Positions 1 through 64,000 of a stretch of DNA of 64,000 nucleotides are shown piece after piece. The translations under genes and the position numbers were made by a program. The DNA lies in assembly GCF_038022665.1 (NCBI RefSeq), contig NZ_CP150629.1, positions 2,462,480 through 2,526,479 of the forward strand. Reading direction: 5' to 3'. Position 1 is the stretch's first letter; each line of letters opens with the position of its first letter. The notes below the pieces were generated by a model. It was not told where the DNA came from, made no database searches, and saw nothing but the letters and a program-made list of their open reading frames with translations. Origin of the DNA: Methanolobus sp. WCC4 (lineage in GTDB: Archaea > Halobacteriota > Methanosarcinia > Methanosarcinales > Methanosarcinaceae).

Positions 1-375
1 GATGAGTCAAAGCTCAAAAGTAAGAGAAACGAATTAACACAAGATGCAACCAGCAATACAATAACAAGACTGGAAAATGCAAGTGGCTGGGTACTCATAG
101 AAGGCAAGTTCAAAATTATCGATAAACCAGATGATAATTCATACGAATACGAATATTCACATCCTGTAAACGAATTCAAAACAGAAGATGATGAAAAAGT
201 CTATGTGACTATCACACTCAAAAAAGATAGTCTGATGAGTAATCTAAAAGAATCCTATAAGCAACTGGTAGACAAACAAATAAACCTCAAGGTCTATGGA
301 GAAATATTACTTCCGTTGGATATGGAAAATGAGAATAATAAGATTATAATTACTCCGTTGGCAATATATTCATGA
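1..375 (+). CDS. Hypothetical protein, C-terminal fragment (5' end outside window)
   Basis: An open reading frame enters at base 1 and ends at TGA 373-375, giving the last 124 residues of a hydrophilic, charged protein rich in Asp, Glu, Lys and Asn. No signal peptide, membrane segment or recognisable motif is visible in this part. It could be an extracellular or defence-type accessory protein, but I do not recognise the family. What follows it is decayed AT-rich DNA, so it probably lies at the edge of an accessory region. The reading frame is clear; the function is unknown. Confidence 0.7.
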   Translation, partial: DESKLKSKRNELTQDATSNTITRLENASGWVLIEGKFKIIDKPDDNSYEYEYSHPVNEFKTEDDEKVYVTITLKKDSLMSNLKESYKQLVDKQINLKVYGEILLPLDMENENNKIIITPLAIYS

Positions 376-837
376 TTATAGCACTCCTTTAAAAATTGCA
401 TTAAGTCCTGCCTTTATAGTTAACGTAATGATGACAACAAAACACAATCTTCAGAATAAACGAAATCATTGATTAGATTTTCAGGAAATAGATAGCATGG
501 GTAATTTTTGTATTGTTAGCAGCATATAGAAATTATAAAAAAATACAACCAGTGAACTGAAGAATACACAATCATACAAATAGATGGTACAGAAATACCA
601 GATGAAAACAAAAAAGCCAGAAAAAAATTCATCATCAGATAATGGTTGGAATAATGCAGAGATAAAAACTCATAGTTTATATTAAGGCACTATAAATCCA
701 TGGAATTTTGCCCGTACCATATATAGAAGTATTTGATATTAATATAGAATAAATAGAAAGTGACATGTGTTTTTTAATGGTCTGGTACATAGTTTAGATC
801 AAGATGAAGTCAATTGCATATTAGAAAATGAAATTAG
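376..837. other. AT-rich decayed intergenic DNA
   Basis: No intact gene is visible. Short open stretches, for example about 26 codons ending TAA near 637, look like remnants of coding sequence interrupted by stops. This fits an accessory junction that has lost genes. The MITE starting at 838 lies at its right end. Confidence 0.4.
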
Positions 838-969
838 GGCTCTGTAGAAATCCTCTACTTTGATATAAACCACAAATGAACACAGATTAAAAATACTGAT
901 ATCTGCGTGTATCTGTGTTTATCTGCGGTTATTTTGTATCTCACAAAAAGATAGGATTTCTACAGAGCC
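838..969. mobile_element. MITE-like element, 132 bp, 17-bp perfect terminal inverted repeats
   Basis: The left end 838-854 begins GGCTCTGTAGAAATCCT, and 953-969 is its exact reverse complement. The 8-bp direct repeat GAAATTAG flanks the element perfectly at 830-837 and 970-977, as expected for a target-site duplication. The 98-bp interior has no coding capacity. It carries a tract of the type 'cacagataaacacagatacacgc' on the minus strand, a low-complexity motif. An 8-bp duplication with ends GGCTCTGT would suit mobilisation by an IS6-like or similar transposase, but that assignment is inference. The perfect ends and duplication suggest recent insertion. A 14-bp copy of the end (TCTGTAGAAATCCT) also occurs alone at 10954-10967. 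Confidence 0.85.
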
Positions 970-991
970 GAAATTAGAATGCATTGTTTTC

Positions 992-1810
992 TTAACCCAG
1001 ACTGCATACTCCATCCCCATGAAGATAGTTCTCAGATTCGATATCTGTTATCGAAGGCTTGTCACCGCATACAGGGCATGAAGGATTCTTACGGACCTTG
1101 ATCTCATCAAAGGACATGTTCAATGCATCATAGAACAAGAGCCTCCCTTTCAGTATCTCGCCAATTCCCAGCAAGTACTTGATAACCTCAGTGGCCTGAA
1201 TGGAACCGATTACACCAGGCAGTACACCGAGAACGCCGGCTTCCTGGCAACTGGGAACCATGTCTGCAGGAGGAGCATCTTCGAAAAGGCATCTGTAGCA
1301 AGGGCCATCATCCGGGACTATTGTCATGACCTGACCCTCAAAACGGAAAATACTGCCATGAGAAAGTGGTTTCTTTGCAAGCACACAGGCATCATTGACC
1401 AGATAACGGGTGGCAAAGTTGTCAGAGCCATCCACAACGATATCATAGTCCTTTATGATATCAAGAATATTATCAGGACTTATCCTCTCGTTATAGATGA
1501 TGACATCCACATCAGGATTTAGTCCTTCAACATATCTTTTTGCAGAATCGACCTTTGACATGGACACATTTCCACCATGTATTACCTGCCTCTGAAGGTT
1601 ACTGAGGTCCACAACGTCATCATCAACAATGCCAATGGCCCCTATCCCGGCAGCAGCCAGGTATTGAATAACAGGAGAACCAAGCCCACCTGCACCAATA
1701 CAGAGAACCTTTGAAGATAACAGTTTCTGCTGTCCCGTTCCGCCTACTTCCTGTAGTATGATATGTCTTGAATAACGATGGATCTGCTCTTCAGTGAATT
1801 CGTTTATCAT
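992..1810 (-). CDS. moeB: ThiF/MoeB/HesA family adenylyltransferase (E1-like)
   Basis: This 272-residue protein activates the C-terminal Gly-Gly of a ubiquitin-like sulfur carrier (MoaD, ThiS or SAMP type) by adenylation. The sequence shows the nucleotide-binding GAGGLG at residues 39-44, an acidic Asp-rich strand at 63-65, the Arg/Asn-containing ATP-site segment near 69-75, zinc cysteines C171/C174 and C245/C248, and the candidate catalytic Cys188 in a CQEAGVLG context. Length matches the family. The start ATG at 1810 follows an AGGAAGG SD on the minus strand. The divergent neighbour at 2169 encodes a likely carrier ending in Gly-Gly, supporting a functional pair. Whether it serves molybdopterin, thiazole, tRNA thiolation or protein sampylation cannot be told from sequence. 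Confidence 0.9.
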   Translation of the reverse strand: MINEFTEEQIHRYSRHIILQEVGGTGQQKLLSSKVLCIGAGGLGSPVIQYLAAAGIGAIGIVDDDVVDLSNLQRQVIHGGNVSMSKVDSAKRYVEGLNPDVDVIIYNERISPDNILDIIKDYDIVVDGSDNFATRYLVNDACVLAKKPLSHGSIFRFEGQVMTIVPDDGPCYRCLFEDAPPADMVPSCQEAGVLGVLPGVIGSIQATEVIKYLLGIGEILKGRLLFYDALNMSFDEIKVRKNPSCPVCGDKPSITDIESENYLHGDGVCSLG

Positions 1811-2168
1811 CTTTGCCTTCCTGAAATGTTGAATTAAAAACTATAAATGTGTATATTAATACATGCCAATTTGCGATATTCTGATAAATAGGCATAGAAA
1901 GAGGCAATATTGTTCGTCATATAAAATATGAAAATATAATACGCTCGTAGAGTGCTGTTTTTTGATTTTATGATTATAACATACACGACACAAAAGCGGC
2001 CATATTGGCCTCGATAAAAGGACAGATGTATAAATACGAACTAATTGGACAGAAACACAGAGTGCAATCCAGGAGATACGATCATGACTCTGTGACAATT
2101 GACCTCAAGCCCTAATCCGCAACCACGTAAAGGGTGAAGGAACTGAGGCAAAAGGATGTGAAAAACAA
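1811..2168. other. Divergent promoter region between moeB and the MoaD/ThiS-like gene
   Basis: This stretch is AT-rich and without genes. It holds a small palindrome around 1998-2014 (GGCC-ATATT-GGCC) and AT-rich TATA-like tracts for both directions. No RNA gene is evident. Confidence 0.4.
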
Positions 2169-2444
2169 ATGGTATTCATCAAATTCTCATCTGCCCTGAA
2201 CAATGTGACAGGAACAAGAGCTACAACCATTGAACTGGGCGAAGCAACGATAAAAGAGCTTGTTGAAAGACTTGTAACCGAATACGGCAGAGATTTCGAA
2301 ACACTAATGCTGGAGAATGGAGAGATCAGAAGGTTCATCAATGTGTATGTGAACGGCGAAGATATCAGGCACCTTTCCGGGATCGATACGAAGATCACTA
2401 ACAATGATGAGGTTTCAGTCCTGCCTGCAATAAGTGGTGGATGA
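2169..2444 (+). CDS. MoaD/ThiS-family ubiquitin-like sulfur carrier
   Basis: A 91-residue beta-grasp protein ending in the diagnostic Gly-Gly (SGG-COOH), which is adenylated by an E1-like enzyme and then thiocarboxylated. The C-terminal segment NDEVSVLPAISGG is typical of MoaD/ThiS/SAMP proteins. Its likely activator is the divergent MoeB-like protein at 992-1810. An AAGGA element lies 12 nt before the ATG, a rather long spacing. The following gene encodes a NitT/TauT-type binding protein, so the carrier could belong to a cofactor or sulfur pathway other than molybdopterin. Family assignment is firm; substrate is unknown. Confidence 0.85.
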   Translation: MVFIKFSSALNNVTGTRATTIELGEATIKELVERLVTEYGRDFETLMLENGEIRRFINVYVNGEDIRHLSGIDTKITNNDEVSVLPAISGG

Positions 2445-2508
2445 ACAGTGAACCAGCCATCAAATGCCATCAAGAAAAGGATCGATGACAATAGGCAACG
2501 GTGAATGT

Positions 2509-3417
2509 ATGAAAGAATTAAGAATAGGGCACCTTTCCACAATGTACCATAGCTCATTCATACTTATGAGTAAGAACTGGCTGGAAAAAGCAGGTATTGA
2601 ACCCAAATGGAAACTTTTCGGAGGCGGGCCTGCGATAGTCCGTGCACTGGAGAACAATGAGGTGGACATAGGTTACATCGGACTTCCCCCTACTATGATC
2701 GGTATTGACAGAGGACTGAAAGCAAAGTGTATCGCAGGAGGTCATGTTGAAGGAACAGTGATGATAGCCACTAAAGGATACCTTACGCTTGATGAATGTA
2801 ATAACGATAACATACGGTTTTTAGAACAATTCAAAGGACTCCCCATTGCCTGCCCACCTGCGGGCTCCATCCATGACGTGATAATAAGGAACTATATAAG
2901 AGAAGCAGGGTTTGAAGAAGAGATCGATGTCCTTAATTATGACTGGGCTGACATGATACCCGAAGCCATCATGGATGGCGAGATAAAGGCTGCCGTTGGA
3001 ACACCATCACTTGCAGTCGTTGCAAAAAGATATTGTGATGCAAAAGTTGTTATCTCTCCTGAAAAACTCTGGCCGGATAACCCAAGTTATGGGATCGTTG
3101 CAAGCCAGAAAATGATAGATGAGTCGCCTGACACACTGCTGAAGTTCATAGAATTACACGACAAAGCATGCAAATTCATCCACCAGAATACTAAAGAAGC
3201 ATCAGAACTGGTTGCAGAGGCTGTAAAGATGGTTGATGCAGAGTTCGTACATGACATGTATATAATCTCACCCAAATATACTGCAAAGATATCCGAAGAA
3301 TATATTGCATCCACCATGAGATTCGTGGATGTACTGCATGAACTTGGATATATCTCAGGCAAGCTCAGCCAGGATAATATCTTCGACCTTCGTTTTGTGA
3401 AGGAACTGGAACTTTAG
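2509..3417 (+). CDS. NitT/TauT (NMT1/SsuA-like) substrate-binding family protein, no signal peptide
   Basis: A 302-residue protein with the periplasmic-binding-protein type II fold: an N-terminal strand, then GGGPAIVRALENNEVDIGYIG, characteristic of the NitT/TauT/ThiY group, and a second lobe with CPPAGSIHD near residues 120-128. The start at 2509 is chosen because GGTGA lies 4 nt upstream; an upstream in-frame ATG at 2464 has no SD. There is no signal peptide or lipobox, and no ABC permease or ATPase is adjacent. It may therefore act in the cytoplasm, as THI5/MqnA-like enzymes of this fold do, or be secreted by another route. The MoaD/ThiS-like gene 64 bp upstream hints at a sulfur or vitamin role. 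Confidence 0.7.
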   Translation: MKELRIGHLSTMYHSSFILMSKNWLEKAGIEPKWKLFGGGPAIVRALENNEVDIGYIGLPPTMIGIDRGLKAKCIAGGHVEGTVMIATKGYLTLDECNNDNIRFLEQFKGLPIACPPAGSIHDVIIRNYIREAGFEEEIDVLNYDWADMIPEAIMDGEIKAAVGTPSLAVVAKRYCDAKVVISPEKLWPDNPSYGIVASQKMIDESPDTLLKFIELHDKACKFIHQNTKEASELVAEAVKMVDAEFVHDMYIISPKYTAKISEEYIASTMRFVDVLHELGYISGKLSQDNIFDLRFVKELEL

Positions 3418-3438
3418 GCCTTTTATCTCTAAAAAGCC
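3417..3438. terminator. Bidirectional terminator-like hairpin between convergent genes
   Basis: GGCCTTTT at 3417-3424 pairs with AAAAGCC at 3432-3438 with one bulged C. It lies immediately after the stop codon of the binding-protein gene and faces the end of ppcA. The A/T tracts in the stem would give U-runs in either direction. Confidence 0.5.
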
Positions 3439-3527
3439 AGGTCATAAAAAAAGTTGAACTGGATATAAGATGGAAAATTATCGGCTTTTACACCATTTCA
3501 TAATCCAGCCCCTGATCATTTTTGAAC

Positions 3528-5099
3528 TTACCCCAGGGCTTTTCTTAGTTTCCCCATTTTAGTAATGGTAGAACATACCAGCTGAGACACCTCTTCATCC
3601 ATGTGGTCCCCTGTCCGGAGAAGCTCAGGCTGCATCATTTCCAACAGAATGTTGTATGAAGGCTCCGGACTTGTTTCAAGACCAAGGATATCAACCAGGA
3701 TCCCAATATCCTTACTTACCTCTTTCAAGCATGTTTCCGAAATAAAGCGGGATGCAACATTGAGATTCAGATACCGTGATGCAATATCAAGATCGCCCTT
3801 CAGAGAGGAGTAATACTTAGTAAGTAAATTCTCAAAAGCTTTTTCTCCAAGTTCCCTTCTGGTATCTTCCAGAGCAAGGCCAGTACCTATGAACTCCGGT
3901 GGCAGGCCTATGGAATAAAGCGCACCCGTGAATTTAATAGCCCTTGGCATATTCAGGCCTTCGACAGGCATGCTGCCTTTAAGCTCTTTTGCAATATCAC
4001 TGCGACAAAGACATGTTATGCCTGAGATATCCGGAGCAGTCCTGGAATATCCATTCCTGCCCTTGTTCAGCAAACGGTCCCGTTGCTGTGGAAGTAGTTC
4101 AGCGATCCTGTTCACTGTCGGGGCCAGTTCTCCGAGAATTCTATTGTATCTTGCTCCGAAGATCCCCATGATATTAACCATTTCTTCTTTCTCTTCGACT
4201 GAATATATGTCAGGTGTCTCCGGAAGTCTTTCTTTTGCAAGCTTTACAAGGGCTTTTGCATCCTCTTTATCATTGTCATGTCGGACAGCTGACTGAAGAG
4301 TGATGGTCCCTATGCCTTTATACTCATTGAAGAAATTATCTGCATTATTCAGATCAAGATGCCCTCTGAAAGGCAGGGATCCTGCCCCCAGTATAACACC
4401 CGTCCTTGTGTCGATCTCAGTGTTCAATTCCACAATTGAATTGATGGCATATTTACATGAAAGCGCACTTACAACATGACCAAAAGATAAAGCTGAGTCT
4501 GACTTCCCCAGGAAGATCCTGAACTTTTCAGGAGCTGTTCCAAAATGCTCATCCCAGGAAAGTATCGTTTCTTCTGTCATTTTCTTTGCATGCAGCAGTG
4601 AAGGAGCATCCTCGATAAGAGGAACAATACGAGGAACCTCCATTGATGATCCGAACTCCTTTTTTGCAAGATCACTTACATCAACCATGTGCTGTTGGGC
4701 TTCAATGATCTCTCTGACCGAGCCGGTCATCGGGTGTACGAATTCATCGATAGCCTGCACATCAGAATATTCAAGCGCCATCTGGTTAGCCTCGGCAATG
4801 GACATCATAACCATAAGTTGCCTGAATCGATTTTCCTGAACCGCACTCGGAGCCCTGGGAGTGATAAAAAAGTCTTTACCCGGGACAAGGTCGGTCTCTT
4901 CAATGAATTTTGATACTATCTGGACATTCTGGTGATAAGGTGTTGCCTTTCCCTCATAATCCGGCATATATTCATCGCAGCCGAATATGGTTGCAGCCTC
5001 AAGAGCTTCCTCAGGTTCTTCCTGCGTAGAAACATACTTTGATGCAGTGTCCGGGTGCTGAGTACACATTATTTTTGGATGATCGTTATTCTTGCTCAT
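3528..5099 (-). CDS. ppcA: Phosphoenolpyruvate carboxylase, archaeal type
   Basis: A 523-residue archaeal-type PEP carboxylase, about half the length of the bacterial and plant enzyme, which carboxylates PEP to oxaloacetate to feed the incomplete TCA pathway and aspartate-family biosynthesis. The N-terminus shows the characteristic MCTQHPDTA segment (residues 11-19) and the C-terminus is complete. The ATG at 5099 has a GGGAGG SD 9 nt upstream. It is a single gene facing the binding-protein gene. Repeated GTAAAC motifs lie upstream (see the regulatory entry). The oxaloacetate it makes could be carried to 2-oxoglutarate, a candidate substrate or product of the Kor enzyme at 35.5-38 kb. Confidence 0.95.
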   Translation of the reverse strand: MSKNNDHPKIMCTQHPDTASKYVSTQEEPEEALEAATIFGCDEYMPDYEGKATPYHQNVQIVSKFIEETDLVPGKDFFITPRAPSAVQENRFRQLMVMMSIAEANQMALEYSDVQAIDEFVHPMTGSVREIIEAQQHMVDVSDLAKKEFGSSMEVPRIVPLIEDAPSLLHAKKMTEETILSWDEHFGTAPEKFRIFLGKSDSALSFGHVVSALSCKYAINSIVELNTEIDTRTGVILGAGSLPFRGHLDLNNADNFFNEYKGIGTITLQSAVRHDNDKEDAKALVKLAKERLPETPDIYSVEEKEEMVNIMGIFGARYNRILGELAPTVNRIAELLPQQRDRLLNKGRNGYSRTAPDISGITCLCRSDIAKELKGSMPVEGLNMPRAIKFTGALYSIGLPPEFIGTGLALEDTRRELGEKAFENLLTKYYSSLKGDLDIASRYLNLNVASRFISETCLKEVSKDIGILVDILGLETSPEPSYNILLEMMQPELLRTGDHMDEEVSQLVCSTITKMGKLRKALG

Positions 5100-5176
5100 A
5101 GACTATATCCTCCCTGTAGTTACATGACCATTTTTCAAATTGCCCAGATCTTAAAGAAGAATTCTGAATACAGCTA

Positions 5177-5224
5177 TTGTAAACCTGGCACATTTGTAAA
5201 CAAGTTGTTCAACTAATGGTTTAC
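5177..5224. promoter_or_regulatory. Repeated TTGTAAAC/GTTTAC boxes upstream of ppcA
   Basis: TTGTAAAC occurs at 5177-5184 and 5194-5201, and the inverted GTTTAC at 5219-5224. A further TTGTAAAC lies at 5365-5372. The cluster overlaps a candidate TATA element (minus strand, about 5226-5236) and the probable transcription start of ppcA. Binding by a regulator is inference. Confidence 0.4.
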
Positions 5225-5466
5225 ATACATATAAGTATTCCTCACGGATGGACCTAACCAAAGAGAATATCCACGTGCAATCGCTTAATTCTTAATATAT
5301 AAACAGCATAAAAAAGAATTATGGACGATCATAGGATTAGAAAGATGATACGATCAGGAAAGTATTGTAAACCACTCATATAAATGAATAGAACATAATG
5401 TACAAATTTACTAAAAAAGACAAAAGGCCTGCCATCTTTAAAAGAAGGCAGGAGTTTCAAATAACT
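5225..5466. other. Intergenic region between ppcA promoter and cysN terminator
   Basis: AT-rich DNA containing TATA-like stretches (for example about 5293-5303) that could drive ppcA leftward. Its right part carries the cysN terminator. No gene is visible. Confidence 0.4.
5410..5452 (-). terminator. Terminator after cysN
   Basis: CCTGCC (5428-5433) pairs with GGCAGG (5447-5452), and the inner TCTTT pairs with AAAGA. In the leftward transcript the stem is followed by TTTTGTCTTTTTTAG. Nearly the same tail follows the hairpin of the aminotransferase gene at 14351-14386. Confidence 0.65.
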
Positions 5467-7011
5467 TCAACTTTTCAGATGGTCCGAGCACACGACAACT
5501 GAAACACCGGATCTTGTGGATATACTGCACAGATCATCAATGGTTTCTGAGTATCGGTCGCTGTCAGCAGGGATATCCTTACAGAGGGTTTCCTTCAGCA
5601 GGTCATCATCCACATAGATGCAATGCGTACCATGCATGGAAAGACGGTCATAGTGTGCCTTTGCCTCTTCCTTTTTGTCACCAGCATATGGGATGATCCT
5701 GGCTCTCACAGCCTTGCATGCCTTATCAGGCGATACCTGTTTGCATTTGGTAATCATACCTGCAGCAGCTGTCTGGTTGGTGAGAGGATCGATCACAATG
5801 AAAGAGCCTGTAGACCTGTTCCTGGAATATACATCGGCGAATATAGGACTCTTCAATTCGACCTTGACCTTAGCAATATCATTCAGACCCAAGGACTTCG
5901 ATGGCTTCGTACTGATATCATCGGGATCGAACTCATGGAGCACTTCCTCGAAATCGCCCTTCACTGTGCTGGTGGTATGCTTGATAAGATAATCCTTCCC
6001 GATCTCCATGGGAGTATTATCCATCCATACCATATTTGCCTCAAAGCTTCCGGCGATCACAGGAAGATCATCAGCCTTAGCGATCATATCCCCACGGCTG
6101 ATATCAATATCATCCTCAAGGCAAATGGTCACGGCCATTGGCGCACATGCATAATCAAGGTCCCCGTCATAGGTTACGATCCTTGAAACAGTGCTCGCCT
6201 TTCCTGAAGGGAGTACTCTTACCTTGTCACCTTTGTGGACCACACCTGAGGCTATTGTACCACAATAGCCCCTGAAATCATCGCCCCCTCCCCAGTTGAC
6301 ATACTGAACAGGGAACCTGAGATCTGTCAGGTTACGACCACCGGAGACATTCACATTCTCCAGATAGTCAAGCAATGTGGAACCTTTATACCAGGGCATA
6401 TTCTCGCTTCGGTCAATGACATTGTCACCTTTGAGAGCACTTATGGGTATGTAGTAGATCGATTCTTCTGCCAGCTTATCAGCAAATGAATTGAACTCAT
6501 CTACTATATTCTCGAACACTTCCTCCGAATAGTCCACAAGGTCCATCTTATTGACCGCAACCACGAAATTACGGATACCCAGAAGGGACGATATGAACGA
6601 ATGCCTTTTTGTCTGTGTTACAACTCCGTTCCTGGCATCTACAAGAATCAGCGCAAGGGACGCATTGGATGCTCCTGTGGCCATGTTCCTTGTATATTGC
6701 TCATGCCCGGGGGTATCAGCAATGATGAAACGTCTTTTCGGAGTGGAAAAGAACCTGTAAGCTACATCTATCGTTATTCCCTGTTCCCTTTCTGACTTCA
6801 GTCCATCGGTCACAAGGGAATAATCCATTTCCTGGTTCCTGTGGGTCTTCGAGAATGTTTTTATAACATTCAGCTGGTCCTCGAATATTGATTTTGAATC
6901 ATGCAGCAATCTGCCGATAAGAGTTGATTTACCATCATCCACACTTCCTGCAGTGGCAAACCTCAGCAGATCGATATTCTGATTCTGTTCGATCAGAGAG
7001 TCTGAGCTCAA
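5467..7011 (-). CDS. cysN: Sulfate adenylyltransferase, GTPase subunit (CysN)
   Basis: A 514-residue EF-Tu-like GTPase that drives formation of adenosine 5'-phosphosulfate (APS) by the CysD subunit. Visible motifs are the P-loop GSVDDGKST near residue 17, the G3 motif DTPGHEQY, and the G4 NKMD. It lacks a C-terminal APS kinase (CysC) fusion. The start is TTG at 7011 with a GGGAGG SD 7 nt upstream, and it overlaps the cysD stop by 4 nt, so translation is probably coupled. It is the second gene of a cysD-cysN pair following the cysH/sulfite reductase genes. A terminator hairpin lies downstream. Confidence 0.93.
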
Positions 7012-7916
7012 AAGTATCCCTCCCTTTTCTTTTGTTCCATGGAGCTATCCTGATCGTGATCGATCACCCTGGTTATACGTTCGGAATGGCGAGATACCAT
7101 CATCTCTTCGATGATCTTCGGCAGAGTGTCTGCCTCCGACTTCACGGCACCTGTACAGTAATGGCATCCAAGGGTCCTGAAACGGCACATGACCTCTTTG
7201 ACCTCACCCTCATGATCATCTGTGTAGACAGGGATCAGCTGGCCATTCTTCTCAATGACAGGTCTTTTCTTTGCATAATAGAGAGGAACTATCTCGATAT
7301 TCTCATGGTAGATATAGGTCCAGATATCAAGCTCAGTCCAGTTGGAAAGCGGGAACACCCTTATGGACTCACCCTGGTCTATCTTTGAATTGAACAGGTT
7401 CCACAGCTCGGGTTTCTGGTTCTTAGGATTCCACTGGCCGTGCTTATCACGGAACGAATAGATCCTCTCCTTTGCCCTTGATTTCTCTTCATCCCTGCGT
7501 GCACCGCCGAATGCCGCATCATAGCCGCCTTCCTTCAATGCATCAAGAAGTGCCTTTGTCTTGAGCTCGGCACAGCATTTGACAGTACCAACTGAAAGGG
7601 GATTCACACCTCTTTTGAGAGCATCCTCGTTCCTGTGGACCCTCAGGTCAAGGTCATGCTCCTTTGTGTAGCGGTCCCTGAACTCGTACATTTCAGGGAA
7701 CTTGTATCCGGTATCAATATGCAACAGCGGGAAAGGAACCTTTTTCGGATAAAAGGCCTTTATCGTAAGATGAGCCATTACCGATGAGTCCTTACCCACC
7801 GAATACAACATAACCGGATTCTCGAATTCAGCTGCTACTTCCCTGATTATATTTATGCTTTCAGCTTCAAGTGTCTTCAGATTTGAAAGCCTATAGCATT
7901 CTTCCCCAGTGGTCAT
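7008..7916 (-). CDS. cysD: Sulfate adenylyltransferase, catalytic subunit 2 (CysD)
   Basis: A 302-residue PP-loop ATP pyrophosphatase that converts sulfate and ATP to APS and pyrophosphate. The PP-loop SVGKDSSVM lies near residues 40-48, followed by the [18 protein letters not shown] segment typical of CysD. The ATG at 7916 has an excellent AGGAGG SD. The end overlaps cysN by 4 nt. With no CysC kinase or CysQ phosphatase in the locus, the product APS is expected to go directly to the neighbouring APS reductase. Confidence 0.95.
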
Positions 7917-7977
7917 TTTGACCCTCCTTTAATTATTGTAGTCATGTTCAATGAATTTATTAATACAATCGTTTTTT

Positions 7978-8712
7978 CTATTCTTCACGAGGCCTGATAT
8001 TTCCAGAGTGCAGGCCACATTCCTTCTTTGTTGCCTCTTCCCACCACCAGCGTCCTTCACGCTCATGCTGTCCCGGCAGGACCGGTCTGGTACATGGTTC
8101 ACAGCCAATACTGACGTATCCTTTCTCATGAAGCTCATTGTAGGGGACATCATTCTCCCGGATATAATCCCATACCTGTTTCGAGCTCCAGTTAGCCAGA
8201 GGATTGAACTTTATGAGTTTGCCATCACCAAATGCCGGATCCACCTCAACTACAGGTATCTCTGCACGCGTATTGGGACTCTGGTCCTTACGCTGGCCCG
8301 TTATCCACGCAGCCCTTGTGCTCAGGGAACGCCTGAGAGGATCTACCTTCCTGACAGAACAACACTCACCATGTCCGTCCCTGTAGAATGAGAACATGCC
8401 TTTCTCTTTAACAAGTTCCTCCGTCCTTTCCCTGTTGGCAAAGAATATCTCGAGAGGGATATCATAATGCTCCCGAACCACATCGAAGAACCTGTAGGTT
8501 TCAGGATGCAGGCGCCCAGTGTCAAGAGAGAAGATACTCACATCCGGCATGATCTTTACAGCCATGTCGATGAGCACAACATCCTCTGCACCACTGAATG
8601 CAATGGTAATATCTTTTCCAAACCTGTTAAGGGCATACTCAAGGATCTCCTGAGGAGTCCGGCCCTTATAATCATCGGCTAGTTTCCCAATTTCTGTTTT
8701 TTGTTCTGGCAT
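7978..8712 (-). CDS. cysH: APS reductase (CysH family, 4Fe-4S type)
   Basis: A 244-residue PP-loop protein reducing adenylylsulfate to sulfite. The P-loop AFSGAEDV is at residues 38-45. The cysteine pair C117-C118 and CEPC at 204-207 make the CC...CxxC set that binds a [4Fe-4S] cluster in APS-specific enzymes, and the catalytic Cys232 sits in the C-terminal KKECGLH. These features favour APS over PAPS, consistent with the absence of an APS kinase gene. The start at 8712 is preferred because the upstream extension is hydrophobic, unconserved-looking and AT-rich, and a GGAA element precedes this ATG. The electron donor (thioredoxin or glutaredoxin) is not encoded nearby. Confidence 0.9.
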
Positions 8713-8823
8713 GTTGATTTCCATATAATATTGACTGAAAGTGTATGTTTCGACAGAGACACTGTATATACACATAAAATGGACTGCATTATAGATATAC
8801 AATGCAGTTCGATCCAAGCGTAT

Positions 8824-9684
8824 TCATTCCAGCACGAAGGTCCTGAATTCTTCAAAACCCACACGCTGTATGGTATCTCCGAAACGTTCTCCGGGAGTTG
8901 CTTCATTCCTGAAGAACTCAATGGACTTTTTAATTATACTGAAGAGTGTATCCTCATCTACGAGTTCTATAAGTTTGGTACCAAATCTTGGATATCTTCC
9001 AACCTTGCCACCGACATAGATGGTATACCCCTCTTTTGATACAGCCCATGCATTTTTAGGGCATATGAGACGGCACTGACCACAGAGGATACATTTCTCC
9101 CGGTCATATTCCAGAGTTTTGCCTTCTACCCTGATCGCGTCGGCAGGACATGCGGTCTGACAGAGCTTACAATAATTACATTTGCCCTCTATCCATTCAG
9201 GCTCAAGTCCTCCCATGACACCAAGATCGTTCTCCTGAGCTTTCATACATGATGCAGGACAGCCTGTGACACCGAATTTGAACTTGCCAGGAAGCTCCAT
9301 GGCAAAATATTTCTCATCGATCTTACCTGCAATGTCCTCTGAATCGATAAGTCCCCTTGGACAGATACGATTACCCTGACATGCAACTACACCACGGACC
9401 CTTGGACCGCAGGTACCCTGATGGACACCGCGCGCTTCAAGTTCGTCAAGGAGGTCTTCTGCATCCTCGAAGGGGATGTAGGATATCTCAAGTCCCTGAC
9501 GTGCGGTTATGTGGACCTCACCCCTGCCATACTTCTCTGAAGCATCGGCAAGTGCGCGAAGCTGCTCAGCGCTTAACTGGCCGCCTACAACGCGAAGGCG
9601 CATGGAAAAAAGGTCTTCCTGCTGCTTCTGGCGAAGGAAACCGCCCTGTTTAAGTCTGTCATAGTTGGTTGTCTTTTCACCCAT
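8824..9684 (-). CDS. Small siroheme sulfite/nitrite reductase with ferredoxin domain
   Basis: A 286-residue protein likely to reduce sulfite to sulfide with six electrons. The siroheme-[4Fe-4S] motif is present as C102-x5-C108 and C142-x3-C146. It is followed by two complete ferredoxin motifs, C169-C172-C175-C179 and C198-C201-C204-C208. It resembles short Dsr-like/Asr-type proteins of methanogens, about half the length of classical CysI or Fsr, and has no F420H2-dehydrogenase domain. The ATG at 9684 is preferred over an upstream TTG at 9693. It is first in the leftward order sulfite reductase-cysH-cysD-cysN, supporting sulfite as substrate. Nitrite is a possible alternative. Confidence 0.85.
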   Translation of the reverse strand: MGEKTTNYDRLKQGGFLRQKQQEDLFSMRLRVVGGQLSAEQLRALADASEKYGRGEVHITARQGLEISYIPFEDAEDLLDELEARGVHQGTCGPRVRGVVACQGNRICPRGLIDSEDIAGKIDEKYFAMELPGKFKFGVTGCPASCMKAQENDLGVMGGLEPEWIEGKCNYCKLCQTACPADAIRVEGKTLEYDREKCILCGQCRLICPKNAWAVSKEGYTIYVGGKVGRYPRFGTKLIELVDEDTLFSIIKKSIEFFRNEATPGERFGDTIQRVGFEEFRTFVLE

Positions 9685-9846
9685 TATTATCAATTACAGT
9701 TTTGTATGTTCCAATATATATGTGTATGATAAGGCAAATGTTGCATCTTTTTAAGATCTTGTGGTAATTTTGGCCTCATTCTTCAGCGATATATAATAAC
9801 CTAACATTCAATTGACAGATGCTGTCCGATCATGTAGAATGAAAGA

Positions 9847-10845
9847 ATGAAAAGACATGCTAAAAAGGAAAAGGAGAGAATTAAAGTGATCATAGCACTG
9901 GCTGCAATTACATCTGCAATATTTATGGGATTGAACATTGGCGGAAATAATGCAGCCGCTTCCATGGGTGCAGCATATGGCGCAAAGGCCCGTACCAAGA
10001 AGCAGGCTGTGATCCTGATAGCTATATTCTCATTTTTAGGAGCGGTTATCAGTGGCGGCGATGTTGTCAGGACACTGGGTAACGATATAGTCCCGGGGAA
10101 CACAATAACACTTGTTGCTGCCATCATTGCAATAGCTGCTGCTGCACTCAGCCTGTTCATAGGTAATATATTGAAGGTACCTGTGTCAGCAAGTCAGTCA
10201 ATAGTCGGATCCATCGTAGGGATAGGCATATTCTTCGGCGTACTTGATACCAGCTTGCTCACTGAGATAGTAGGATGGTGGGTAGTCACACCGGTGCTTG
10301 CCTTTACACTGGCATTCATATGCGGCAAATTCATTCATCCGAAGCTCCTTATCTGGCTCATTGACCATGAATCGGAGGCGAAGATCAGGAGTATTATTAC
10401 AAAGCTCCTTACTGCTTCCGGATGTTATGTGGCATATTCTGCCGGTGCCAACAATGCTGCAAGCGCAGTGGGTCCCCTAGTAGGTGCAGGATTCTTTGAT
10501 CAGACCACAGGTACGATCATTGGAGGGCTGACGCTTGGAGCCGGTGCTTTGCTTATTGGCGGAAGGATACTTCAGACAGTGGGAGACGACATTACAGAAC
10601 TCTGTACCATCCGTGCCATTTTCATAGAGGGAATAGCAGCAGTTATCGTTCACGGAGCATCACATGCAGGCATACCGGTCTCACTGGGACAGATCGTACC
10701 GGCAGCTATTATAGGCATTGGATGTGCGAATGAAGGATTCAATACAGTGAAAAGCAAGACAGTAAAACGTATCGGCCTCATGTGGATCACTTCACCGATA
10801 ATTGCGGGTCTTATAGCATTCGGTGCTATGAGAATTGTTTCCTGA
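9847..10845 (+). CDS. Pit-family anion permease, probably sulfate (CysP-like)
   Basis: A 332-residue integral membrane protein with about ten hydrophobic segments and the two family repeats, visible as GLNIGGNNAAASMG near residue 29 and SAGANNAASAVG near 200. Pit proteins carry phosphate by cation symport, but a branch (CysP) carries sulfate. Its divergent position next to the sulfate-reduction genes suggests sulfate here. No SD precedes ATG 9847. An in-frame GTG at 9886 has AAGGAG 9 nt upstream and could be the true start, removing a basic N-terminal tail. Substrate assignment rests on context. Confidence 0.8.
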   Translation: MKRHAKKEKERIKVIIALAAITSAIFMGLNIGGNNAAASMGAAYGAKARTKKQAVILIAIFSFLGAVISGGDVVRTLGNDIVPGNTITLVAAIIAIAAAALSLFIGNILKVPVSASQSIVGSIVGIGIFFGVLDTSLLTEIVGWWVVTPVLAFTLAFICGKFIHPKLLIWLIDHESEAKIRSIITKLLTASGCYVAYSAGANNAASAVGPLVGAGFFDQTTGTIIGGLTLGAGALLIGGRILQTVGDDITELCTIRAIFIEGIAAVIVHGASHAGIPVSLGQIVPAAIIGIGCANEGFNTVKSKTVKRIGLMWITSPIIAGLIAFGAMRIVS

Positions 10846-10873
10846 ATGGACTGATCGGTCGATAGCAATAAAG

Positions 10874-10895
10874 TACCATGTAGAATGGTATTTTG
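10874..10895 (+). terminator. Terminator-like hairpin after the Pit permease
   Basis: TACCAT (10874-10879) and ATGGTA (10885-10890) form a stem with a 5-nt loop, followed by TTTT. It lies about 30 nt after the stop codon. A further T-run is at 10902-10907. Confidence 0.45.
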
Positions 10896-10974
10896 AATTA
10901 CTTTTTTAGCATTGGACTGAACAAGAATGATATCTTGAATAGAAAATGGAGAGTCTGTAGAAATCCTGCTAATT

Positions 10975-11330
10975 GAAACTTTGCCCTCATAATTTTTCAA
11001 TTACTGGAACATTTCAATAGTCTTCAGGATAGTAGTGAAGGAACGTGCCGCCTGCGGCGGATGGTAGTATTGTTCCTTGTTTTTCAATGATCTTTGATAG
11101 ATCCATCAGAAACCCGTGGATGCAGAAGATAATAGGTTTGAATGATCGGAAGTCATGAATAACTAAGACCATCCCGGAGGGTCACAGCGAAGCCGGCACA
11201 GTCCGAAAAGGTGACTAAAATATTCTGTTGGTTTCAACTCTTTTCCCGGACACCAGTAATTAGAGATCGCGACATTTACCATAAGAATCATAGGTGCGAT
11301 CACGACAGAGATGCAGGGCCACATAAGCAA
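10975..11330. repeat. Dispersed structured repeat, copy A
   Basis: This copy aligns by eye with 49368-49725. The strongest blocks are GTGAAGGAACG..CCGCCTGCGGCGGATGG at 11034-11064 and, near 11153-11213, TCATGAATAACTA, CATCCCG-AGGGTC, GCGAAGCCGGCACA and TCCGAAAAGGTGA. The first block folds as CCGCC-TGC-GGCGG, enclosed in this copy by GGAAC/GTTCC. Weaker similarity continues to about 11330. Reading frames are not conserved between copies, so this looks like an RNA or DNA structural repeat rather than a gene. A lone 14-bp match to the MITE end lies just left, at 10954-10967. Confidence 0.7.
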
Positions 11331-11386
11331 TTTAAACAAGAGTCCCTAAAGATCAAAAATAGAAAAAAAGGAGGTGAAATGACCCA

Positions 11387-11620
11387 TCAAGCTTTTTCGA
11401 TAAGCATCTTCCATGTACCGTTATCTTCCTGGTCGATGCCAAGTACAGTGTGGCCCTCGTTCTTCACGCTTTTTGGAACATTTGATATTGCAGATTGGGA
11501 ACTGAAGATCACAGTGAGGCGTTCACCGCTTTTCAGGCTTTCCAGATGCAGTTTTGTCTTAACGAAAGTGAGGGGACATACCTCCCCTTTCAGGTCCAGT
11601 TCTATAGATTCCTTTGCCAT
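11387..11620 (-). CDS. tusA: TusA/SirA-family sulfurtransferase
   Basis: A 77-residue protein with the SirA/TusA fold that passes persulfide sulfur between partners. The conserved N-terminal cysteine lies in KGEVCPLTFVKTK (Cys15); many homologues have CPxP, and here the fourth position is T-F. The SD AAAGG precedes the ATG at 11620. It is transcribed leftward, facing the Pit permease across repeat copy A. The sulfur-assimilation neighbourhood fits a role in sulfur delivery to cofactors or tRNA. The exact partner is unknown. Confidence 0.88.
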   Translation of the reverse strand: MAKESIELDLKGEVCPLTFVKTKLHLESLKSGERLTVIFSSQSAISNVPKSVKNEGHTVLGIDQEDNGTWKMLIEKA

Positions 11621-11798
11621 TTTCTTTACCTTTGTCCAGTGGTTCTGTAATTATTGTATAAGGACGATTGACTGAGAAATCATATAATAGCTCAGATACA
11701 GGCAAAATAGACCCGTATTTATACTCGGTCAAGCAAAAATAACTGTGGTGCATAATTATCGTGCAATTTATCGATAGTTATATATATCATCAAGTCGT

Positions 11799-11826
11799 TT
11801 CACAATTGTTACTTCACAATCGTGAA
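11799..11826. promoter_or_regulatory. Candidate operator upstream of the frameshifted HTH gene
   Basis: TTCACAAT occurs twice, at 11799-11806 and 11813-11820. The second copy forms an inverted repeat TTCAC-AATC-GTGAA at 11813-11826. It lies about 52 nt before the ATG at 11878 and downstream of TATA-like DNA, a place expected for an autoregulatory repressor site. Binding is inference. Confidence 0.45.
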
Positions 11827-11877
11827 AGAACAAATATCAAACATTAATATTCAAAACTAAAAAGGAGAAAATATAAA

Positions 11878-12271
11878 ATGAGGGATCGCTTTTGTTGATG
11901 CTTACAGAGAAACAGTACAGATAACTGAGAATATCGGGGAACAAAACGACAGGGATGTCAGAAAGACGATCGAAGGACTTCCACCTTCTGCAAAACTCGT
12001 CTTTAAGGTTCTCGAATATGGCGGACTCCTTACACAAAAGGAGATAGCCGAACAAAGTTACCTGCCTCCACGTACCATCAGATATGCACTTGGCAGACTG
12101 AAGGACGAGGATTTCCTGCAGGAAAGGTTCTATTTCAAGGATGCAAGACAAAGCCTCTATGGCCTGAAGAATGTGCCGGACATTGGAAGAACTCCAATGG
12201 ACGATGCTCCGAAAATAGAACAGAGGATGCTAAATATGAATGCAGAGAATTTTGAACTCGCAGTCATGTGA
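11878..12271 (+). pseudogene. Winged-helix transcriptional regulator with +1 frameshift after codon 5 or 6
   Basis: AAGGAG at 11862-11867 precedes ATG 11878, but this frame stops at TGA after six codons. A +1 shift leads into a 125-codon frame (from GTT at 11894 to TGA 12269-12271) encoding a clear HTH protein. A helix-turn-helix region TQKEIAEQSYLPPRTIRYAL is followed by a wing (LKDEDFLQERFYFKDARQSLYGL), as in MarR-like archaeal regulators. The main frame has no ATG, GTG or TTG near its beginning. The shift lies near GGG or TTTT runs, so it could be a sequencing error, a recent mutation, or programmed slippage at CGC-TTT-TGT-TGA. The reading frame downstream looks fully preserved. Confidence 0.7.
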
Positions 12272-12932
12272 AGACATCCAGGCAAAAGTACCTGAACAAA
12301 CACACAACTTCTTCCATAAGTGGAGATGATCTGGAACACGAGTCAAGAATGATCAGTTCCGAATCTATCTCCACTTCTCCACTCCACTTTTCTATTCCTG
12401 TAACTACAGTACATTTAACTGAGAGTTAAACTGGATCACAGACTTGCAGATAGAATTACAAAGAACAAAATATCTGCTGCATTGCTACTTATTACTATAC
12501 TATTACTACATTATAGTAGCAACTCTTGAGAAAAACATGATATCGAAGAACAGATGCTGAAGAGTGGAACATGGACATAAGATGTTTTGGGGAGAGATGA
12601 TGTAGTGCAGAGAGAAACTGCCCATGTTCCGTTTATCGTATTCGTTTTTGCTTCAGCCTTTCCGATGATATATCGTACCAACCAATCAGCCCACAAAACC
12701 AGGTCATAGGTTATGTGACTACAATTCCTAGTTTAGTTTTCTGTTATATAAAATTATGTATTGTTTAGAATATAATGAGACTCATCATTATGACATTTGA
12801 GGTTTAGAGAGATGTCTGAATATGTGAAGTGAAATGAGAGGCATTATATCGGAATTCATCTCAAATTCGTGCTCAATCCTTCCAAAACTGATGCCTGAAC
12901 ATATCTGAGTAAACAAGTAAATACCAATTAAT
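12272..12932. other. Gene-free AT-rich region
   Basis: No supported gene. It contains an inverted repeat with ends TTGCTACT (12482-12489) and AGTAGCAA (12515-12522) enclosing AT-rich TACTA/TAGTA repeats that could extrude as a cruciform. Short open frames on the minus strand around 12511-12696 lack an SD and family likeness. Confidence 0.4.
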
Positions 12933-12953
12933 ACCAATTTATCCCAAATTGGT
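12933..12953. promoter_or_regulatory. Palindromic operator candidate upstream of fic
   Basis: ACCAATTT-ATCCC-AAATTGGT is a perfect 8-bp inverted repeat. Further ACCAATT (12923-12929) and TTGGTA (13004-13009) half-sites surround the start region. The Fic protein has its own C-terminal winged helix, so autorepression is plausible. Confidence 0.5.
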
Positions 12954-13012
12954 AGTAATCCTTAAATTCTAATAGCTACCATTTACTACCAAAAAGTAAT
13001 GAATTGGTATTT

Positions 13013-14305
13013 ATGAAGATTCCACAGAAGGCACCGGATATGTGGGAGATTGTCGGGAAAAATCCCGATAAGCTCTCTATTTTTGTTGATCCGCAGATGC
13101 AGGAACTTGTTGCAAAGTTCAACAGGGATTACCTGCACTGGGATGAGCTTCGGCACCGGAAATTACCGGTGGAAGCTGAAATTATATGGGCGTTGATCAA
13201 GAATAGCAGAAGCACGCAGTCGAAAAGGCTTGAGTTTGGAGACTGGACATTTCAATATATTCAGACCGGAGAGACAATGCGACGGCTACACCTGCTGGAT
13301 ACAAAAGGTGCCGGGAACCTTGAGAGTGGACCGGGCGGAGTGAATGCTTCGGACAGGAAGCGATATATCGTTAATTCACTCATGGAGGAGGCAATAGCAT
13401 CCAGTCAGCTCGAGGGAGCAGCTACTACAAGAGAGGCAGCAAAGAAGATGCTGCGGCAGAAAAATAAGCCCAGGGACTACTCACAGAAAATGATCATCAA
13501 CGGCTATCAGACCATGCAGATGATAGCCGAAATGGAAGAGAGATCGATCGATGTAGAAACACTGCTCAGAATCCACAGGGAGATAGTCAGGGATACTCTT
13601 GATGATCCAGAGGATGAAGGACGGTTCAGGGACAACAATGAGATCGTTGTGGCCGACCCACAGGATAGTACTGTCATCTATCATACTCCACCTGATCATC
13701 GGATGGTCCCTGCACTAATGGAAGAATTCTGCAGATTTGCCAGCAATGACGAGAATGATTTCATCCACCCACTCATTAAAGGGATAATATTGCATTTCCT
13801 CATAGGCTACATTCATCCCTTCACCGACGGGAACGGGCGATGTGCAAGATCCATATTCTACTGGTACATGCTCAGTCGTGGTTACTGGCTCTTTGAGTAC
13901 ATGCCAATATCCCGGATACTGCTACACTCAAAGAAAAAATATACCAGGGCCTATCTCTTCACTGAAACCGATGATAACGACCTGACATATTTCATAAACT
14001 ATAATCTCTCAGCAATAGAGAAAGCACTGGAAGACCTTGAGGAGTACATATCCCTCAAAAAGCAGGAACAGAATGAGACCATGCAGATCATCGAAAGGTC
14101 TGAGGACCTTAACCTCAGACAGGCAGATATACTCAAGAGTATGCTCAAAGAACCTGAAAGGTACTTCCCCATAGCTGAGATCAAAAGTAAGTACAATGTG
14201 GCTTACGATACAGCAAGGAATGATATGCAGCACCTTGCTGAGATGGGCTACATTGAAAAGATAAAAAGAGGCAGGAGCTATATGTACAGGTACAGAGGAG
14301 TTTAA
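13013..14305 (+). CDS. Fic-domain AMP-transferase with C-terminal winged helix
   Basis: A 430-residue protein transferring a nucleotide monophosphate, usually AMP, from ATP to a hydroxyl on a target protein. The catalytic motif HPFTDGNGRCAR starts at His268 and is intact. The inhibitory helix motif SSQLEG is at residues 130-135, N-terminal to the Fic fold, so this is a class II self-inhibited Fic protein. The last roughly 60 residues form a winged HTH (FPIAEIKSKYNVAYDTARNDM), common in this subfamily. ATG 13013 is preferred over TTG 13004; neither has a clear SD. It is monocistronic. The palindrome at 12933-12953 suggests autoregulation. No antitoxin is adjacent. Confidence 0.9.
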   Translation: MKIPQKAPDMWEIVGKNPDKLSIFVDPQMQELVAKFNRDYLHWDELRHRKLPVEAEIIWALIKNSRSTQSKRLEFGDWTFQYIQTGETMRRLHLLDTKGAGNLESGPGGVNASDRKRYIVNSLMEEAIASSQLEGAATTREAAKKMLRQKNKPRDYSQKMIINGYQTMQMIAEMEERSIDVETLLRIHREIVRDTLDDPEDEGRFRDNNEIVVADPQDSTVIYHTPPDHRMVPALMEEFCRFASNDENDFIHPLIKGIILHFLIGYIHPFTDGNGRCARSIFYWYMLSRGYWLFEYMPISRILLHSKKKYTRAYLFTETDDNDLTYFINYNLSAIEKALEDLEEYISLKKQEQNETMQIIERSEDLNLRQADILKSMLKEPERYFPIAEIKSKYNVAYDTARNDMQHLAEMGYIEKIKRGRSYMYRYRGV

Positions 14306-14350
14306 GGGTTATTTGGAGGTGCTTAGTACAAACCAGCACCCAAGCTACTC

Positions 14351-14386
14351 TAAAAAAAGACAAAATGAAAGCCTCTTCAGCTTTCA
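14351..14386 (-). terminator. Terminator of the aminotransferase gene
   Basis: TGAAAGC (14366-14372) and GCTTTCA (14380-14386) pair with a 7-nt loop. In the leftward transcript the stem is followed by TTTTGTCTTTTTTTAG. The stem overlaps the aminotransferase stop codon. Confidence 0.6.
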
Positions 14387-15565
14387 CAACCCATCAACAA
14401 AAGCCCCGATCCTTTCCAGAGCCTTCTCGATCTCCTCAAGGGAGGTCGCATAGGAACATCTCAGGAATCCGGTACCTGCATCACCGAACACATTGCCAGG
14501 AATTGTGACGACATGCTGCTCGTTCATCAGGCGTTCTGCGAACTCTTCTGAGGTCAGACCCGTGCTTTCGATGGAAGGGAATGCATAGAATGCGCCCTTT
14601 GGCTCGAAGCATTCAAGACCGATCTTGTTCAGGCCGTTGACGATAAGGTGGCGGCGGCGGTCGTAGCTGCGGACCATGCGCATCATTTCATCGGTGCCGT
14701 TACGAAGGGCTTCGATGGCTCCTATCTGTGCAGTGATGGGGGCACAGAGCATGGAATACTGATGGATCAGCATCATTGCACTGATGATATCAGGAGATGC
14801 CATTGCATAGGCCAGCCTGAAACCGGTCATTGCATATGCCTTGGAGAAACCGTTGAGCAGGATGGTCCTTTCACGCATTCCTTCAAGTGAAGCAAAACAT
14901 GTGTGTCCATTATTATAATCGTAGGTAAGGCAGTCGTAGACCTCATCGGATATGACCATGATATCATGCTCGCAGACAACATCTGCAATAGCCTCAAGGT
15001 CCTCCCTGCCCATGGTAGCGCCTGTTGGGTTGTTAGGGTAATTGATGATAACAGCCTTTGTCTTAGGAGTAATAGCAGCCTTCAGCTCTTCTGCTGTGAG
15101 CTTGAAATTATTCTCAAGTTTTGTTGAGATGATAACAGGTACTCCACCTGCGAACATCACCGAAGGTACGTATGCCACATAAGATGGCTGGACAACGATT
15201 ATCTCATCACCGGGATCTGTGATAGCCCTGATAGCTACATCGAGTGCTTCACTGACACCTGAAGTAACAAGTATCTCAGAATCCGGGTTGTAACTCACAC
15301 CGTACTTTGCAGAGAAGTGGTCAGCCAGGGATTCCCTGAGTTCCAGAAGTCCATAATTAGAAGTATAGGATGTCTCGCCACATTCCAGAGAATGAATGCA
15401 CGCTTCCCTAATGTGCCAGGGAGTAATATAATCCGGCTCACCTACGCCAAGGGAGATAACATCATCTATCCCGGACGCAAGATCGAAGTAGCGACGTATG
15501 CCTGATGGTGGCACCTTGTTCATCACATCTGCTACGAATTTTGAAGGGGTGCATGCTTTTCTCAT
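14384..15565 (-). CDS. Class I/II PLP-dependent aminotransferase
   Basis: A 393-residue fold-type I aminotransferase of the aspartate/aromatic subfamily. The sequence shows the substrate-recognition GVGEPDY near residues 37-43, NYPNNPTGA near 174, the acidic DEVYD near 206, and the PLP lysine in LLNGFSKAYAMTGFRLAY, followed by the conserved arginine. The ATG at 15565 has AGGAT upstream. The Lrp/AsnC regulator gene ends 27 bp upstream in the same direction, suggesting joint transcription and amino-acid-responsive control. The exact substrate (aspartate, aromatic or alanine) is not determinable from sequence. Confidence 0.9.
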   Translation of the reverse strand: MRKACTPSKFVADVMNKVPPSGIRRYFDLASGIDDVISLGVGEPDYITPWHIREACIHSLECGETSYTSNYGLLELRESLADHFSAKYGVSYNPDSEILVTSGVSEALDVAIRAITDPGDEIIVVQPSYVAYVPSVMFAGGVPVIISTKLENNFKLTAEELKAAITPKTKAVIINYPNNPTGATMGREDLEAIADVVCEHDIMVISDEVYDCLTYDYNNGHTCFASLEGMRERTILLNGFSKAYAMTGFRLAYAMASPDIISAMMLIHQYSMLCAPITAQIGAIEALRNGTDEMMRMVRSYDRRRHLIVNGLNKIGLECFEPKGAFYAFPSIESTGLTSEEFAERLMNEQHVVTIPGNVFGDAGTGFLRCSYATSLEEIEKALERIGAFVDGL

Positions 15566-15592
15566 TTATTCTACATCCTGTAATGTGACCTT

Positions 15593-16084
15593 TTAAGGGG
15601 TCACCGGTAAACGTGTAACATGGTCCTGCTCATAGAGGATTATACCATCCTCTTTGTATGTCTTCAGGACAAAGTGAGTGGTTGTATGTTGTACCTGTTC
15701 AAGGGTTGATATCTTCTCGGCAACGAAGAAAGCGACTTCCTTCATCGTCTTACCGGAAACGGTAAGTGAAAGATCATATTGTCCGGATAGAAGCCTGACA
15801 GAACGTACTTCCGGGAACTTGTACAGACGCTCAACAAGCGGCTGGTATCCAATTGTCCTTTCAAGGCTCACCTTGAGCTCGATTATTGCATAGACGTTCT
15901 CATCACCTGCAAGATCCCAATCAATAACGGTCTTGTATTTTCGGATAACACCACTGTCCTCGAGTTCCTTTACTCTTTTACTCACCTCATCGGCAGTGAG
16001 ACCTGTAAGGGCTGCGATCTTCTCATGACCCATACGTGCATCCTCTTCAAGACATTCCAGAATATGACGTGTTCTATCATCCAT
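15593..16084 (-). CDS. Lrp/AsnC family transcriptional regulator
   Basis: A 163-residue regulator with an N-terminal HTH (ARMGHEKIAALTGLTADEVSKRVKELEDSGVI) and a C-terminal RAM/AsnC ligand-binding domain including the VRSVRLLSGQYDLSLTV strand region. The start ATG at 16084 is preferred over 16099 because GGGG lies 9 nt upstream and it matches the common MDDRTRHILECL-type N-terminus. It is located directly upstream of the aminotransferase and probably senses an amino acid to control it. Confidence 0.88.
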   Translation of the reverse strand: MDDRTRHILECLEEDARMGHEKIAALTGLTADEVSKRVKELEDSGVIRKYKTVIDWDLAGDENVYAIIELKVSLERTIGYQPLVERLYKFPEVRSVRLLSGQYDLSLTVSGKTMKEVAFFVAEKISTLEQVQHTTTHFVLKTYKEDGIILYEQDHVTRLPVTP

Positions 16085-16142
16085 ATATAGCAACCCCATA
16101 AAACCAGATAAACTAAATTAAAAAGAAAAAAGAGTGCTCGAA

Positions 16143-16517
16143 TTACTCGAGCAATACCGCGTTCACAACGCCATCCTGACCTGGACGACTTGTGATCCTT
16201 GCTTCACCAAGGGAGGTCTTGATAACTGAGCCCTTTGTGAGGATGTTACGCCTGACGTAGTGCTCGTTAGCAACATTCCCTACAACAGTCTCGATGTCAG
16301 CCTTCTGGGTCTTGCCCTGTGTATCTGTGACATTTGCGATATTGCACTGGAGAAGCCTTACTTTTCTGTTTCCGCCTCTTGTTGAAACGTTCTTCCTCTT
16401 AGTCTCATGGATGTGGGTTTCAGCTGGTTCATTACCAAGCTCGAATTTCCTCTTTCCGCGAGCTGACTTGACCTTAGCACCTGTGTATGTCCTTCTGGAT
16501 CTGCCTTGCCATTTCAT
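16143..16517 (-). CDS. rps8e: 30S ribosomal protein S8e
   Basis: A 124-residue archaeal/eukaryotic-type S8e protein of the small subunit. It begins [22 protein letters not shown], a diagnostic basic N-terminus, and contains the [29 protein letters not shown] segment. The start ATG has GAGGA 6 nt upstream. Length is normal for archaea. It lies 58 bp downstream of nothing co-directional except the RNase Z promoter region; the Lrp gene follows. Confidence 0.97.
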
Positions 16518-16744
16518 GATATATCCTCTTATGATCGTTAATTATTGTGAATAGAATTACCTTTGTTATTTCAATATAAATCTGGTATGATTTATGGACG
16601 TTCCTTTAATAATAAGATGATATATGAACTTTTCGAGTGACAGAAACATAGTCAAACATTTACAAAAACAAAAGCGAAGACGACACTCCGCCACCTGTTC
16701 TGCCATAGACAATTCATAAATAATTCTAATACTTATATAGATGT

Positions 16745-17665
16745 ATGCTGCGCGTAACATTTCTTGGAACAGGGGGGTCCCTTCCAACCCCGGAACGCAA
16801 TCCATCGGCTGTAATGGTCAACCGTGAAGGCGAGCTTATGCTCTTTGATTGCGGAGAGGGAACGCAACAACAGATGATGCGGGCAAAGACAGGGATGAAG
16901 GCACTGTCCTCCATATTCATAAGTCATTTCCATGCCGACCACATGCTAGGCATCCCCGGACTTATACAGACAATGTCATTCCACGGACGCACAGAGCCAC
17001 TGAAGATATACGGTCCTCACTGGGTCCATGAATTCGCAAGGATACTCAGTGCCCTGGGTTACTACAAACTGCGCTTTGAGATAGATGCCATAGACCTGAG
17101 TCCGGGAGATGTTATAAAAAGAGATGATTATTCCATCATGGCAATAAAAACAGAACATAGCATACCAAGTCTTGGATACGCGCTTGTGGAAAATGAAAGA
17201 AGCGGTAAATTCGACCGCCAGAAAGCCATTGAACTTGGCGTTCCCCCGGGACCACTCTTCTCAAAACTACATCGCGGAGAATCCGTGGAAGTGGACGGAA
17301 AAGTAATACATTCAAAGGACGTCGTGGGAAAAGCACGCCCGGGAAGGAAGATAGTCTACACCGGAGACACACGTCCATGCAAGGCCATACTTGAAGCAAG
17401 CAGGGATGCTGATCTCCTTATACACGATTCCACACTGGCAAATGAACAGCAGGAATGGGCGATAGAATCAATGCATTCCACCGCACAGGAAGCTGCCACA
17501 CTGGCAAAGGAAGCTAATGTGCTTAAACTTGTCCTCACGCATATCAGTTCCAGATACTCAGATGACCCGTCGCAGCTACTCAAGGAAGCAAAAGAAGTAT
17601 TCGATAAAGTGGTCGTTGCAGATGACCTGATGGAACTCGACATCCCTTACAGGGATAAGATGTGA
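16745..17665 (+). CDS. rnz: Ribonuclease Z (tRNA 3' endonuclease)
   Basis: A 306-residue short-form RNase Z that removes tRNA 3' trailers. It is a metallo-beta-lactamase fold with the start signature MLRVTFLGTGGSLPTPERNPSA, metal ligands in SHFHADH near residue 60, and the second metal-site segments YTGDTRP and ILTHISSRY-type (here LVLTHISSRYSD) near the C-terminus. No SD is visible. The ATG is only 8 nt after a TATATAG tract, so the transcript could be leaderless or use an upstream promoter. It is divergent from rps8e. Confidence 0.95.
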   Translation: MLRVTFLGTGGSLPTPERNPSAVMVNREGELMLFDCGEGTQQQMMRAKTGMKALSSIFISHFHADHMLGIPGLIQTMSFHGRTEPLKIYGPHWVHEFARILSALGYYKLRFEIDAIDLSPGDVIKRDDYSIMAIKTEHSIPSLGYALVENERSGKFDRQKAIELGVPPGPLFSKLHRGESVEVDGKVIHSKDVVGKARPGRKIVYTGDTRPCKAILEASRDADLLIHDSTLANEQQEWAIESMHSTAQEAATLAKEANVLKLVLTHISSRYSDDPSQLLKEAKEVFDKVVVADDLMELDIPYRDKM

Positions 17666-17710
17666 TAGCACAGACAGGCTGAATATCACTATAAAAAAAG
17701 AGGATGTATT

Positions 17711-17983
17711 TTAAAGGAAGGTCCAGTCGAGCCTCTTATCGTCGGCATCGTAAAGGGATACTTCCATCTCTATTTCCATATCCTCTATCTCATAGGGGAG
17801 ACGCTTCAGACCTATATACAGAGTGTCACCAGGAACATATTCGAAGCCTTCTGCCTTTACCTTCCCAAAATAGACACGTCCACCGGACTCGATCTCTTCT
17901 ACAACAACTCCTTTCCACATGAGGGTGTCGATCACATTGACGATGACACACTCGAAACGGTCAGATTCATTTATCTCAGACAT
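17711..17983 (-). CDS. Conserved hypothetical small acidic protein
   Basis: A 90-residue acidic protein with alternating beta-strand-like segments (FECVIVNVIDTLMWKG, GRVYFGKVKAEGFEYVPGDTLYIGL), which could form an OB or SH3-like barrel. No catalytic motif is seen and I do not recognise a family. It starts 39 bp after the AAA ATPase gene in the same direction, suggesting an operon. GGGC lies very close to the ATG, so the SD is weak. Confidence 0.7.
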   Translation of the reverse strand: MSEINESDRFECVIVNVIDTLMWKGVVVEEIESGGRVYFGKVKAEGFEYVPGDTLYIGLKRLPYEIEDMEIEMEVSLYDADDKRLDWTFL

Positions 17984-18022
17984 AGCCCTTCGATATAATT
18001 GTCAGGTTTAAAAAGGTGATCC

Positions 18023-19150
18023 TTAGATGTACATTCTGTCACCACTGGATGGTGCAGGAAGGTTCTTCAGTTTTTTGATAGCTGCATACAGGTCATCCTG
18101 GGTGACAGCATCCCTGTCCTCTATGATAACATTATGAAGAGCGGTCTTGAGCACCTTGCCTACCAGATCCCTTCCGGAAAGTCCTTCCGTCATCTTTGCA
18201 ATTGCCCGAAGATCGAGATCCTTTACAGGAACAGGGAATGTCCCTACGTTTGATTCCAGTATCAAAAGACGTTCTTTCTCATCAGGGAGGGTGAACTCGA
18301 TCTCTTCCTCGAACCTGCTCCTTACAGCAAGGTCTATGGTGTCTGTACGGTTGGTGGCTCCTATAGTACATACTCCCGGACGCTCTACTATACCATCCAT
18401 CTCCGTAAGAAGAGCATTCACTATCTCTGCAACGTCCCCACGAAGTGTCTGGTGTCTGCGGTCAAGGGCGATCGCATCCAGCTCATCGATGAAAATTATA
18501 CAAGGAGCCATTTCCTGTGCGCGTTCGTATAGCTGGTGTATCTGTCTGGCACCCTCACCTACGAACTCGCCTATAAGCTCGGTAGCCTTTACAGGAAGAA
18601 TAGGTACATGTGCCTTATTTGCCAGTGCCTTTGCAAGCATGGTCTTACCAGTACCCGAAGGACCGAAGAAAAGCACGTTCCTTGGCGCCCATTTGCCGAA
18701 CTTCTCAGGTGATGCGAGAAAACGTTCGATCAGTCTGCACTTCTTACGAGCGTTCTGCTGCCCAATGACATCATCAAAAGTAACATCGCTCCTGAACTCC
18801 ACCGCAGGAATACTGCTCACAGAAGTATCACTTACAATGATGTGAGTGTTCTGTCCTATCACAGAGGCCGGTGGTTCAACATCAGTTACCTTGTATGCAA
18901 AATCAGGATACATGCGACGGTCAAAGAGATAATCGCCCTTGTGGGCCGTATAACCATTCCACTGCTCCCTTGCATAGTGTTCGAAAACACCCGGGTCAGA
19001 GATCTCGGGATACTCATCAAGTATGCTTGCCATAGGATAACCTGCTGGCTCCAGCACGAGAAAGTCAGCTGTACATTCTGCTGGTTCTGAATTTGTTTCC
19101 CTGTTCGACTTAATACTGGTTTTCTGGACAGTCCTTACTATATGTATCAT
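18023..19150 (-). CDS. AAA family ATPase (Cdc48/PAN-like, single domain)
   Basis: A 375-residue AAA ATPase. The first about 125 residues form a unique N-domain. The AAA module has Walker A GPSGTGKTMLAKAL (about residue 163), Walker B CIIFIDELDA, an arginine-finger region SRFEEEIEF, and the C-terminal helical lid SGRDLVGKVLKTALHN. Such proteins form hexameric unfoldases or remodellers; the partner is unknown. It is smaller than Cdc48 (two AAA modules) and lacks the HbYX C-terminus of proteasomal PAN, ending DRMYI. It is transcribed with the downstream 90-residue gene and divergent from the sensor kinase. Confidence 0.88.
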   Translation of the reverse strand: MIHIVRTVQKTSIKSNRETNSEPAECTADFLVLEPAGYPMASILDEYPEISDPGVFEHYAREQWNGYTAHKGDYLFDRRMYPDFAYKVTDVEPPASVIGQNTHIIVSDTSVSSIPAVEFRSDVTFDDVIGQQNARKKCRLIERFLASPEKFGKWAPRNVLFFGPSGTGKTMLAKALANKAHVPILPVKATELIGEFVGEGARQIHQLYERAQEMAPCIIFIDELDAIALDRRHQTLRGDVAEIVNALLTEMDGIVERPGVCTIGATNRTDTIDLAVRSRFEEEIEFTLPDEKERLLILESNVGTFPVPVKDLDLRAIAKMTEGLSGRDLVGKVLKTALHNVIIEDRDAVTQDDLYAAIKKLKNLPAPSSGDRMYI

Positions 19151-19258
19151 CTCTTTTTTATTCTACAATCCTAAATGAATTACGCGAATTATTAAACCTA
19201 ACCCTTAGAGCTTTCGCGATACACACTACCAAAACTAAATAAAATTGAACGTATAATA

Positions 19259-19281
19259 AATATAGTAGATATTACTATATT
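19259..19281. promoter_or_regulatory. Palindrome immediately before the histidine kinase start
   Basis: AATATAGTA (19259-19267) and TACTATATT (19273-19281) form a perfect 9-bp inverted repeat with a 5-bp spacer, ending 3 nt before ATG 19285. It could be a core promoter palindrome or an operator. Confidence 0.4.
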
Positions 19282-19284
19282 ATA

Positions 19285-21603
19285 ATGTTTATGAAAAAAG
19301 AGCCAATGGTCCGGAACATGAAGATACCCGGTGTCGTAAACACCGTCTTTCTTTTAGTCGTATGTATCCTGGGATTTGTACTTCTGGCGCCATTTGTCAT
19401 TGAAGCAAGTACGAGCTCTATAATCATAAGTTCCGTACTCATAGGATGTGCTTTCATTGCTATAATCTTTGCCAGTAACCACATCGAAAAGAAGAATAAA
19501 GAACTGGAGAACAACATTGAGGAACTGGAGAACAAAAGAATAGAGCTTGAACATCTCGTCGAGCGCAATGCAAAGATAGAGGACATGATATCCTCACTTG
19601 TATCGATGTTCATCCAGCCCAATGATACCGATGCTATAATACACAAGACACTTGAGAGAACCGGCACACTCTGTAATACCGGAAATAGCTACCTGTACCT
19701 GTTCAAACAGAACGGTGCAGCATACATGTCACACCAGTGGAAAAGTGAAAAGCATGCAGACCGAACAAGTGTTTTTGAAAGAAAGGCAGTTTCACATTTA
19801 TCATGGATCAGAGCTAAACTGGACAGAAGGCAGATAATAGTCCTCACAGAAAATGAGGAGAGCGAAGAAAGAACTGGTAAAGAACAGGATCTTTTAAGGT
19901 CTAATGGATTAAAGTCCATCTTCATAATACCGGTGGGATCAAACGAAGAGCTTAAAGGTTTCATCAGTCTGGAGAATTACTCTGTCGGTGTTGATCATTG
20001 TCAGGACTATACACACACATTGAAAGTAGTGTCAGAGCTTGTTGGAATGGCACTGAATCACAGGTCATTCCTCAAGGACCTCAGTCTTTTCAAGGATCTT
20101 ATCAACAGGTCCAACGATTTCATCTTCGTCATCGATCTGGAGAACACAAATATCATCGATGTGAATCAGACTGCATGCCAGGAACTCGGACATACAAGAG
20201 AAGAGTTCCTCAACATGAATGAACAGGACATACAGAACCTTTTCAATGATAATTTCTGGTGCAATGACCTTCAGGAAATGTTCGGTGACAGGTATCTTGA
20301 ACCCAACAAGACACTCACAAGGAAAGATAATAGTACCCTGCCTGTCGAGCTAAATGTCACCTTTTCAAACCTTGACCATCACAATTATGCCCTGGCGATC
20401 GTCCGTGATATCACGAAGCGCAAGGATATCGAGAGCATACTGGAAAAGACAAAGGAGGTCATGGAACTTGCACTGGATGGTGCTGACCTCGGGATGTGGG
20501 ACTGGAACCTCAGAACGGATGAGGTCATGTACAATGACCGCTGGGCCAGCATGGCAGGATATGAACTCGAAAATATAGAACAGAACATCAATTCATGGAG
20601 AGAGCTCACACATCCTGATGACCTTGAGATGCTAAATGCGAACATTGACAATCACCTGAAAGGAGAGACACCGCTCTTTGAATCAGAGTTCAGGATGAAG
20701 AACAACGAAGGAAAATGGCAGTGGATCCTTGCAAGAGGCAAGCTCACCGAGTGGGATAAGAACAATGAACCTTTCAGGTTCACCGGAACGACCATGGACC
20801 TTGACGAAAGAAAGAGATTCGAGGAAGAACTTCGTCACTCCAATGAGCTCAAGGACCTTTTCACTGACATAATGCGCCATGACCTGCTCAACCCTGCAGG
20901 AAATGTCAAAGGTTTCTCGGACGTACTTCTGGAGATGGAGCAGGAGCAGACCAAAACACATATCATAAAGACGATGCAGAGAAGTATCGACAAGCTTATA
21001 GAGATGATCGATTCAGCTGCAACGTTCGCCAAACTGGAATCTGCTGAGGAACTGGAGCTTTCCAGAATGGATATAATGATGATGCTGAAAAATGCCAGCG
21101 AGCAATTCTATCAGCACCTAAGGGAAAAGAACATGGATCTGGAGATCCGGGCCAGAGGTAACTACCCCGCCATGCTCAATCCTATAGTTGAAGAGATTTT
21201 TGCCAATTTCATATCAAATGCCATCAAATACAGCCCGGAGAACACAAAGGTAATATTGGACATCGAGGACCATTATGACGAGTGGAAAGTGAAGGTCATC
21301 GATTCAGGAGAAGGAATTCCTGATGAGTCAAAACCCCTTGTCTTTGACCGTTTTAAGAGAGTTCATAAGAAAGGAGTAAAAGGAACCGGCCTTGGTCTTG
21401 CTATTGTGAAGAAGATAGCTGAACTCCTTGGAGGAAGTGTTGGGATCGAGGACAACCCTGAAGGACAGGGCAGTGTATTCTGGGTCAGATTGAAGAAGGC
21501 ATATGCTGATGAACACCAGAATGACATCCATAACGAGCCTGACGAGATCAGTTGCAATGACACCTTTGCAAATAATGATCAGGCTGTGATGAACGATTGC
21601 TAA
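19285..21603 (+). CDS. Membrane-anchored PAS/GAF sensor histidine kinase
   Basis: A 772-residue kinase. Two membrane segments (about residues 13-35 and 40-60) form an N-terminal hairpin, followed by a coiled coil (about 65-100), a GAF-like domain (about 105-255), PAS (268-375) and PAS/PAC (385-515). The phosphoacceptor is His532 in IMRHDLLNPAGNVKG, an HDLxNP variant of the H-box common in methanogens. The HATPase lobe carries an N-box (FISNAIKYSP), DSGEGIPD and GTGLGLAIVKK. No SD precedes the ATG, which may be leaderless; ATG 19291 is an alternative. It is an orphan kinase with no receiver gene adjacent. The signal is unknown. Confidence 0.9.
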   Translation: MFMKKEPMVRNMKIPGVVNTVFLLVVCILGFVLLAPFVIEASTSSIIISSVLIGCAFIAIIFASNHIEKKNKELENNIEELENKRIELEHLVERNAKIEDMISSLVSMFIQPNDTDAIIHKTLERTGTLCNTGNSYLYLFKQNGAAYMSHQWKSEKHADRTSVFERKAVSHLSWIRAKLDRRQIIVLTENEESEERTGKEQDLLRSNGLKSIFIIPVGSNEELKGFISLENYSVGVDHCQDYTHTLKVVSELVGMALNHRSFLKDLSLFKDLINRSNDFIFVIDLENTNIIDVNQTACQELGHTREEFLNMNEQDIQNLFNDNFWCNDLQEMFGDRYLEPNKTLTRKDNSTLPVELNVTFSNLDHHNYALAIVRDITKRKDIESILEKTKEVMELALDGADLGMWDWNLRTDEVMYNDRWASMAGYELENIEQNINSWRELTHPDDLEMLNANIDNHLKGETPLFESEFRMKNNEGKWQWILARGKLTEWDKNNEPFRFTGTTMDLDERKRFEEELRHSNELKDLFTDIMRHDLLNPAGNVKGFSDVLLEMEQEQTKTHIIKTMQRSIDKLIEMIDSAATFAKLESAEELELSRMDIMMMLKNASEQFYQHLREKNMDLEIRARGNYPAMLNPIVEEIFANFISNAIKYSPENTKVILDIEDHYDEWKVKVIDSGEGIPDESKPLVFDRFKRVHKKGVKGTGLGLAIVKKIAELLGGSVGIEDNPEGQGSVFWVRLKKAYADEHQNDIHNEPDEISCNDTFANNDQAVMNDC

Positions 21604-21682
21604 ATTCTCTTTTTCCGCCATAGATTTAAAGGATGATCGTTCTTATCAGACCATTTAACATCAATATTGATGAGGAATTAAA

Positions 21683-22459
21683 ATGGAACTTGATGAAACT
21701 ATCATTACACGGGCTATAGTTGACGAATTCTCAAAGGTCTTTATGGATTACATCGAGGTTGATGTGGCCCTTGTTGGAGGAGGACCTGCAAACCTGGTTG
21801 CTGCTAAGTATCTTGGTGAAGCCGGACTGAAAACCGTTCTTTTTGAGAAGAAGCTCTCCATAGGAGGAGGAATGTGGGGCGGAGGAATGATGTTCCCTCG
21901 CATAGTAGTACAGGAAGATGCAAAGCACATCCTCGATGATTTTGGGATCAATTACCACGAGTATGAAAAAGGATACTATGTTGCAAGTTCAGTGGAATCT
22001 GTAGGAAAGCTCATCAGTGGTGCTACTGATGCAGGTACCGAGATATTCAACCTCATTGATGTTGAAGACGTTATGATAAGGGAGAACGACACTGTTTGCG
22101 GACTTGTCATCAACTGGGGAGCGGTATCAATGATGCGCCTCCATGTAGACCCGCTGGCGATTCGTGCAAAGGTGGTCATTGACGGAACCGGCCATGATGC
22201 AGGAGTATGCAGCACTGTCCAGCGCAAGATACCAGGAACAGAAATGGATCTTGATGTCATTGGTGAGAAACCAATGTGGGCAGATGTCGGAGAGAAGATC
22301 CTCATGGAAACAACAAAGGAAGTCTACCCCGGACTCATAGTCACCGGCATGGCTGCAAATGCAGTGGCAGGTGCACCGAGAATGGGACCTGTATTTGGCG
22401 GCATGATGCTCTCCGGCAAAAAAGCTGCTGAACTTGCCATTGAGAAGTTACAAAAATAA
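21683..22459 (+). CDS. thi4: Thi4-family thiazole synthase (sulfide-dependent archaeal type)
   Basis: A 258-residue FAD/NAD-binding enzyme making the thiazole phosphate of thiamine from NAD (or a ribulose-type precursor), glycine and sulfur. The Rossmann motif GGGPANLVAAKYLG lies near residues 30-43, and GGGMWGGGM near 66-74. Where yeast Thi4 has the suicidal sulfur-donating cysteine, this protein has His154 (MRLHVDP). That identifies it as the catalytic class using free sulfide, known from methanogens. An SD (GGA) is 8 nt before the ATG. Its sulfide need links it to the sulfate-reduction locus. ThiDN is at 25.3 kb. Confidence 0.93.
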   Translation: MELDETIITRAIVDEFSKVFMDYIEVDVALVGGGPANLVAAKYLGEAGLKTVLFEKKLSIGGGMWGGGMMFPRIVVQEDAKHILDDFGINYHEYEKGYYVASSVESVGKLISGATDAGTEIFNLIDVEDVMIRENDTVCGLVINWGAVSMMRLHVDPLAIRAKVVIDGTGHDAGVCSTVQRKIPGTEMDLDVIGEKPMWADVGEKILMETTKEVYPGLIVTGMAANAVAGAPRMGPVFGGMMLSGKKAAELAIEKLQK

Positions 22460-22545
22460 AATAACCTATAAAGAACGAAGCCAGATGATGCCGTAAAACA
22501 GCATTTTCTAAGGAAAAGCTTTATCTAAGAGACTGACATCTATAG

Positions 22546-22566
22546 GGTGCTTTCAAGGAAAGCACC
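22546..22566 (+). promoter_or_regulatory. Perfect hairpin in the tRNA-His 5' leader
   Basis: GGTGCTTTC (22546-22554) pairs perfectly with GAAAGCACC (22558-22566) around an AAG loop, ending 8 nt before the tRNA. A TATA-like CTTTATCT lies at 22519-22526, so the primary transcript would begin near this hairpin. No U-run follows, so it is unlikely to be a terminator for thi4. Confidence 0.55.
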
Positions 22567-22574
22567 TACTTCGA

Positions 22575-22649
22575 GCCGGGGTAGGGTAGCGGTTATCCTG
22601 TAGCCCTGTGGAGGCTACGATTCGAGTTCGATTCTCGATCCCGGCCCCA
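22575..22649 (+). tRNA. tRNA-His (anticodon GTG), CCA encoded
   Basis: The acceptor 5' strand GCCGGGG (22575-22581) pairs with TCCCGGC (22639-22645). The discriminator is C (22646), followed by CCA. The D stem GGGT/ATCC, the anticodon stem TAGCC/GGCTA with loop CTGTGGA (anticodon 22608-22610) and the T arm TCGAG-TTCGATT-CTCGA are all intact. C73 is the histidine identity base. The base before position 1 is A, so the extra G-1 needed for HisRS is not encoded and would have to be added by a Thg1-type enzyme. Confidence 0.93.
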
Positions 22650-23018
22650 TTCAACATACTTTTTTATTAACCATAAGTATTGACCACAATGTTGCATACT
22701 TGAAGTGTTGCATAGGAGATCCTGAGGGTCCAGACTAAACACTGCAAAAACACCAAACAGCAATTCCACTTATCATTGCGTTCTTTAGATAGATGTTATG
22801 AATTAACCCCACCCCCACGGGGCTTAGTAAGGGTGGTACGTCCCTACTAAAACATTGCTAACTCTAGCAATATAATGAGATTATGATGTCACTTCTATAT
22901 AAGCGATATAGTATCAGGAAAAAACCGGCGTTCAGAACATACCGTGTGAAAATAGAAGAGATAAAGTATTGAAGTGAAGGATAAGAGATGATACCGGAAT
23001 GATCATCCATATCAAATA
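22650..23018. other. Intergenic region between tRNA-His and purF
   Basis: No protein gene is visible. A cluster of three hairpins at 22807-22871 stands out from its AT-rich surroundings and is listed separately. The rest holds short repeats such as GTTGCATA twice (22692-22699, 22707-22714) with no clear meaning. Confidence 0.4.
22807..22871. ncRNA. Candidate structured RNA (three consecutive hairpins)
   Basis: Hairpin 1 is CCCC(22807-22810 or 22812-22815)...GGGG(22819-22822). Hairpin 2 pairs AGT(A)AGGG (22826-22833) with CCCTACT (22842-22848). Hairpin 3 is ATTGCTA-ACTC-TAGCAAT at 22854-22871, a perfect 7-bp stem. They sit in tandem in otherwise AT-rich non-coding DNA. Strand is uncertain and no known RNA family is recognised. 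A small regulatory RNA or untranslated-region structure is possible. Confidence 0.35.
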
Positions 23019-24434
23019 TTAGAATTCATGTAACTTCAACTGTCTTCTCTGACAGATACTCTCACCAGGGATCTCCACAGGATAAGCACCCGTAAGACAT
23101 CCTACACAAAGGTCATCCCTTTCTATGCCTATAGCCTCTACGAGACCATCGACACTCAGGTAGCCCAGTGAATCTGCATTGATCACAGCCTCGACACCCT
23201 TGATAGTCTTATGAGCGGCTATCAGTTCATCCCTGGAAGCCATGTCAATACCAAGATAACATGGTGCCACGATCGGCGGACTTCCGATACGTGCGTGGAC
23301 CTCTTTTGCACCGGCATTGCGAACCATATCGATAATACGACGGGAAGTTGTACCCCTTACGATACTATCATCGATCAGGACAACCCTGTTGCCCTTGATA
23401 TTCTCATTGATGGTATTCATCTTCAGGCGCACAGCAGTTTCACGCATAGCCTGGCCCGGAAGAATGAAAGTACGTCCGATATAACGGTTCTTCATGAGAC
23501 TTTCTTCATAGTCTATATTCGAGCCCTTGGAATAGCCGATCGCAGAAGTGATACCTGAGTCAGGCACCGGAGAGACCATATCCGCATCCACCGGATGTTC
23601 CTCTGCCAGTTTCTCACCTATGCGCTCGCGGACCCTGTAGACAAGTTGTCCGTCGATTATAGAATCAGGACGTGCAAAATAAACATATTCGAATACGCAG
23701 TGTGCGCCACATTTCTCATCAAAGAGCTGGTGTGATTCAACCTCGCCATCCCTGAAAATAATAAGTTCACCCGGCTTGACATCCCTGAGCAACTTACCAT
23801 TGAGAGTATCAATGGCCACACTCTCTGAGGCTACAGCATAACCAGAGTCGATAGTACCGAAACATAATGGCTTGAATCCAAGTGGGTCCCTTACAGTCAT
23901 TAACAGGTCATCTATCATTATGACAAGAGAATAGGAACCATTAAGCTGCTTCATCACATTGCGAATAGCCTCTACAGGTTCGTGCTTGAGAAGTTCCTTT
24001 ACAAGCAGATGCGCAATTACCTCTGTATCGGAATTAGCAACAAAGACATGACCTTCGGCCTCTAGCTGGTCCCTGAGGTCCAGTCCATTGACAAGGTTCC
24101 CGTTGTGAGCAAGTGCTACATTGCCGCTCTTATATTTCACAATGAAAGGCTGGCAGTTCTCGATCCTTGAATCACCAGAAGTAGAATAGCGTACATGACC
24201 TATACCAACGTCCCCTTTAAGGGAAACAAGGTCATCCTTATCGAATACCTCAGGCACAAGACCCATACCCTTGAGGGTCTGGGGCTGCCTGCCATCATGG
24301 ACAGTTATTCCTGCAGATTCCTGACCACGATGCTGTAAGGCATACAATGCATAATAGATGCGAAGCGCAGAAGGTACTGGGTGCGTTTCTTCCCTGAACT
24401 GCACAACCCCTGCAACACCGCATTCTTCGCGCAT
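23019..24434 (-). CDS. purF: Amidophosphoribosyltransferase
   Basis: A 471-residue enzyme for the first step of purine synthesis, transferring glutamine ammonia to PRPP. The N-terminal nucleophile is Cys5 (after MREE, a short propeptide), and the glutaminase motifs LQHRGQESAG and HNGNLVNG are present. The phosphoribosyltransferase PRPP loop is VVLIDDSIVRGTTS. C-terminal cysteines in DDLCVGCLTGAYP suggest the [4Fe-4S]-containing type. It begins 31 bp before nothing co-directional except L37e upstream (24465-24635), so L37e-purF may be cotranscribed. purE is at 40.4 kb. Confidence 0.96.
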   Translation of the reverse strand: MREECGVAGVVQFREETHPVPSALRIYYALYALQHRGQESAGITVHDGRQPQTLKGMGLVPEVFDKDDLVSLKGDVGIGHVRYSTSGDSRIENCQPFIVKYKSGNVALAHNGNLVNGLDLRDQLEAEGHVFVANSDTEVIAHLLVKELLKHEPVEAIRNVMKQLNGSYSLVIMIDDLLMTVRDPLGFKPLCFGTIDSGYAVASESVAIDTLNGKLLRDVKPGELIIFRDGEVESHQLFDEKCGAHCVFEYVYFARPDSIIDGQLVYRVRERIGEKLAEEHPVDADMVSPVPDSGITSAIGYSKGSNIDYEESLMKNRYIGRTFILPGQAMRETAVRLKMNTINENIKGNRVVLIDDSIVRGTTSRRIIDMVRNAGAKEVHARIGSPPIVAPCYLGIDMASRDELIAAHKTIKGVEAVINADSLGYLSVDGLVEAIGIERDDLCVGCLTGAYPVEIPGESICQRRQLKLHEF

Positions 24435-24464
24435 TTGTATCCCTGATCAAAAAGACTTAACTTC

Positions 24465-24635
24465 TTAGTACTTGCACTTTGCCTGCCACTTGTAGCTTCT
24501 CATGCGTGGGGTCTTTCCAAAGCCGCATGATGTGCACTGTTTTGTATGGATGTTGAGTGAAACACTACCGCAGCGCCTGCATTTCACGTGCGTGCGCTTC
24601 TGTCTTTTACCCATTGAGGGAGTACCTTTTGACAT
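24465..24635 (-). CDS. rpl37e: 50S ribosomal protein L37e
   Basis: A 56-residue zinc-ribbon ribosomal protein. The sequence starts [20 protein letters not shown], and four cysteines arranged CRRC...CTSC (about residues 19, 22, 34, 37) bind zinc. It ends in the basic WQAKCKY. The ATG is at 24635 on the minus strand. The gene follows the LSm gene in the same direction, the standard archaeal LSm-L37e pair, with purF next. It is small and easily missed. Confidence 0.95.
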
Positions 24636-24786
24636 TTATAATCACCTTTATAAGTTTGAGATCTGGTCGATCAGTATATAATTACCGTATAAGTTGTAGC
24701 CAAAGCCAATAATTAAGATAATCAAATAATTACAGCCTGGAGATTACCCTTCATATGGCTATTAGTTCTTATAGGTTACGTTCGTT

Positions 24787-25020
<234 letters not shown>

Positions 25021-25259
25021 TTAAATAAATCCAAATAATCATACGCGATAGTAGCTTGTAAATTTGTTTATTTACTTATACATATTGCGATGCTCCAATG
25101 TCGCATATTCAATATATAAAACTATCGTACGCAGCAATATTCTGACGGATAATAGGCAGAGTCACAAACATATATAGACCCTGCTAACCAACTAGTATAT
25201 AAGATACAAGACATTTAAGGGCTCCCTCACAAGTGAAGAGGACCAGCAGGAGTAAAGAC

Positions 25260-26603
25260 ATGAGCAAAATACCGGTCATATTAACAATAGCAGGATCAGA
25301 CTCAGGAGGAGGAGCCGGAATTGAGGCAGATATCAAGACAATATCCTCCCTGGGACTTCACCCAGCATGTACGATAACTTCGGTCACATCGCAGAACACA
25401 ACAGGTGTCTTAAGTGCCTATGACATCCCCTGTGAAGTTATACGCAGCCAGGCAGATGCGGTTTGCAGGGACATGAACATTCATTGGGCCAAGTCAGGAA
25501 TGCTCTCATCATCCGAGATAATATCGACTGTTGCAGGTATCGTGAAGGAATATGACCTGAAACTGGTGGTCGATCCAGTCATGGCTGCCGAGGCAGGAGG
25601 AGACCTGCTACGAAAGGATGCAATAACAACTCTGAAAGAAGAATTGCTTCCCCTGAGCCATGTTGTGACACCGAACATCAATGAAGCCAGTATCCTCTCC
25701 GGCATACAGATAACCAACATCGAAGAAGCAAAGACGGCTGCAAGGATCATCAGCCAGACAGGGGTCAACATAGTCATTGTCACCGGCGGACACCTGGATG
25801 CTACAGACCTGATATATAACAAACAGAATAACACATACACACTGATCCCCGGAAGCTTTGTGAAAGGAGGGACACACGGATCAGGGTGCACATATTCGTC
25901 TGCACTTACATCATACCTTGCACAGGGCTACGAAATCGATGAAGCTGCGAAAATGACAAAGGAATTTGTCGTCGAAGCAATAGAAGGAAGCGTACCTGTT
26001 GGAAAAGGGGTCGGACCGGTCAACCAGTTAGCACGTCTATTGAATGATTCCGGAAGATATACAGTCCTGAAGAATGTCAAAGAGGCAGTGGACACCCTCA
26101 GAGAATGCAGGGACATGGCATACCTCATACCTGAGGTCGGATGTAATATTGCCATGGCAACCCCTGATGCCCGATTTACAACAGAGGTTGCTGCAGTTAC
26201 AGGAAGGATAGTAAGGTCTAAAGGAAAGGCACAGGTTGTCGGAGATATCGAGTTCGGTGCGAGCAGCCATGTAGCCCGCATAATACTTACTGCAATGAAA
26301 CATGACCCAGCCTGCAGAGCCTGTGTTAACATCAGGTACTCGGAAGAACTTGTGGAGATATGCAGGAAAATGGACCTCAGTGTAGCATCCTTCTCCAGAG
26401 AGGAAGAACCGGTAGATACACACACAATGGACTGGGGAACAACAGATGCAATTGAAAGGCATGGAAGTGTGCCGGACATCATCTATGACAAAGGCGGAAC
26501 AGGAAAGGAAGCCATGATAAGGGTCATGGGTCACACCGCCACAGAGGTTGCAACATCAGCCATCGGGATCGCTGAGAACTATTCTGCACTTAGGGAAGAA
26601 TAA
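25260..26603 (+). CDS. thiDN: Bifunctional HMP(-P) kinase / thiamine-phosphate synthase (ThiDN)
   Basis: A 447-residue fusion. Residues 1 to about 265 are a ribokinase-fold HMP/HMP-P kinase (ThiD) with GSDSGGGAGIEADIKT at the start, QNTTGV, and the catalytic GGTHGSGCTYSSAL. The C-terminal about 175 residues are the archaeal ThiN domain, which joins HMP-PP and thiazole phosphate in place of ThiE. The start at 25260 is chosen because GGAG lies 8 nt upstream; a GTG 27 nt upstream has none. With Thi4 3 kb away, most thiamine pathway steps are represented in this window. Confidence 0.95.
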   Translation: MSKIPVILTIAGSDSGGGAGIEADIKTISSLGLHPACTITSVTSQNTTGVLSAYDIPCEVIRSQADAVCRDMNIHWAKSGMLSSSEIISTVAGIVKEYDLKLVVDPVMAAEAGGDLLRKDAITTLKEELLPLSHVVTPNINEASILSGIQITNIEEAKTAARIISQTGVNIVIVTGGHLDATDLIYNKQNNTYTLIPGSFVKGGTHGSGCTYSSALTSYLAQGYEIDEAAKMTKEFVVEAIEGSVPVGKGVGPVNQLARLLNDSGRYTVLKNVKEAVDTLRECRDMAYLIPEVGCNIAMATPDARFTTEVAAVTGRIVRSKGKAQVVGDIEFGASSHVARIILTAMKHDPACRACVNIRYSEELVEICRKMDLSVASFSREEEPVDTHTMDWGTTDAIERHGSVPDIIYDKGGTGKEAMIRVMGHTATEVATSAIGIAENYSALREE

Positions 26604-26691
26604 TAACAATATCAAGAGCAACATTATAGTAGACCGGAACAGCACTCCGGAGTCTGCATAATATCAGGTTCGATAAAGAGTGAAGATCATC

Positions 26692-27996
26692 ATGGAAACG
26701 AAGGTATCAGAGATATTCAGGGGACCTTATCTCTCAAAGGAGATAAGGAAAAGCATTAAGGAAATGGGTTTCAGGGAAGCTACTGAGATCCAGCAGAAAT
26801 GTATCCCGGACATTTTAGAAGGCAAGGACATCATCGGACAGGCACAGACAGGTACAGGGAAGACCGCAGCATTCGGGATCCCGCTCATAGAACTTCTTGA
26901 TCCTGAAAAGAAGAAACTGCAGGCGCTTGTCATATGCCCCACCAGAGAGCTTGCCGATCAGGTGTCGGAAGAGCTCACCAAGCTTGCAAAGTACATCCCC
27001 GAAATGAGGATCGCATCCATATACGGAGGAGCCTCGATCGGTTCACAGATCAATGACCTCAGATCAGGAGTACAGATAGTAACAGGCACACCGGGAAGGA
27101 TCATCGACCATCTTGAAAGAGAGACCATGCAGACCGATGACATAGGGATCGTTGTGCTCGATGAAGCAGATGAGATGCTGAATATGGGATTCAGGGAGGA
27201 TATAGAGAAGATACTCAATGCAATCCCTGATGGACGGCAGACATTGCTCTTTTCAGCCACTATGCCGGAACCCATACTCCAGCTTACCGAACAGTACCAG
27301 AAGGAACCGGAACATGTGAAAGTTACCAGGAAGGAACTGACCGCCCCAAAAGTGAAGCAGTATTACTTCGAAGTAAAGGACAATGCTAAACCGGAAGCAC
27401 TTAAAAGGTTAATAGAAGCTGAGAACATCAAGTCAGCACTTGTTTTCTGCAATACCAAGAAGACCGTTGACAAACTGGTCATCAAGTTAGGTTCATGGGG
27501 CTATCCTGCAGATGCGCTTCACGGCGACATCAAGCAAAATAAAAGAGAGCGCAGGATGGACAGGTTCAAAAATGAGGATATAGGTATCCTCGTAGCAACA
27601 GATGTGGCCGCAAGGGGCATAGATGTCGATAACATAGAAGTGGTATTGAACTACGACCTTCCGCAGGAATCCGAGACCTATGTCCACAGGATAGGAAGGA
27701 CCGCCAGAGCTGGCAGACCCGGACTTGCCTATACGTTCGTATCAGGAAAACAGATCGAGAAACTTAATGATATAAGCGGGATAACAGGAACAGAGATCAT
27801 CAAAAGAGAGACCCCCAGCAACAGGGATATTGAAAGGATAAAAGAAGAACGCATCGCGGATGATATCAGGATGATGATCAGACGCGGACATCTGGATAAA
27901 TACGATGAGTTTGTGGCAGGAATTGCGGGCGACGACATGAACTATCGCCAGATAGCTGCCGCACTTGCAAAGATGATACTCAGGAAAGAGAGATAA
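26692..27996 (+). CDS. DEAD-box ATP-dependent RNA helicase
   Basis: A 434-residue helicase core with nearly no extra domain. Motifs seen in order: Q-motif (GFREATEIQQKCIPDIL), I (AQTGTGKT), Ia (PTRELADQ), Ib (TPGRIIDHL), II (VLDEADEML), III (SATMP), IV/V (ATDVAARGID) and VI (HRIGRTARAGR). ATG 26692 is chosen over GTG 26680. It lies in a run of translation and RNA modification genes in the same direction and probably unwinds rRNA or mRNA structure; the role is general. Confidence 0.95.
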   Translation: METKVSEIFRGPYLSKEIRKSIKEMGFREATEIQQKCIPDILEGKDIIGQAQTGTGKTAAFGIPLIELLDPEKKKLQALVICPTRELADQVSEELTKLAKYIPEMRIASIYGGASIGSQINDLRSGVQIVTGTPGRIIDHLERETMQTDDIGIVVLDEADEMLNMGFREDIEKILNAIPDGRQTLLFSATMPEPILQLTEQYQKEPEHVKVTRKELTAPKVKQYYFEVKDNAKPEALKRLIEAENIKSALVFCNTKKTVDKLVIKLGSWGYPADALHGDIKQNKRERRMDRFKNEDIGILVATDVAARGIDVDNIEVVLNYDLPQESETYVHRIGRTARAGRPGLAYTFVSGKQIEKLNDISGITGTEIIKRETPSNRDIERIKEERIADDIRMMIRRGHLDKYDEFVAGIAGDDMNYRQIAAALAKMILRKER

Positions 27997-28082
27997 CTTA
28001 GTGTGAACCGCTTATAGAAGTATTTGACAGTTACATTTACTTAATACCTAACACTTGTACTTACACTTACAGAGGAAACTGA

Positions 28083-28679
28083 ATGAAAGATTTCGTTATT
28101 ATCGGACATAAAGCATTGACAACTGGTGATTTTTCACTTAACGACCTGCCCGGTTCTGCCGGAAGGATGGATATACTGTGCAGGTGCATCAATTCCGCAC
28201 TTTTCCTTTCACATGGCATGAGACGTGATGTCAATGTCCATCTTGTACTGCTGGGAGAACCTGACCCGGGAAAGATAGTAAGATTCAACGGAGAGAAACT
28301 GAAGTACCTCAACCCTGATGAGAGAAGCAGCGGGTCACTGATAAAGAAAGCGCTTGCAAAAGATGCGATCGAATATGAGAGCCAGTCAACACCGGGAGTA
28401 TATGTACGCCGTGGCGGGCTTGACACTCTTCTTAATGAGTTCAAAGAGGCAGGAAGGGACATCTATTACCTGAGGGAAGATGGAAAGGACATACGTGAAT
28501 ACGAAGGCCTCGGAACGGATGCAGTGTTCGTCCTTGGAGACCACATGGGAGTCACGGAAGAGGAAGAGGAGATAATCGATGGTGTTGCGAAACAGACACT
28601 CAACATCGGCCCAATATCACTTCATTCGGACCACTGTATGATAATTATACATAATGAACTGGACAGGAAAGAAGCATAA
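28083..28679 (+). CDS. trmY: tRNA pseudouridine(54) N1-methyltransferase
   Basis: A 198-residue SPOUT-class methyltransferase (formerly DUF358) converting pseudouridine-54 in the T loop of archaeal tRNA to N1-methylpseudouridine. Family features include the start KDFVIIGHKALTTGDFSLNDLPGSAGRMD and the C-terminal SAM-binding VLGDHMGVT...LHSDHCMIIIHNELDR. It lies directly upstream of pus10, which makes its substrate. The two genes therefore form a two-step modification module. GAGGAAACTG precedes the ATG. Confidence 0.94.
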   Translation: MKDFVIIGHKALTTGDFSLNDLPGSAGRMDILCRCINSALFLSHGMRRDVNVHLVLLGEPDPGKIVRFNGEKLKYLNPDERSSGSLIKKALAKDAIEYESQSTPGVYVRRGGLDTLLNEFKEAGRDIYYLREDGKDIREYEGLGTDAVFVLGDHMGVTEEEEEIIDGVAKQTLNIGPISLHSDHCMIIIHNELDRKEA

Positions 28680-28763
28680 CTAAAAAAGGTTATATTATAT
28701 AGTACCCATCTGTTGCAGACCACCCGGAGAGATGAGAAACCGAGATATAGATAAAGTGATCCT

Positions 28764-30056
28764 ATGAGCATACTTGAAACCGCTAAGAAGATAATTGAAG
28801 AAGGACCCATCTGCGACCATTGTATGGGCAGGCAGTTTGCCAAGTTATCCACCGGCCTTACCAATGTTGAAAGAGGACAGGCCATCAAACTGAGCCTTGT
28901 CATGGAAGGAGACGCTCTTTTCAAAGAGAGCGGTGATGAGTCACTGCTTGAAGGACTGGCAAATAGCAGCCCTTACGCCCGAAGGAGCCTGAAGATAGAG
29001 AATGAGGACGAGAAATGCTGGGTATGCCTCGGAATCTTCGAAAACCTTGATATCTGGGCGGACAGGGCCGTAGAGAGCATAGGTGACAGAGAATATTCGA
29101 CATTCCTCGTAGGCACAAAAGTGAGTGGTCTTATAGGCGAGAACGAAGAGATACTCTGGAGCGAATGCGGGATCACGCATGCAGAGCAGTTCAAGACCGA
29201 GATGAATCGCGAGGTCGGTAAGCTCATAGCAGCACGTACGGGAAAAGAGGTGGCTTTTGAAAGACCTGACATCCTGGTGACGCTGGACATTGCAGAAGGA
29301 TCGACAAGCGTGCAGGTCAAATCACTTTATATCCAGGGAAGATACAGGAAACTTGTCAGGGGCATCCCACAGACCAGATGGCCATGTCGCGGTTGCGGCG
29401 GCAGGGGTTGTGAACAATGTGATAACACCGGGAAGCAATACCCCGAATCCGTTGATGAACTGATAGGTGCAGAGGTCGTAAAGGCAGCAAATGGAACGGA
29501 TACGAAGTTCCACGGTGCAGGGCGCGAGGATATAGATGCTCTGATGCTTGGAACGGGAAGGCCTTTCGTTGTCGAGGCGGTCAACCCGACCATCCGCAGT
29601 GTGGATGTATGGGAACTGGAAAAGAAGATCAACGATTTCGCCGATGGAAAGGTAGAGGTTGAAGGACTTAAGATCGTGGAGAAGGCAGTAATTGAGACCC
29701 TGAAGTCCTCAAAGGCGGATAAAGTTTATAACCTTAAAGTTACATTCAAAGAGCCTGTTTCCACGGATAAACTCAAAGATGCTATAGACTCCCTTATCGG
29801 AGCACAGATACATCAAAGGACCCCGCAGCGTGTAGCGCACAGGCGGGCAGATCTTGTCCGAAAACGAAATGTCCATGATATGCAACTCATTGAGAAAACA
29901 GATGAGTATGCCATTATAGAAGTTCACTGTGATGGCGGCCTGTATGTCAAGGAACTTACGTCAGGGGACGATGGAAGAACTGAGCCAAGTCTCACAGGAA
30001 AACTGGGAATACAGGCTACAGTGGCTGAACTCAATGTAGTGAAAGTCGACATATGA
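28764..30056 (+). CDS. pus10: tRNA pseudouridine synthase Pus10
   Basis: A 430-residue archaeal Pus10, making pseudouridine at tRNA positions 54 and 55. The N-terminal zinc site uses CDHCMGRQF and CWVCLGIF, followed by a THUMP-containing region. A CRGCGGRGCEQCDNTG zinc knuckle lies mid-protein. The catalytic aspartate is in GAGREDIDALMLGTGRPFVVE. The C-terminus (HCDGGLYVKELTSGDDGRTEPSL) is complete. The gene follows trmY by 84 bp. Confidence 0.95.
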   Translation: MSILETAKKIIEEGPICDHCMGRQFAKLSTGLTNVERGQAIKLSLVMEGDALFKESGDESLLEGLANSSPYARRSLKIENEDEKCWVCLGIFENLDIWADRAVESIGDREYSTFLVGTKVSGLIGENEEILWSECGITHAEQFKTEMNREVGKLIAARTGKEVAFERPDILVTLDIAEGSTSVQVKSLYIQGRYRKLVRGIPQTRWPCRGCGGRGCEQCDNTGKQYPESVDELIGAEVVKAANGTDTKFHGAGREDIDALMLGTGRPFVVEAVNPTIRSVDVWELEKKINDFADGKVEVEGLKIVEKAVIETLKSSKADKVYNLKVTFKEPVSTDKLKDAIDSLIGAQIHQRTPQRVAHRRADLVRKRNVHDMQLIEKTDEYAIIEVHCDGGLYVKELTSGDDGRTEPSLTGKLGIQATVAELNVVKVDI

Positions 30057-30132
30057 GTCAGAACATCATAATGATCCAAATTAGAACATTTACATATCAA
30101 ACTAACTACCCGATCAATGGAGGAAAATAATC

Positions 30133-30426
30133 ATGGCAACATCACACGGTGAAAAACACGGTACAAGATACAAGTTGAAGAAGACTTCAAGAGAAAGAGG
30201 ACTCTCACCTATCAGCAAGGCGATCCAGGAGTTCGACAACGGTCAGATGGTCCACATCGACATCGACCCAAGCATCCAGAAAGGAATGCCACACGCAAGG
30301 TTCCAGGGCAAGACCGGTAAGGTAACCGGACAGCGCGGACGTGCCTTTGTCCTCGAGATAAGGGACGGAAAAGCTATGAAAGAGATCATATCCCTTCCAC
30401 AGCACCTGAAACCACAGAAGTACTGA
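30133..30426 (+). CDS. rpl21e: 50S ribosomal protein L21e
   Basis: A 97-residue large-subunit protein with the typical [18 protein letters not shown]-terminus and [19 protein letters not shown] centre. The strong SD GGAGG lies 9 nt before the ATG. It is the first gene of a conserved archaeal block L21e-rpoF-DUF655-rsmA-HemK2. Confidence 0.97.
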
Positions 30427-30572
30427 GTACATAGTTCAGGTCCTGTGACCTGGATTACCTTTATTTATCGTTAGATATATCTTTACTGCGTGTATTTAAC
30501 GGAATATACAACACTATTTATCCATGCCAGCACATAATGGCGAAAATCAAATAATGCACAGAGTGTATACCA

Positions 30573-30926
30573 ATGATAGTAAAAGAAGTTCTGAGTGAAG
30601 AGTTGTTAACCCTGCCTGAAGTCAAGGGTATGTTGCACGAGATAATGGAAGAGCGTCTCAAAGACGAGGAAGAGCTTGGATATGAACTAAAGAAAGCTAT
30701 CAACCATGCAGAGATGTTCTCAAAGACAACCCCTGAGAAAGCAAGGGAACTTGTTAACAAACTCCTTGAGCTTGAAAAGATGAAACCTGAGATCGCCATC
30801 AGAGTAGCTGATGTCATGCCACAGAGCAGGGACGAGCTCAGATCACTCTACGCAAAAGAGAGATTTACCCTTACAGACGAAGAACTCGACCAGATGCTTG
30901 ACCTTGTTGAAGAAGCAATGGATTAA
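30573..30926 (+). CDS. rpoF: DNA-directed RNA polymerase subunit F (Rpb4)
   Basis: A 117-residue Rpb4 homologue. With RpoE it forms the RNA polymerase stalk that binds nascent RNA and transcription factors. The HRDC-like helical C-terminus (SRDELRSLYAKERFTLTDEELDQML) is present. Its position between L21e and DUF655 is the standard archaeal arrangement. No clear SD is visible. Confidence 0.94.
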   Translation: MIVKEVLSEELLTLPEVKGMLHEIMEERLKDEEELGYELKKAINHAEMFSKTTPEKARELVNKLLELEKMKPEIAIRVADVMPQSRDELRSLYAKERFTLTDEELDQMLDLVEEAMD

Positions 30927-31016
30927 TGGATTAGATTTATATTCGATACATCCCTTTTTTAATTCGAGAGAACTTGCATAAGTAGCATTAGGTATGATAC
31001 CGGAGGGAACGAGCAT

Positions 31017-31613
31017 ATGACAGCGAGGGGAAAACCACCTGAGAAGGAAGAGTTTGCATGGATCCTGGATTATCTTCCATATGGAAGTACTGATGATAAA
31101 AGGCCTTCTTATCAAAAGAAACCTCTTGTACAGGGAATCGGTGATAAGCACTTTGTCCTGATGGAACTTGTACCCAAGGAAGGGAAGGTACCGGATATCC
31201 AGTCCAGAGTATACATCGGAGATGGTGACAGGGACCTTGTCGACCATGTCAAGCACCGTATAGGTTATAATGATCTCAGCCACGGTGCACAGCTTGAACT
31301 ACCATTCATTCTCGGGACTATTGTAAAACATCATGAAGAAAGGTTCGTCCAGTTCTTCAATGATGCACACCCGATAACCAACAGGCTTCACATGCTTGAG
31401 CTGCTTCCTGGAATTGGAAAGAAGCTCATGTGGGCGATCATCGATGAAAGGAAGAAAGGGAAGTTCCAGACACTTGAAGAGCTTCATGAAAGGGTCGGTG
31501 GAGTACATTCACCTGAAAAGCTCGTCGTGAACAGGATTATCGACGAGATGAAGGATGACAATATCAAGTACAGACTTTTCACCACACCCCCACGTCGTCC
31601 CCGTAGCCACTAA
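31017..31613 (+). CDS. DUF655 family RNA/DNA-binding protein
   Basis: A 198-residue archaeal DUF655 protein. An OB-like N-terminal part (KHFVLMELVPKEGKVPDIQSRVYIGDG) precedes a helix-hairpin-helix region (LLPGIGKKLMWAIIDERKKGKFQTLEELHERVG). The C-terminus is basic with Pro-Arg. Function is not established; the constant position beside rpoF and rsmA suggests ribosome biogenesis or transcription-translation. GGAGG precedes the ATG. Confidence 0.92.
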   Translation: MTARGKPPEKEEFAWILDYLPYGSTDDKRPSYQKKPLVQGIGDKHFVLMELVPKEGKVPDIQSRVYIGDGDRDLVDHVKHRIGYNDLSHGAQLELPFILGTIVKHHEERFVQFFNDAHPITNRLHMLELLPGIGKKLMWAIIDERKKGKFQTLEELHERVGGVHSPEKLVVNRIIDEMKDDNIKYRLFTTPPRRPRSH

Positions 31614-31627
31614 AAGGTGTTCATCCT

Positions 31628-32437
31628 TTGGTTTATGACATATTAAGGAAATATGGTATCCGCGGCGGATACCATGACCAGCATTTTTTGATAGACGAAC
31701 GCATCCTTGACAGAATAGTGGATGCTGCCGACATCAAGCCAAACGAGACCATACTTGAAATAGGAGCAGGTATCGGCAACCTTACCGAGCGGCTTATGGC
31801 AAAAGCGGGCCACGTAGTCGCCATTGAAAGGGACCCTGAACTTGTAGAGGTCCTCATAGACCGTTTCGGCGACACTGACAAGCTCACCCTGATCCAGGGA
31901 GATGTACTTAAAGTTGACTTCCCGCCATTTGACAAAGTTGTCTCCAACCTGCCATATTCCATATCTTCAGAGATAACCTTCAAATTATTCAGATACAAGT
32001 TCGAACTTGGAATACTCATGTACCAGTACGAGTTCGCACAGAGACTTGTGGCCCATGCCAATTCAAAGGACTACAGCCGTCTTTCTGTGAACGCACACTA
32101 TTTTGCAGATACCTCACTGATAATGAAGATCCCACGAGGAGCTTTCTCACCACCTCCCGAGGTCCTGTCAGCAGTGGTTGAGATCAGACCCCGGCCGGCA
32201 GATTTCGAAGTCCTGGATGAGAAATACTTCCTTGACCTTGTGACCGCTGCCTTCGGACAGAGACGCAAGAAGGTCAGGAACTCACTCATCAGGAACAAAC
32301 AACTACTGGGCATCGATGACATGAAAGAGTTCATAAATGAACTTCCGCAGGATATGCTTGATAAAAGACCTGAGAACCTTGAGCCTGAGCAATTAGCGCA
32401 GCTTGCCAACATGCTTATCAGGCACAGGGATAAATGA
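31628..32437 (+). CDS. rsmA: 16S rRNA dimethyladenosine transferase (RsmA/KsgA/Dim1)
   Basis: A 269-residue enzyme that dimethylates two adjacent adenines near the 3' end of 16S rRNA. The SAM site ILEIGAGIGNLTERL and the catalytic NLPYSISSEITFKL motif (NLPY) are intact. The start is TTG at 31628. AAGGTG at 31614-31619, right after the DUF655 stop, is 8 nt upstream and supports this codon, and no ATG exists at a suitable place. Length agrees with archaeal homologues. Confidence 0.94.
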   Translation: MVYDILRKYGIRGGYHDQHFLIDERILDRIVDAADIKPNETILEIGAGIGNLTERLMAKAGHVVAIERDPELVEVLIDRFGDTDKLTLIQGDVLKVDFPPFDKVVSNLPYSISSEITFKLFRYKFELGILMYQYEFAQRLVAHANSKDYSRLSVNAHYFADTSLIMKIPRGAFSPPPEVLSAVVEIRPRPADFEVLDEKYFLDLVTAAFGQRRKKVRNSLIRNKQLLGIDDMKEFINELPQDMLDKRPENLEPEQLAQLANMLIRHRDK

Positions 32438-32447
32438 CCTTTCTGAC

Positions 32448-33041
32448 ATGGTAACGATCGAATACAGGAATGCAAAGGTACGTCTTGCAGAACAGGTCTA
32501 TGACCCTGCAGAGGATTCGTACCTTCTTGCAGATACAGCTCTTGAGATTGTGAAGGACGGCATGGCAGTCCTTGAGATAGGAACAGGCAGTGGTTTCGTA
32601 TCTGCGGTCCTCAAGGCCAATCGGGACATCAGGCTCATTGCAACCGAGATCAGCCCACTGGCTGCGAACTGTGCAAGGTCCAACAGGGTCGATGTTATCA
32701 GGACGGACATGTTCTCCGGGCTTAAAGCCGGAAAGCAGTTCGATGTGATCATATTCAATCCACCATATCTTCCAACCTCTGAAGATGAGAAAGTGCCTGG
32801 ATGGTTGAACTATGCATTTGATGGCGGTGTGGACGGGCGCAAGGATATTGGGCCGTTCATGGAACAGGTAGCTGACCATCTGCAACCTGATGGAGTCGTT
32901 CTGCTATTGATCTCATCACTTACAGGCATAGATGAGGTCATTTCAGAGATGGAGGTCCATAATTTCAATGCACATGTGATAGCCTCAAAAAAATGCTCTT
33001 TTGAAAAACTTGTAGTTGTAGAAGGCAGGCCAATTAAATAA
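32448..33041 (+). CDS. HemK2/PrmC-type methyltransferase
   Basis: A 197-residue class I methyltransferase of the HemK2/MTQ2 group, which in eukaryotes and archaea (with Trm112) methylates the Gln of release factor aRF1. It has a SAM motif VLEIGTGSGFVSAVL and the catalytic NPPYLP. The start ATG 32448 is 11 nt after the rsmA stop; an upstream in-frame ATG at 32403 lies inside rsmA. Alternative substrates include rRNA, tRNA or other proteins. Confidence 0.88.
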   Translation: MVTIEYRNAKVRLAEQVYDPAEDSYLLADTALEIVKDGMAVLEIGTGSGFVSAVLKANRDIRLIATEISPLAANCARSNRVDVIRTDMFSGLKAGKQFDVIIFNPPYLPTSEDEKVPGWLNYAFDGGVDGRKDIGPFMEQVADHLQPDGVVLLLISSLTGIDEVISEMEVHNFNAHVIASKKCSFEKLVVVEGRPIK

Positions 33042-33184
33042 GCATGAATTGGTACTCTATCTGATCCTGAGTCAAATAGGATAAAGGTATATAGATAATA
33101 TATTTAAATACGATAATAATATATTATATTGGTGTTCACTTGTTGAACATATTGTATAGCCCATAATTAATTTGAGGATCATAC

Positions 33185-35491
33185 ATGAAAGAACCAGTCC
33201 TCCTCAAAAACAACAAAAACAATTCCCTTAAGATTAAAAACGAACTTGAGGACATCTATGGAAAGGTCATAGTATATGACATCGATCAGGAAAGTCATGC
33301 TGAGAGACATGACCTTGAAGATCCAGGTATTTTCGTCTGCAGGATTGAAACCGATACAGATAACATAGTAGAAGATGCTATGAGAATTGCTGCAGATAAC
33401 AGGTCACCGATACTGTTCATCTTGTCCAGTCCTGAGAAATGTTCATACGACAGAATAGCCAGCATGGAAATGGTATGTTACATTAAAGAACCATATACCA
33501 GAAATGAGCTGAAATATAGTCTCAAAAAAGCTGCAAGCTCTGCAAAGATATGTGAGTGGAACTACCAGTTGCTTAACGATAGCATTAAAGACGTGCTATT
33601 CTCAATGGGACCTACCGGAAAGATCCTTTATGTAAGTCCTTCCATTGAAAAACTCTCAGGTTTTACGCAGGAAGATGTGTTCAACAGAGACCTGAAAGAA
33701 CTTGTAACTGAAGACACATTCACCTTTATATCAGGACTAATAGGCACTTTCTGCAGCAAGCTAAAAACTGGCGAAGCTGTGAGACCCCCTGTATTCGATA
33801 TGGAGATAATCCACAAAGATGGTTCAACCTTATGGGTAGAATTGACGATCAACCCTGTTTTTGATGAAGATAAGAATTTCAGGTACTTTACCGGAACAAT
33901 GCATGATATCACTGAGAAAAAAGAGGTAGAGAATGAATTAAAAGAACGGGACGAGATGTTCCGCCTTATTGCTGAAAATGCGAACGATGTGATATGGGTA
34001 CTTGGTACGAATGGAGAAGTACTTTATGTAAGCCCTTCACTCAAAAAGTTGAGAGGATACACCCCGGAGGAAATAAAGCATGAAACCATGGAAGAGAGAT
34101 TCACTCCCGAATCCGCCAAATTGGTAAAAGAGACATGGGCAAGTTTCTTCATGAGATTCAGAAAGGGAGTTATACCAGACATTCCGCAAAAGATGGAAGT
34201 TGAGCAGCCATGCAAAGATGGTTCTACCGTGTGGACAGAACTGCACATCAATCCGGTCCTCAATGATGAAGGAAATCTTAAATTCTTCCTGGGGATCAGT
34301 CGTGATATCAGTGAACGTAGAGAACGTGCAAAAGAACTGGAGAGGCAATCCCAGATACTCGATGGCATCTTTGATCTTGCGCCAATACCCATAATATTAC
34401 TGGATGGAAATGGGATCATTGAAAAGATGAACCAGGCATGCATGCGAATACAAAATATCAATCCGGAAACAGCGATAGGCAAGAAGGCCGGAGAAGTATT
34501 TTCCTGTTCAAATGCATCCTATGGAGATGGATGTGGAGCCAATGATGAATGCATCTCTTGTTTGTTCCGTAATATGGAGCTGGAAACGCTTGCAACAAAA
34601 AAGAACATCTATAAAAGAGAGGGCATCTATACCTTGCAACGACCTGATGGTTCACAAGTGAAGTTGCACATGCAGGCCTCTACTGCTTACACCAACACCC
34701 TTGATAGTGAAAAGGTCATAATGAGCTTTGAGAATATAACTCAAAGGAAAAAGGCAGAGGAAGAAATAGTCAGGTCAAAGATGGAAGCTGAAGAGGCAAG
34801 CCGCACAAAGAGCGAGTTCCTTGCGACCATGAGCCATGAACTCAGAACACCGCTGAATGCCATCATAGGTTATTCACAAATGCTTCAGGAAGAGAACTTT
34901 GGCAGCCTGACAACCAAACAGCAGAAATTTGCAAAGCATGTCCATACAAGTGGAAAGCACCTTCTTGACCTCATAAATGACATCCTTGACCTTTCAAAGG
35001 TTGAAGCAGGCAAAATGGAACTGCACTATGAAAGATTCAGTGTCAATCATGTCATGAAGAACGTGTACAACATAATAGCCCCGCTTGCAGATAAGAAAGA
35101 GATAGATATAGATTTCCTGATATCAGAGGACATAAACATATATGCGGATAAGGTCCGGTTCAAACAGATACTCTACAACCTTATGAGTAATGCCATAAAG
35201 TTCACCCACGATAATGGAAATGTGTACATAAAAGCAGAAACTGACAATGGTACTCTGAAAGTCTCAGTTGCTGATACCGGCATAGGGATGTCTGAAAAAG
35301 AACAGGAGAGACTTTTCACTCCATTCTACCAGGCAGATTCATCTACTGCAAGAAAATATCAGGGAACCGGACTTGGACTATCTATTGTAAAAAAGATGAT
35401 AGAACTCCATGATGGAACAATAGAAGTGGAAAGTGAGGCTGGAAAGGGCAGCACATTCACCTTCACATTACCTGTTGGACGTATGAACTAA
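33185..35491 (+). CDS. Cytoplasmic multi-PAS histidine kinase with degenerate receiver-like N-terminus
   Basis: A 768-residue protein without membrane segments. Residues 1 to about 120 resemble a receiver fold (a strand-helix pattern ending YIKEPYTRNELKYSLKK, like the K-P loop) but lack the acidic DD pair and a clear phosphoacceptor Asp, so it may be a pseudo-receiver. Three PAS domains follow (about 130-250, 255-380, 385-520); the third contains several cysteines (SCSNASYGDGCGANDECISC). The H-box MSHELRTPLNAI has His551, then an HATPase lobe with DTGIGM and GTGLGLSIVKK. GGAT lies 5 nt before the ATG. An AT-rich palindromic tract precedes it. A soluble redox or ligand sensor is plausible. Confidence 0.9.
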   Translation: MKEPVLLKNNKNNSLKIKNELEDIYGKVIVYDIDQESHAERHDLEDPGIFVCRIETDTDNIVEDAMRIAADNRSPILFILSSPEKCSYDRIASMEMVCYIKEPYTRNELKYSLKKAASSAKICEWNYQLLNDSIKDVLFSMGPTGKILYVSPSIEKLSGFTQEDVFNRDLKELVTEDTFTFISGLIGTFCSKLKTGEAVRPPVFDMEIIHKDGSTLWVELTINPVFDEDKNFRYFTGTMHDITEKKEVENELKERDEMFRLIAENANDVIWVLGTNGEVLYVSPSLKKLRGYTPEEIKHETMEERFTPESAKLVKETWASFFMRFRKGVIPDIPQKMEVEQPCKDGSTVWTELHINPVLNDEGNLKFFLGISRDISERRERAKELERQSQILDGIFDLAPIPIILLDGNGIIEKMNQACMRIQNINPETAIGKKAGEVFSCSNASYGDGCGANDECISCLFRNMELETLATKKNIYKREGIYTLQRPDGSQVKLHMQASTAYTNTLDSEKVIMSFENITQRKKAEEEIVRSKMEAEEASRTKSEFLATMSHELRTPLNAIIGYSQMLQEENFGSLTTKQQKFAKHVHTSGKHLLDLINDILDLSKVEAGKMELHYERFSVNHVMKNVYNIIAPLADKKEIDIDFLISEDINIYADKVRFKQILYNLMSNAIKFTHDNGNVYIKAETDNGTLKVSVADTGIGMSEKEQERLFTPFYQADSSTARKYQGTGLGLSIVKKMIELHDGTIEVESEAGKGSTFTFTLPVGRMN

Positions 35492-35498
35492 AGAAAGG

Positions 35499-36353
35499 TC
35501 AGATGAAGCTATCGATAAGCGGATCGATCTTTTCTTTTTCAGGTTTATTCCTGTATAGTGGACCAGACTGTAGCACTTCCTGATGTTCCTCAAAACTTGG
35601 TTTGTCATTCACATAGAACACGCCCAGCGGGATCCTGTCACCCCATTCAAGGGACCTCTCAAATGCCTTCACACGGTCATTCAGCTCATAGCCTGTGTCC
35701 TCCATCTCGTACACCCTTTCAGAATACCAGTTGAAGGTATTCAGCTTGTTAAAGGAGACACATGGCTGGAGTACATCCACAAGAGATAGGCCTTTGTGCT
35801 GTATCGCCTTTTCTATAAGTGATGTCAGGTGTGGGATGTTACCCGCATATCCACGGCTCACAAAAGAACAGTCAAGGGATATAGCCAATGACAGAGGATT
35901 GAGTGGCATGTTGAACACACCATGAGTCTGCACTTTCGTCTTCATGCCGATCTCACTGGTGGGCGATGCCTGACCCTTGGTAAGACCATAGATCTGGTTA
36001 TCGTGCACTATCATTGTTATATCGGGATTCCTCCTGACAGTGTGCAGGAAGTGGTTTCCTCCTTCACCATAACAGTCCCCGTCACCAGTGACCGCAAGTA
36101 CCGTAAGTTCATGGTTGGCAACCTTGGCACCTGTTGCAGGAGGTAATGAACGTCCATGCAGGCCATTGAATGCATTACATTTGAGATAATGAGGAAGTTT
36201 ACTGGACTGTCCTATACCGGAAGCGATCAGCACTTCGTGGGGCTCCTTTCCAAGATTGACAAGTGCCTGCTTTATGGCCTTGAGTATACCGAAATTGCCA
36301 CATCCCGGACACCATGCTGTTTCATATTTACCATAATCCTCTATGCTGACCAT
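35499..36353 (-). CDS. korB: 2-oxoacid:ferredoxin oxidoreductase, beta subunit
   Basis: A 284-residue thiamine-pyrophosphate-binding subunit of a 2-oxoglutarate-type (or broad 2-oxoacid) ferredoxin oxidoreductase. It shows CPGCGNFGILKAI at the N-terminus, the TPP motif TGDGDCYGEGGNHFLHTVRRNPDITMIVHDN, and C-terminal IDPLIDSFI. The ATG immediately follows the korA stop (TGA-ATG) with the SD AGGAGG upstream, so the genes are translationally coupled. It catalyses oxidative decarboxylation or reductive carboxylation with ferredoxin. No separate delta ferredoxin subunit is encoded. Confidence 0.92.
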   Translation of the reverse strand: MVSIEDYGKYETAWCPGCGNFGILKAIKQALVNLGKEPHEVLIASGIGQSSKLPHYLKCNAFNGLHGRSLPPATGAKVANHELTVLAVTGDGDCYGEGGNHFLHTVRRNPDITMIVHDNQIYGLTKGQASPTSEIGMKTKVQTHGVFNMPLNPLSLAISLDCSFVSRGYAGNIPHLTSLIEKAIQHKGLSLVDVLQPCVSFNKLNTFNWYSERVYEMEDTGYELNDRVKAFERSLEWGDRIPLGVFYVNDKPSFEEHQEVLQSGPLYRNKPEKEKIDPLIDSFI

Positions 36354-38081
36354 TCAGATCACCTCCTTTTCCTTCAGGGCATTGATTATGAACTCAGGAC
36401 TGAAGGGCTTTCCATCATAACGAAGCACATGTCCTGTTACATCGATACCTGCATCCACCTTCAGCATACGTGCGAACTGACCGGTGGAATTGTTCTCAAC
36501 ACAGATGGTCTTCTTCGCCTTTGAAAGTGAGTTTCTTGCTTCTTCTGCAGGTAATGGATGGATATGGGTAAAATGGACAAGGTTCACTGACCTGCCTTTC
36601 TCATTCAGGATATCCACCACCTCTGCAAGAGGACCGAAGGTGGACCCCCATCCGATAAGGGTAATGGAAGCGTCTGGCCTGCCATATATCTTCGGGGCCG
36701 GCATCTCCTCCCGAAGGACCTCCAGTTTCTTCATGCGTTTGTCATTCATCTTTATACGGTTATCAGGATCCTCGTTTATGTGACCGAATTCATCATGTTC
36801 ATCACTATCCGCAACCACAACCGTACCAACTTGTCCCGGAAGAGCACGTGGTGATATTCCAACCGGGGTTATCTTATAACGTCTGTACTCCTCATTCTTG
36901 GTCCTGAGTTCCTGATCGGTCAGGAGATGCCTCTCCACCTCCACCCTGGATGCATCGAATCTCGGAAGGGTGAAAAGCGAATCTGCAAGATACTGGTCAC
37001 TCATGACAAACACAGGGATGTGATACCGGTCTGCAATATTGAATGCCTCTGCCGTGAGATAGAAGCACTCCTCAGGAGTTCCGGGTGCCAGGATACACCG
37101 GGGGAACTCTCCCTGAGCAGCATTGAGGACGAACTGGAGATCGCCCTGTTCTGTCATAGTGGGCAGACCTGTAGCAGGGCCAGGACGCTGGCACAGGAAG
37201 ATAACAGCAGGGGTCTCTGTGATACTGGCGAGTCCAAGTGCTTCTGTCATCAGGGCAAAACCACCACCTGATGTTGTTGTCATTGAACGTGCACCTGCAA
37301 AGGATGCCCCAAGGACCATATTAAGTGCTGCGATCTCATCCTCCGCCTGCTCCACCACCACATTGAACCTGTCAGCATTTGCTGCAACATAGGTCATAAC
37401 ACCTGTAGAAGGGGTCATTGGATAGGCTGCAAGGAACTGTACACCTGCTGCAAGTGCACCAAGTCCCACCGCCTCGTTACCATTGATAAGCATCAGATCA
37501 TCCTTTTGATCAGGTTCGCTCACAGCGAACTTACAGCCACCGGGATAGTTCTCTTTTACATGATCATAGCCTGCACGTGCTGCAGCTATATTCTTCTGTA
37601 TGATCTCCTCACCTTTTTTCCTGAAAGAGAGCTTCAGGATAGTTTCCAGATCGGACATCTCCAGGCAGAGAAGGCCGATCACAGCACCCAGAGATACAGA
37701 ATTGGAATATATCTTATCCCCGCACACATCTCTGGCTATCTTAAGCATAGGAACATGGAAGACCGAGTTTTGATCCTCTTTTACTTCGATGACATCCTTA
37801 TCAACAACAACGACACCATCGGTCACTTCTGCCATATGCTGTTCTATGGAAGCTGCATCAAGAGCCAGAAGCAGGTCCACACTCTCTGTCATTGCATATA
37901 CAGGAGAATCACTTATACGTATCTGGAAAGTATTGTGTCCACCACGTACCCTTGAAAGATAGTACTGCGTGGCAAATACATGGAAACCGCTTTTCTTTAA
38001 CGTTTTTGAAAGAGTCATACCGGTGGTCTGCAGGCCCTGACCTGCTGCACCCCCTATTTTAAGATTTAGATCGATGTTCAT
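36354..38081 (-). CDS. korA: 2-oxoacid:ferredoxin oxidoreductase, fused gamma-alpha subunit
   Basis: A 575-residue fusion. The N-terminal about 190 residues are the gamma domain (GGAAGQGLQTTGMTLSKTL). A linker is followed by the alpha domain from GNEAVGLGALAAGVQFLAAYPMTPSTG, with TTSGGGFALMTEALGLA and a pyrimidine-fold C-terminus. The start ATG at 38081 is chosen because GGGAG lies 7 nt upstream; ATG 38087 would be 1 nt from the SD. Together with korB it forms a two-gene type enzyme that in methanogens usually makes 2-oxoglutarate for glutamate synthesis or handles related 2-oxoacids. Substrate is not certain. Confidence 0.92.
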   Translation of the reverse strand: MNIDLNLKIGGAAGQGLQTTGMTLSKTLKKSGFHVFATQYYLSRVRGGHNTFQIRISDSPVYAMTESVDLLLALDAASIEQHMAEVTDGVVVVDKDVIEVKEDQNSVFHVPMLKIARDVCGDKIYSNSVSLGAVIGLLCLEMSDLETILKLSFRKKGEEIIQKNIAAARAGYDHVKENYPGGCKFAVSEPDQKDDLMLINGNEAVGLGALAAGVQFLAAYPMTPSTGVMTYVAANADRFNVVVEQAEDEIAALNMVLGASFAGARSMTTTSGGGFALMTEALGLASITETPAVIFLCQRPGPATGLPTMTEQGDLQFVLNAAQGEFPRCILAPGTPEECFYLTAEAFNIADRYHIPVFVMSDQYLADSLFTLPRFDASRVEVERHLLTDQELRTKNEEYRRYKITPVGISPRALPGQVGTVVVADSDEHDEFGHINEDPDNRIKMNDKRMKKLEVLREEMPAPKIYGRPDASITLIGWGSTFGPLAEVVDILNEKGRSVNLVHFTHIHPLPAEEARNSLSKAKKTICVENNSTGQFARMLKVDAGIDVTGHVLRYDGKPFSPEFIINALKEKEVI

Positions 38082-38087
38082 GATCAT

Positions 38088-38415
38088 ACTCCCTTTTATT
38101 TCAATAACTACAGTAACCGATAACAGATGCTGATCAATAGAGAAGTCCCATCCTTACCTGTCCCGCATAAATAGCCAATTGCCTGCACCGACAATCCAAT
38201 CCCCCTATCTTTTTTTGGAGTGAAGCTATAAATATTATTCGCAGTCATTGGCGATAATTCCCAGCCATCAAGACGTTTATAGTAAGAGTCACAGTTTTTG
38301 AGGATCACAATGATCATACATGATCAGGCAATAGAAGAACGTTGAAACAGACTCAAAAGAGGACACAAAAGTGAGCACAATAAGGATGAAGGAATAATAT
38401 TGAATTAAGAATATG
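38088..38415. other. Intergenic region between korA and kaiC-like gene
   Basis: No gene is supported. A 69-codon open frame on the minus strand near 38108-38317 lacks an SD and resembles nothing known. Promoter elements for korAB (leftward) and for the KaiC-like gene (rightward, see the palindrome entry) lie here. Confidence 0.4.
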
Positions 38416-38449
38416 TTTATATAATATATTATCAATAATATTATATAAA
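38416..38449. promoter_or_regulatory. AT-only palindrome upstream of the KaiC-like gene
   Basis: TTTATATAATA (38416-38426) and TATTATATAAA (38439-38449) are perfect inverted repeats about 47 nt before ATG 38496. The left arm contains a TATA-box-like TTTATATA. It may be both core promoter and operator. Confidence 0.45.
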
Positions 38450-38495
38450 TTGGCGGAAATAGATAGGTAGATACTAAGATGGAAAGCGTGATATA

Positions 38496-39293
38496 ATGGA
38501 AAGAATGCCAACAGGAATAGCGAATCTGGACAAGAAGATCAGTGGTGGTTACCCGAAAGGAAAAGGTATACTTATCACCGGAGTTCCGGGTGCTGGCAAG
38601 ACCATATTCGGATTACATTTTCTGCATAAGTCATGCATGGATGGTAAAAAGTGCGTAATGGTCGCAACTGAGGAAAGTCCTGAGGACCTGCTTGCACAAG
38701 CAGCTATGTTGGGGCTGGGTCTTGATTCATTTATTGAGAAAGGACTGCTGCAGATCAAACAGGTAATAGAGTTCAGGACAAGGGCTATTGCCAGAGAAGC
38801 CCGCATTGTTGATGACTTCAGCGATACGGAAATAGATATTATAGAGGAAGCGCACCTGGACAAATACATCAGACCGGACCAGGAAGGTTTCAACATAGAG
38901 GAAATAGACCTCATCGATCTTGTGAGACTCATACCCGAAGGGACAGAAGTAGCTGTGATCGACAACATAGGAGTCCTTTCATTTGGACTTAAACCAAAGG
39001 AATTCAGGGACAAGTTCGACACTATTAACAGATTACTGGCAAAGCAGGAGACGAGCACGCTCTACATAATGGATGAAGCTGCCTATGAGATGACACACAA
39101 GATAGCAGACTATTCGACCTATGGTTCAGTAAAGCTCATGGTAAAGGAGAACCCTTACACAGGTAAGAATGAAAGGTTCCTCAGCATACCAAAGATGCGG
39201 AGTACGAAAATATCACTTGATATCAATGTATTCGACATAACTTCTGCAGGTATAACCCTGAAAGGCTCCAAGGCCAAGATTGTAGAGATCTGA
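38496..39293 (+). CDS. KaiC-like single-domain RecA-family ATPase
   Basis: A 265-residue KaiC/GvpD-like ATPase. It starts MPTGIANLDKKISGGYPKGK and has Walker A GVPGAGKTIFGLHFL near residue 30. An EES motif (ATEESPEDLL) and Walker B-like AVIDNIGVLSF are present. Archaeal single-domain KaiC proteins commonly act with histidine kinases and response regulators as signalling ATPases. Here the next gene, 200 bp on, is a response regulator in the same direction, but a terminator separates them. Both cyclic oligomerisation and the signalling role are inferred from the family. Confidence 0.9.
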   Translation: MERMPTGIANLDKKISGGYPKGKGILITGVPGAGKTIFGLHFLHKSCMDGKKCVMVATEESPEDLLAQAAMLGLGLDSFIEKGLLQIKQVIEFRTRAIAREARIVDDFSDTEIDIIEEAHLDKYIRPDQEGFNIEEIDLIDLVRLIPEGTEVAVIDNIGVLSFGLKPKEFRDKFDTINRLLAKQETSTLYIMDEAAYEMTHKIADYSTYGSVKLMVKENPYTGKNERFLSIPKMRSTKISLDINVFDITSAGITLKGSKAKIVEI

Positions 39294-39321
39294 TCTGCGA
39301 GATCAGATTCCGATATTTTTT
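39288..39321 (+). terminator. Terminator after the KaiC-like gene
   Basis: ATCTGATCT (39288-39296) and AGATCAGAT (39300-39308) form a perfect 9-bp stem with a GCG loop. The stem overlaps the stop codon. A run of six T follows at 39316-39321. Confidence 0.7.
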
Positions 39322-39483
39322 CAATTGTCGTTGTTTACCCATAGCAGAAGCTCTGGATATAGAAAGTGGAAAGAGGGTAGACAGTAATGCCATCACATAT
39401 ATATAATAAAAAAAATAATATATAATTAAACTATCAATTAGTCTTCACCATCCAGCATAAAAAACGAAATAACGAGGTACAAA

Positions 39484-39498
39484 GGAGTTTTTACCATT
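39484..39498 (+). promoter_or_regulatory. SD and ATT start of the response regulator
   Basis: GGAG at 39484-39487 is followed by an 8-nt spacer and then ATT 39496-39498. There is no ATG, GTG or TTG between the upstream in-frame stop (39439-39441) and ATG 39544. The receiver's first beta strand and acidic pair (HKILIVDDE) are encoded upstream of that ATG, so translation must begin near ATT. Confidence 0.75.
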
Positions 39499-40356
39499 AC
39501 AACTGCTACTGATCACAAGATCCTCATCGTCGATGATGAGATAATGAACATCGAATTACTTAAAGCATATCTTGAAGATAAATACGCTGTTGTCAGTGCT
39601 ACCAATGGAAATGAGGCACTTCAGCTTGTCCCTGAAGAAAGACCGGACGTGATACTTCTTGATGTAATGATGCCGGACATCAATGGGTATCAGGTATGCG
39701 AACAATTAAAGGCAGACCCTGCAACACAGTTCATTCCTGTGATAATGGTCACTGCACTTTCCGGAAGGGATGACTGGATAGCCGGAATAGAGGCTGGTGC
39801 TGATGAGTTCCTCACAAAACCAGTGAACAAGATGGAACTGCTCACACGCATAAACTCATTGCTTAAACTGAAGAAGATGCATTATGACCTTATGGCCGAG
39901 AGGGACAAACTGGGGCTGCAGAACAAGATCAGGTCCGTGCTCACACAGATAATCCCTGCTCTGCTTAAAACACTGCCTCCAGAGCAGAAAAGTGTCGTCA
40001 TACACCAGATGATCGATATGGTAGTGGAGTCTATTCTTGAGAATACTGACCCTGAGAGTGACATCGTTGGTGTTGAGTGCGTGGGCGATATCTGCTGCCA
40101 GATAATAAACCAGCTTGGAGCAGAGTTCGAAACAGAGACAAAACCCGATGGCAACACCATTTGTACGATACAGGGACACACCTGCCCATGGGGAAAAGAA
40201 GAAGCCCAGATGAACCCGATACTCTGTACCCTTTCACGAGGGATATTTGCCAGAATACTGGACATCTATGGACAGGATATGGAAGTTGACGTGCTCGAGA
40301 CCATGGGTAATGGAGACGAGCAGTGCGTATTCCAATTGAATAAGATGGATTACTGA
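39496..40356 (+). CDS. Response regulator with C-terminal methanogen output (MetOD1-like) domain
   Basis: A 286-residue protein if translation begins at ATT 39496. The receiver domain occupies about residues 1-130: KILIVDDE at 8-15, phosphoacceptor Asp56 in [14 protein letters not shown], and Lys108 in FLTKPVNK. A helical linker leads to an about 145-residue C-terminal domain with conserved CxxxC-like and GHTCPWG cysteines, resembling the methanogen output domain 1 seen with archaeal receivers. Starting at the first ATG (39544) would remove strand 1 and the acidic pair and destroy the receiver. Its 3' end overlaps the convergent purE by 7 bp. It probably partners KaiC-like or PAS-kinase proteins encoded nearby. 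Confidence 0.88.
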
Positions 40357-40739
40357 ATCAGATCCAGTATCCTTATTGCGAGATGAGCTGCGTTGGCACC
40401 ATTGTCAACGCCCACACTTGCCACCGGTACACCTGGAGGCATCTGTGCTGTTGAAAGAAGAGCATCAAGGCCCATCATCTTTGCACTTACAGGTACTCCT
40501 ATGACCGGTTTCTTTGTCTTTGATGCTATGACACCCGGCAGCGCAGCAGAGAGACCTGCTATGGCAATGTATACTTTTGCTTCATCCCTGGCAACATACT
40601 CTTCAAGTTTTTCAGGGTCCCTGTGAGCGGAGATGACCTGTACGTCATAAGAATAATCGGTACCATCAAGCACACCTGTTACCCTGTTCGCTATCGCACG
40701 GTCTGATTCCGAGCCCATTACTATTGCAATATCTACCAT
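40350..40739 (-). CDS. purE: N5-carboxyaminoimidazole ribonucleotide mutase
   Basis: A 129-residue PurE protein of purine synthesis (AIR carboxylation stage). It has the start [19 protein letters not shown], the active-site SAHRDPEKL motif and [11 protein letters not shown]. It is the last gene of a leftward group shikimate kinase-chorismate mutase-purE, 8 bp after chorismate mutase. Its stop overlaps the convergent response regulator by 7 bp. Confidence 0.95.
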
Positions 40740-40747
40740 TTTACCTC

Positions 40748-41035
40748 CTAAGGAAGATTTCCTTCACCACGTAATTCATGTTGACGTTCTATATTCATTT
40801 CGATCAGTATCTTGAATATCTCTTTCACGGCAGAGATATCAAGGTTCATTTCTACAGCAGCATCTGCTGCACGATCAAGTACCACCGAATTCTGAGAAGG
40901 ATCATTAATGCTGATCTCCTCTTTCTTCTTGGCCTCCAGTACCTTCGCAGCCATACCAACCCTTTTATGAATAAGCTGCATGATCTCGCTATCGATCAGT
41001 TCAATTTCCTGACGTACTTCATTGATAGTGGACAT
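40748..41035 (-). CDS. Chorismate mutase, AroQ fold
   Basis: A 95-residue all-helical AroQ-class chorismate mutase, converting chorismate to prephenate for phenylalanine and tyrosine. It shows the first-helix pattern [32 protein letters not shown] with the active-site Arg/Lys and the following [12 protein letters not shown] 41035 is preferred over 41050 because GAGGA lies 5 nt upstream. It sits between archaeal shikimate kinase and purE, so aromatic amino acid genes are grouped. Confidence 0.92.
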
Positions 41036-41133
41036 GTGTTCCTCGTGCATTTCTATGAGCTATATAATTATGTATACAGGCCATTTTATGCTTTATATTA
41101 AGATCCATTCAATTATGACGGATCAGATGAATA

Positions 41134-41997
41134 TCATATTATGCCAGCACCGTTATTATCTACCCGGGTACTTATCACATTTCCGCTTATACCAAGGTCA
41201 TTCCATGCATCCTCCAGCTCACCTGCCTGTTGTTCATTGACAAGTGCAACATATGAAGGGCCTGTGCCCGAAAGTGTGACTCCCGTTACTCCCAGTTCCA
41301 GCGCACGCATCAGGAACTCGGTATCGAAACCAAGGGCACTGCAATACAGGAAACCGTTCTGTGTCATTGCTTTCTCATACTCACCCTGCATGGAAAGTTC
41401 ATAGGCAATGTCCACCCATGGAGCTATGAGCCTTGAGCGTGAGACATCCGTACCGGAGCTGAAAGACCTCTCATCAGGGGCAAATATCAGCACATTGTAC
41501 TCCTGTTCCGTTCTTTTAAGGAGCTTCATTCCCTTATTATCCGTTACAACGAAGCCTCCGTAGAAAGAGGCACAGGCATCATCAAGAGCTCCTGTTATGG
41601 TCACGCCTGCATCAAGAGCAGCCTGAACGCCTATCTTCACAGATTCGAAGGGGTCGAGTTCCTCGCCTATAGCCGAAAGTGTTGCAAGTACGGATGCATT
41701 GGCTGCAGCACTGCTGCTTTTAAGGCCGCTTGCAAGTGGAACTTCAGATCTTGTAGTGACCGTTCCCCCCATCTCAACACCGAAATGATCGAGCACATAG
41801 GAGACAGAGTTCTCTATCAGAGTGGTATCGGCATCAGGTATGCCTTCAATGAGACCACTTATACCAGATACATCTTCGCTGAGTTCTACATCTGCGAATG
41901 TTTTCAGATCGATCCCAAAAGCCGCACCCTTCCATGTGGCTATTGCATTGATAACTGTACCTGCACCAAGTGCATAGGCACTTCCCTTTAAGACCAT
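41134..41997 (-). CDS. aroK: Shikimate kinase, archaeal GHMP type
   Basis: A 287-residue GHMP-superfamily kinase phosphorylating shikimate. This archaeal enzyme is unrelated to bacterial AroK. The phosphate-binding motif PLASGLKSSSAAANA lies near residue 87, and the third GHMP motif GVTLSGTGPSYVAL near 252. GGGAT precedes the ATG at 41997. It is the first gene of the operon with chorismate mutase and purE, 98 bp before chorismate mutase. Confidence 0.94.
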   Translation of the reverse strand: MVLKGSAYALGAGTVINAIATWKGAAFGIDLKTFADVELSEDVSGISGLIEGIPDADTTLIENSVSYVLDHFGVEMGGTVTTRSEVPLASGLKSSSAAANASVLATLSAIGEELDPFESVKIGVQAALDAGVTITGALDDACASFYGGFVVTDNKGMKLLKRTEQEYNVLIFAPDERSFSSGTDVSRSRLIAPWVDIAYELSMQGEYEKAMTQNGFLYCSALGFDTEFLMRALELGVTGVTLSGTGPSYVALVNEQQAGELEDAWNDLGISGNVISTRVDNNGAGII

Positions 41998-42141
41998 TGA
42001 GATATCCCTTTAGATTTCTGGGTCCGCAAAAGGCTGCAAACCTTACTGTAGACCTTTATACTTACCCATACCAGTACTATATACTATTAAAGAATAATGT
42101 TTAAAAGAATGAGAATAGGAAATAACCTATTATGATGAAAT

Positions 42142-42684
42142 TCAATTAGCTTTTGGAGATAATATCAGATCCTTTAGTCTGTTGTAGCAATTCCGATATT
42201 TCTTGATCAGCTCAGGAGAATGCAGCTTTTCACTACCATCCATACAATTGTTCACCTTTTCCAGATATCTGTCATTTTCACCGGACATGAGCTCAAGGAA
42301 GAAATTGCTGTTCCTGAAATCCATTAGTGTATCATCCAGTATACCTTCACATGAACCATAGAACATGAGGATACCATTTGATACGGGACCATAGAACTTG
42401 ATCCTCTCATATGTTTCCTTCTTCATATGCTGTGGCGACCTGTAGGTATTGACATCCTGAACTGTCACAAGTACATTGAAATCCTTGCTTTTCTTCAAAC
42501 CTGGCGGGATCGTCTCCGGAAAAAGAACTTTTGGTTTTATACCCATCTGCTCGAGATCGGATAACAGACTATCAGAACCATGGTCTTCCATTACAAGAAG
42601 ATGATCGATCGTCCCGTCCTCTGCCAGCAGCTCCACTATCTCTTTTTCAAATTCAGTACATCCTATAATACTCATCAAAGGCAT
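42142..42684 (-). CDS. Conserved methanogen protein, DUF1638-like
   Basis: A 180-residue soluble protein with an alternating beta-alpha pattern, MSIIGCTEFEKEIVELLAEDG at the start and ILMFYGSCEGILDD in the middle. It resembles the short DUF1638 proteins often linked to corrinoid methyltransfer genes in methanogens, but the match is from memory and moderate. A GAGGAG SD lies 8 nt before ATG 42684. The tandem TATA-like repeats at 42732-42766 could be its promoter. It stands alone. Function unknown. Confidence 0.65.
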   Translation of the reverse strand: MPLMSIIGCTEFEKEIVELLAEDGTIDHLLVMEDHGSDSLLSDLEQMGIKPKVLFPETIPPGLKKSKDFNVLVTVQDVNTYRSPQHMKKETYERIKFYGPVSNGILMFYGSCEGILDDTLMDFRNSNFFLELMSGENDRYLEKVNNCMDGSEKLHSPELIKKYRNCYNRLKDLILSPKAN

Positions 42685-43255
42685 ATTCCCATCTCCTCAC
42701 TAGCAATAAGCGGATCAGGGCCGAAGATACATACTGTATATAATACTGCATATAATACTGCACTGATACAGATAATCAAAAGCCCAAATATAATTCCCCA
42801 TATATAGTGGGGTATGTATTAGTATATAAATTAACCGAAATACCGGGTCTTTATAAAAAAGATATTCCTGACAGTACCTTATCCAACTAAAGTATCTGCC
42901 TTAAAGATACGAATACCGGCAACTGGTTCAAACGATAATTTTATAACAAATACGTGTCACTATAATTACAATTCTTTGGTCCATGGGACTCGAAGATAAT
43001 TTGAATATAGTGACGCGATCATTGAGGATCAAGATTGATAGCAGTCTATCCTGAAAGGCTGATGCCTGATGGAAGGATCTGTTGAAAAAGGCGTATTCAT
43101 GCCCGCAAACATAGGGTGCTTGATCGGTAAATGTTCTTTAGTGGCCTCAGTTATAACTGATATCTGCAACACATTCTGCAGAACCGCTGCGATCTTTCAC
43201 AAGACATCGACCTGGAAGCATTTGTATCCATAGGCAGGATTACGGAGAAGATCAA
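42685..43255. other. Long intergenic region and leader upstream of the formylmethanofuran dehydrogenase operon
   Basis: No complete gene is seen in 570 bp. The left part holds the promoter of the DUF1638-like gene. A TATA-like TTTTATAACAAAT near 42936-42950 could start a roughly 280-nt leader to fmdF. The last 65 bases before fmdF can be read as a short open tail (SQDIDLEAFVSIGRITEKIK then TGA), perhaps a gene remnant. The gene usually first in this operon type, fmdE, is not present. Confidence 0.45.
42732..42766. repeat. Tandem 12-bp repeats TACTGYATATAA
   Basis: TACTGTATATAA (42732-42743), TACTGCATATAA (42744-42755) and a partial TACTGCACTGA (42756-42766) lie in tandem. On the minus strand each contains a TTATATRC TATA-like element, so the DUF1638-like gene may have duplicated promoters. 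Confidence 0.55.
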
Positions 43256-44275
43256 ATGAACGAAGTAGTGTTTGGAGTAAAAGACGACAAGCAACTGGAA
43301 TACACTCCTGAGAAGTGTATCGGTTGTGGAACGTGCGTAATGGCATGTCCTAAAGGTTCATTAGTTATCGGTTCAGTGGGAGCCGTGGCAAGAGGACTCA
43401 TAGACAAAGATTTCCTTGAGAACCAGACAGAGCTCTGCATTGTATGCGGAATCTGTGCAAAGACATGTCCAACAGGTGCACTCGAAATGAAACAGGCCGG
43501 TGAGTCTGTAAATGATAACAGTTACATAAGTTCTGCACTTAAAGACACAACCGTCAATGACAATTGTGTCCACTGTGGACTTTGCGAACAGATATGTCCG
43601 CAGGGATGCATTGAAGTGAAACAGTGGCTTGCAAATGACGGAAGTGCAACTGTAGACGGTGAGACAAAGATCGACACCGAGTGTTGCATACACTGTGGAT
43701 GGTGTGCAGAGGTATGCCCTGCTGAAGCCATCAGTGTCGAAAAACCATTCGAAGGTACATGGTTCAGGGATGAGGATACCTGTACCGCATGCCGCAGTTG
43801 TGTAGACACATGTCCATGTAATGCACTTTTCAACCCAGACTGGGAAGCCGGCGAAAGAGTTGACAAGGTAGCACAGCGTGCTGATGCATGTATATACTGT
43901 GGTGCATGTGACATGGCATGTCCTGTCGATGCTATCACTGTAACAAAGACAGCAATTGTTCCTGAAGTAGAGAAGAAGGCACTCCTTGAGAAGAAACTGC
44001 TCAATGCAGAGATGAAGAGACCAACACTTACATCCACACTTGTCATCGACGAAGATGCATGTCTTGGATGCGGTAACTGTGTTATTGTCTGTCCGGTGAA
44101 CGCAACTGATGAAGAGGTAGCAGCAGGATATCTGAACGAAGTGGATGCCAAGAAGATCCTTGAAGTGAGGAACGGTGTGGCACAGGTCGTTGACCAGGAC
44201 CTCTGTGGTTCTGACGGTGCATGTGCTATGATCTGCCCTGTAGGTGCGATCACACTTGAGACTAGAGAGGTATAA
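43256..44275 (+). CDS. fmdF: Polyferredoxin of formylmethanofuran dehydrogenase (FmdF/FwdF)
   Basis: A 339-residue protein with eight cysteine clusters of the CxxCxxCxxxCP type, the last slightly degenerate (CGSDGACAMICP), so it could carry up to eight [4Fe-4S] clusters to wire electrons into the dehydrogenase. The SD CGGAG is 8 nt before the ATG. It is the first gene of the operon F-A-C-D-B, an order like the fmdEFACDB operon of Methanosarcina, which suggests the molybdenum-type enzyme; the tungsten type cannot be excluded. fmdE is missing upstream. Confidence 0.92.
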   Translation: MNEVVFGVKDDKQLEYTPEKCIGCGTCVMACPKGSLVIGSVGAVARGLIDKDFLENQTELCIVCGICAKTCPTGALEMKQAGESVNDNSYISSALKDTTVNDNCVHCGLCEQICPQGCIEVKQWLANDGSATVDGETKIDTECCIHCGWCAEVCPAEAISVEKPFEGTWFRDEDTCTACRSCVDTCPCNALFNPDWEAGERVDKVAQRADACIYCGACDMACPVDAITVTKTAIVPEVEKKALLEKKLLNAEMKRPTLTSTLVIDEDACLGCGNCVIVCPVNATDEEVAAGYLNEVDAKKILEVRNGVAQVVDQDLCGSDGACAMICPVGAITLETREV

Positions 44276-44277
44276 AA

Positions 44278-46032
44278 ATGGCAGGAACTATTGCAATCAA
44301 GAACGGTTATGTTTACGATCCGCTCAACGACATTAACGGCGAAATGATGGACATTTTCATCCAGGACGGAAAGGTCGTCACAGAACTTTCCGGCGCAGGC
44401 ATGAAAGATGTCAAGGAGATCGATGCAAAGGGCAAGACAGTTATGCCCGGTGGTGTTGATTCACACTCCCACGTAGCAGGAGCAAAGGTCAACGTCGGTA
44501 GGATGATGAGGCCAGAGGACCACTACAAACACTACCAGAAGAAGACCCCTCTTACACACTCCGGCTGTGGATACAGTGTACCTTCAGTATACCTTGGAGG
44601 ATACGAGTACTCAAAGATGGGATACACAACCGTCTTCGAGGCAGCTGTCCCACCAATGGAAGCACGCCACACACACGAGGAAATGCGCTCAACCCCTATG
44701 CTCGACATGGGCGGATATCTTGTACTCGGTAACAACTGGTTCCTTATGAGATACTTCAAGGAAGGAGATCTCGACAAGGCAGCAGCATATATCTCATGGA
44801 TGATGAGGACCCACAAGACCTACGGTATCAAATGTGTCAACCCTGCCGGTGTAGAGAACTGGGGATGGGGAGAGAACGTAGGAGCACTTGATCAGGAGAA
44901 CATCCACTTCGAGATCACACCTGAAGATATCATAAAGTCCCTCACAGAGCTCAATGAGAAGCTCGGTATCCCAATGCCAGTGCACCTGCACGCAAACAAC
45001 CTCGGTCACCCAGGATGCTGGGAGATCACAAGGGACTCACTCAAGATACCAAAGAACGTCAGGGCAAAGCCAAACACAGACGTCGAGTGGGCAGAGACAA
45101 AGAAGAACGCAAAGAGGCATGAATCCGTTTACCTTACACACTGCCAGTTCAATGCTTTCGGCGGCACATCATGGAGAGACTTCGAGTCCGGTGTTAAGGG
45201 AATCACCGACTATGTCAACAGTGTCGATCACGTCGTAATGGACAGTGGTTGTGTGCCATTCGGTGACGCAACAGTAATGACCGGTGACGGTCCTGCTATC
45301 CACGACCTCTACATGCTTACAGGCCACAAGTGGTCCAACACAGATGTAGAGTGTGAATGTGGATCTGGTGTACTCCCATTCGAATACCTGAAGGGCAACC
45401 CTGTACACAGTGTACAGTGGGCAATGGGTCTTGAGGTACTTCTCTACGTAAAGGACGCATGGAAGAGCATCATGACAACCGACAGTCCAAATGGTGGACC
45501 ATTCACAAAGTACCCACAGGTAATTGCATGGCTCATGTCCAACAAGGCAAGACAGGATACCATTGAAGAATGCCACAAGTGGGCACAGGACAGATCAGGT
45601 ATCGGTGGCGAGACAAGGGAAATGGATCTCTTTGAGATCGCAACCATCACCCGTGCAAACCCTGCAAGGACCATTGGTATGTCATACAGGAAGGGTACCC
45701 TTGGTATCGGTGCTGACGGTGACGTCGCTATCTATGATATCGATCCAAAGAGCCTCGAGGTCAACGACTACGAGAGCATCATAAGAGGATTCGAGAACGC
45801 TGCATACACCATCAAGGCAGGAGAGGTCGTCTCCCAGATGGGTGAGATCGTAGCGATCCCTGAGAAGAACACATTCTACTCCGACATCGCAGTCGATGAT
45901 GAAGCAGAACAGAGCATGCTCAAGGATGTCAAGAAGTGGTTCAAGTACTACACACTTGGTTTCGAAAGATACCCAACACCTGACAAGTACCTGGCAAACC
46001 CAACACCTATCCAGGTAAATGCGGAGAAGTGA
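44278..46032 (+). CDS. fmdA: Formylmethanofuran dehydrogenase subunit A (formyltransferring amidohydrolase)
   Basis: A 584-residue amidohydrolase-fold subunit that condenses formate, made at the FmdB site and moved through a tunnel, with methanofuran. The N-terminal metal motif VDSHSHVAGAKVN lies near residue 62, and further metal-ligand histidines are in MPVHLHANNLGHPG and LTHCQFNAFGG. Length is normal. The start is 2 bp after fmdF with the SD GAGAGG. The TGA stop lies directly before fmdC. Codon use here is strongly biased, as expected for a highly expressed methanogenesis gene. Confidence 0.96.
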   Translation: MAGTIAIKNGYVYDPLNDINGEMMDIFIQDGKVVTELSGAGMKDVKEIDAKGKTVMPGGVDSHSHVAGAKVNVGRMMRPEDHYKHYQKKTPLTHSGCGYSVPSVYLGGYEYSKMGYTTVFEAAVPPMEARHTHEEMRSTPMLDMGGYLVLGNNWFLMRYFKEGDLDKAAAYISWMMRTHKTYGIKCVNPAGVENWGWGENVGALDQENIHFEITPEDIIKSLTELNEKLGIPMPVHLHANNLGHPGCWEITRDSLKIPKNVRAKPNTDVEWAETKKNAKRHESVYLTHCQFNAFGGTSWRDFESGVKGITDYVNSVDHVVMDSGCVPFGDATVMTGDGPAIHDLYMLTGHKWSNTDVECECGSGVLPFEYLKGNPVHSVQWAMGLEVLLYVKDAWKSIMTTDSPNGGPFTKYPQVIAWLMSNKARQDTIEECHKWAQDRSGIGGETREMDLFEIATITRANPARTIGMSYRKGTLGIGADGDVAIYDIDPKSLEVNDYESIIRGFENAAYTIKAGEVVSQMGEIVAIPEKNTFYSDIAVDDEAEQSMLKDVKKWFKYYTLGFERYPTPDKYLANPTPIQVNAEK

Positions 46033-46037
46033 TTCTA

Positions 46038-46847
46038 ATGGCAGATGTAACTTTAAAACCAATAGGGAATTTCGACCTTACTGTTGAGGCAGAGGTTGTC
46101 ACACCTGACAACTTTGCCGGAAAAAGTGCTGATGAGATAGGTAAATTACTCGTCTGGCAGGGTCCTGCAGAGTACCCACTTTCCGACTATTTCTCAGTCG
46201 AAGGTAATGGAGGAAGCTCAGCAGAGGACACCACCATCATTGTAGATGGAGATATCCCAAGAGTAAAGCGCATAGGACAGGAAATGACAGCCGGTAAGGT
46301 CCTCATCAAGGGCAGTGCAGGAATGCACATGGGTTCAGCAATGAGCGGCGGCGAGATCATTATCGAAGGCGACGCAGACTCATGGGTAGGAATGGAAATG
46401 TCAGGCGGCTCCATTCACATCAAGGGTAACACAAAGGACCACCTCGGCTCCGCATACCGTGGTAGCTGGAAGGGTATGACCGGCGGACGTATCACCGTAG
46501 ACGGTGACGCAGTAAGCCAGGTAGGCGGCGGTCTCAGCGGTGGCGAGATCATCATCGGCGGCAGTGTAAAGCACTTCTGCGGTATCCGCATAAGCAGCGG
46601 TCTGATCTATGTGAAAGGAAACGCTTTCAGGACCGTTGGAGCAGAGATGACCGGTGGTACCATCGTTATCGGTGGATGCATTGAGAGATTCACACCAGGA
46701 TTTACATTGGAAGATGTTGAGTCCGATCTCAAATTCGGTGACATCGAATGCCCCGGAGAATACAAGAAGTTCACAGGCGACTATGCCATCCCACAGAAAG
46801 GAAAGGGAACAATGTACGTATCCTGTGACAGTAACGAGTGTCTGTGA
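46038..46847 (+). CDS. fmdC: Formylmethanofuran dehydrogenase subunit C
   Basis: A 269-residue beta-helix subunit related to the C-terminal domain of glutamate synthase. The repeated G-x-I-x-x-x-G pattern (GGEIIIEGDADSWVGMEMSGGSIHIKGN and following) covers most of the protein. ATG 46038 is preferred over GTG 46029, which overlaps the fmdA stop; GGAG at 46022 serves either. It stabilises the A-B-D core. Confidence 0.94.
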   Translation: MADVTLKPIGNFDLTVEAEVVTPDNFAGKSADEIGKLLVWQGPAEYPLSDYFSVEGNGGSSAEDTTIIVDGDIPRVKRIGQEMTAGKVLIKGSAGMHMGSAMSGGEIIIEGDADSWVGMEMSGGSIHIKGNTKDHLGSAYRGSWKGMTGGRITVDGDAVSQVGGGLSGGEIIIGGSVKHFCGIRISSGLIYVKGNAFRTVGAEMTGGTIVIGGCIERFTPGFTLEDVESDLKFGDIECPGEYKKFTGDYAIPQKGKGTMYVSCDSNECL

Positions 46848-46858
46848 GGTGTTTATTC

Positions 46859-47248
46859 ATGGAAGCATTACTCAATACAGGAAGTACAATTGATGAAGGA
46901 AGACTTGCCAAAGGCGGCAACAAGTATTCCGACGATTACACAAAAGAATGTGCAGTCTGCTGGATGTGCGCAGAGGATTACACCAGCCTTGGATGCCCTG
47001 AGAAAGTAGCAGTGACATCAAGGGACGGAAAGCACACAATTGCAGTTCGCCCAAAGGTAACAGAGGCAATGAGATCAGGACAGGTATTCATACCAAGGTC
47101 CATCTGGGCTAATGTTGTCGTTGAGCCAGACACATTCTCAACAGGTTCACCACGCTATAAGGGAGCTCCTGTTACAGTAGAACCAACTGATGAAGAGGTA
47201 CTCAGCGCCGAGGAAGTTGTCCTGAAGCTGTACATGGGAGGTGAATAA
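46859..47248 (+). CDS. fmdD: Formylmethanofuran dehydrogenase subunit D (molybdopterin-dinucleotide-binding)
   Basis: A 129-residue protein corresponding to the dinucleotide-binding beta-barrel of molybdo/tungsto-enzymes, split off from the catalytic subunit B. The central region VRPKVTEAMRSGQVFIPRSIWANVVV is typical. The ATG at 46859 has GAGGTG 7 nt upstream; a longer frame from GTG 46838 overlaps fmdC and lacks support. Its end is 2 bp before fmdB. Confidence 0.92.
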   Translation: MEALLNTGSTIDEGRLAKGGNKYSDDYTKECAVCWMCAEDYTSLGCPEKVAVTSRDGKHTIAVRPKVTEAMRSGQVFIPRSIWANVVVEPDTFSTGSPRYKGAPVTVEPTDEEVLSAEEVVLKLYMGGE

Positions 47249-47250
47249 TA

Positions 47251-48564
47251 ATGGTCTTTAAGAACATCATCTGTCCAGTATGTGGAGGTTCATGTGACGA
47301 CGTTCAGGTCGATCTTGATGTAGAGAACCGCACCATCGACGTTCAGAACGCATGTAAGATGGGTAACGCAAAGTTCCACGAAGTCGTGAGCTCACACAGG
47401 ATCATGAAGCCAACCATCAGAGAGAACGGCAAGGTCAAGGACGTCAGCTGGGAAGAAGCACTTGAGATGTCAGCAGACATTCTCGTGAATGCAAAACGCC
47501 CAATGTTCTTCCTTGGAAGTGAGACATCCTGTGAAGCACAGGAAGTAGGTCTTCACATTGCTGAATATCTTGGTGCACCTGCAGACTCCAACGCAACCAT
47601 CTGCCACGGACCAACTGTCATGGGTATCCAGGAATCCGGTATGGTAGGAGCTACCGCCGGTCAGGCAAAGAACAGGGCAGACATGATCGTATACTGGGGT
47701 GTCAATGCTCTGGAGTCCATGCCAAGGCACATGTCCAAATATGGTGTGTTCCCAAGAGGTTACTGGACTAAGAGAGGAAGGTTCGACAGGACAATGATCA
47801 CAGTGGACCCAAGGGTAACCCCTACCGCTGCTGCAGCAGACCTTCACCTTCAGCTTAACCCAAGTTCAGACTACGAACTTCTCAGCGCACTGTTCACCAT
47901 CCTCAACGGAAAGGAACCACACCCATCCGTTGAAGAGATCACAGGAATCCCGATCGCTTCAATGAAGCAGACAGTCGAGATGATGAAGGAAGCAAACTTC
48001 GTTGCTATCTACGTAGGTCTTGGTGTGTCATCATCATACGGTAAGCACAGGAACATTGAGATCGCACTGAACTTCGTCAAGGAGATGAACAACTACACCA
48101 AGTGTAACATCGGTGCTCTCAGAGGTCACTGTAACGTAGCAGGATTCAACCAGCTTGCATCCTACCTCTACGGTTACCCATTCGGTCTTGACTTTATGAA
48201 GGGATACCCAAGGTACAACCCTGGAGAGACCACCTGTGTGGACCTTCTCAGGGAGAAGGATGTTGATGCAGCATTCATCATGTCCGCCGATCTTGTGAAC
48301 CACATTCCGGCAGATGCTGCAAAGTACCTCGCAGATATTCCAATGATCTGCCTCGACATTGCACCATGCCCATCAACAACAGCAGCAGATGTAGTTCTGC
48401 CTGGTGTCATTGATGCTATGGAATGTGACGGTACGTTCTACAGGCTCGACAATGTACCTGTATACTTCGAACCATTCACAGATTCCCCATTCCCTGAAAC
48501 AAAGAGTAACGAGGACACCCTCAAGCAGCTCTTTGCAAAGGTAAAGGCAAAGAAGGAAGCATAA
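47251..48564 (+). CDS. fmdB: Formylmethanofuran dehydrogenase subunit B (catalytic)
   Basis: A 437-residue molybdo/tungsto-pterin subunit reducing CO2 to formate. The N-terminal [4Fe-4S] cysteines start with CPVCGGSCDD. The metal ligand is Cys118 in NATICHGPTVMG, so this is a cysteine, not selenocysteine, enzyme. Length matches the family. The SD GGAGGTG precedes the ATG. It is the last gene of the operon; cfbA follows after 288 bp with its own SD and leader. Confidence 0.95.
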   Translation: MVFKNIICPVCGGSCDDVQVDLDVENRTIDVQNACKMGNAKFHEVVSSHRIMKPTIRENGKVKDVSWEEALEMSADILVNAKRPMFFLGSETSCEAQEVGLHIAEYLGAPADSNATICHGPTVMGIQESGMVGATAGQAKNRADMIVYWGVNALESMPRHMSKYGVFPRGYWTKRGRFDRTMITVDPRVTPTAAAADLHLQLNPSSDYELLSALFTILNGKEPHPSVEEITGIPIASMKQTVEMMKEANFVAIYVGLGVSSSYGKHRNIEIALNFVKEMNNYTKCNIGALRGHCNVAGFNQLASYLYGYPFGLDFMKGYPRYNPGETTCVDLLREKDVDAAFIMSADLVNHIPADAAKYLADIPMICLDIAPCPSTTAADVVLPGVIDAMECDGTFYRLDNVPVYFEPFTDSPFPETKSNEDTLKQLFAKVKAKKEA

Positions 48565-48851
48565 GCTTAAAACTAGAACTTCGATGTGGACGTTATCATA
48601 AGGGAAGGTTTTGCCTTTTCCGGGATAGCGTTCATATATCTACTTTTTTTGAAATCTTATAATTCTGCAGGAACTTGAGGAGCTTGCTCTGTGTATTTCT
48701 TACCTGTAAGGGATTCATAGAACCTGATACAAAAGTAGATAATACAGACATAGAAGACAAAACCATTATATCCCATAACCACCCTACTACCCCCGTTAGT
48801 AACACAAATACTATTGAGAATATTACTACATTTTACAAAGAAGGTTACATT

Positions 48852-49247
48852 ATGAGTGAAAAAATCGGAATTTTAGCTATTGGACACGGCAGCAGATTAC
48901 CATACAACAACCAGGTAGTCACAGAGATCGCTAACATGATCGCAGAGGCACATCCTGAGTACGTCGTAAAGGCAGGATTCATGGAGAACAGCGAGCCTAC
49001 CGTAGAAGAGGCACTCATGTCCTTTGAAGGAACAGGAGTAACAACCATCGCTGCAGCACCAGTCTTCCTTGCATCCGGAATCCACATCACAAAGGATATC
49101 CCTGCGATCCTCAAGCTCGACCCTGAGACAAACGAAGGAGAGCTCGAACTTGACGGAAACAAGGTCAGGATCGTATACGCAAAGCCTCTTGGAAGCGACG
49201 AGCTCATTGCAGACCTCATCTTCAAGAGAGCACAGGAAGTCCTTTAA
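48852..49247 (+). CDS. cfbA: Sirohydrochlorin cobaltochelatase/nickelochelatase, copy 1
   Basis: A 131-residue short class II chelatase (CbiX-S/CfbA) that inserts Co2+ for cobalamin or Ni2+ for coenzyme F430 into sirohydrochlorin. Metal-ligand histidines are in the start motif [14 protein letters not shown] (His12) and [11 protein letters not shown] (His78). The start 48852 is fixed by GAAGG 7 nt upstream and by match to copy 2; an upstream in-frame ATG would add an unrelated tail. The tandem paralogue is at 49826. A terminator follows directly. Confidence 0.93.
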
Positions 49248-49276
49248 GCTGTGTCATTGACACAGTACTCTTTTTT
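49248..49276 (+). terminator. Terminator after cfbA copy 1
   Basis: CTGTGTC (49249-49255), loop ATT, then GACACAG (49259-49265), followed by CTCTTTTTT. The equivalent hairpin after copy 2 has compensatory base changes. Confidence 0.75.
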
Positions 49277-49367
49277 AGCTTTATTATCCTGTTAGGGAAT
49301 ATTTCGTTTTATCTTGCAACAGGAATTGTTTAAGGATCTTGATTATGCAGGATCTATGTAAATTCCG

Positions 49368-49725
49368 TCTTTCAACTCGGCAATTTTCAATAACTGCATT
49401 ATTTCACTAGTTTTCAGGATGTCAGTGAAGGAACGCACCGCCTGCGGCGGATGGTTGCACTGTTTTTTGTTTTTGGATAATCCTTTGTTGAGCTATCAGA
49501 AACACAAGAACAAATAACAAGTTTGCCAAATAGGAACTCATGAATAACTATGATCATCCCGAAGGGTCCGGCGAAGCCGGCACATTCCGAAAAGGTGAAT
49601 AAGATAATTGGTTGACTGCAACTTATTTTCTACATACCGAGCACATAAAAACAGCGCTATTCCCCATAAGATCAATAATTGCGATAATGACAGACATACA
49701 CAACCTTATGAGCCATTCAAATAAG
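49368..49725. repeat. Dispersed structured repeat, copy B
   Basis: This copy is homologous by eye to 10975-11330. Conserved blocks are GTGAAGGAACG..CCGCCTGCGGCGGATGG at 49424-49454 and, near 49538-49600, TCATGAATAACTA, CATCCCG-AGGGTC, GCGAAGCCGGCACA and TCCGAAAAGGTGA. Hairpins: CCGCC-TGC-GGCGG, CCC-GAA-GGG (49558-49566) and CCGGC-GAA-GCCGG (49568-49580), the last more perfect than in copy A. It lies between the two cfbA copies. A 62-codon minus-strand frame at 49623-49811 is probably not coding because the frame is not kept in copy A. Confidence 0.7.
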
Positions 49726-49825
49726 AATCTCCTAATATCCCATATAGATTGCAAGTAAAGTCTGTCTCTTTTGCAAAGAGATATATACTTTCCTACTAAT
49801 GATATTTTCAAAAAGAAGGTATACT

Positions 49826-50221
49826 ATGAGTGAAAAAATTGGAATTCTGGCTATTGGGCACGGCAGCAAATTACCATATAACAATCAGGTAGTCACTTCG
49901 ATCGCTAACATGATCGCAGAGAAGCATCCTGAATATATCATCAAGGTGGGCTTTGTAGAGCACAGTGAACCCAAGGTCAAAGAGGCACTAATGTCCTTTG
50001 AAGGTACAGGTGTGACAAAAATAGCTGCAGCTCCTATATTCATGGCATCGGGAGTACACCTCACCGAGGACATCCCCGAGTTCCTTGATCTTGACCCTGA
50101 GACAAACGAAGGAGAGGTCGAGTTCGACGGACAGAAGGTGAAGATCACCTATGCGAAGCCTCTTGGAAGTGACAGGCTTATTGCGGACCTCATCTTCAAG
50201 AGAGTTCAGGAAGCTCTTTAA
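49826..50221 (+). CDS. cfbA: Sirohydrochlorin cobaltochelatase/nickelochelatase, copy 2
   Basis: A 131-residue paralogue of the gene at 48852, nearly identical in length and motifs ([22 protein letters not shown]). The upstream sequence AAAAGAAGGT..ACATT/ACT ATGAGTGAAAAAAT is shared with copy 1, as is the terminator design. The region duplicated in tandem and then diverged, perhaps so that one copy serves F430 (Ni) and the other cobamide (Co). Which is which cannot be read from sequence. Confidence 0.92.
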
Positions 50222-50222
50222 G

Positions 50223-50250
50223 TTGTGCCATTGGCACAATCCCTTCTTTT
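50223..50250 (+). terminator. Terminator after cfbA copy 2
   Basis: TTGTGCC (50223-50229), loop ATT, GGCACAA (50233-50239), then CCCTTCTTTT. It matches the copy-1 terminator in loop and position, with paired substitutions that keep the stem. Confidence 0.72.
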
Positions 50251-50306
50251 CTTATTTTATTTGAGTCGATGAAAATACCCTGTTTTTAGTCATTGATGGA
50301 AAATAC

Positions 50307-50780
50307 ATGATCAAGGAACTGGAAAACTGTGAAATAGATGTCGTAATGGACATCTGGCTTAAGACCAATATCAGTTCACACAGCTTCATACCTGAAGAAT
50401 ACTGGATATCAAATTATAGTGTTGTCAAAGAGGAATATCTGCCGATATCTAAGACATTTGTCTATATAGAAGATAACGTGACCAGAGGCTTTATAGGCGT
50501 GATCGATGGCCATTTCATTGGTGCATTGTTCGTTCAGGAAGAGTATCAGGGGAAAGGGATCGGACAGAAACTACTGGACCATTGCAAGTCACTTTATTCA
50601 AATCTTGAACTGGGAGTCTACACAGAAAATAAAGTGGCTGTTGGATTTTACACGAAAAATGGTTTTATAGTAAAGAAAGAACAGCCCAATGAGGATTCAG
50701 GCTTTATGGAATATGTAATGTCATGGAAAAAAGAATTAAAAGCCATTGAATTCGACCAGAATGGAGGTAATGGCCTTTAA
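50307..50780 (+). CDS. GNAT family N-acetyltransferase
   Basis: A 157-residue GNAT enzyme. The acetyl-CoA motif A is ALFVQEEYQGKGIGQKLLDHCK (Q/RxxGxG/A type) near residue 72, and motif B AVGFYTKNGFIVKKEQ near 112. The N-terminal half (IKELENCEIDVVMDIWLKTN) resembles YjaB-like acetyltransferases. Acceptor unknown; small molecules or protein N-termini are possible. A weak SD (GGA) lies 7 nt upstream. It is not in an obvious operon. Confidence 0.88.
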   Translation: MIKELENCEIDVVMDIWLKTNISSHSFIPEEYWISNYSVVKEEYLPISKTFVYIEDNVTRGFIGVIDGHFIGALFVQEEYQGKGIGQKLLDHCKSLYSNLELGVYTENKVAVGFYTKNGFIVKKEQPNEDSGFMEYVMSWKKELKAIEFDQNGGNGL

Positions 50781-50815
50781 TTCTTTAATGGGAAGCTCCA
50801 CATGGACATTTGATC

Positions 50816-51868
50816 TCAGGCAACAATTCCAAACTGGTCCGATCTTGAACTGACAGCACTTTCTATTATGTCCGCAATATCATTGCGTGCAATATCAGTC
50901 ACTGCTGCAAATACTGTCATTTTTCCATCTTCATTGGCTCCGATGCTGAGATATTCTATCTCTGGCCGATCCTGGTAGGAGGTAATACTGACCTTAAAAG
51001 CTACAGACCCCGTGTGAAGAAACATTTTAAGGTGTCCCAGGAATCGAGGGTTCAACATCATAACACTTTTCTTGATGCTTCCCATCAGCTCCAGAGCCAT
51101 ATGAGTCAGATGACCCAGCTCAGAGGAACTGCTTATAGAATAAGAATCTGCATAACTGCTCACATTGAAGTGATTGAACTCATCCGTTTCAGGAGTGCAG
51201 GAATCAGCGTGGAGTGATTTTTCTGATCTTGTGATCCCGTCGCTCATCCCCTGATCGTTATCCATCAGGTTTCTGAAAAGTGAGTCTGCAAAACCCATGA
51301 ATGAACCATCATCCCACTTCAGTGACAGAGAATGAAGTTCAGCATCTGAATTTATCTCTTGTATGGTAGTTTCAAATTCAGACAATTTAGGTGTGCTTAA
51401 CAGGTCTTTCTTGTTAAGCAGGACAATATCTGCATTCTCTATCTGTTTTGTAATTGAATCACCGGAGTGCTGCATCAGGTCTTCGAATTTACTGCCATCG
51501 ATCACTCCTATTATCGGACCCATGCTGACCTCTGGTCCGAAATCCATCTTCTCGATCTGCTCTTTGATCCTTAGCGGAAATGCAACTCCTGTAGGTTCAA
51601 TAAGGAGGATGTCAGGGTCATATTGTGCCTGCACCAGTGCTATATTTCCCTCGAGGGCATACTTCAGGGTACAACAGATGCAACCCCTGGGAATCTCCTT
51701 TGATTCCAGTCCATTCTCACTGATAACATGCCCGTCAACACCCACATCCCCAATGTCGTTCACAAGCACCGATACACTCAATCCTTTGTTCTGCAGGTAT
51801 TTCCCTATCCTGATAACAGAAGTTGTTTTCCCACTACCAAGAAAACCACTGACAATAACTATTTTCAT
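50816..51868 (-). CDS. COG0523 (CobW/HypB-like) metal-chaperone GTPase
   Basis: A 350-residue G3E GTPase. Walker A is GFLGSGKTTSVI (residue 8 on). The family's metal-binding CxCC motif is RGCICCTLKYAL (about 63-72). SVLVNDIGDVGVDG and NKKDLL (G4) follow. A short C-terminal CobW_C-like domain includes PRFLGHLKMFLHTG. It is the downstream partner of the His-rich homologue at 51907-53226 (38 bp between genes), so the two are cotranscribed. Such proteins deliver Zn, Co, Fe or other metals to enzymes with GTP hydrolysis; target unknown. Confidence 0.9.
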   Translation of the reverse strand: MKIVIVSGFLGSGKTTSVIRIGKYLQNKGLSVSVLVNDIGDVGVDGHVISENGLESKEIPRGCICCTLKYALEGNIALVQAQYDPDILLIEPTGVAFPLRIKEQIEKMDFGPEVSMGPIIGVIDGSKFEDLMQHSGDSITKQIENADIVLLNKKDLLSTPKLSEFETTIQEINSDAELHSLSLKWDDGSFMGFADSLFRNLMDNDQGMSDGITRSEKSLHADSCTPETDEFNHFNVSSYADSYSISSSSELGHLTHMALELMGSIKKSVMMLNPRFLGHLKMFLHTGSVAFKVSITSYQDRPEIEYLSIGANEDGKMTVFAAVTDIARNDIADIIESAVSSRSDQFGIVA

Positions 51869-51906
51869 GTAATCCTCCTTACTGAATGATCAGGGTCGCT
51901 TAATGA

Positions 51907-53226
51907 TCAAAGCAGACAGTCACTATCTCCTGTGCTGCAAGCGGTCAGGTCATGATCGTAGATATCATCCATGGCATCATCCTCTTCATGCAAATGCCTG
52001 TGCCCATGTCCATGGTGGTGGTCATGACTGTGATGATGATGGTCATCGTCATGATCGTGGTGATGGTCGTGATCATGAGGGTCATGAAGGCGCTGCGTTA
52101 CCATGTCCCTGCTGGCAAATGACCTTTCAACATTTTCATCTACAAGGTGCACAAGATCGTCCTCATGCATGCCGGAAACAGCAGTCAGGATCTTAAATCT
52201 TGGACCGGAATGTACAGCTGTTTGTATTATATTGACTGCAGGTTCTTCAGAATGTGATGTTACACTTATTTTCACAGTTTCTGCTGAAGTTTCCAGGAAC
52301 ATTTTTAAATGGCCGACAAATTCAGGACTGAATCCAATGACCTCTGACTTAACGTTCCTGGCTATTTCCATAGCGATCTCCATTGCAAGCTCTGAATCAA
52401 TATCTTTTTCCAGTATCCTGTAGTCGTTTGCATATGAAGCAAGTCCTGAACTTTCACTATCATAGTGTGTATGACGGTGTCCATGATCGTGGTGATCATC
52501 ATGGTCGTGGTGGTCACCATGGTGATGATGTTCATCGTGACCATGTCCTGCTTCCTGCTGAATAATTTCTTCCGTATGCACCTGTTCAAAAGCAGCCTCT
52601 TTTTCAGCAATTTTTTCTGCAATGAGGTTAGGGACAATCATTTTCATTAATTTACTGAAACCTTTGTCCCCTTTATTTGAAGACATTTTGATGACCTTTG
52701 CTTCCGGATTCAACTGCTGGACCGATTCTTCAAGTATGGGAACTCTTATAGGTTCGATCAGATCGGTTTTATTAATGGCCAGTATTTCCGCATCCTCTAT
52801 CTGCCTTAATGCATATACTTTGACCGACTTCATAATATCTTTGAACCGGCTGCCGTCTATAAGTGTGACAAGTGGTGCAACCCTTAACTTGTCCCTGAAG
52901 TCCATCAGTTCAAGTTCCTTTTTGATAAGATTTGGAAATGCGATCCCTGATGGTTCCACGAGAATATAATCGGGATTGTATGAGTTGTAAAGTTCGGTAA
53001 GCGTTGTTTTCATATTGATCTTCAGCGTGCAGCAGATGCATCCGTTCGTTATCTCTTTTGTATCAAGTCCGTATTTTGATATCAGGTCCCCGTCAATGCC
53101 TACCTCACCGACCTCGTTCACTATTATCGCAACCGTGTTACCCCTTTCAGCCAGTTCCTTGCCTACGTTGATCACTGTTGTTGTCTTTCCGCTTCCTAAA
53201 AAGCCTCCTATGATGATTGCCTCCAT
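51907..53226 (-). CDS. COG0523 metal-chaperone GTPase with two histidine-rich segments
   Basis: A 439-residue G3E GTPase paralogous to its neighbour: GFLGSGKTTTVI, CICCTLKINMKTT and INKTDLI are intact. Two metal-storage-like insertions stand out. One lies in the linker (about residues 228-252), dense in His and Asp. The other is near the C-terminus (about 380-420), where more than half the residues are His. These should bind several Ni2+, Co2+ or Zn2+ ions, as in HypB or some CobW/ZNG proteins. Nearby cfbA chelatases and methanogenesis metalloenzymes make Ni or Co plausible. It is the first gene of the pair; an SD (AAGGAGG) precedes the ATG at 53226. Confidence 0.9.
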   Translation of the reverse strand: MEAIIIGGFLGSGKTTTVINVGKELAERGNTVAIIVNEVGEVGIDGDLISKYGLDTKEITNGCICCTLKINMKTTLTELYNSYNPDYILVEPSGIAFPNLIKKELELMDFRDKLRVAPLVTLIDGSRFKDIMKSVKVYALRQIEDAEILAINKTDLIEPIRVPILEESVQQLNPEAKVIKMSSNKGDKGFSKLMKMIVPNLIAEKIAEKEAAFEQVHTEEIIQQEAGHGHDEHHHHGDHHDHDDHHDHGHRHTHYDSESSGLASYANDYRILEKDIDSELAMEIAMEIARNVKSEVIGFSPEFVGHLKMFLETSAETVKISVTSHSEEPAVNIIQTAVHSGPRFKILTAVSGMHEDDLVHLVDENVERSFASRDMVTQRLHDPHDHDHHHDHDDDHHHHSHDHHHGHGHRHLHEEDDAMDDIYDHDLTACSTGDSDCLL

Positions 53227-53687
53227 TTAATATCCTCCTTGAATGCAGTTAGAAAATAGTATCACGTTATACCATAAAAACGTTTTTATAAAGTTGGGTT
53301 ATATCCAAAAATAGTACCAAATAAAGAGTGAATGATTATAAGAGCTATTGATAATGTTTTCATAAATCAATCAAAGAGAATAGAATGAAATAAGCTATAA
53401 AATATATATTGAAACATATACTTAAATGTAGTTTCCCCATAGAAACAGTATTTGTAGCGATAATATATTCAGAAACATAATTTTAAAAAGTAACTATATT
53501 TGCATGTATACCAATATAAGTTCTAAAAATACCTAAAAATACCCAGGAATATATCGCAGATACAAACTTGTTGAAAAGAGAAAGATGATCAGATTCAACT
53601 CAAAAACAAAATGACCACATATTTTATCCCATATGAGAGAATATTGAACTCCATAGAGATAATATCAATCAACCCGGTGGTCCACGA
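53227..53687. other. AT-rich intergenic region
   Basis: No gene is supported in 460 bp. It separates the leftward COG0523 pair from the rightward DUF1847 gene and should hold both promoters, for example TTTTTATAAAG near 53283-53293 for the leftward pair. No hairpin or RNA gene stands out. Confidence 0.4.
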
Positions 53688-54260
53688 ATGAAATGTGCAT
53701 GTTGTGATGATAAAGAGTGCCGGCAGGGCAAGGACTGTGCTGACATAACCGACGGTATAGCCTATGAAGGTGAAGAACTCAGGTCCATGAGGACATCAGC
53801 TGCAATAGAAGCACGACACTACATGGAAAAGACAAGACTTGAAGAGATCATCCTGTACGCAAGGGACATGGGATATGAAAGACTTGGACTTGCTTTTTGT
53901 GTAGGTATGGAAAAGGAAGCGGAGGTCACACAGAAGATACTGGAGAAGCATTTCCAGGTGTTCTCTGTCTGCTGCAAGGTATCTGCAATAGATAAAGAGA
54001 ACTACGGACTGGAAAAACTGCATCCGGAATCCTTTGACCCTACATGTAACCCCATAGGCCAGGCAATGATCCTTGAGAAGAAAGGAACACAACTCAATAT
54101 CATCATCGGACTCTGCATCGGGCACGATATTCTGTTCACCCAGCATTCTTCCGCCCCTGTGACCACTTTCATTGTAAAGGACAGGGTGCTTGCCCATAAT
54201 CCTGCAGGAGGCATCTATTCAGGCTATTACCTGAAAAAGAGATTCGGGATTGATGAATGA
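53688..54260 (+). CDS. DUF1847 family cysteine-rich protein
   Basis: A 190-residue protein with an N-terminal cysteine cluster (MKCACCDDKECRQGKDC) that probably binds a metal or Fe-S cluster, and further conserved cysteines (VFSVCCKVS, DPTCNPIGQA, GLCIGHD). The architecture matches DUF1847, uncharacterised and found in anaerobes. It overlaps the next frame's possible start by 4 nt and is cotranscribed with the MBL-fold gene. A GGTGG element precedes the ATG. A redox or metal role is inference. Confidence 0.85.
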   Translation: MKCACCDDKECRQGKDCADITDGIAYEGEELRSMRTSAAIEARHYMEKTRLEEIILYARDMGYERLGLAFCVGMEKEAEVTQKILEKHFQVFSVCCKVSAIDKENYGLEKLHPESFDPTCNPIGQAMILEKKGTQLNIIIGLCIGHDILFTQHSSAPVTTFIVKDRVLAHNPAGGIYSGYYLKKRFGIDE

Positions 54261-54274
54261 AACGAGGCCTTATG

Positions 54275-54937
54275 ATGAGACTAACCATTGTTTATGATAA
54301 TGAAGCAGGAGAAGGCCTGCAAAAAGGATGGGGATTCTCCTGCCTGATAGGAACTGAGGATAACAACATCCTCTTCGATACAGGATGGGATGGTAATATG
54401 CTTCTTGCCAATATGAAGAAATTATCCATTGATCCTGCAAGTATCGATACACTTGTCCTTTCCCACCAGCACTGGGACCACATCGGGGGTGTGCCGACCT
54501 TTTTAGCCAGTAACCCGGACATCGATGTGTACGCACCATCCTCATTTTCATCCAGGCTGAAAAGAGAGATAGCATCAAGGATCACCGGAAAGCTTTACGG
54601 AGTGAAGGATCCCGGCGAGATCTGCAAAGATGTCTACACTACGGGGGAACTCGGTAAAGAGATAAAAGAACAGTCACTTATTCTCAGGTCGGGAAACGGC
54701 CTTTACATAGTTACAGGCTGTGCACATCCCGGACTTTTATCCATAACAGAAGCTGCATCCCTTTTTGGAAAGATATCCGGAATAATCGGTGGTTTGCACG
54801 ACAGTCAGGAATACGGGGTGTTCAAAGACATGGAACTGATAGGAGCAGGACATTGCACATCACATAAGGATGTCATCAGGAAAATGTATCCGAAAGGTTT
54901 TGTGAATATATCTGCCGGATATTCCATTGAACTCTAA
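54275..54937 (+). CDS. MBL-fold metallohydrolase (MJ0301/dihydropteroate-synthase-related family)
   Basis: A 220-residue metallo-beta-lactamase fold protein. The metal motif is SHQHWDHIGG near residue 63, and the second site includes TGCAHPGL. It belongs to the family once annotated as 7,8-dihydropterin-6-methyl-4-(beta-D-ribofuranosyl)-aminobenzene-5'-phosphate synthase, whose real role in methanopterin synthesis is unsettled. The start 54275 is preferred because GAGG lies 7 nt upstream; ATG 54257 overlaps the DUF1847 stop without an SD. Confidence 0.85.
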   Translation: MRLTIVYDNEAGEGLQKGWGFSCLIGTEDNNILFDTGWDGNMLLANMKKLSIDPASIDTLVLSHQHWDHIGGVPTFLASNPDIDVYAPSSFSSRLKREIASRITGKLYGVKDPGEICKDVYTTGELGKEIKEQSLILRSGNGLYIVTGCAHPGLLSITEAASLFGKISGIIGGLHDSQEYGVFKDMELIGAGHCTSHKDVIRKMYPKGFVNISAGYSIEL

Positions 54938-54955
54938 TATTCTGGATCAAAGCAA

Positions 54956-55007
54956 AAAAGAGAATTATCCAGCACCTTAAAGGTGCTGAACTCAAAAGAG
55001 AATTATC
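54956..55007. terminator. Hairpin flanked by 14-bp direct repeats between convergent genes
   Basis: CAGCACC-TTAAA-GGTGCTG (54970-54988) is a near-perfect palindrome. AAAAGAGAATTATC occurs directly repeated at 54956-54969 and 54994-55007. The second repeat overlaps the DUF169 stop. It may act as a bidirectional terminator; the direct repeats suggest a small duplication. Confidence 0.5.
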
Positions 55008-55701
55008 AGCAGGCGTAAGAGCCGAACATTGACTTTGCAGAATCAACAAGATCAGCGAGCATGTTAACAGGAATACTCATTATCATTTCCTCATCCTGTA
55101 TCTCTGTGTATTTTCTGCTTCCGCTGCAACCAATTGTTACTCCTGCCTCACCTGTAAGGTATGGATATGAAACACCATCTGCACATACACTCTGCTTACC
55201 TGCAAAGCCTGAATTGACACGTCCACCGGGTTTGTGGAGCAATGCCTGCGAGAGTTCCATGATTGTCTTTGGTTTTGCGATAACAAGGACCACATCAGGC
55301 ATGAAGGTAGCCTTCTCAAGAGGAGCGTAGATAACAGCTCTGATGGTATTTGCCTTGACCATTGGCACTTTGTCCATGGTGGCCTTCGCAGATTCGAGTG
55401 TGTTGAAGTGATTGAGGTTGTAATATACCTCTCCGGACTTCAGTTTTGGGCTCATCTCGGTCAGACCCATCACAGCAGCACCACCCTTGCACATCTGGTC
55501 CTCAAGTGTGGCATAGAACTGGGTTCCAAGTCTTCTGACATTGTCGACCATCTGACAGTGTCTTGTGGTATCACCAATATGTGGGATGTCCGCAGGGATC
55601 TCCTCGTCGGACTTGACAAGGTGGACAGCGACAGGAGAGGTGTTAATGTTGAGTACTTCTTTAAGCTCTTCGCCTAATCTCTGAATATCTTCTGTGTTCA
55701 T
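55006..55701 (-). CDS. DUF169 family protein
   Basis: A 231-residue soluble protein of the DUF169 family common in methanogens and anaerobes. It has conserved elements SPVAVHLVKSDEEIP near the N-terminus, the central CKGGAAVMGL and the C-terminal SYPYLTGEAGVTIGCSGSRKYT. Function is not known; cysteines in these positions hint at a cofactor or metal. The start 55701 is chosen because GGAG lies 9 nt upstream; the upstream in-frame extension looks non-coding. It stands alone. Confidence 0.86.
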   Translation of the reverse strand: MNTEDIQRLGEELKEVLNINTSPVAVHLVKSDEEIPADIPHIGDTTRHCQMVDNVRRLGTQFYATLEDQMCKGGAAVMGLTEMSPKLKSGEVYYNLNHFNTLESAKATMDKVPMVKANTIRAVIYAPLEKATFMPDVVLVIAKPKTIMELSQALLHKPGGRVNSGFAGKQSVCADGVSYPYLTGEAGVTIGCSGSRKYTEIQDEEMIMSIPVNMLADLVDSAKSMFGSYAC

Positions 55702-55894
55702 AACGAAAGTCTCCTTATTAGAAAAAGAATCGTTTTTCGTGTGTGCATATAGTATGCACAACTGCTATATCAAGCTTACTATCAATCAGGAAGAAAACGC
55801 CATACTGCGCCATATTTTGTTCACATCGTTAACATGCCGGTAAAAGTAAAGATGAGACGTATCATTATAAAAGGAACAAAGGCAGGAACCCACC

Positions 55895-57001
55895 TTACTC
55901 ATCAGGATATATCTTCAATAATTCATTGTAGAACTCGGTCAGTACCACTTTATAGACAATATAGACAGGGATAGCGAGTATCATACCCAGAGCACCCAGC
56001 ATGTCTGCAAAAATAAGCGTGAGCAGGATGCTGAGCAAAGGATTCACTGCAACCTTGCCCGAGATCATATAGGGAATCAGATAGAGATTGTCCACAAGCT
56101 GGGCTATGATAACGGTGACCACTGCCAGCAATGCAGTAGTAGGACTTACAATGAAACCAACTATCACCGCAGGAATGGCACCAACCACCGGACCTATGTA
56201 GGGCACGATATTGAGCAGACCTGCAATGAATCCAAGGAAGAACCATCCATTGATACCTGCAAGATAGAAGCCTATGCAACATATCACCCCTACAATGACA
56301 CTTTCAAGGATCTTGGCAGAGAAGTAATCACCGAGCCTTTTTCCGATATCGGATGCTGATGAACTGACACAGTCCTGATATTTCACAGGGAAGAATCCAA
56401 TGAACTCATTGAGCATAGATTCCTTCTTCGAGAAATACAGGCGGAACATCATGGGTATGATAAGCAGACCTGTGAATAGGAAAAAGGACAGCTTTGATAT
56501 CAATGAGGAGAAGAAACTGAATATATAGTCACCAATGGACCTCATGTCCTCCCCTGAGATTATAGGAGCGGCAGTTCCATTAGGTGCAGCCCCAGGAGTT
56601 CCTTCCATACCTTCAGGCATATCCCCATTTCCGGTGGGGCCTGTGAATGTAAAATAACCACCATACGTATCAAAAAGTGTCGTTATGCCTGATTCATACT
56701 CTTCCTGTGAGTTTACAAGGGAATTCATATCTGAGAGCTGACCCACCATTAACAAATACACCAGAAATACACCCAGAACCAAAAATGTCATGGCATATAT
56801 CCTCCGGGTCCACAATGACCTGTGTCCGAAGCGTTCATTGAATTTCATAAGAATCCTGTCTGTCACAAGTACAAGGATGCTGCCAATAATAAGCACGATG
56901 AAGAGATCCTCAAAATGGAACAGCACCACAAAGAACACGCTCAGGAATGTAAAAACGATGAGCATTATGCTCCATACTCTGGAATTGGTAGTCAATGCCA
57001 T
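55895..57001 (-). CDS. AI-2E family (UPF0118) transporter
   Basis: A 368-residue membrane protein with about eight hydrophobic segments and the family's C-terminal signature (IVPYIGPVVGAIPAVIVGF, then DNLYLIPYMISGKVAVNPLLSI). The family includes TqsA-type exporters and Na+/H+ antiporters, but substrates are mostly unknown. Between segments 3 and 4 lies an extracellular-looking Gly/Pro-rich loop (GDMPEGMEGTPGAAPNGT). It starts 21 bp after the PGF-pre-PGF gene and is the last gene of the six-gene leftward operon. Confidence 0.9.
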   Translation of the reverse strand: MALTTNSRVWSIMLIVFTFLSVFFVVLFHFEDLFIVLIIGSILVLVTDRILMKFNERFGHRSLWTRRIYAMTFLVLGVFLVYLLMVGQLSDMNSLVNSQEEYESGITTLFDTYGGYFTFTGPTGNGDMPEGMEGTPGAAPNGTAAPIISGEDMRSIGDYIFSFFSSLISKLSFFLFTGLLIIPMMFRLYFSKKESMLNEFIGFFPVKYQDCVSSSASDIGKRLGDYFSAKILESVIVGVICCIGFYLAGINGWFFLGFIAGLLNIVPYIGPVVGAIPAVIVGFIVSPTTALLAVVTVIIAQLVDNLYLIPYMISGKVAVNPLLSILLTLIFADMLGALGMILAIPVYIVYKVVLTEFYNELLKIYPDE

Positions 57002-57022
57002 ACTTCATACCTGCAGGATCAT

Positions 57023-58066
57023 TTAGCTACTTACTGGGTTTCTTTTTATAAATAGCTCTGTCATGGAACGCAGGACAGATGCCAATACGTCCTCTTCTTC
57101 GTTCTTTGATGTATCGGCATTTCCACCAAATCCATCATCATCTGATGAAGAGGGATCTGTTGCATCACCGCCCATGTCAATAACCACCACATCACCATCC
57201 TGGTCTTCACTGGCCTTACCTGTTATGGCAAAACTGCCAAACTCAGTGGTTGTTGAAACAAAGGTAAAGTTATGCCCATTCTCATCAATGACCCTGACAG
57301 GGAATGTTTTCCAGCCGGACCCATCAAACACGTTCAGTCTTACGGAATCAACCTCTATACCATTCTCATCGATCCATTCCGTATCCACGTGGAAAACGAT
57401 ACGTATGTCAGTCAATCTGTTCTCAAGAGCAAGGTTGCTGAGAACTATATTAGAATAAGAATATACAGCATCATCAGGGTTCTTCGATACAGAAGATGAC
57501 CTGCCCTTCAGGACCTCGATGGTTGTTTTCACATAACCGGAGTTGACAGAGGAAACGAACTCAACAGAATCTATGGGGTTTGAACTCTCCGGGAATGTGT
57601 AGGATATGGTCTTGCCTTTGTTAACGATCTTCATCTGCACATCTTTCAACGCGATGTTCCCATAGTCCTCACCAGTGGACACAGAACCCGATGATCCACC
57701 GCTTCCGCCACTGCTTCCATCGGACATTATCTGTGAAGGCGTGGCCGTAGCCAGCCAGTACCATTGGCCTGATGCGGCCCCATTGACACTGGAAACATTG
57801 ACTTTGATACTATAATTGCCTGTTTCTGAAATGTCAGGAGTATAACTTGAATAATTCACATCATTGTAAGTACTGATGAGTTCATCATCAAGGTACCAGA
57901 ATATATCTGAAGTATTGCTCACATTCACTGTGAACTCCGGTCCACGGTCCAGTCTTGAGGTTATTACACCCTCATCAGGAGAGAAGGTTACATTGACCGA
58001 CGCCGACACAGGTAGAATAAGCATGATCAAAATGAAAATGAACAGGAATGTACGATAATTTGTCAT
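57023..58066 (-). CDS. Secreted PGF-pre-PGF domain protein
   Basis: A 347-residue surface protein. The signal peptide (TFLFIFILIMLILPVSASVNVTF) starts the mature part with an Ig-like domain of the type in methanogen surface proteins, then a Gly/Ser-rich linker (about residues 125-140). A PGF-pre-PGF domain follows, recognisable by VDSVRLNVFDGSGWKTFPV and TTEFGSFAITGKA. The final PGF-TM sorting signal is absent; the protein ends in a short Asp-rich tail. The start 58066 has AGGTG 5 nt upstream. It lies between trmB and the AI-2E gene in the operon. Confidence 0.85.
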   Translation of the reverse strand: MTNYRTFLFIFILIMLILPVSASVNVTFSPDEGVITSRLDRGPEFTVNVSNTSDIFWYLDDELISTYNDVNYSSYTPDISETGNYSIKVNVSSVNGAASGQWYWLATATPSQIMSDGSSGGSGGSSGSVSTGEDYGNIALKDVQMKIVNKGKTISYTFPESSNPIDSVEFVSSVNSGYVKTTIEVLKGRSSSVSKNPDDAVYSYSNIVLSNLALENRLTDIRIVFHVDTEWIDENGIEVDSVRLNVFDGSGWKTFPVRVIDENGHNFTFVSTTTEFGSFAITGKASEDQDGDVVVIDMGGDATDPSSSDDDGFGGNADTSKNEEEDVLASVLRSMTELFIKRNPVSS

Positions 58067-58085
58067 AAGAACACCTGAATGATTG

Positions 58086-58892
58086 TCAGGACCTATCATA
58101 GTTCTCTGAGGTCTCCCATTTAGCATTAAGCAGGTGGGATATGGTCTGAGAGAATTCCCCCGCGCTGGCCCATACAGCCGTAAGGTCGGTTTCCCCATCT
58201 TCCTCTTTCAGGATCTCTACGATGATCTCGCTGCCATCCACAACTATTACGAAGCTTTTGAGGTCCATGCATGTATCCCTTGCAGAATTCACTTTGACAG
58301 ATGCAAGAGGGACCAGATCACAGAGCCTTCTTGCCTCTTCCTCGTCTGAACTGATGAACCTTACACTGACACATTCATCATTGATCTTCTTATTGAATAT
58401 ACCAGTGATCGTTGCATAGTCCTTTTTGAGGGAAGGGTACTGTTCTGCAAGTATACGGAAAGGTGTTGATGAACTCATTACCAGTATGTCCTTTTTAGCA
58501 CCCCTGGCCATTTGTATGACCTTATCGGTGACGTTCCTGACACCTTTGATGGTCCAGACCGGGCCTTCATTCCTTTCACCAGTGGAAACACCATACATCC
58601 CCTTTAGCTCTGAGAGGACCGCAGCACATTCTCCCTCATAGTTAGTTTTTAGTTTTGCGATCGCTTCCTCAGGAGGAAGACATCTGTAACGCATCGGTTT
58701 TGTATTCTGGAATTCGATGATGCCTCTTTTTTCCAGTTTTTTAAGAGTACCATAGATAGCAGAATTAGGAACACCGGAATCAAGATGTAACGTTGATACC
58801 GTGGCACTTTCGTTCTTCACAAGAGCTGCATAGACCTTTGCTTCATATGATGTGAAACCGAGGTTCTGAAGAGATATAAAAAGAATGGAAAT
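58086..58892 (-). CDS. TrmB family transcriptional regulator
   Basis: A 268-residue regulator if translation begins at ATT 58892. The N-terminal winged HTH reads SLQNLGFTSYEAKVYAALVKNESATVSTL, then SGVPNSAIYGTLKKLEKRG. The C-terminal half is a ligand-sensing domain as in TrmB proteins. ATT has GGGAGG 8 nt upstream. The only canonical upstream start, TTG 58910, has no SD and lies before that SD. It is fourth in the six-gene operon, so it probably controls its own operon. Ligand unknown. Confidence 0.87.
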   Translation of the reverse strand: MSILFISLQNLGFTSYEAKVYAALVKNESATVSTLHLDSGVPNSAIYGTLKKLEKRGIIEFQNTKPMRYRCLPPEEAIAKLKTNYEGECAAVLSELKGMYGVSTGERNEGPVWTIKGVRNVTDKVIQMARGAKKDILVMSSSTPFRILAEQYPSLKKDYATITGIFNKKINDECVSVRFISSDEEEARRLCDLVPLASVKVNSARDTCMDLKSFVIVVDGSEIIVEILKEEDGETDLTAVWASAGEFSQTISHLLNAKWETSENYDRS

Positions 58893-58906
58893 AGTATCTG
58901 CCTCCC
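58890..58906 (-). promoter_or_regulatory. SD and ATT start of trmB
   Basis: GGGAGG at 58906-58901, spacer CAGATACT (8 nt), then ATT at 58892-58890 on the minus strand. This is one of three such ATT sites in the window. Confidence 0.7.
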
Positions 58907-58934
58907 ACAAAAATAAGAAAGAAAGAGAAGAGGA

Positions 58935-60047
58935 TCACTCTTCCTTTCCATTATTTCCTTCTTTATTAGCCATGAACTTCCTGACACCTACGAACGCAAC
59001 AGCAAGTATCACTACAACCACCAGGATCCCGATATACTGGCCCATGCCTGATCCGGATGAACCCGCAGGAAGGGTCTCGGTCTGGATCTTAACGGTGTCT
59101 GATATCTGGCTGTGCCCATCGGTATCTTCGTACTTGATCTCACTGTTAATGGCATATACCTTTGATACAGCAGTTTCATCAACCTTCAGTCTGAATACTG
59201 CCTCTGCAGTCTCACCTGGTGCAATTGAACCAAGGAAGGACTGGTCATCGGTCGTGCTGAACGGATCATCAGCGCTTATCCTGACTGTAGCATCCTTCAC
59301 AGCTTCTTCACCTGTATTCTTGTAAACTACACGCAGGAGTCCTTCACTGCCAGCTTCGAGTTCACCGGTAACATTGACAACTTCAAAATCAGCCTCTTCC
59401 TCTACAACAACAGTAAGGTCCTGCATCTGCTGACCGACCGCATACCATAGTCCGACTTCCATATTAGTGATACCAAGGTCCGTTTCGTTGTCACCGTCGA
59501 TCTGGACATTCTCCTGATATCCATAATACAACTGCAGACTGAGTGGATACTCTCCGGCAGGTGCATTCTTCGATACTTCTATATTGAAGGCAACAGGACT
59601 TTCTGTCTGCTCACCGGATGCAAGGGTACCTGCTTCCTGTGGACCGGATTTCACCCTGACATTAGGGTCTTCGGATACAAGCATGGCAACGATACCGATA
59701 GCTGTTGTTCTCTGGGCCTCATAACCCATTTCTGTTTGCTGGATCTTCTGTTCAAGATCGGAGTTATCGTCTGCTTCATCGTCTGACTCAAACCCGGTCA
59801 CAACACCTTTGTTCATAAGATTGACATTGAGAGTTACTTCGTCACCGCGTGAGAACTCATTGTCACCTATCAGGGTCGCGGTCACATCAGGACCACCATA
59901 GACAGTATAGTAGTTGTCATCGAAATTGAAGTACTCCGGAAGTTCCAGGTTCACTGTTGTCATTTCATCAGCATGCACCGGAAGTGCCATGAGCACCATC
60001 ATCAGTATTGATGCTGTAACTATTCTTTTAATATTGATAACTTTCAT
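58935..60047 (-). CDS. COG1361-type S-layer/NEW3 domain envelope protein (paralogue 2)
   Basis: A 370-residue exported protein. A signal peptide (IKRIVTASILMMVLMALPVHADE) is followed by two Ig-like CARDB/NEW3 type domains. These carry the phrases GDEVTLNVNLMNKGVV and SEGLLRVVYKNTGEEAVKDATV, and a C-terminal membrane anchor (QYIGILVVVVILAVAFVGV) with a basic tail. It closely parallels the next upstream gene in layout, including YYTVYGGPDVTATLIGD versus YYKAYGEPDLYASVLGD. The start at 60047 has GGAGTG 5 nt upstream; the SD overlaps the stop of the upstream gene. It is third in the operon. Confidence 0.88.
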   Translation of the reverse strand: MKVINIKRIVTASILMMVLMALPVHADEMTTVNLELPEYFNFDDNYYTVYGGPDVTATLIGDNEFSRGDEVTLNVNLMNKGVVTGFESDDEADDNSDLEQKIQQTEMGYEAQRTTAIGIVAMLVSEDPNVRVKSGPQEAGTLASGEQTESPVAFNIEVSKNAPAGEYPLSLQLYYGYQENVQIDGDNETDLGITNMEVGLWYAVGQQMQDLTVVVEEEADFEVVNVTGELEAGSEGLLRVVYKNTGEEAVKDATVRISADDPFSTTDDQSFLGSIAPGETAEAVFRLKVDETAVSKVYAINSEIKYEDTDGHSQISDTVKIQTETLPAGSSGSGMGQYIGILVVVVILAVAFVGVRKFMANKEGNNGKEE

Positions 60048-60051
60048 AAGA

Positions 60052-61179
60052 TCACTCCGATCGATCCTCTGATCTCTTTGATCTGTTCGATCCATTATTC
60101 CTTCTATTTTTGATAATCAGTACTATTCCCATAACCACAAGTCCTGCAATTGCAAGGCCTGTTATGTTAAGCTGGTTCTCAGGTTGTTTAAGGTCAACAT
60201 TTACCTTCATATTCTCAGAAAAAGCGGTTTCACCGTCTTCATCAGTATATTTGATTTCACTGTCAAGACCATAGTTCTTTTCAACTGCCTGGAAATCAGA
60301 AGTAATATCAAATGATACGGTCCTGCTTTCACCAGGAAGCATCGTACCAATTGACCTCACTGACCTGTCGGTACTCAATGGTTCCATTACTATCAGTCTT
60401 GCAACTGCATCTTCTGCGGTAAGCTCACCAATATTCGTATAGGTTATATTGACAGTACCAGTGCTGCCTGCTGTCAGGTTCCCTGATACACTGCTTATAT
60501 GGAATTTAGCTTCAGGCATGACTATGACAGGTATCTGGATGGTCTGTTCCACCGTTTCGTAATAGGTCGCATGGTCCAGATCCGGCATTCCAAGTCTGAT
60601 GGACTCACCATCTGTCATTCTTACATCCTGTGCATATTCATAGTTCAGAGGCATTTCCAGAACATATACCCCTGCAGGAGCATTGTCCGAGATCGTGACC
60701 GTGAAGGTGAAAGGATCTTCGGACAGGTCGCCAGGAAGCAGTTCATCCAGTGTCTGACTGCTTGTAGCAGCATCTACCTCTATCAGGTCGGTGGAAGATA
60801 CAAGACTTGCTTTTATCCCGTATGCTGTTGTTCTTTGAGTTTCATACTGTAACTCTGTGAGAGATACCTGATGATCGCCTTCAGAAGTACCGATGACCGT
60901 GTCGGCTTTGAAACCGTAAAGTACTCCTTTGTTGGATAGTACGACCTTTATCTGGGCGGTCTCACCACGGTCGAACTCTGTGTCTCCGAGAACCGAAGCA
61001 TATAGGTCAGGCTCCCCGTAGGCCTTGTAGTAATTATTCGTATATTCGTAGGTAGGTGGCAGGTATTCCTTTGCAGCTACCGAAGGCATCAGCACAAAAG
61101 TAGCTGCGAGGAGAACACATACCACTAAGGGGATGATATACAATTTTGATCTGTTGATTTCTTTGATTGTGCCATTCAT
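60052..61179 (-). CDS. COG1361-type S-layer/NEW3 domain envelope protein (paralogue 1)
   Basis: A 375-residue exported protein with a signal anchor (LYIIPLVVCVLLAATFVLMPSVAA), two Ig-like domains (RGETAQIKVVLSNKGVLYGF; GSTGTVNITYTNIGELTAEDAV) and a C-terminal membrane helix (ITGLAIAGLVVMGIVLII). An Arg/Ser/Asp-rich tail (NRSKRSEDRSE) is encoded by short GATC-rich repeats. Its ATG overlaps the transporter stop (ATGA), so the two are translationally coupled. It lies between the RND transporter and its paralogue. Confidence 0.88.
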   Translation of the reverse strand: MNGTIKEINRSKLYIIPLVVCVLLAATFVLMPSVAAKEYLPPTYEYTNNYYKAYGEPDLYASVLGDTEFDRGETAQIKVVLSNKGVLYGFKADTVIGTSEGDHQVSLTELQYETQRTTAYGIKASLVSSTDLIEVDAATSSQTLDELLPGDLSEDPFTFTVTISDNAPAGVYVLEMPLNYEYAQDVRMTDGESIRLGMPDLDHATYYETVEQTIQIPVIVMPEAKFHISSVSGNLTAGSTGTVNITYTNIGELTAEDAVARLIVMEPLSTDRSVRSIGTMLPGESRTVSFDITSDFQAVEKNYGLDSEIKYTDEDGETAFSENMKVNVDLKQPENQLNITGLAIAGLVVMGIVLIIKNRRNNGSNRSKRSEDRSE

Positions 61180-63542
61180 GCGGTTATAACCTCCGGAATG
61201 GTGTTTGATTCATGTGTATCGATTCTTTTGGAACTGTAACCTGCTGCCTGTGCTCTCCTTTTTTCCCTGAACTTATCAAGTGTGACAATAACAGGAGGGA
61301 ATATCACAAATGTAGCCAGCAGAGCCAGGAATACATCTATAACTGTGATCAGTCCGAAATTGCTGGTGATGCTGAACGGCGATGCGATCAGTGCAGAGAA
61401 ACCAAAGACCGTGGTTGCACCGGATGTAACGATAGCCTTTCCGATCTTCACACTGGCTTCCTCCATTGCCTGCTCGGGATCAGCACCCTTCTCCTTTTCC
61501 TCAAAATAACGCTCCATCATCAGGATGGCATATTCCGAACCCACACCAAGGATAAGTGCGCCAAGGGTCGCTGTCATCGGTGTGTACTCCAGACCGCTGA
61601 TGTACATGAGACCTCCCGCCCAGCCTACTACCACCATCATGGTTATTACCGGGGTCAAAGCCTTCAAAAGGTCGCGATATATCACTAGCAGACCTGCAAA
61701 TACCAGTACTATTCCAAGCATTGTCATCATGACCCTGCCGGATGTCAGAGCGGTTATCACTTCAACGAAGACGACGGAATTTCCGGTTATAGTTACTGAG
61801 GTTCCGGGAGGTGGTGCCATCCACAGTATATCCTCTTCCACCACATCGGTAAGTTCTCCGATACCCATAAGTCCAAGCTCGCTCATTGCATTGCCGATCT
61901 CCAGATTCACCAGGATTATGGAATTCCCGTGAAGATAACTGTCCCTCTGGGTCTCAGATAGCTGCTCATATACCATGGCAACTTCTGCCGAACTGTCAGG
62001 AATTGTACCTCCATTCCGGGCCTTGACCAGATCAACAATGCTGCTCGAGCCATAGATATTACTCCTTCCGTCCACTTCATGCTGCGAGAACTCATCGATC
62101 CACTCCAGCAGTTCAGGATCTGTGTTATCATCGGTCTTGATCAACAGGTTCAACTGATCCTGACCACCCAGGATATCGGCCATATGTGTCAGGTCTATCA
62201 ACGCAGGAAGATCCTGAGGTACAAAGGTCTCAGTATCCGTCTGGATGGGGACCATGGTATCAGCGACAAGTCCGCCAACACAAAGGGAAGCTGCAACAGC
62301 GATGATCAGTACCGGATGATGCATTGAGAATGTAGATATGCCTTTGAGTGCCTTTTCCAGGAGATCAGGTCCTTTTTCAATGGTTTCATGAGAGGAGGCT
62401 TTTTTGTTAGAGGATGAACTTTTCAATCCAAGTTTTGCCAGGATATTCTTCTCCGAAAGCCTATGGAAACCATATAGTACTGTGACTCCCACGAATAATG
62501 AAGACAGGAAACACATCACAATTCCGATCATCAGGAGTTTTCCGAAATCCTGTATCATGGGGACAGTGGATGTAAGCAGTGAAATGAAACCAAGTGCTGT
62601 TATTATGAGTGCGATCAGTACTGCAGGACCGGTATGTTTGATGGTGTCGATAACTGCCTCTTCATCTGAATAGCCTTCTTCCAGTTCCTCTTCAATACGG
62701 TTATGGAACTGGATGGCATAATCTATACCAAGTCCGATAAGTACCGGGAAGGCGGACATGGAGACCATTGTCATGGGAATATCCAGATAACCCATGGCAC
62801 CAAAGGTGAAAATGATACCAAGTATGACTATTGGAAGTGGAAGAAGTCTCCACCTTACATGCCTGAAGACAAGGTACAGAACGACTATCATGAGAAGAAC
62901 GGAGATCATAAGCAAAGTACCCATACTGGTATTCATTGCCTCGTTCATCTCTACCATGAATGCAGGATCACCGGTCACGATCACAGTATAATCCCCGGGG
63001 AAATTGGCCAGCTCGATGGCAGTCCTGGTTTCCCTGAGGATCTCCTCTTTAGTATCATCAGAAGTTGTTGCTTCAACAACCACTGTCATTGTTGCATGAG
63101 TCTCATCGGGCATGAAATAGGTAGGGACCGATGAGCTGATGATCTCATCAATTACTGTCTCATCATCAGGGATCTCACTCCTTCCCGTCATCTGGTAATT
63201 TGCCTCTTTGATCACAGAAGATGGCGAAACTACCTGGATCACCCCGGGAATGTTGACCGTTGATCCGTATGCCCTGTCCATCGCCTTGAGAAGTTCAGGA
63301 TTGGTTACATCACTGCCTTCTACCATTATTACGATGGATTCAGTACCAAAGAGATTCTGATAAAGGTGATCAAAATTCTGATATAGTTGAGAGTTCTTGT
63401 CTACAAAGGTATCAGTTCCTGATGCCATACCTATGTACTGGGCACCCTGAAATGATATTATCATGAAAAGCACAGTGATCAATACGATAGGTATCGTATT
63501 GTTCTCAATGAAAACACCCAGTTTTTCAAAGATATTTTTAAT
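61176..63542 (-). CDS. RND/MMPL family transporter (HpnN-like)
   Basis: A 788-residue membrane protein if translation begins at ATT 63542. Two halves each have one N-terminal membrane helix, a large extracellular loop and a bundle of five helices. RND features include GIDYAIQFHNRIEEELEEGYSDEEAVIDTIKHTGPAV in the first half and GVGSEYAILMMERYFEEKEKG...TSGATTVFGFSAL in the second. A TTG at 63482 would start inside the first membrane helix. The ATT frame restores KNIFEKLGVFIENNTIPIVLITVLF, typical for the family, with GGAG 8 nt upstream and a TAA before it. First gene of the operon; lipid or small-molecule export is likely. Confidence 0.9.
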   Translation of the reverse strand: MKNIFEKLGVFIENNTIPIVLITVLFMIISFQGAQYIGMASGTDTFVDKNSQLYQNFDHLYQNLFGTESIVIMVEGSDVTNPELLKAMDRAYGSTVNIPGVIQVVSPSSVIKEANYQMTGRSEIPDDETVIDEIISSSVPTYFMPDETHATMTVVVEATTSDDTKEEILRETRTAIELANFPGDYTVIVTGDPAFMVEMNEAMNTSMGTLLMISVLLMIVVLYLVFRHVRWRLLPLPIVILGIIFTFGAMGYLDIPMTMVSMSAFPVLIGLGIDYAIQFHNRIEEELEEGYSDEEAVIDTIKHTGPAVLIALIITALGFISLLTSTVPMIQDFGKLLMIGIVMCFLSSLFVGVTVLYGFHRLSEKNILAKLGLKSSSSNKKASSHETIEKGPDLLEKALKGISTFSMHHPVLIIAVAASLCVGGLVADTMVPIQTDTETFVPQDLPALIDLTHMADILGGQDQLNLLIKTDDNTDPELLEWIDEFSQHEVDGRSNIYGSSSIVDLVKARNGGTIPDSSAEVAMVYEQLSETQRDSYLHGNSIILVNLEIGNAMSELGLMGIGELTDVVEEDILWMAPPPGTSVTITGNSVVFVEVITALTSGRVMMTMLGIVLVFAGLLVIYRDLLKALTPVITMMVVVGWAGGLMYISGLEYTPMTATLGALILGVGSEYAILMMERYFEEKEKGADPEQAMEEASVKIGKAIVTSGATTVFGFSALIASPFSITSNFGLITVIDVFLALLATFVIFPPVIVTLDKFREKRRAQAAGYSSKRIDTHESNTIPEVITA

Positions 63543-63554
63543 GTTTAACTCTCC
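63540..63554 (-). promoter_or_regulatory. SD and ATT start of the RND transporter
   Basis: GGAG at 63554-63551, spacer AGTTAAAC (8 nt), then ATT at 63542-63540 on the minus strand. An in-frame TAA lies a few codons upstream and no ATG, GTG or TTG occurs before TTG 63482. Confidence 0.75.
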
Positions 63555-64000
63555 TTATTCTTATTTTAATAATAAAACCCTTAACTAGTTGTTTTAATTG
63601 TGATATTGATATTTAAGGGTTTTACCCCTAAATAAACCGGGTAAAAGTGAAATATTTCCAGTAAATTGATTATAAGTGAAGTAGAAACGATGACCGAATT
63701 AGCCAAAAAAGCACAGCTGTAAATGGTATGGAGGTCATTTTTGAACATACATTTTTTTGCTATATTCAGAGGTACCTGACTATATATCGACATGTCTGTG
63801 TGCATGAACACATGTATGATATATAAATTCACCGATATGTGACTGCCGGATTATATAGAATTCAAATTGAACAGGAAAATTCGATCCATGAGAAAACAGG
63901 GTTTGAGACATCCTGAAAAGGATGCCTCGTTTGGGGGTTGGATAGGTGGTACTAAACTACACGAAAACGTGTTGTTGATGGTACACAGGTCATAATAAGA
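63555..64000. other. Right-edge intergenic region with promoter and structured RNA candidate
   Basis: No protein gene is supported. The left part must hold the promoter of the six-gene operon. A TATATAG element at 63853-63859 is followed by two hairpins (see next entry). Confidence 0.4.
63905..63972 (+). ncRNA. Candidate structured RNA or leader with two hairpins
   Basis: CATCCT-GAAA-AGGATG at 63909-63924 has a GNRA tetraloop and is extended by GAG/CTC across an A.C mismatch (63905-63928). ACACG-AAAA-CGTGT at 63959-63972 follows. A TATA-like element about 45-55 nt upstream would put the transcript start near 63880. It may be a small RNA or the 5' leader of a gene beyond the window. Confidence 0.35.

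Follow-up and report, generated by a model that had tools for sequence, protein, structure and literature searches.

A repeat family of Methanolobus interpreted as an IS5-type MITE with a conserved inverted pair of hairpin blocks

Introduction

Prokaryotic MITEs derived from insertion sequences (IS), such as SM1-SM4 of Sulfolobus, are short, non-coding, intergenic elements with inverted ends and target duplications that occur in tens of copies, according to the part of PMC10969869 available to us. The repeat family analysed here resembles them in all of these properties and adds a conserved inverted pair of hairpins that is found in two orders and is constrained at orthologous sites; that part of the source describes no such element from Methanolobus. 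A second likeness is to the REP dimers, BIMEs and REPINs, which in the available sections of PMC3733652 are likewise intergenic pairs of inverted palindromes with a preferred spacing and both orders. The Methanolobus repeat differs from these in being part of an IS5-type MITE, in carrying no GTAG or CGTC tag and in occurring in a source genome that has no REP-associated tyrosine transposase (RAYT). Elements of the Correia/NEMIS, ERIC and SPRITE type resemble it in being MITE-like, with transcripts that fold and that may affect neighbouring genes, and are set apart by the ends, host domain and sequence given in the accessible portions of their descriptions (PMC10969869, PMC3733652). Within the genus itself, an IS5-family IS of about 1001 bp shares its terminal inverted repeats and the 8-bp length of its duplications with the repeat; unlike the repeat, it encodes a transposase and has no hairpin blocks, and its body is unrelated to that of the MITE as far as it was read. 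Among the papers listed by searches of an open-access library, none describes the repeat in its title or abstract opening, and the accessible part of the table in PMC12306157 has no Methanosarcinales among its archaeal genomes. The repeat constitutes a new family of MITEs, unusual in having a conserved pair of inverted hairpins that comes in two orders.

Results and discussion

The window, by which we mean the whole stretch of 64,000 nucleotides that was analysed, belongs to Methanolobus sp. WCC4, whose genome is a single contig of 2,851,899 bases (the source genome; G-numbers denote compared genomes and L-numbers element loci). The original prediction described two copies, 38 kb apart, of a repeat with conserved GC-rich hairpin blocks and drifting linkers that was not a gene. 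Both copies, here called A and B, are real (72% identity over 386 alignment columns, E 1e-63 by pairwise alignment), although the copy number is far above two, with about 43 in the genome. The conservation pattern was borne out, since identity per consensus column is about 0.9-1.0 within the hairpins compared with about 0.5-0.9 elsewhere (L030 was left out of these columns). The interval first proposed, 10975-11330, lies inside the element; the true ends of copy A are at 10951 and 11355 because the flanking duplication matches at 7 of 8 positions. Coordinates of both copies and of a related short element are collected in Table 1.

Table 1. Features of the repeat family located in the window
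Feature	Position	Strand	Basis or remark
Copy A, whole element, type I (long form), 405 bp	10951..11355	+	genome search, alignment
Copy A, left target duplication AAAATGGA	10943..10950		7/8 match with right flank, chance 0.0005
Copy A, right target duplication AAAATAGA	11356..11363		flank comparison
Copy A, left terminal inverted repeat, 2 mismatches in 17	10951..10968	+	
Copy A, right terminal inverted repeat, heavily decayed	11338..11355	-	position from alignment to other long copies
Copy A, block 1	11040..11065	+	hairpin CCGCC-TGC-GGCGG at 11048-11060
Copy A, block 2	11170..11213	+	hairpins CCC-GGA-GGG at 11173-11181 and a second at 11184-11196 (stem with two mismatches)
Copy B, whole element, type I, 400 bp	49341..49740	+	ends decayed, target duplication lost (2/8)
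Copy B, block 1	49430..49455	+	
Copy B, block 2	49555..49597	+	
Short MITE, 132 bp, same ends, no blocks	838..969		exact duplication GAAATTAG at 830-837 and 970-977

Copy A is flanked by two convergent genes, one for a PHO4 phosphate transporter and one for TusA, and no direct or inverted repeats were detected inside it at default thresholds. An open frame of 129 codons with a winged-helix (HTH_24) match is present at 11882-12271 (+); its first in-frame ATG/GTG/TTG comes only at 12173, and the ATG at 11878 is off by one, indicating a frameshift or an unusual start. Copy B is flanked by two tandem CbiX paralogues at 48675-49247 and 49799-50221 (+).

The element is bounded by the inverted repeat GGCTCTGTAGARATCCT. 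In an alignment of copies with their flanks, many start with GGCTCTGTAGARATCCTG and finish with its reverse complement, and the end sequence was found at 70 places in the source genome compared with 1 for a reversed control. Paired ends fall into three size classes: short MITEs without blocks, 132-194 bp from end to end (12 examined), block-bearing elements, mostly 304-461 bp between ends (36 examined), and insertion sequences with ends about 1000 bp apart. About a dozen block-free short MITEs like that at 838-969 of the window occur in the source genome.

The consensus of block 1 is GGAACGTGCCGCCTGCGGCGGATGGT and that of block 2 is CATCCCGGAGGGTCCGGCGAAGCCGGCACGATCCGAAAAG. Block 2 is homologous to block 1 in inverted form and slightly longer, with an extra small hairpin inserted; the reverse-complemented block-1 consensus aligns to the block-2 consensus with a score of 31.5, which 0.14% of mononucleotide shuffles and 0.5% of dinucleotide-type ones attained. 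After removal of one mis-hit (L029:1544-1606), the 77 block-1 and 75 block-2 hits gave 68 same-strand pairs, with pairing sought on one strand and 9 block-1 and 7 block-2 hits left unpaired. In 42 of the 68 pairs block 1 precedes block 2 (type I), with a start-to-start distance of 115-123 in all but one (41/42), and in the other 26 the order is reversed (type II; 85-285). At locus L096, block 1 was hit twice, once on each strand.

Genome-wide DNA search of the source genome returned 47 aligned pieces, of which the 30 strongest have E values of about 1e-25 or lower, and covariance models found 43 sites for block 2 and 38 for block 1. Across the 27 Methanolobus genomes, the same models detected block 2 in 19 and block 1 in 25. 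G001 has at least 131 block-2 sites, G007 at least 105 and G017 has 32, such counts being lower bounds in copy-rich genomes since 150 candidates were scored per genome. A search of the order, as had been proposed at the outset, covered 185 genomes and did find further copies, in 19 Methanolobus genomes; the 158 genomes from other genera of Methanosarcinales gave no match. Similarly, DNA search of 40 genomes matched 20 of 25 Methanolobus genomes (source included) and 0 of 15 others. A block-2 pattern matched nine stretches in about 85,000 species genomes, all of them in Methanolobus, including six in M. profundi, one in M. vulcani and one in M. psychrotolerans. A viral origin was also considered and set aside, as the same pattern had 0 matches in viral_contigs, where viral contigs alone were searched. 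Among the genomes searched, the repeat is restricted to the genus Methanolobus.

Several lines of evidence demonstrate the hallmarks of transposition. The flanks of 23 end-paired elements of the source genome, in which short MITEs, block elements and IS are pooled, match best at 8 bp (5.35 observed compared with 2.80 expected), and 8 of the 23 have a perfect 8-bp duplication, these being short MITEs and one IS. When block elements from all genomes were considered, matches of at least 7/8 were seen in 4 of 19 type I elements (0.17 expected) and in 6 of 17 type II elements (0.000 expected); in the source genome the duplications of most block-bearing copies have decayed. Insertion is clearest at one type II element: the source genome carries it without interruption (L042), and in G017 (L199) it is split by a nested 316-bp type I element with an exact 8-bp CAATGTTG on each side. 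Comparison of the filled with the empty site shows a clean insertion with an exact 8-bp duplication. A possible second empty site is the pair L027 (source) and L085 (G015), where the flanks align without the element in G015 and the junction is too diverged to read.

The elements of about 1001 bp that have the same ends encode a 309-residue DDE transposase (Pfam DDE_Tnp_1; NCBIfam IS5_2 at 225 bits, where the cut-off is 140), relatives of which are present in 23 of 27 Methanolobus genomes. Thirty transposase loci were examined, and at 13 of them the ends could be paired at a spacing of about 1 kb, the second end being poor in one case. Exact 8-bp duplications were found at six of those 13 (in the source genome, G040, G008 and G003, and two in G020). 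We take an 8-bp duplication to point to the ISH1 subgroup of the IS5 family. Because the ends and the duplication length are common to both, the IS5-family IS is probably, judging from these sequence features, the mover of the MITE, with its transposase acting in trans. Only about 17 bp are common to the ends of MITE and IS; the match to an IS that the original prediction had named as counting against it was accordingly found at the element ends and nowhere else in the element.

The repeat thus has the features of a MITE: it is short, non-coding, multi-copy and dispersed, with terminal inverted repeats, duplications of fixed length and ends common to an autonomous element. The case for a mobile element is strong, and the suggestion of a palindromic mobile repeat is upheld by the terminal inverted repeats, the filled and empty site, the IS5-family elements with the same ends and the 8-bp target duplications, for which a check had been advised and which recur at copies other than A. 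Taken as a whole, the repeat is very probably a MITE of Methanolobus with an IS5-type mover and paired hairpin blocks. This reading accounts for a repeat that is scattered in large numbers through a well-sampled genus of methanogens, one genome having at least 131 sites for block 2, and it points to a probable mover.

We next consider what the blocks may do. In eight comparisons of orthologous sites (source against G017, G007, G009 or G001), 44 of 528 block positions had changed and none was gapped; elsewhere in the element 311 of 1757 positions had changed, with 44 gap positions. Blocks therefore change at about half the rate of the other parts (Fisher p 5e-8), with the limitation that three of the eight comparisons use one source locus and are not independent, and that L024/L184 is without difference. 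One insertion is common to four genomes, namely the source, G007, G009 and G001 (for G007, one flank aligns). Copy B is present as the same insertion at the same site in G017, where its ends have decayed and its blocks have not. Such constraint on the interior after insertion is unexpected for a plain MITE. Since the block-free short MITEs keep the same ends and exact duplications, the blocks seem unneeded for movement, which makes constraint at the level of the host more likely. That the two hairpins are intact after end decay suggests that the host uses them. The presence of orthologous and empty sites in sequenced species makes both mobility and host role directly testable.

The elements are over-represented between convergent genes. 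Among 61 element-bearing gaps, 25 were convergent, 29 tandem and 7 divergent, compared with 21, 66 and 25, respectively, among 112 other gaps of the same loci (chi-square p 3e-5 by number, 1e-10 by length). The sample comprised 70 loci from the higher-scoring hits (the best 30 of the source genome, 20 of G017 and 20 of G001), and genes were taken as long open frames only, a way of calling that can misplace copies. Copy A, for example, was counted among the tandem cases since a spurious ORF of 154 codons takes the place of TusA, and its true setting is convergent. Two of ten block-free short MITEs were scored convergent, too few to compare.

Our leading guess for the blocks is a two-way signal at gene 3' ends. 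The blocks would act as hairpin signals for termination, processing or mRNA protection, working in either orientation of the element, and copies between convergent genes would be kept on account of these signals. We offer this proposal tentatively, as a real but doubtful possibility. The broader scenario, in which the mobile element spreads ready-made 3'-end hairpin signals that work in either orientation across the genus and the host has co-opted the block pair, retaining it after the ends decay, appears unlikely. In copy A, no intrinsic terminator was found by the bacterial consensus. The convergent bias fits a two-way role at transcript ends, although purging of copies from promoters would give a similar bias. 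A MITE that is selfish only, with hairpins that aid transposition or escape from removal and a placement that reflects purging from promoters and genes, is accordingly conceivable, if somewhat improbable. The depletion in divergent gaps and the recent expansions in G001 and G007 with intact blocks are consistent with it; the slower change of blocks at orthologous, immobile sites and the apparent dispensability of blocks for movement, judging from the short MITEs, argue against it and in favor of a host role.

It was also suggested at the outset that the repeat is a structured RNA, that is, a dispersed non-coding RNA gene or cis-regulatory RNA. Paired cells amount to 94.5% and 96.1% in the block hairpins, which would agree with such a role, as would the complementary arms of blocks 1 and 2, which could pair in either order. 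In addition, 195 intergenic small RNAs are reported from M. psychrophilus in the accessible part of PMC5378194. However, none of the RNA tests gave support. There was no Rfam match by gathering score or by E-value, and on both strands the folding energy of the block region was like that of shuffled sequences (z 0.12 and -1.24). Double changes were limited to two compensatory cells per block, with too little variation for more to be read from them, and none fell in the RNAalifold-predicted pairs of block 2. Covariation between the complementary arms was absent, and changes of wobble type had no clear strand bias. These results leave a structured RNA very unlikely and show that the hairpins are kept by sequence, not by compensation. 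The hairpin loops are mostly GNA when taken in the sense of block 2 (67/75 and 67/75, and 69/77 for block 1 on the opposite strand); GNA loops form very stable DNA minihairpins such as d(GCGAAGC). The hairpins are real and conserved, and a role at the DNA level is as open as one at the RNA level.

REP/BIME-like palindromes moved by a RAYT, to which the many intergenic copies of inverted homologous palindromes, head-to-head and tail-to-tail, bear a likeness, can hardly account for the repeat, as the blocks lie inside an end-bounded element with 8-bp duplications, the stem in the block consensus bears neither a GTAG nor a CGTC tag, and the source genome, G007 and G017, all rich in copies, have no RAYT (PF01797) protein, which is present in 13 of 27 Methanolobus genomes.

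Two further observations concern the arrangement of the blocks. At some sites (L064, L102 and L107) two block-bearing segments lie in tandem, and such tandem segments may be the source of both block orders. At the orthologous site L005 (source) and L191 (G017), the type I element is in opposite orientation, reflecting either an in-place inversion or an independent insertion.

Follow-up and report, generated by a model that had tools for sequence, protein, structure and literature searches.

The closest described system to the start codons reported here is the bacterial infC gene for initiation factor IF3, which starts with AUU in Escherichia coli and with ATC in Streptomyces, and which is autoregulated (PMC5472188). 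Also in Streptomyces, the sigR gene starts with GTC and is repressed by IF3 (PMC5472188). A review of Archaea lists AUG, GUG and UUG as the only start codons (PMC7531240). An ATC start has been inferred for the L12ae gene of Staphylothermus marinus (PMC2678158). Archaeal aIF1 destabilises initiation complexes on non-AUG mRNA and, according to work cited in the same article, eukaryotic eIF1 is autoregulated through a poor AUG context (PMC6237735). A literature search, from which subscription papers were mostly absent, returned no paper that reports AUU starts for methanogens or an aIF1A gene of Archaea beginning with CUG.

The genes of Methanolobus described below share with infC a conserved near-cognate start (AUU, AUC or AUA; AUH) at Shine–Dalgarno (SD) distance and, in the case of aIF1A with its CUG codon, a weak start in an initiation-factor gene. 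However, Archaea lack IF3, aIF1A is orthologous to IF1, its codon is CUG, and its repression is a model; furthermore, the RND transporter and the response regulator are not translation factors. In this last respect they resemble sigR, a gene outside translation with a conserved non-canonical start for which limited expression has been demonstrated, although sigR is bacterial, IF3-dependent and experimentally established, whereas the Methanolobus set uses other codons and is known from sequence. L12ae is likewise an archaeal gene whose odd start was found by alignment, but it is a single isolated case from one genome, in which conservation of the ATC was not demonstrated. With eIF1, as cited, the common feature would be a fidelity factor that restrains its own production by way of a weak start site, which is proposed here for aIF1A; the eIF1 case concerns the context of an AUG and a different factor.

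Start codon of the RND transporter

The window is a stretch of 64,000 nucleotides from the complete, single-contig genome of a Methanolobus species (2.85 Mb), and its relevant features are collected in Table 1. The RND transporter is a member of the HAE3 family, scoring 747 bits against TIGR00921 (curated cut-off 351.9). The reading of this frame in an earlier note on this DNA is confirmed: an in-frame TAA is followed by GGA GAG TTA AAC and then the ATT at 63542, with GGAG 8 nt before the ATT, and the first canonical codon is the TTG at 63482 (codon 21), which lies within the first hydrophobic helix. No ATG, GTG or TTG is found between the in-frame stop and the ATT, and the corresponding interval is free of canonical codons in 22 of 39 homologous loci. 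These 39 loci represent 12 genera in two families (f1 and f2), and one genome contributes three of the loci as paralogues. In every one the aligned first codon is ATA (26), ATT (8) or ATC (5), and never ATG, GTG or TTG. In a third family (f3; two complete loci and a truncated one, not counted in the 39), an ATC is located two codons earlier, at SD distance, and a paralogous transporter clade (L154-L159) carries ATG at the homologous place. Genome G036 contains three RND paralogues (L144, L148, L149) that all start with ATT or ATA, the weak start having survived duplications.

Table 1 Features of the window (strand relative to the displayed sequence)
Feature	Coordinates	Strand	Basis
HAE3-family RND transporter CDS, 788 aa, start ATT 63542-63540 (very probable)	61176..63542	-	TIGR00921 and homologue alignment
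SD GGAG (inside AAGGAG), 8 nt 5' of the RND ATT	63551..63554	-	Sequence
CARDB/NEW3-like exoprotein, next operon gene after RND	60052..61179	-	Sequence, Pfam
TrmB-family regulator, with ATT 58892 as a plausible start	58086..58892	-	Pfam TrmB
SD GGAG (GGGAGG), 9 nt 5' of ATT 58892	58902..58905	-	Sequence
Response regulator (receiver and MetOD1 output domain), start ATT 39496 (very probable)	39496..40356	+	Pfam, ortholog alignment
SD GGAG, 8 nt 5' of ATT 39496	39484..39487	+	Sequence

All 24 genus members compared possess the SD motif of the transporter at a conserved spacing. Upstream of the ATH codon, variability at codon positions 1/2/3 in these 24 sequences is 0.34/0.38/0.38; downstream of it the values are 0.16/0.09/0.45, and the switch to coding-type substitution falls exactly at this codon. 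The stop codon of the transporter gene overlaps the ATG of the exoprotein gene that follows it, so the two are probably translationally coupled. Two exoprotein-like genes succeed the transporter, followed by the TrmB gene.

Response regulator and TrmB-family regulator

The geometry that the earlier note ascribed to the response regulator (GGAG, 8 nt, ATT) is indeed present, and the next canonical codon is the ATG at 39544, located 3' of the DD motif of the receiver domain. All 26 genus members have ATT, ATC or ATA at this place, and the SD motif is found in 23 of the 25 that were aligned in detail. For the TrmB gene, the spacer was said to be exactly 8 nt as well, but GGAG stands 9 nt from the ATT and it is GAGG that stands at 8 nt. 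An in-frame TTG at 58910 lies upstream, and a canonical start is therefore not strictly absent from this gene, for which an ATT start is plausible. The earlier note proposed checking whether an ATG stands at this codon in relatives, and the outcome differs from gene to gene: never in the 39 transporter loci, in four distant relatives from other families for the response regulator, and two codons downstream in most TrmB relatives, the window gene and L062 being devoid of that ATG.

Near-cognate starts across the genome

Start codons were surveyed in 652 genes (864 kb, taken as stretches, about 30% of the genome) by scanning for coding signal 5' of the first canonical codon, followed by ortholog alignment. 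Start-codon frequencies were also estimated by EM for the full set of 61 codons, but the result was swamped by codons that are rare in coding sequence and was dropped. The survey yields near-cognate starts in about 8 of the 652 genes (~1%), including the transporter, the response regulator and TrmB; this is a lower bound because the scan misses genes with any upstream canonical codon. The "regular use" of ATT raised earlier thus overstates their frequency, as such starts are rare, though old and conserved. The recurrence of ATT starts stands for the transporter and the response regulator, where they are conserved, and is plausible for TrmB, but the set is not restricted to AUU and also includes AUC, AUA, CUG and ACG.

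The argument that identical geometry in three unrelated genes speaks against chance does not survive counting, since the window contains 8 occurrences of GGAG-N8-ATT where 7.5 would be expected. In the surveyed genes, SD motifs precede near-cognate codons in 10.0% of cases and other codons near gene starts in 10.4%; given that there is no genome-wide enrichment, near-cognate initiation is limited to a small number of genes. Geometry alone being insufficient, it is the conservation among orthologues that rules out chance for the ATT starts. RNA folding around three of the starts is no more stable than in shuffled sequences and reveals no unusual structure, which indicates that the SD is not masked.

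The LarA-family racemase, with ATC in the window genome, starts with ATC or ATT in 23 of 23 loci and has an SD motif in 21 of 21 (GGAGG in most). The FAD-dependent flavoprotein, with ATT in the window genome, has ATT in one subclade and mostly TTG or CTG in the other. For three genes, near-cognate and canonical codons are swapped at the same codon behind the same SD. The DacZ diadenylate cyclase starts with CTG in the window genome and in G017, with TTG in 14 and with ATG in 8 of 24 loci, and Mmp3 starts with ACG in 22 of 23 loci, with ATG in one (G021), and with GTG in a genome of family f2; the third is aIF1A (CTG/TTG/ATG). An ATA start initially considered for Mmp3 was rejected, as the alignment places the ACG four codons upstream.

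CUG start of aIF1A

The aIF1A gene of the window genome (genome position 2046837, minus strand) starts with CTG. Of the 65 loci whose N-terminus is complete, 55 start with CTG, 8 with TTG, one with TTA and one with ATG, and the SD is unchanged. The arrangement of GAGG, about seven bases and CTG GCN AAY TAY is kept throughout the Methanosarcinaceae, and CTG at SD distance is also found beyond this family, both within the order and in further orders of the phylum, though not in all of them (L161-L178, L261-L280). A haloarchaeal plasmid copy has GTG as its annotated start. Within Methanolobus a stop codon often stands directly before GGTATTAATCTG, and the next canonical codon in the window genome is 52 codons downstream; the gene therefore has no canonical start upstream or nearby. 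The infC parallel drawn in the earlier note is hence apt in an unexpected way: an archaeal initiation-factor gene does have a conserved non-canonical start, in the form of CUG in aIF1A, which is an IF-1A (NF003085, TIGR00523) and not an IF3 homologue. By contrast, aIF1 starts with ATG in every locus read, so the near-cognate pattern is gene-specific. The wider near-cognate set, with aIF1A in it, is of more interest than the ATT starts alone.

The window genome gives one match for aIF1A, while several Methanosarcinaceae (G036 and others) have 2 to 5 copies, most with CTG or TTG starts.

Alternative explanations

Gene finders would place the starts at TTG 63482 in the transporter and at ATG 39544 in the response regulator, and 17 of the 39 transporter loci have an in-frame GTG three codons upstream of the ATH codon, so canonical starts elsewhere have to be considered. 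This reading is very improbable. The GTG lies inside the SD, and neither the window nor 21 other loci have it; the first downstream canonical codon of the transporter falls at 12 different positions, from codon 7 to codon 38, with the skipped stretch being conserved through synonymous changes. Furthermore, TTG 63482 sits in helix 1, and a start at ATG 39544 would delete the acidic residues of the receiver. A single genome could by itself carry sequencing or assembly errors at sites that are truly ATG, but the same codon class recurs in dozens of independently sequenced species; the earlier note's claim against such error is thereby upheld, and error has a negligible probability. It is also hardly credible that these codons become proper starts through RNA editing or by means of a dedicated initiator tRNA. 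No support for either was found: the initiator-stem tRNAs among the tRNA matches of the genome are solely CAU, and one type of editing could not unify codons that deviate at position 1, 2 or 3. Taken together, the alignments make AUU starts very probable for both the transporter and the response regulator.

A different objection accepts the near-cognate starts as real and regards them as relics that drift has left in genes of low expression, devoid of regulatory meaning. Their rarity fits this view, as does the fact that DacZ, the flavoprotein and Mmp3 switch freely from near-cognate to canonical codons and back in related species. Against it, parsimony counts on gene trees over related species give a minimum of 9 third-base changes at the start codon of the transporter, 5 in the response regulator and 4 in LarA, none of them to G. 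At least 18 such changes without reaching ATG have a probability of 0.0007 if the three bases are equally likely, in what is a rough test, and suggest that the weak starts are retained by selection, which we consider likely. The CTG of aIF1A is moreover kept across the order, with ATG appearing once in 65 loci. Drift is on these grounds an unlikely account, and retention by selection is the preferred one.

Proposed mechanism of initiation

The case for near-cognate initiation is built on the position, conservation and SD geometry of the codons, the lack of an alternative start and the presence of CAU initiator tRNAs only. On the mRNA of the transporter, 16S rRNA would pair with GGAG and direct ordinary SD-dependent initiation to the AUU at 63542, where the normal initiator tRNA (anticodon CAU) would mispair with AUU, presumably inserting methionine. 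The response regulator would be initiated by the same route. Initiator-type tRNAs among the tRNA matches of the genome have the anticodon CAU only and occur as two tandem copies, from which it follows that decoding would involve a mismatch at position 1, 2 or 3. The two tandem initiator tRNA-Met (CAU) genes (L469, genome 883027-883306) are identical over the displayed stretch. SD-directed near-cognate initiation in a small set of genes thus appears quite probable, with the weak codons most likely serving to hold expression low in dependence on the stringency of start-codon selection.

With aIF1A itself started by CUG, an infC-like feedback loop is the natural model, and by analogy with infC and sigR the factor could regulate its own synthesis. 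Control of the weak starts through aIF1 and aIF1A is put forward as a tentative possibility. The fuller proposal, that methanogens of the Halobacteriota have an infC-like aIF1A CUG loop together with a regulon (the RND transporter, the MetOD1 response regulator, LarA, DacZ and Mmp3) that reads start stringency, is by the same analogy conceivable but doubtful.

Gene finders search for AUG, GUG and UUG starts. The conservation of AUH, CUG and ACG starts therefore implies that N-termini are probably misannotated across the Methanosarcinales, with a core initiation factor among the proteins affected. Whether archaeal translation, like that of Bacteria with IF3, exerts feedback through weak starts has become a testable question. 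Genetics is available for Methanosarcina, and ribosomes can be profiled there as well, as a Ribo-seq protocol exists (PMC11456600).

A winged-helix gene in the window (HTH_24, 11882-12271, plus strand; genome 2474361-2474750) also has no in-frame canonical start. An SD and an ATG lie just 5' of it in another frame (ATG AGG GAT CGC TTT TGT TGA), and the gene looks like one with an apparent frameshift caused by one extra base in TTTT, which would represent an assembly error, a pseudogene or recoding.
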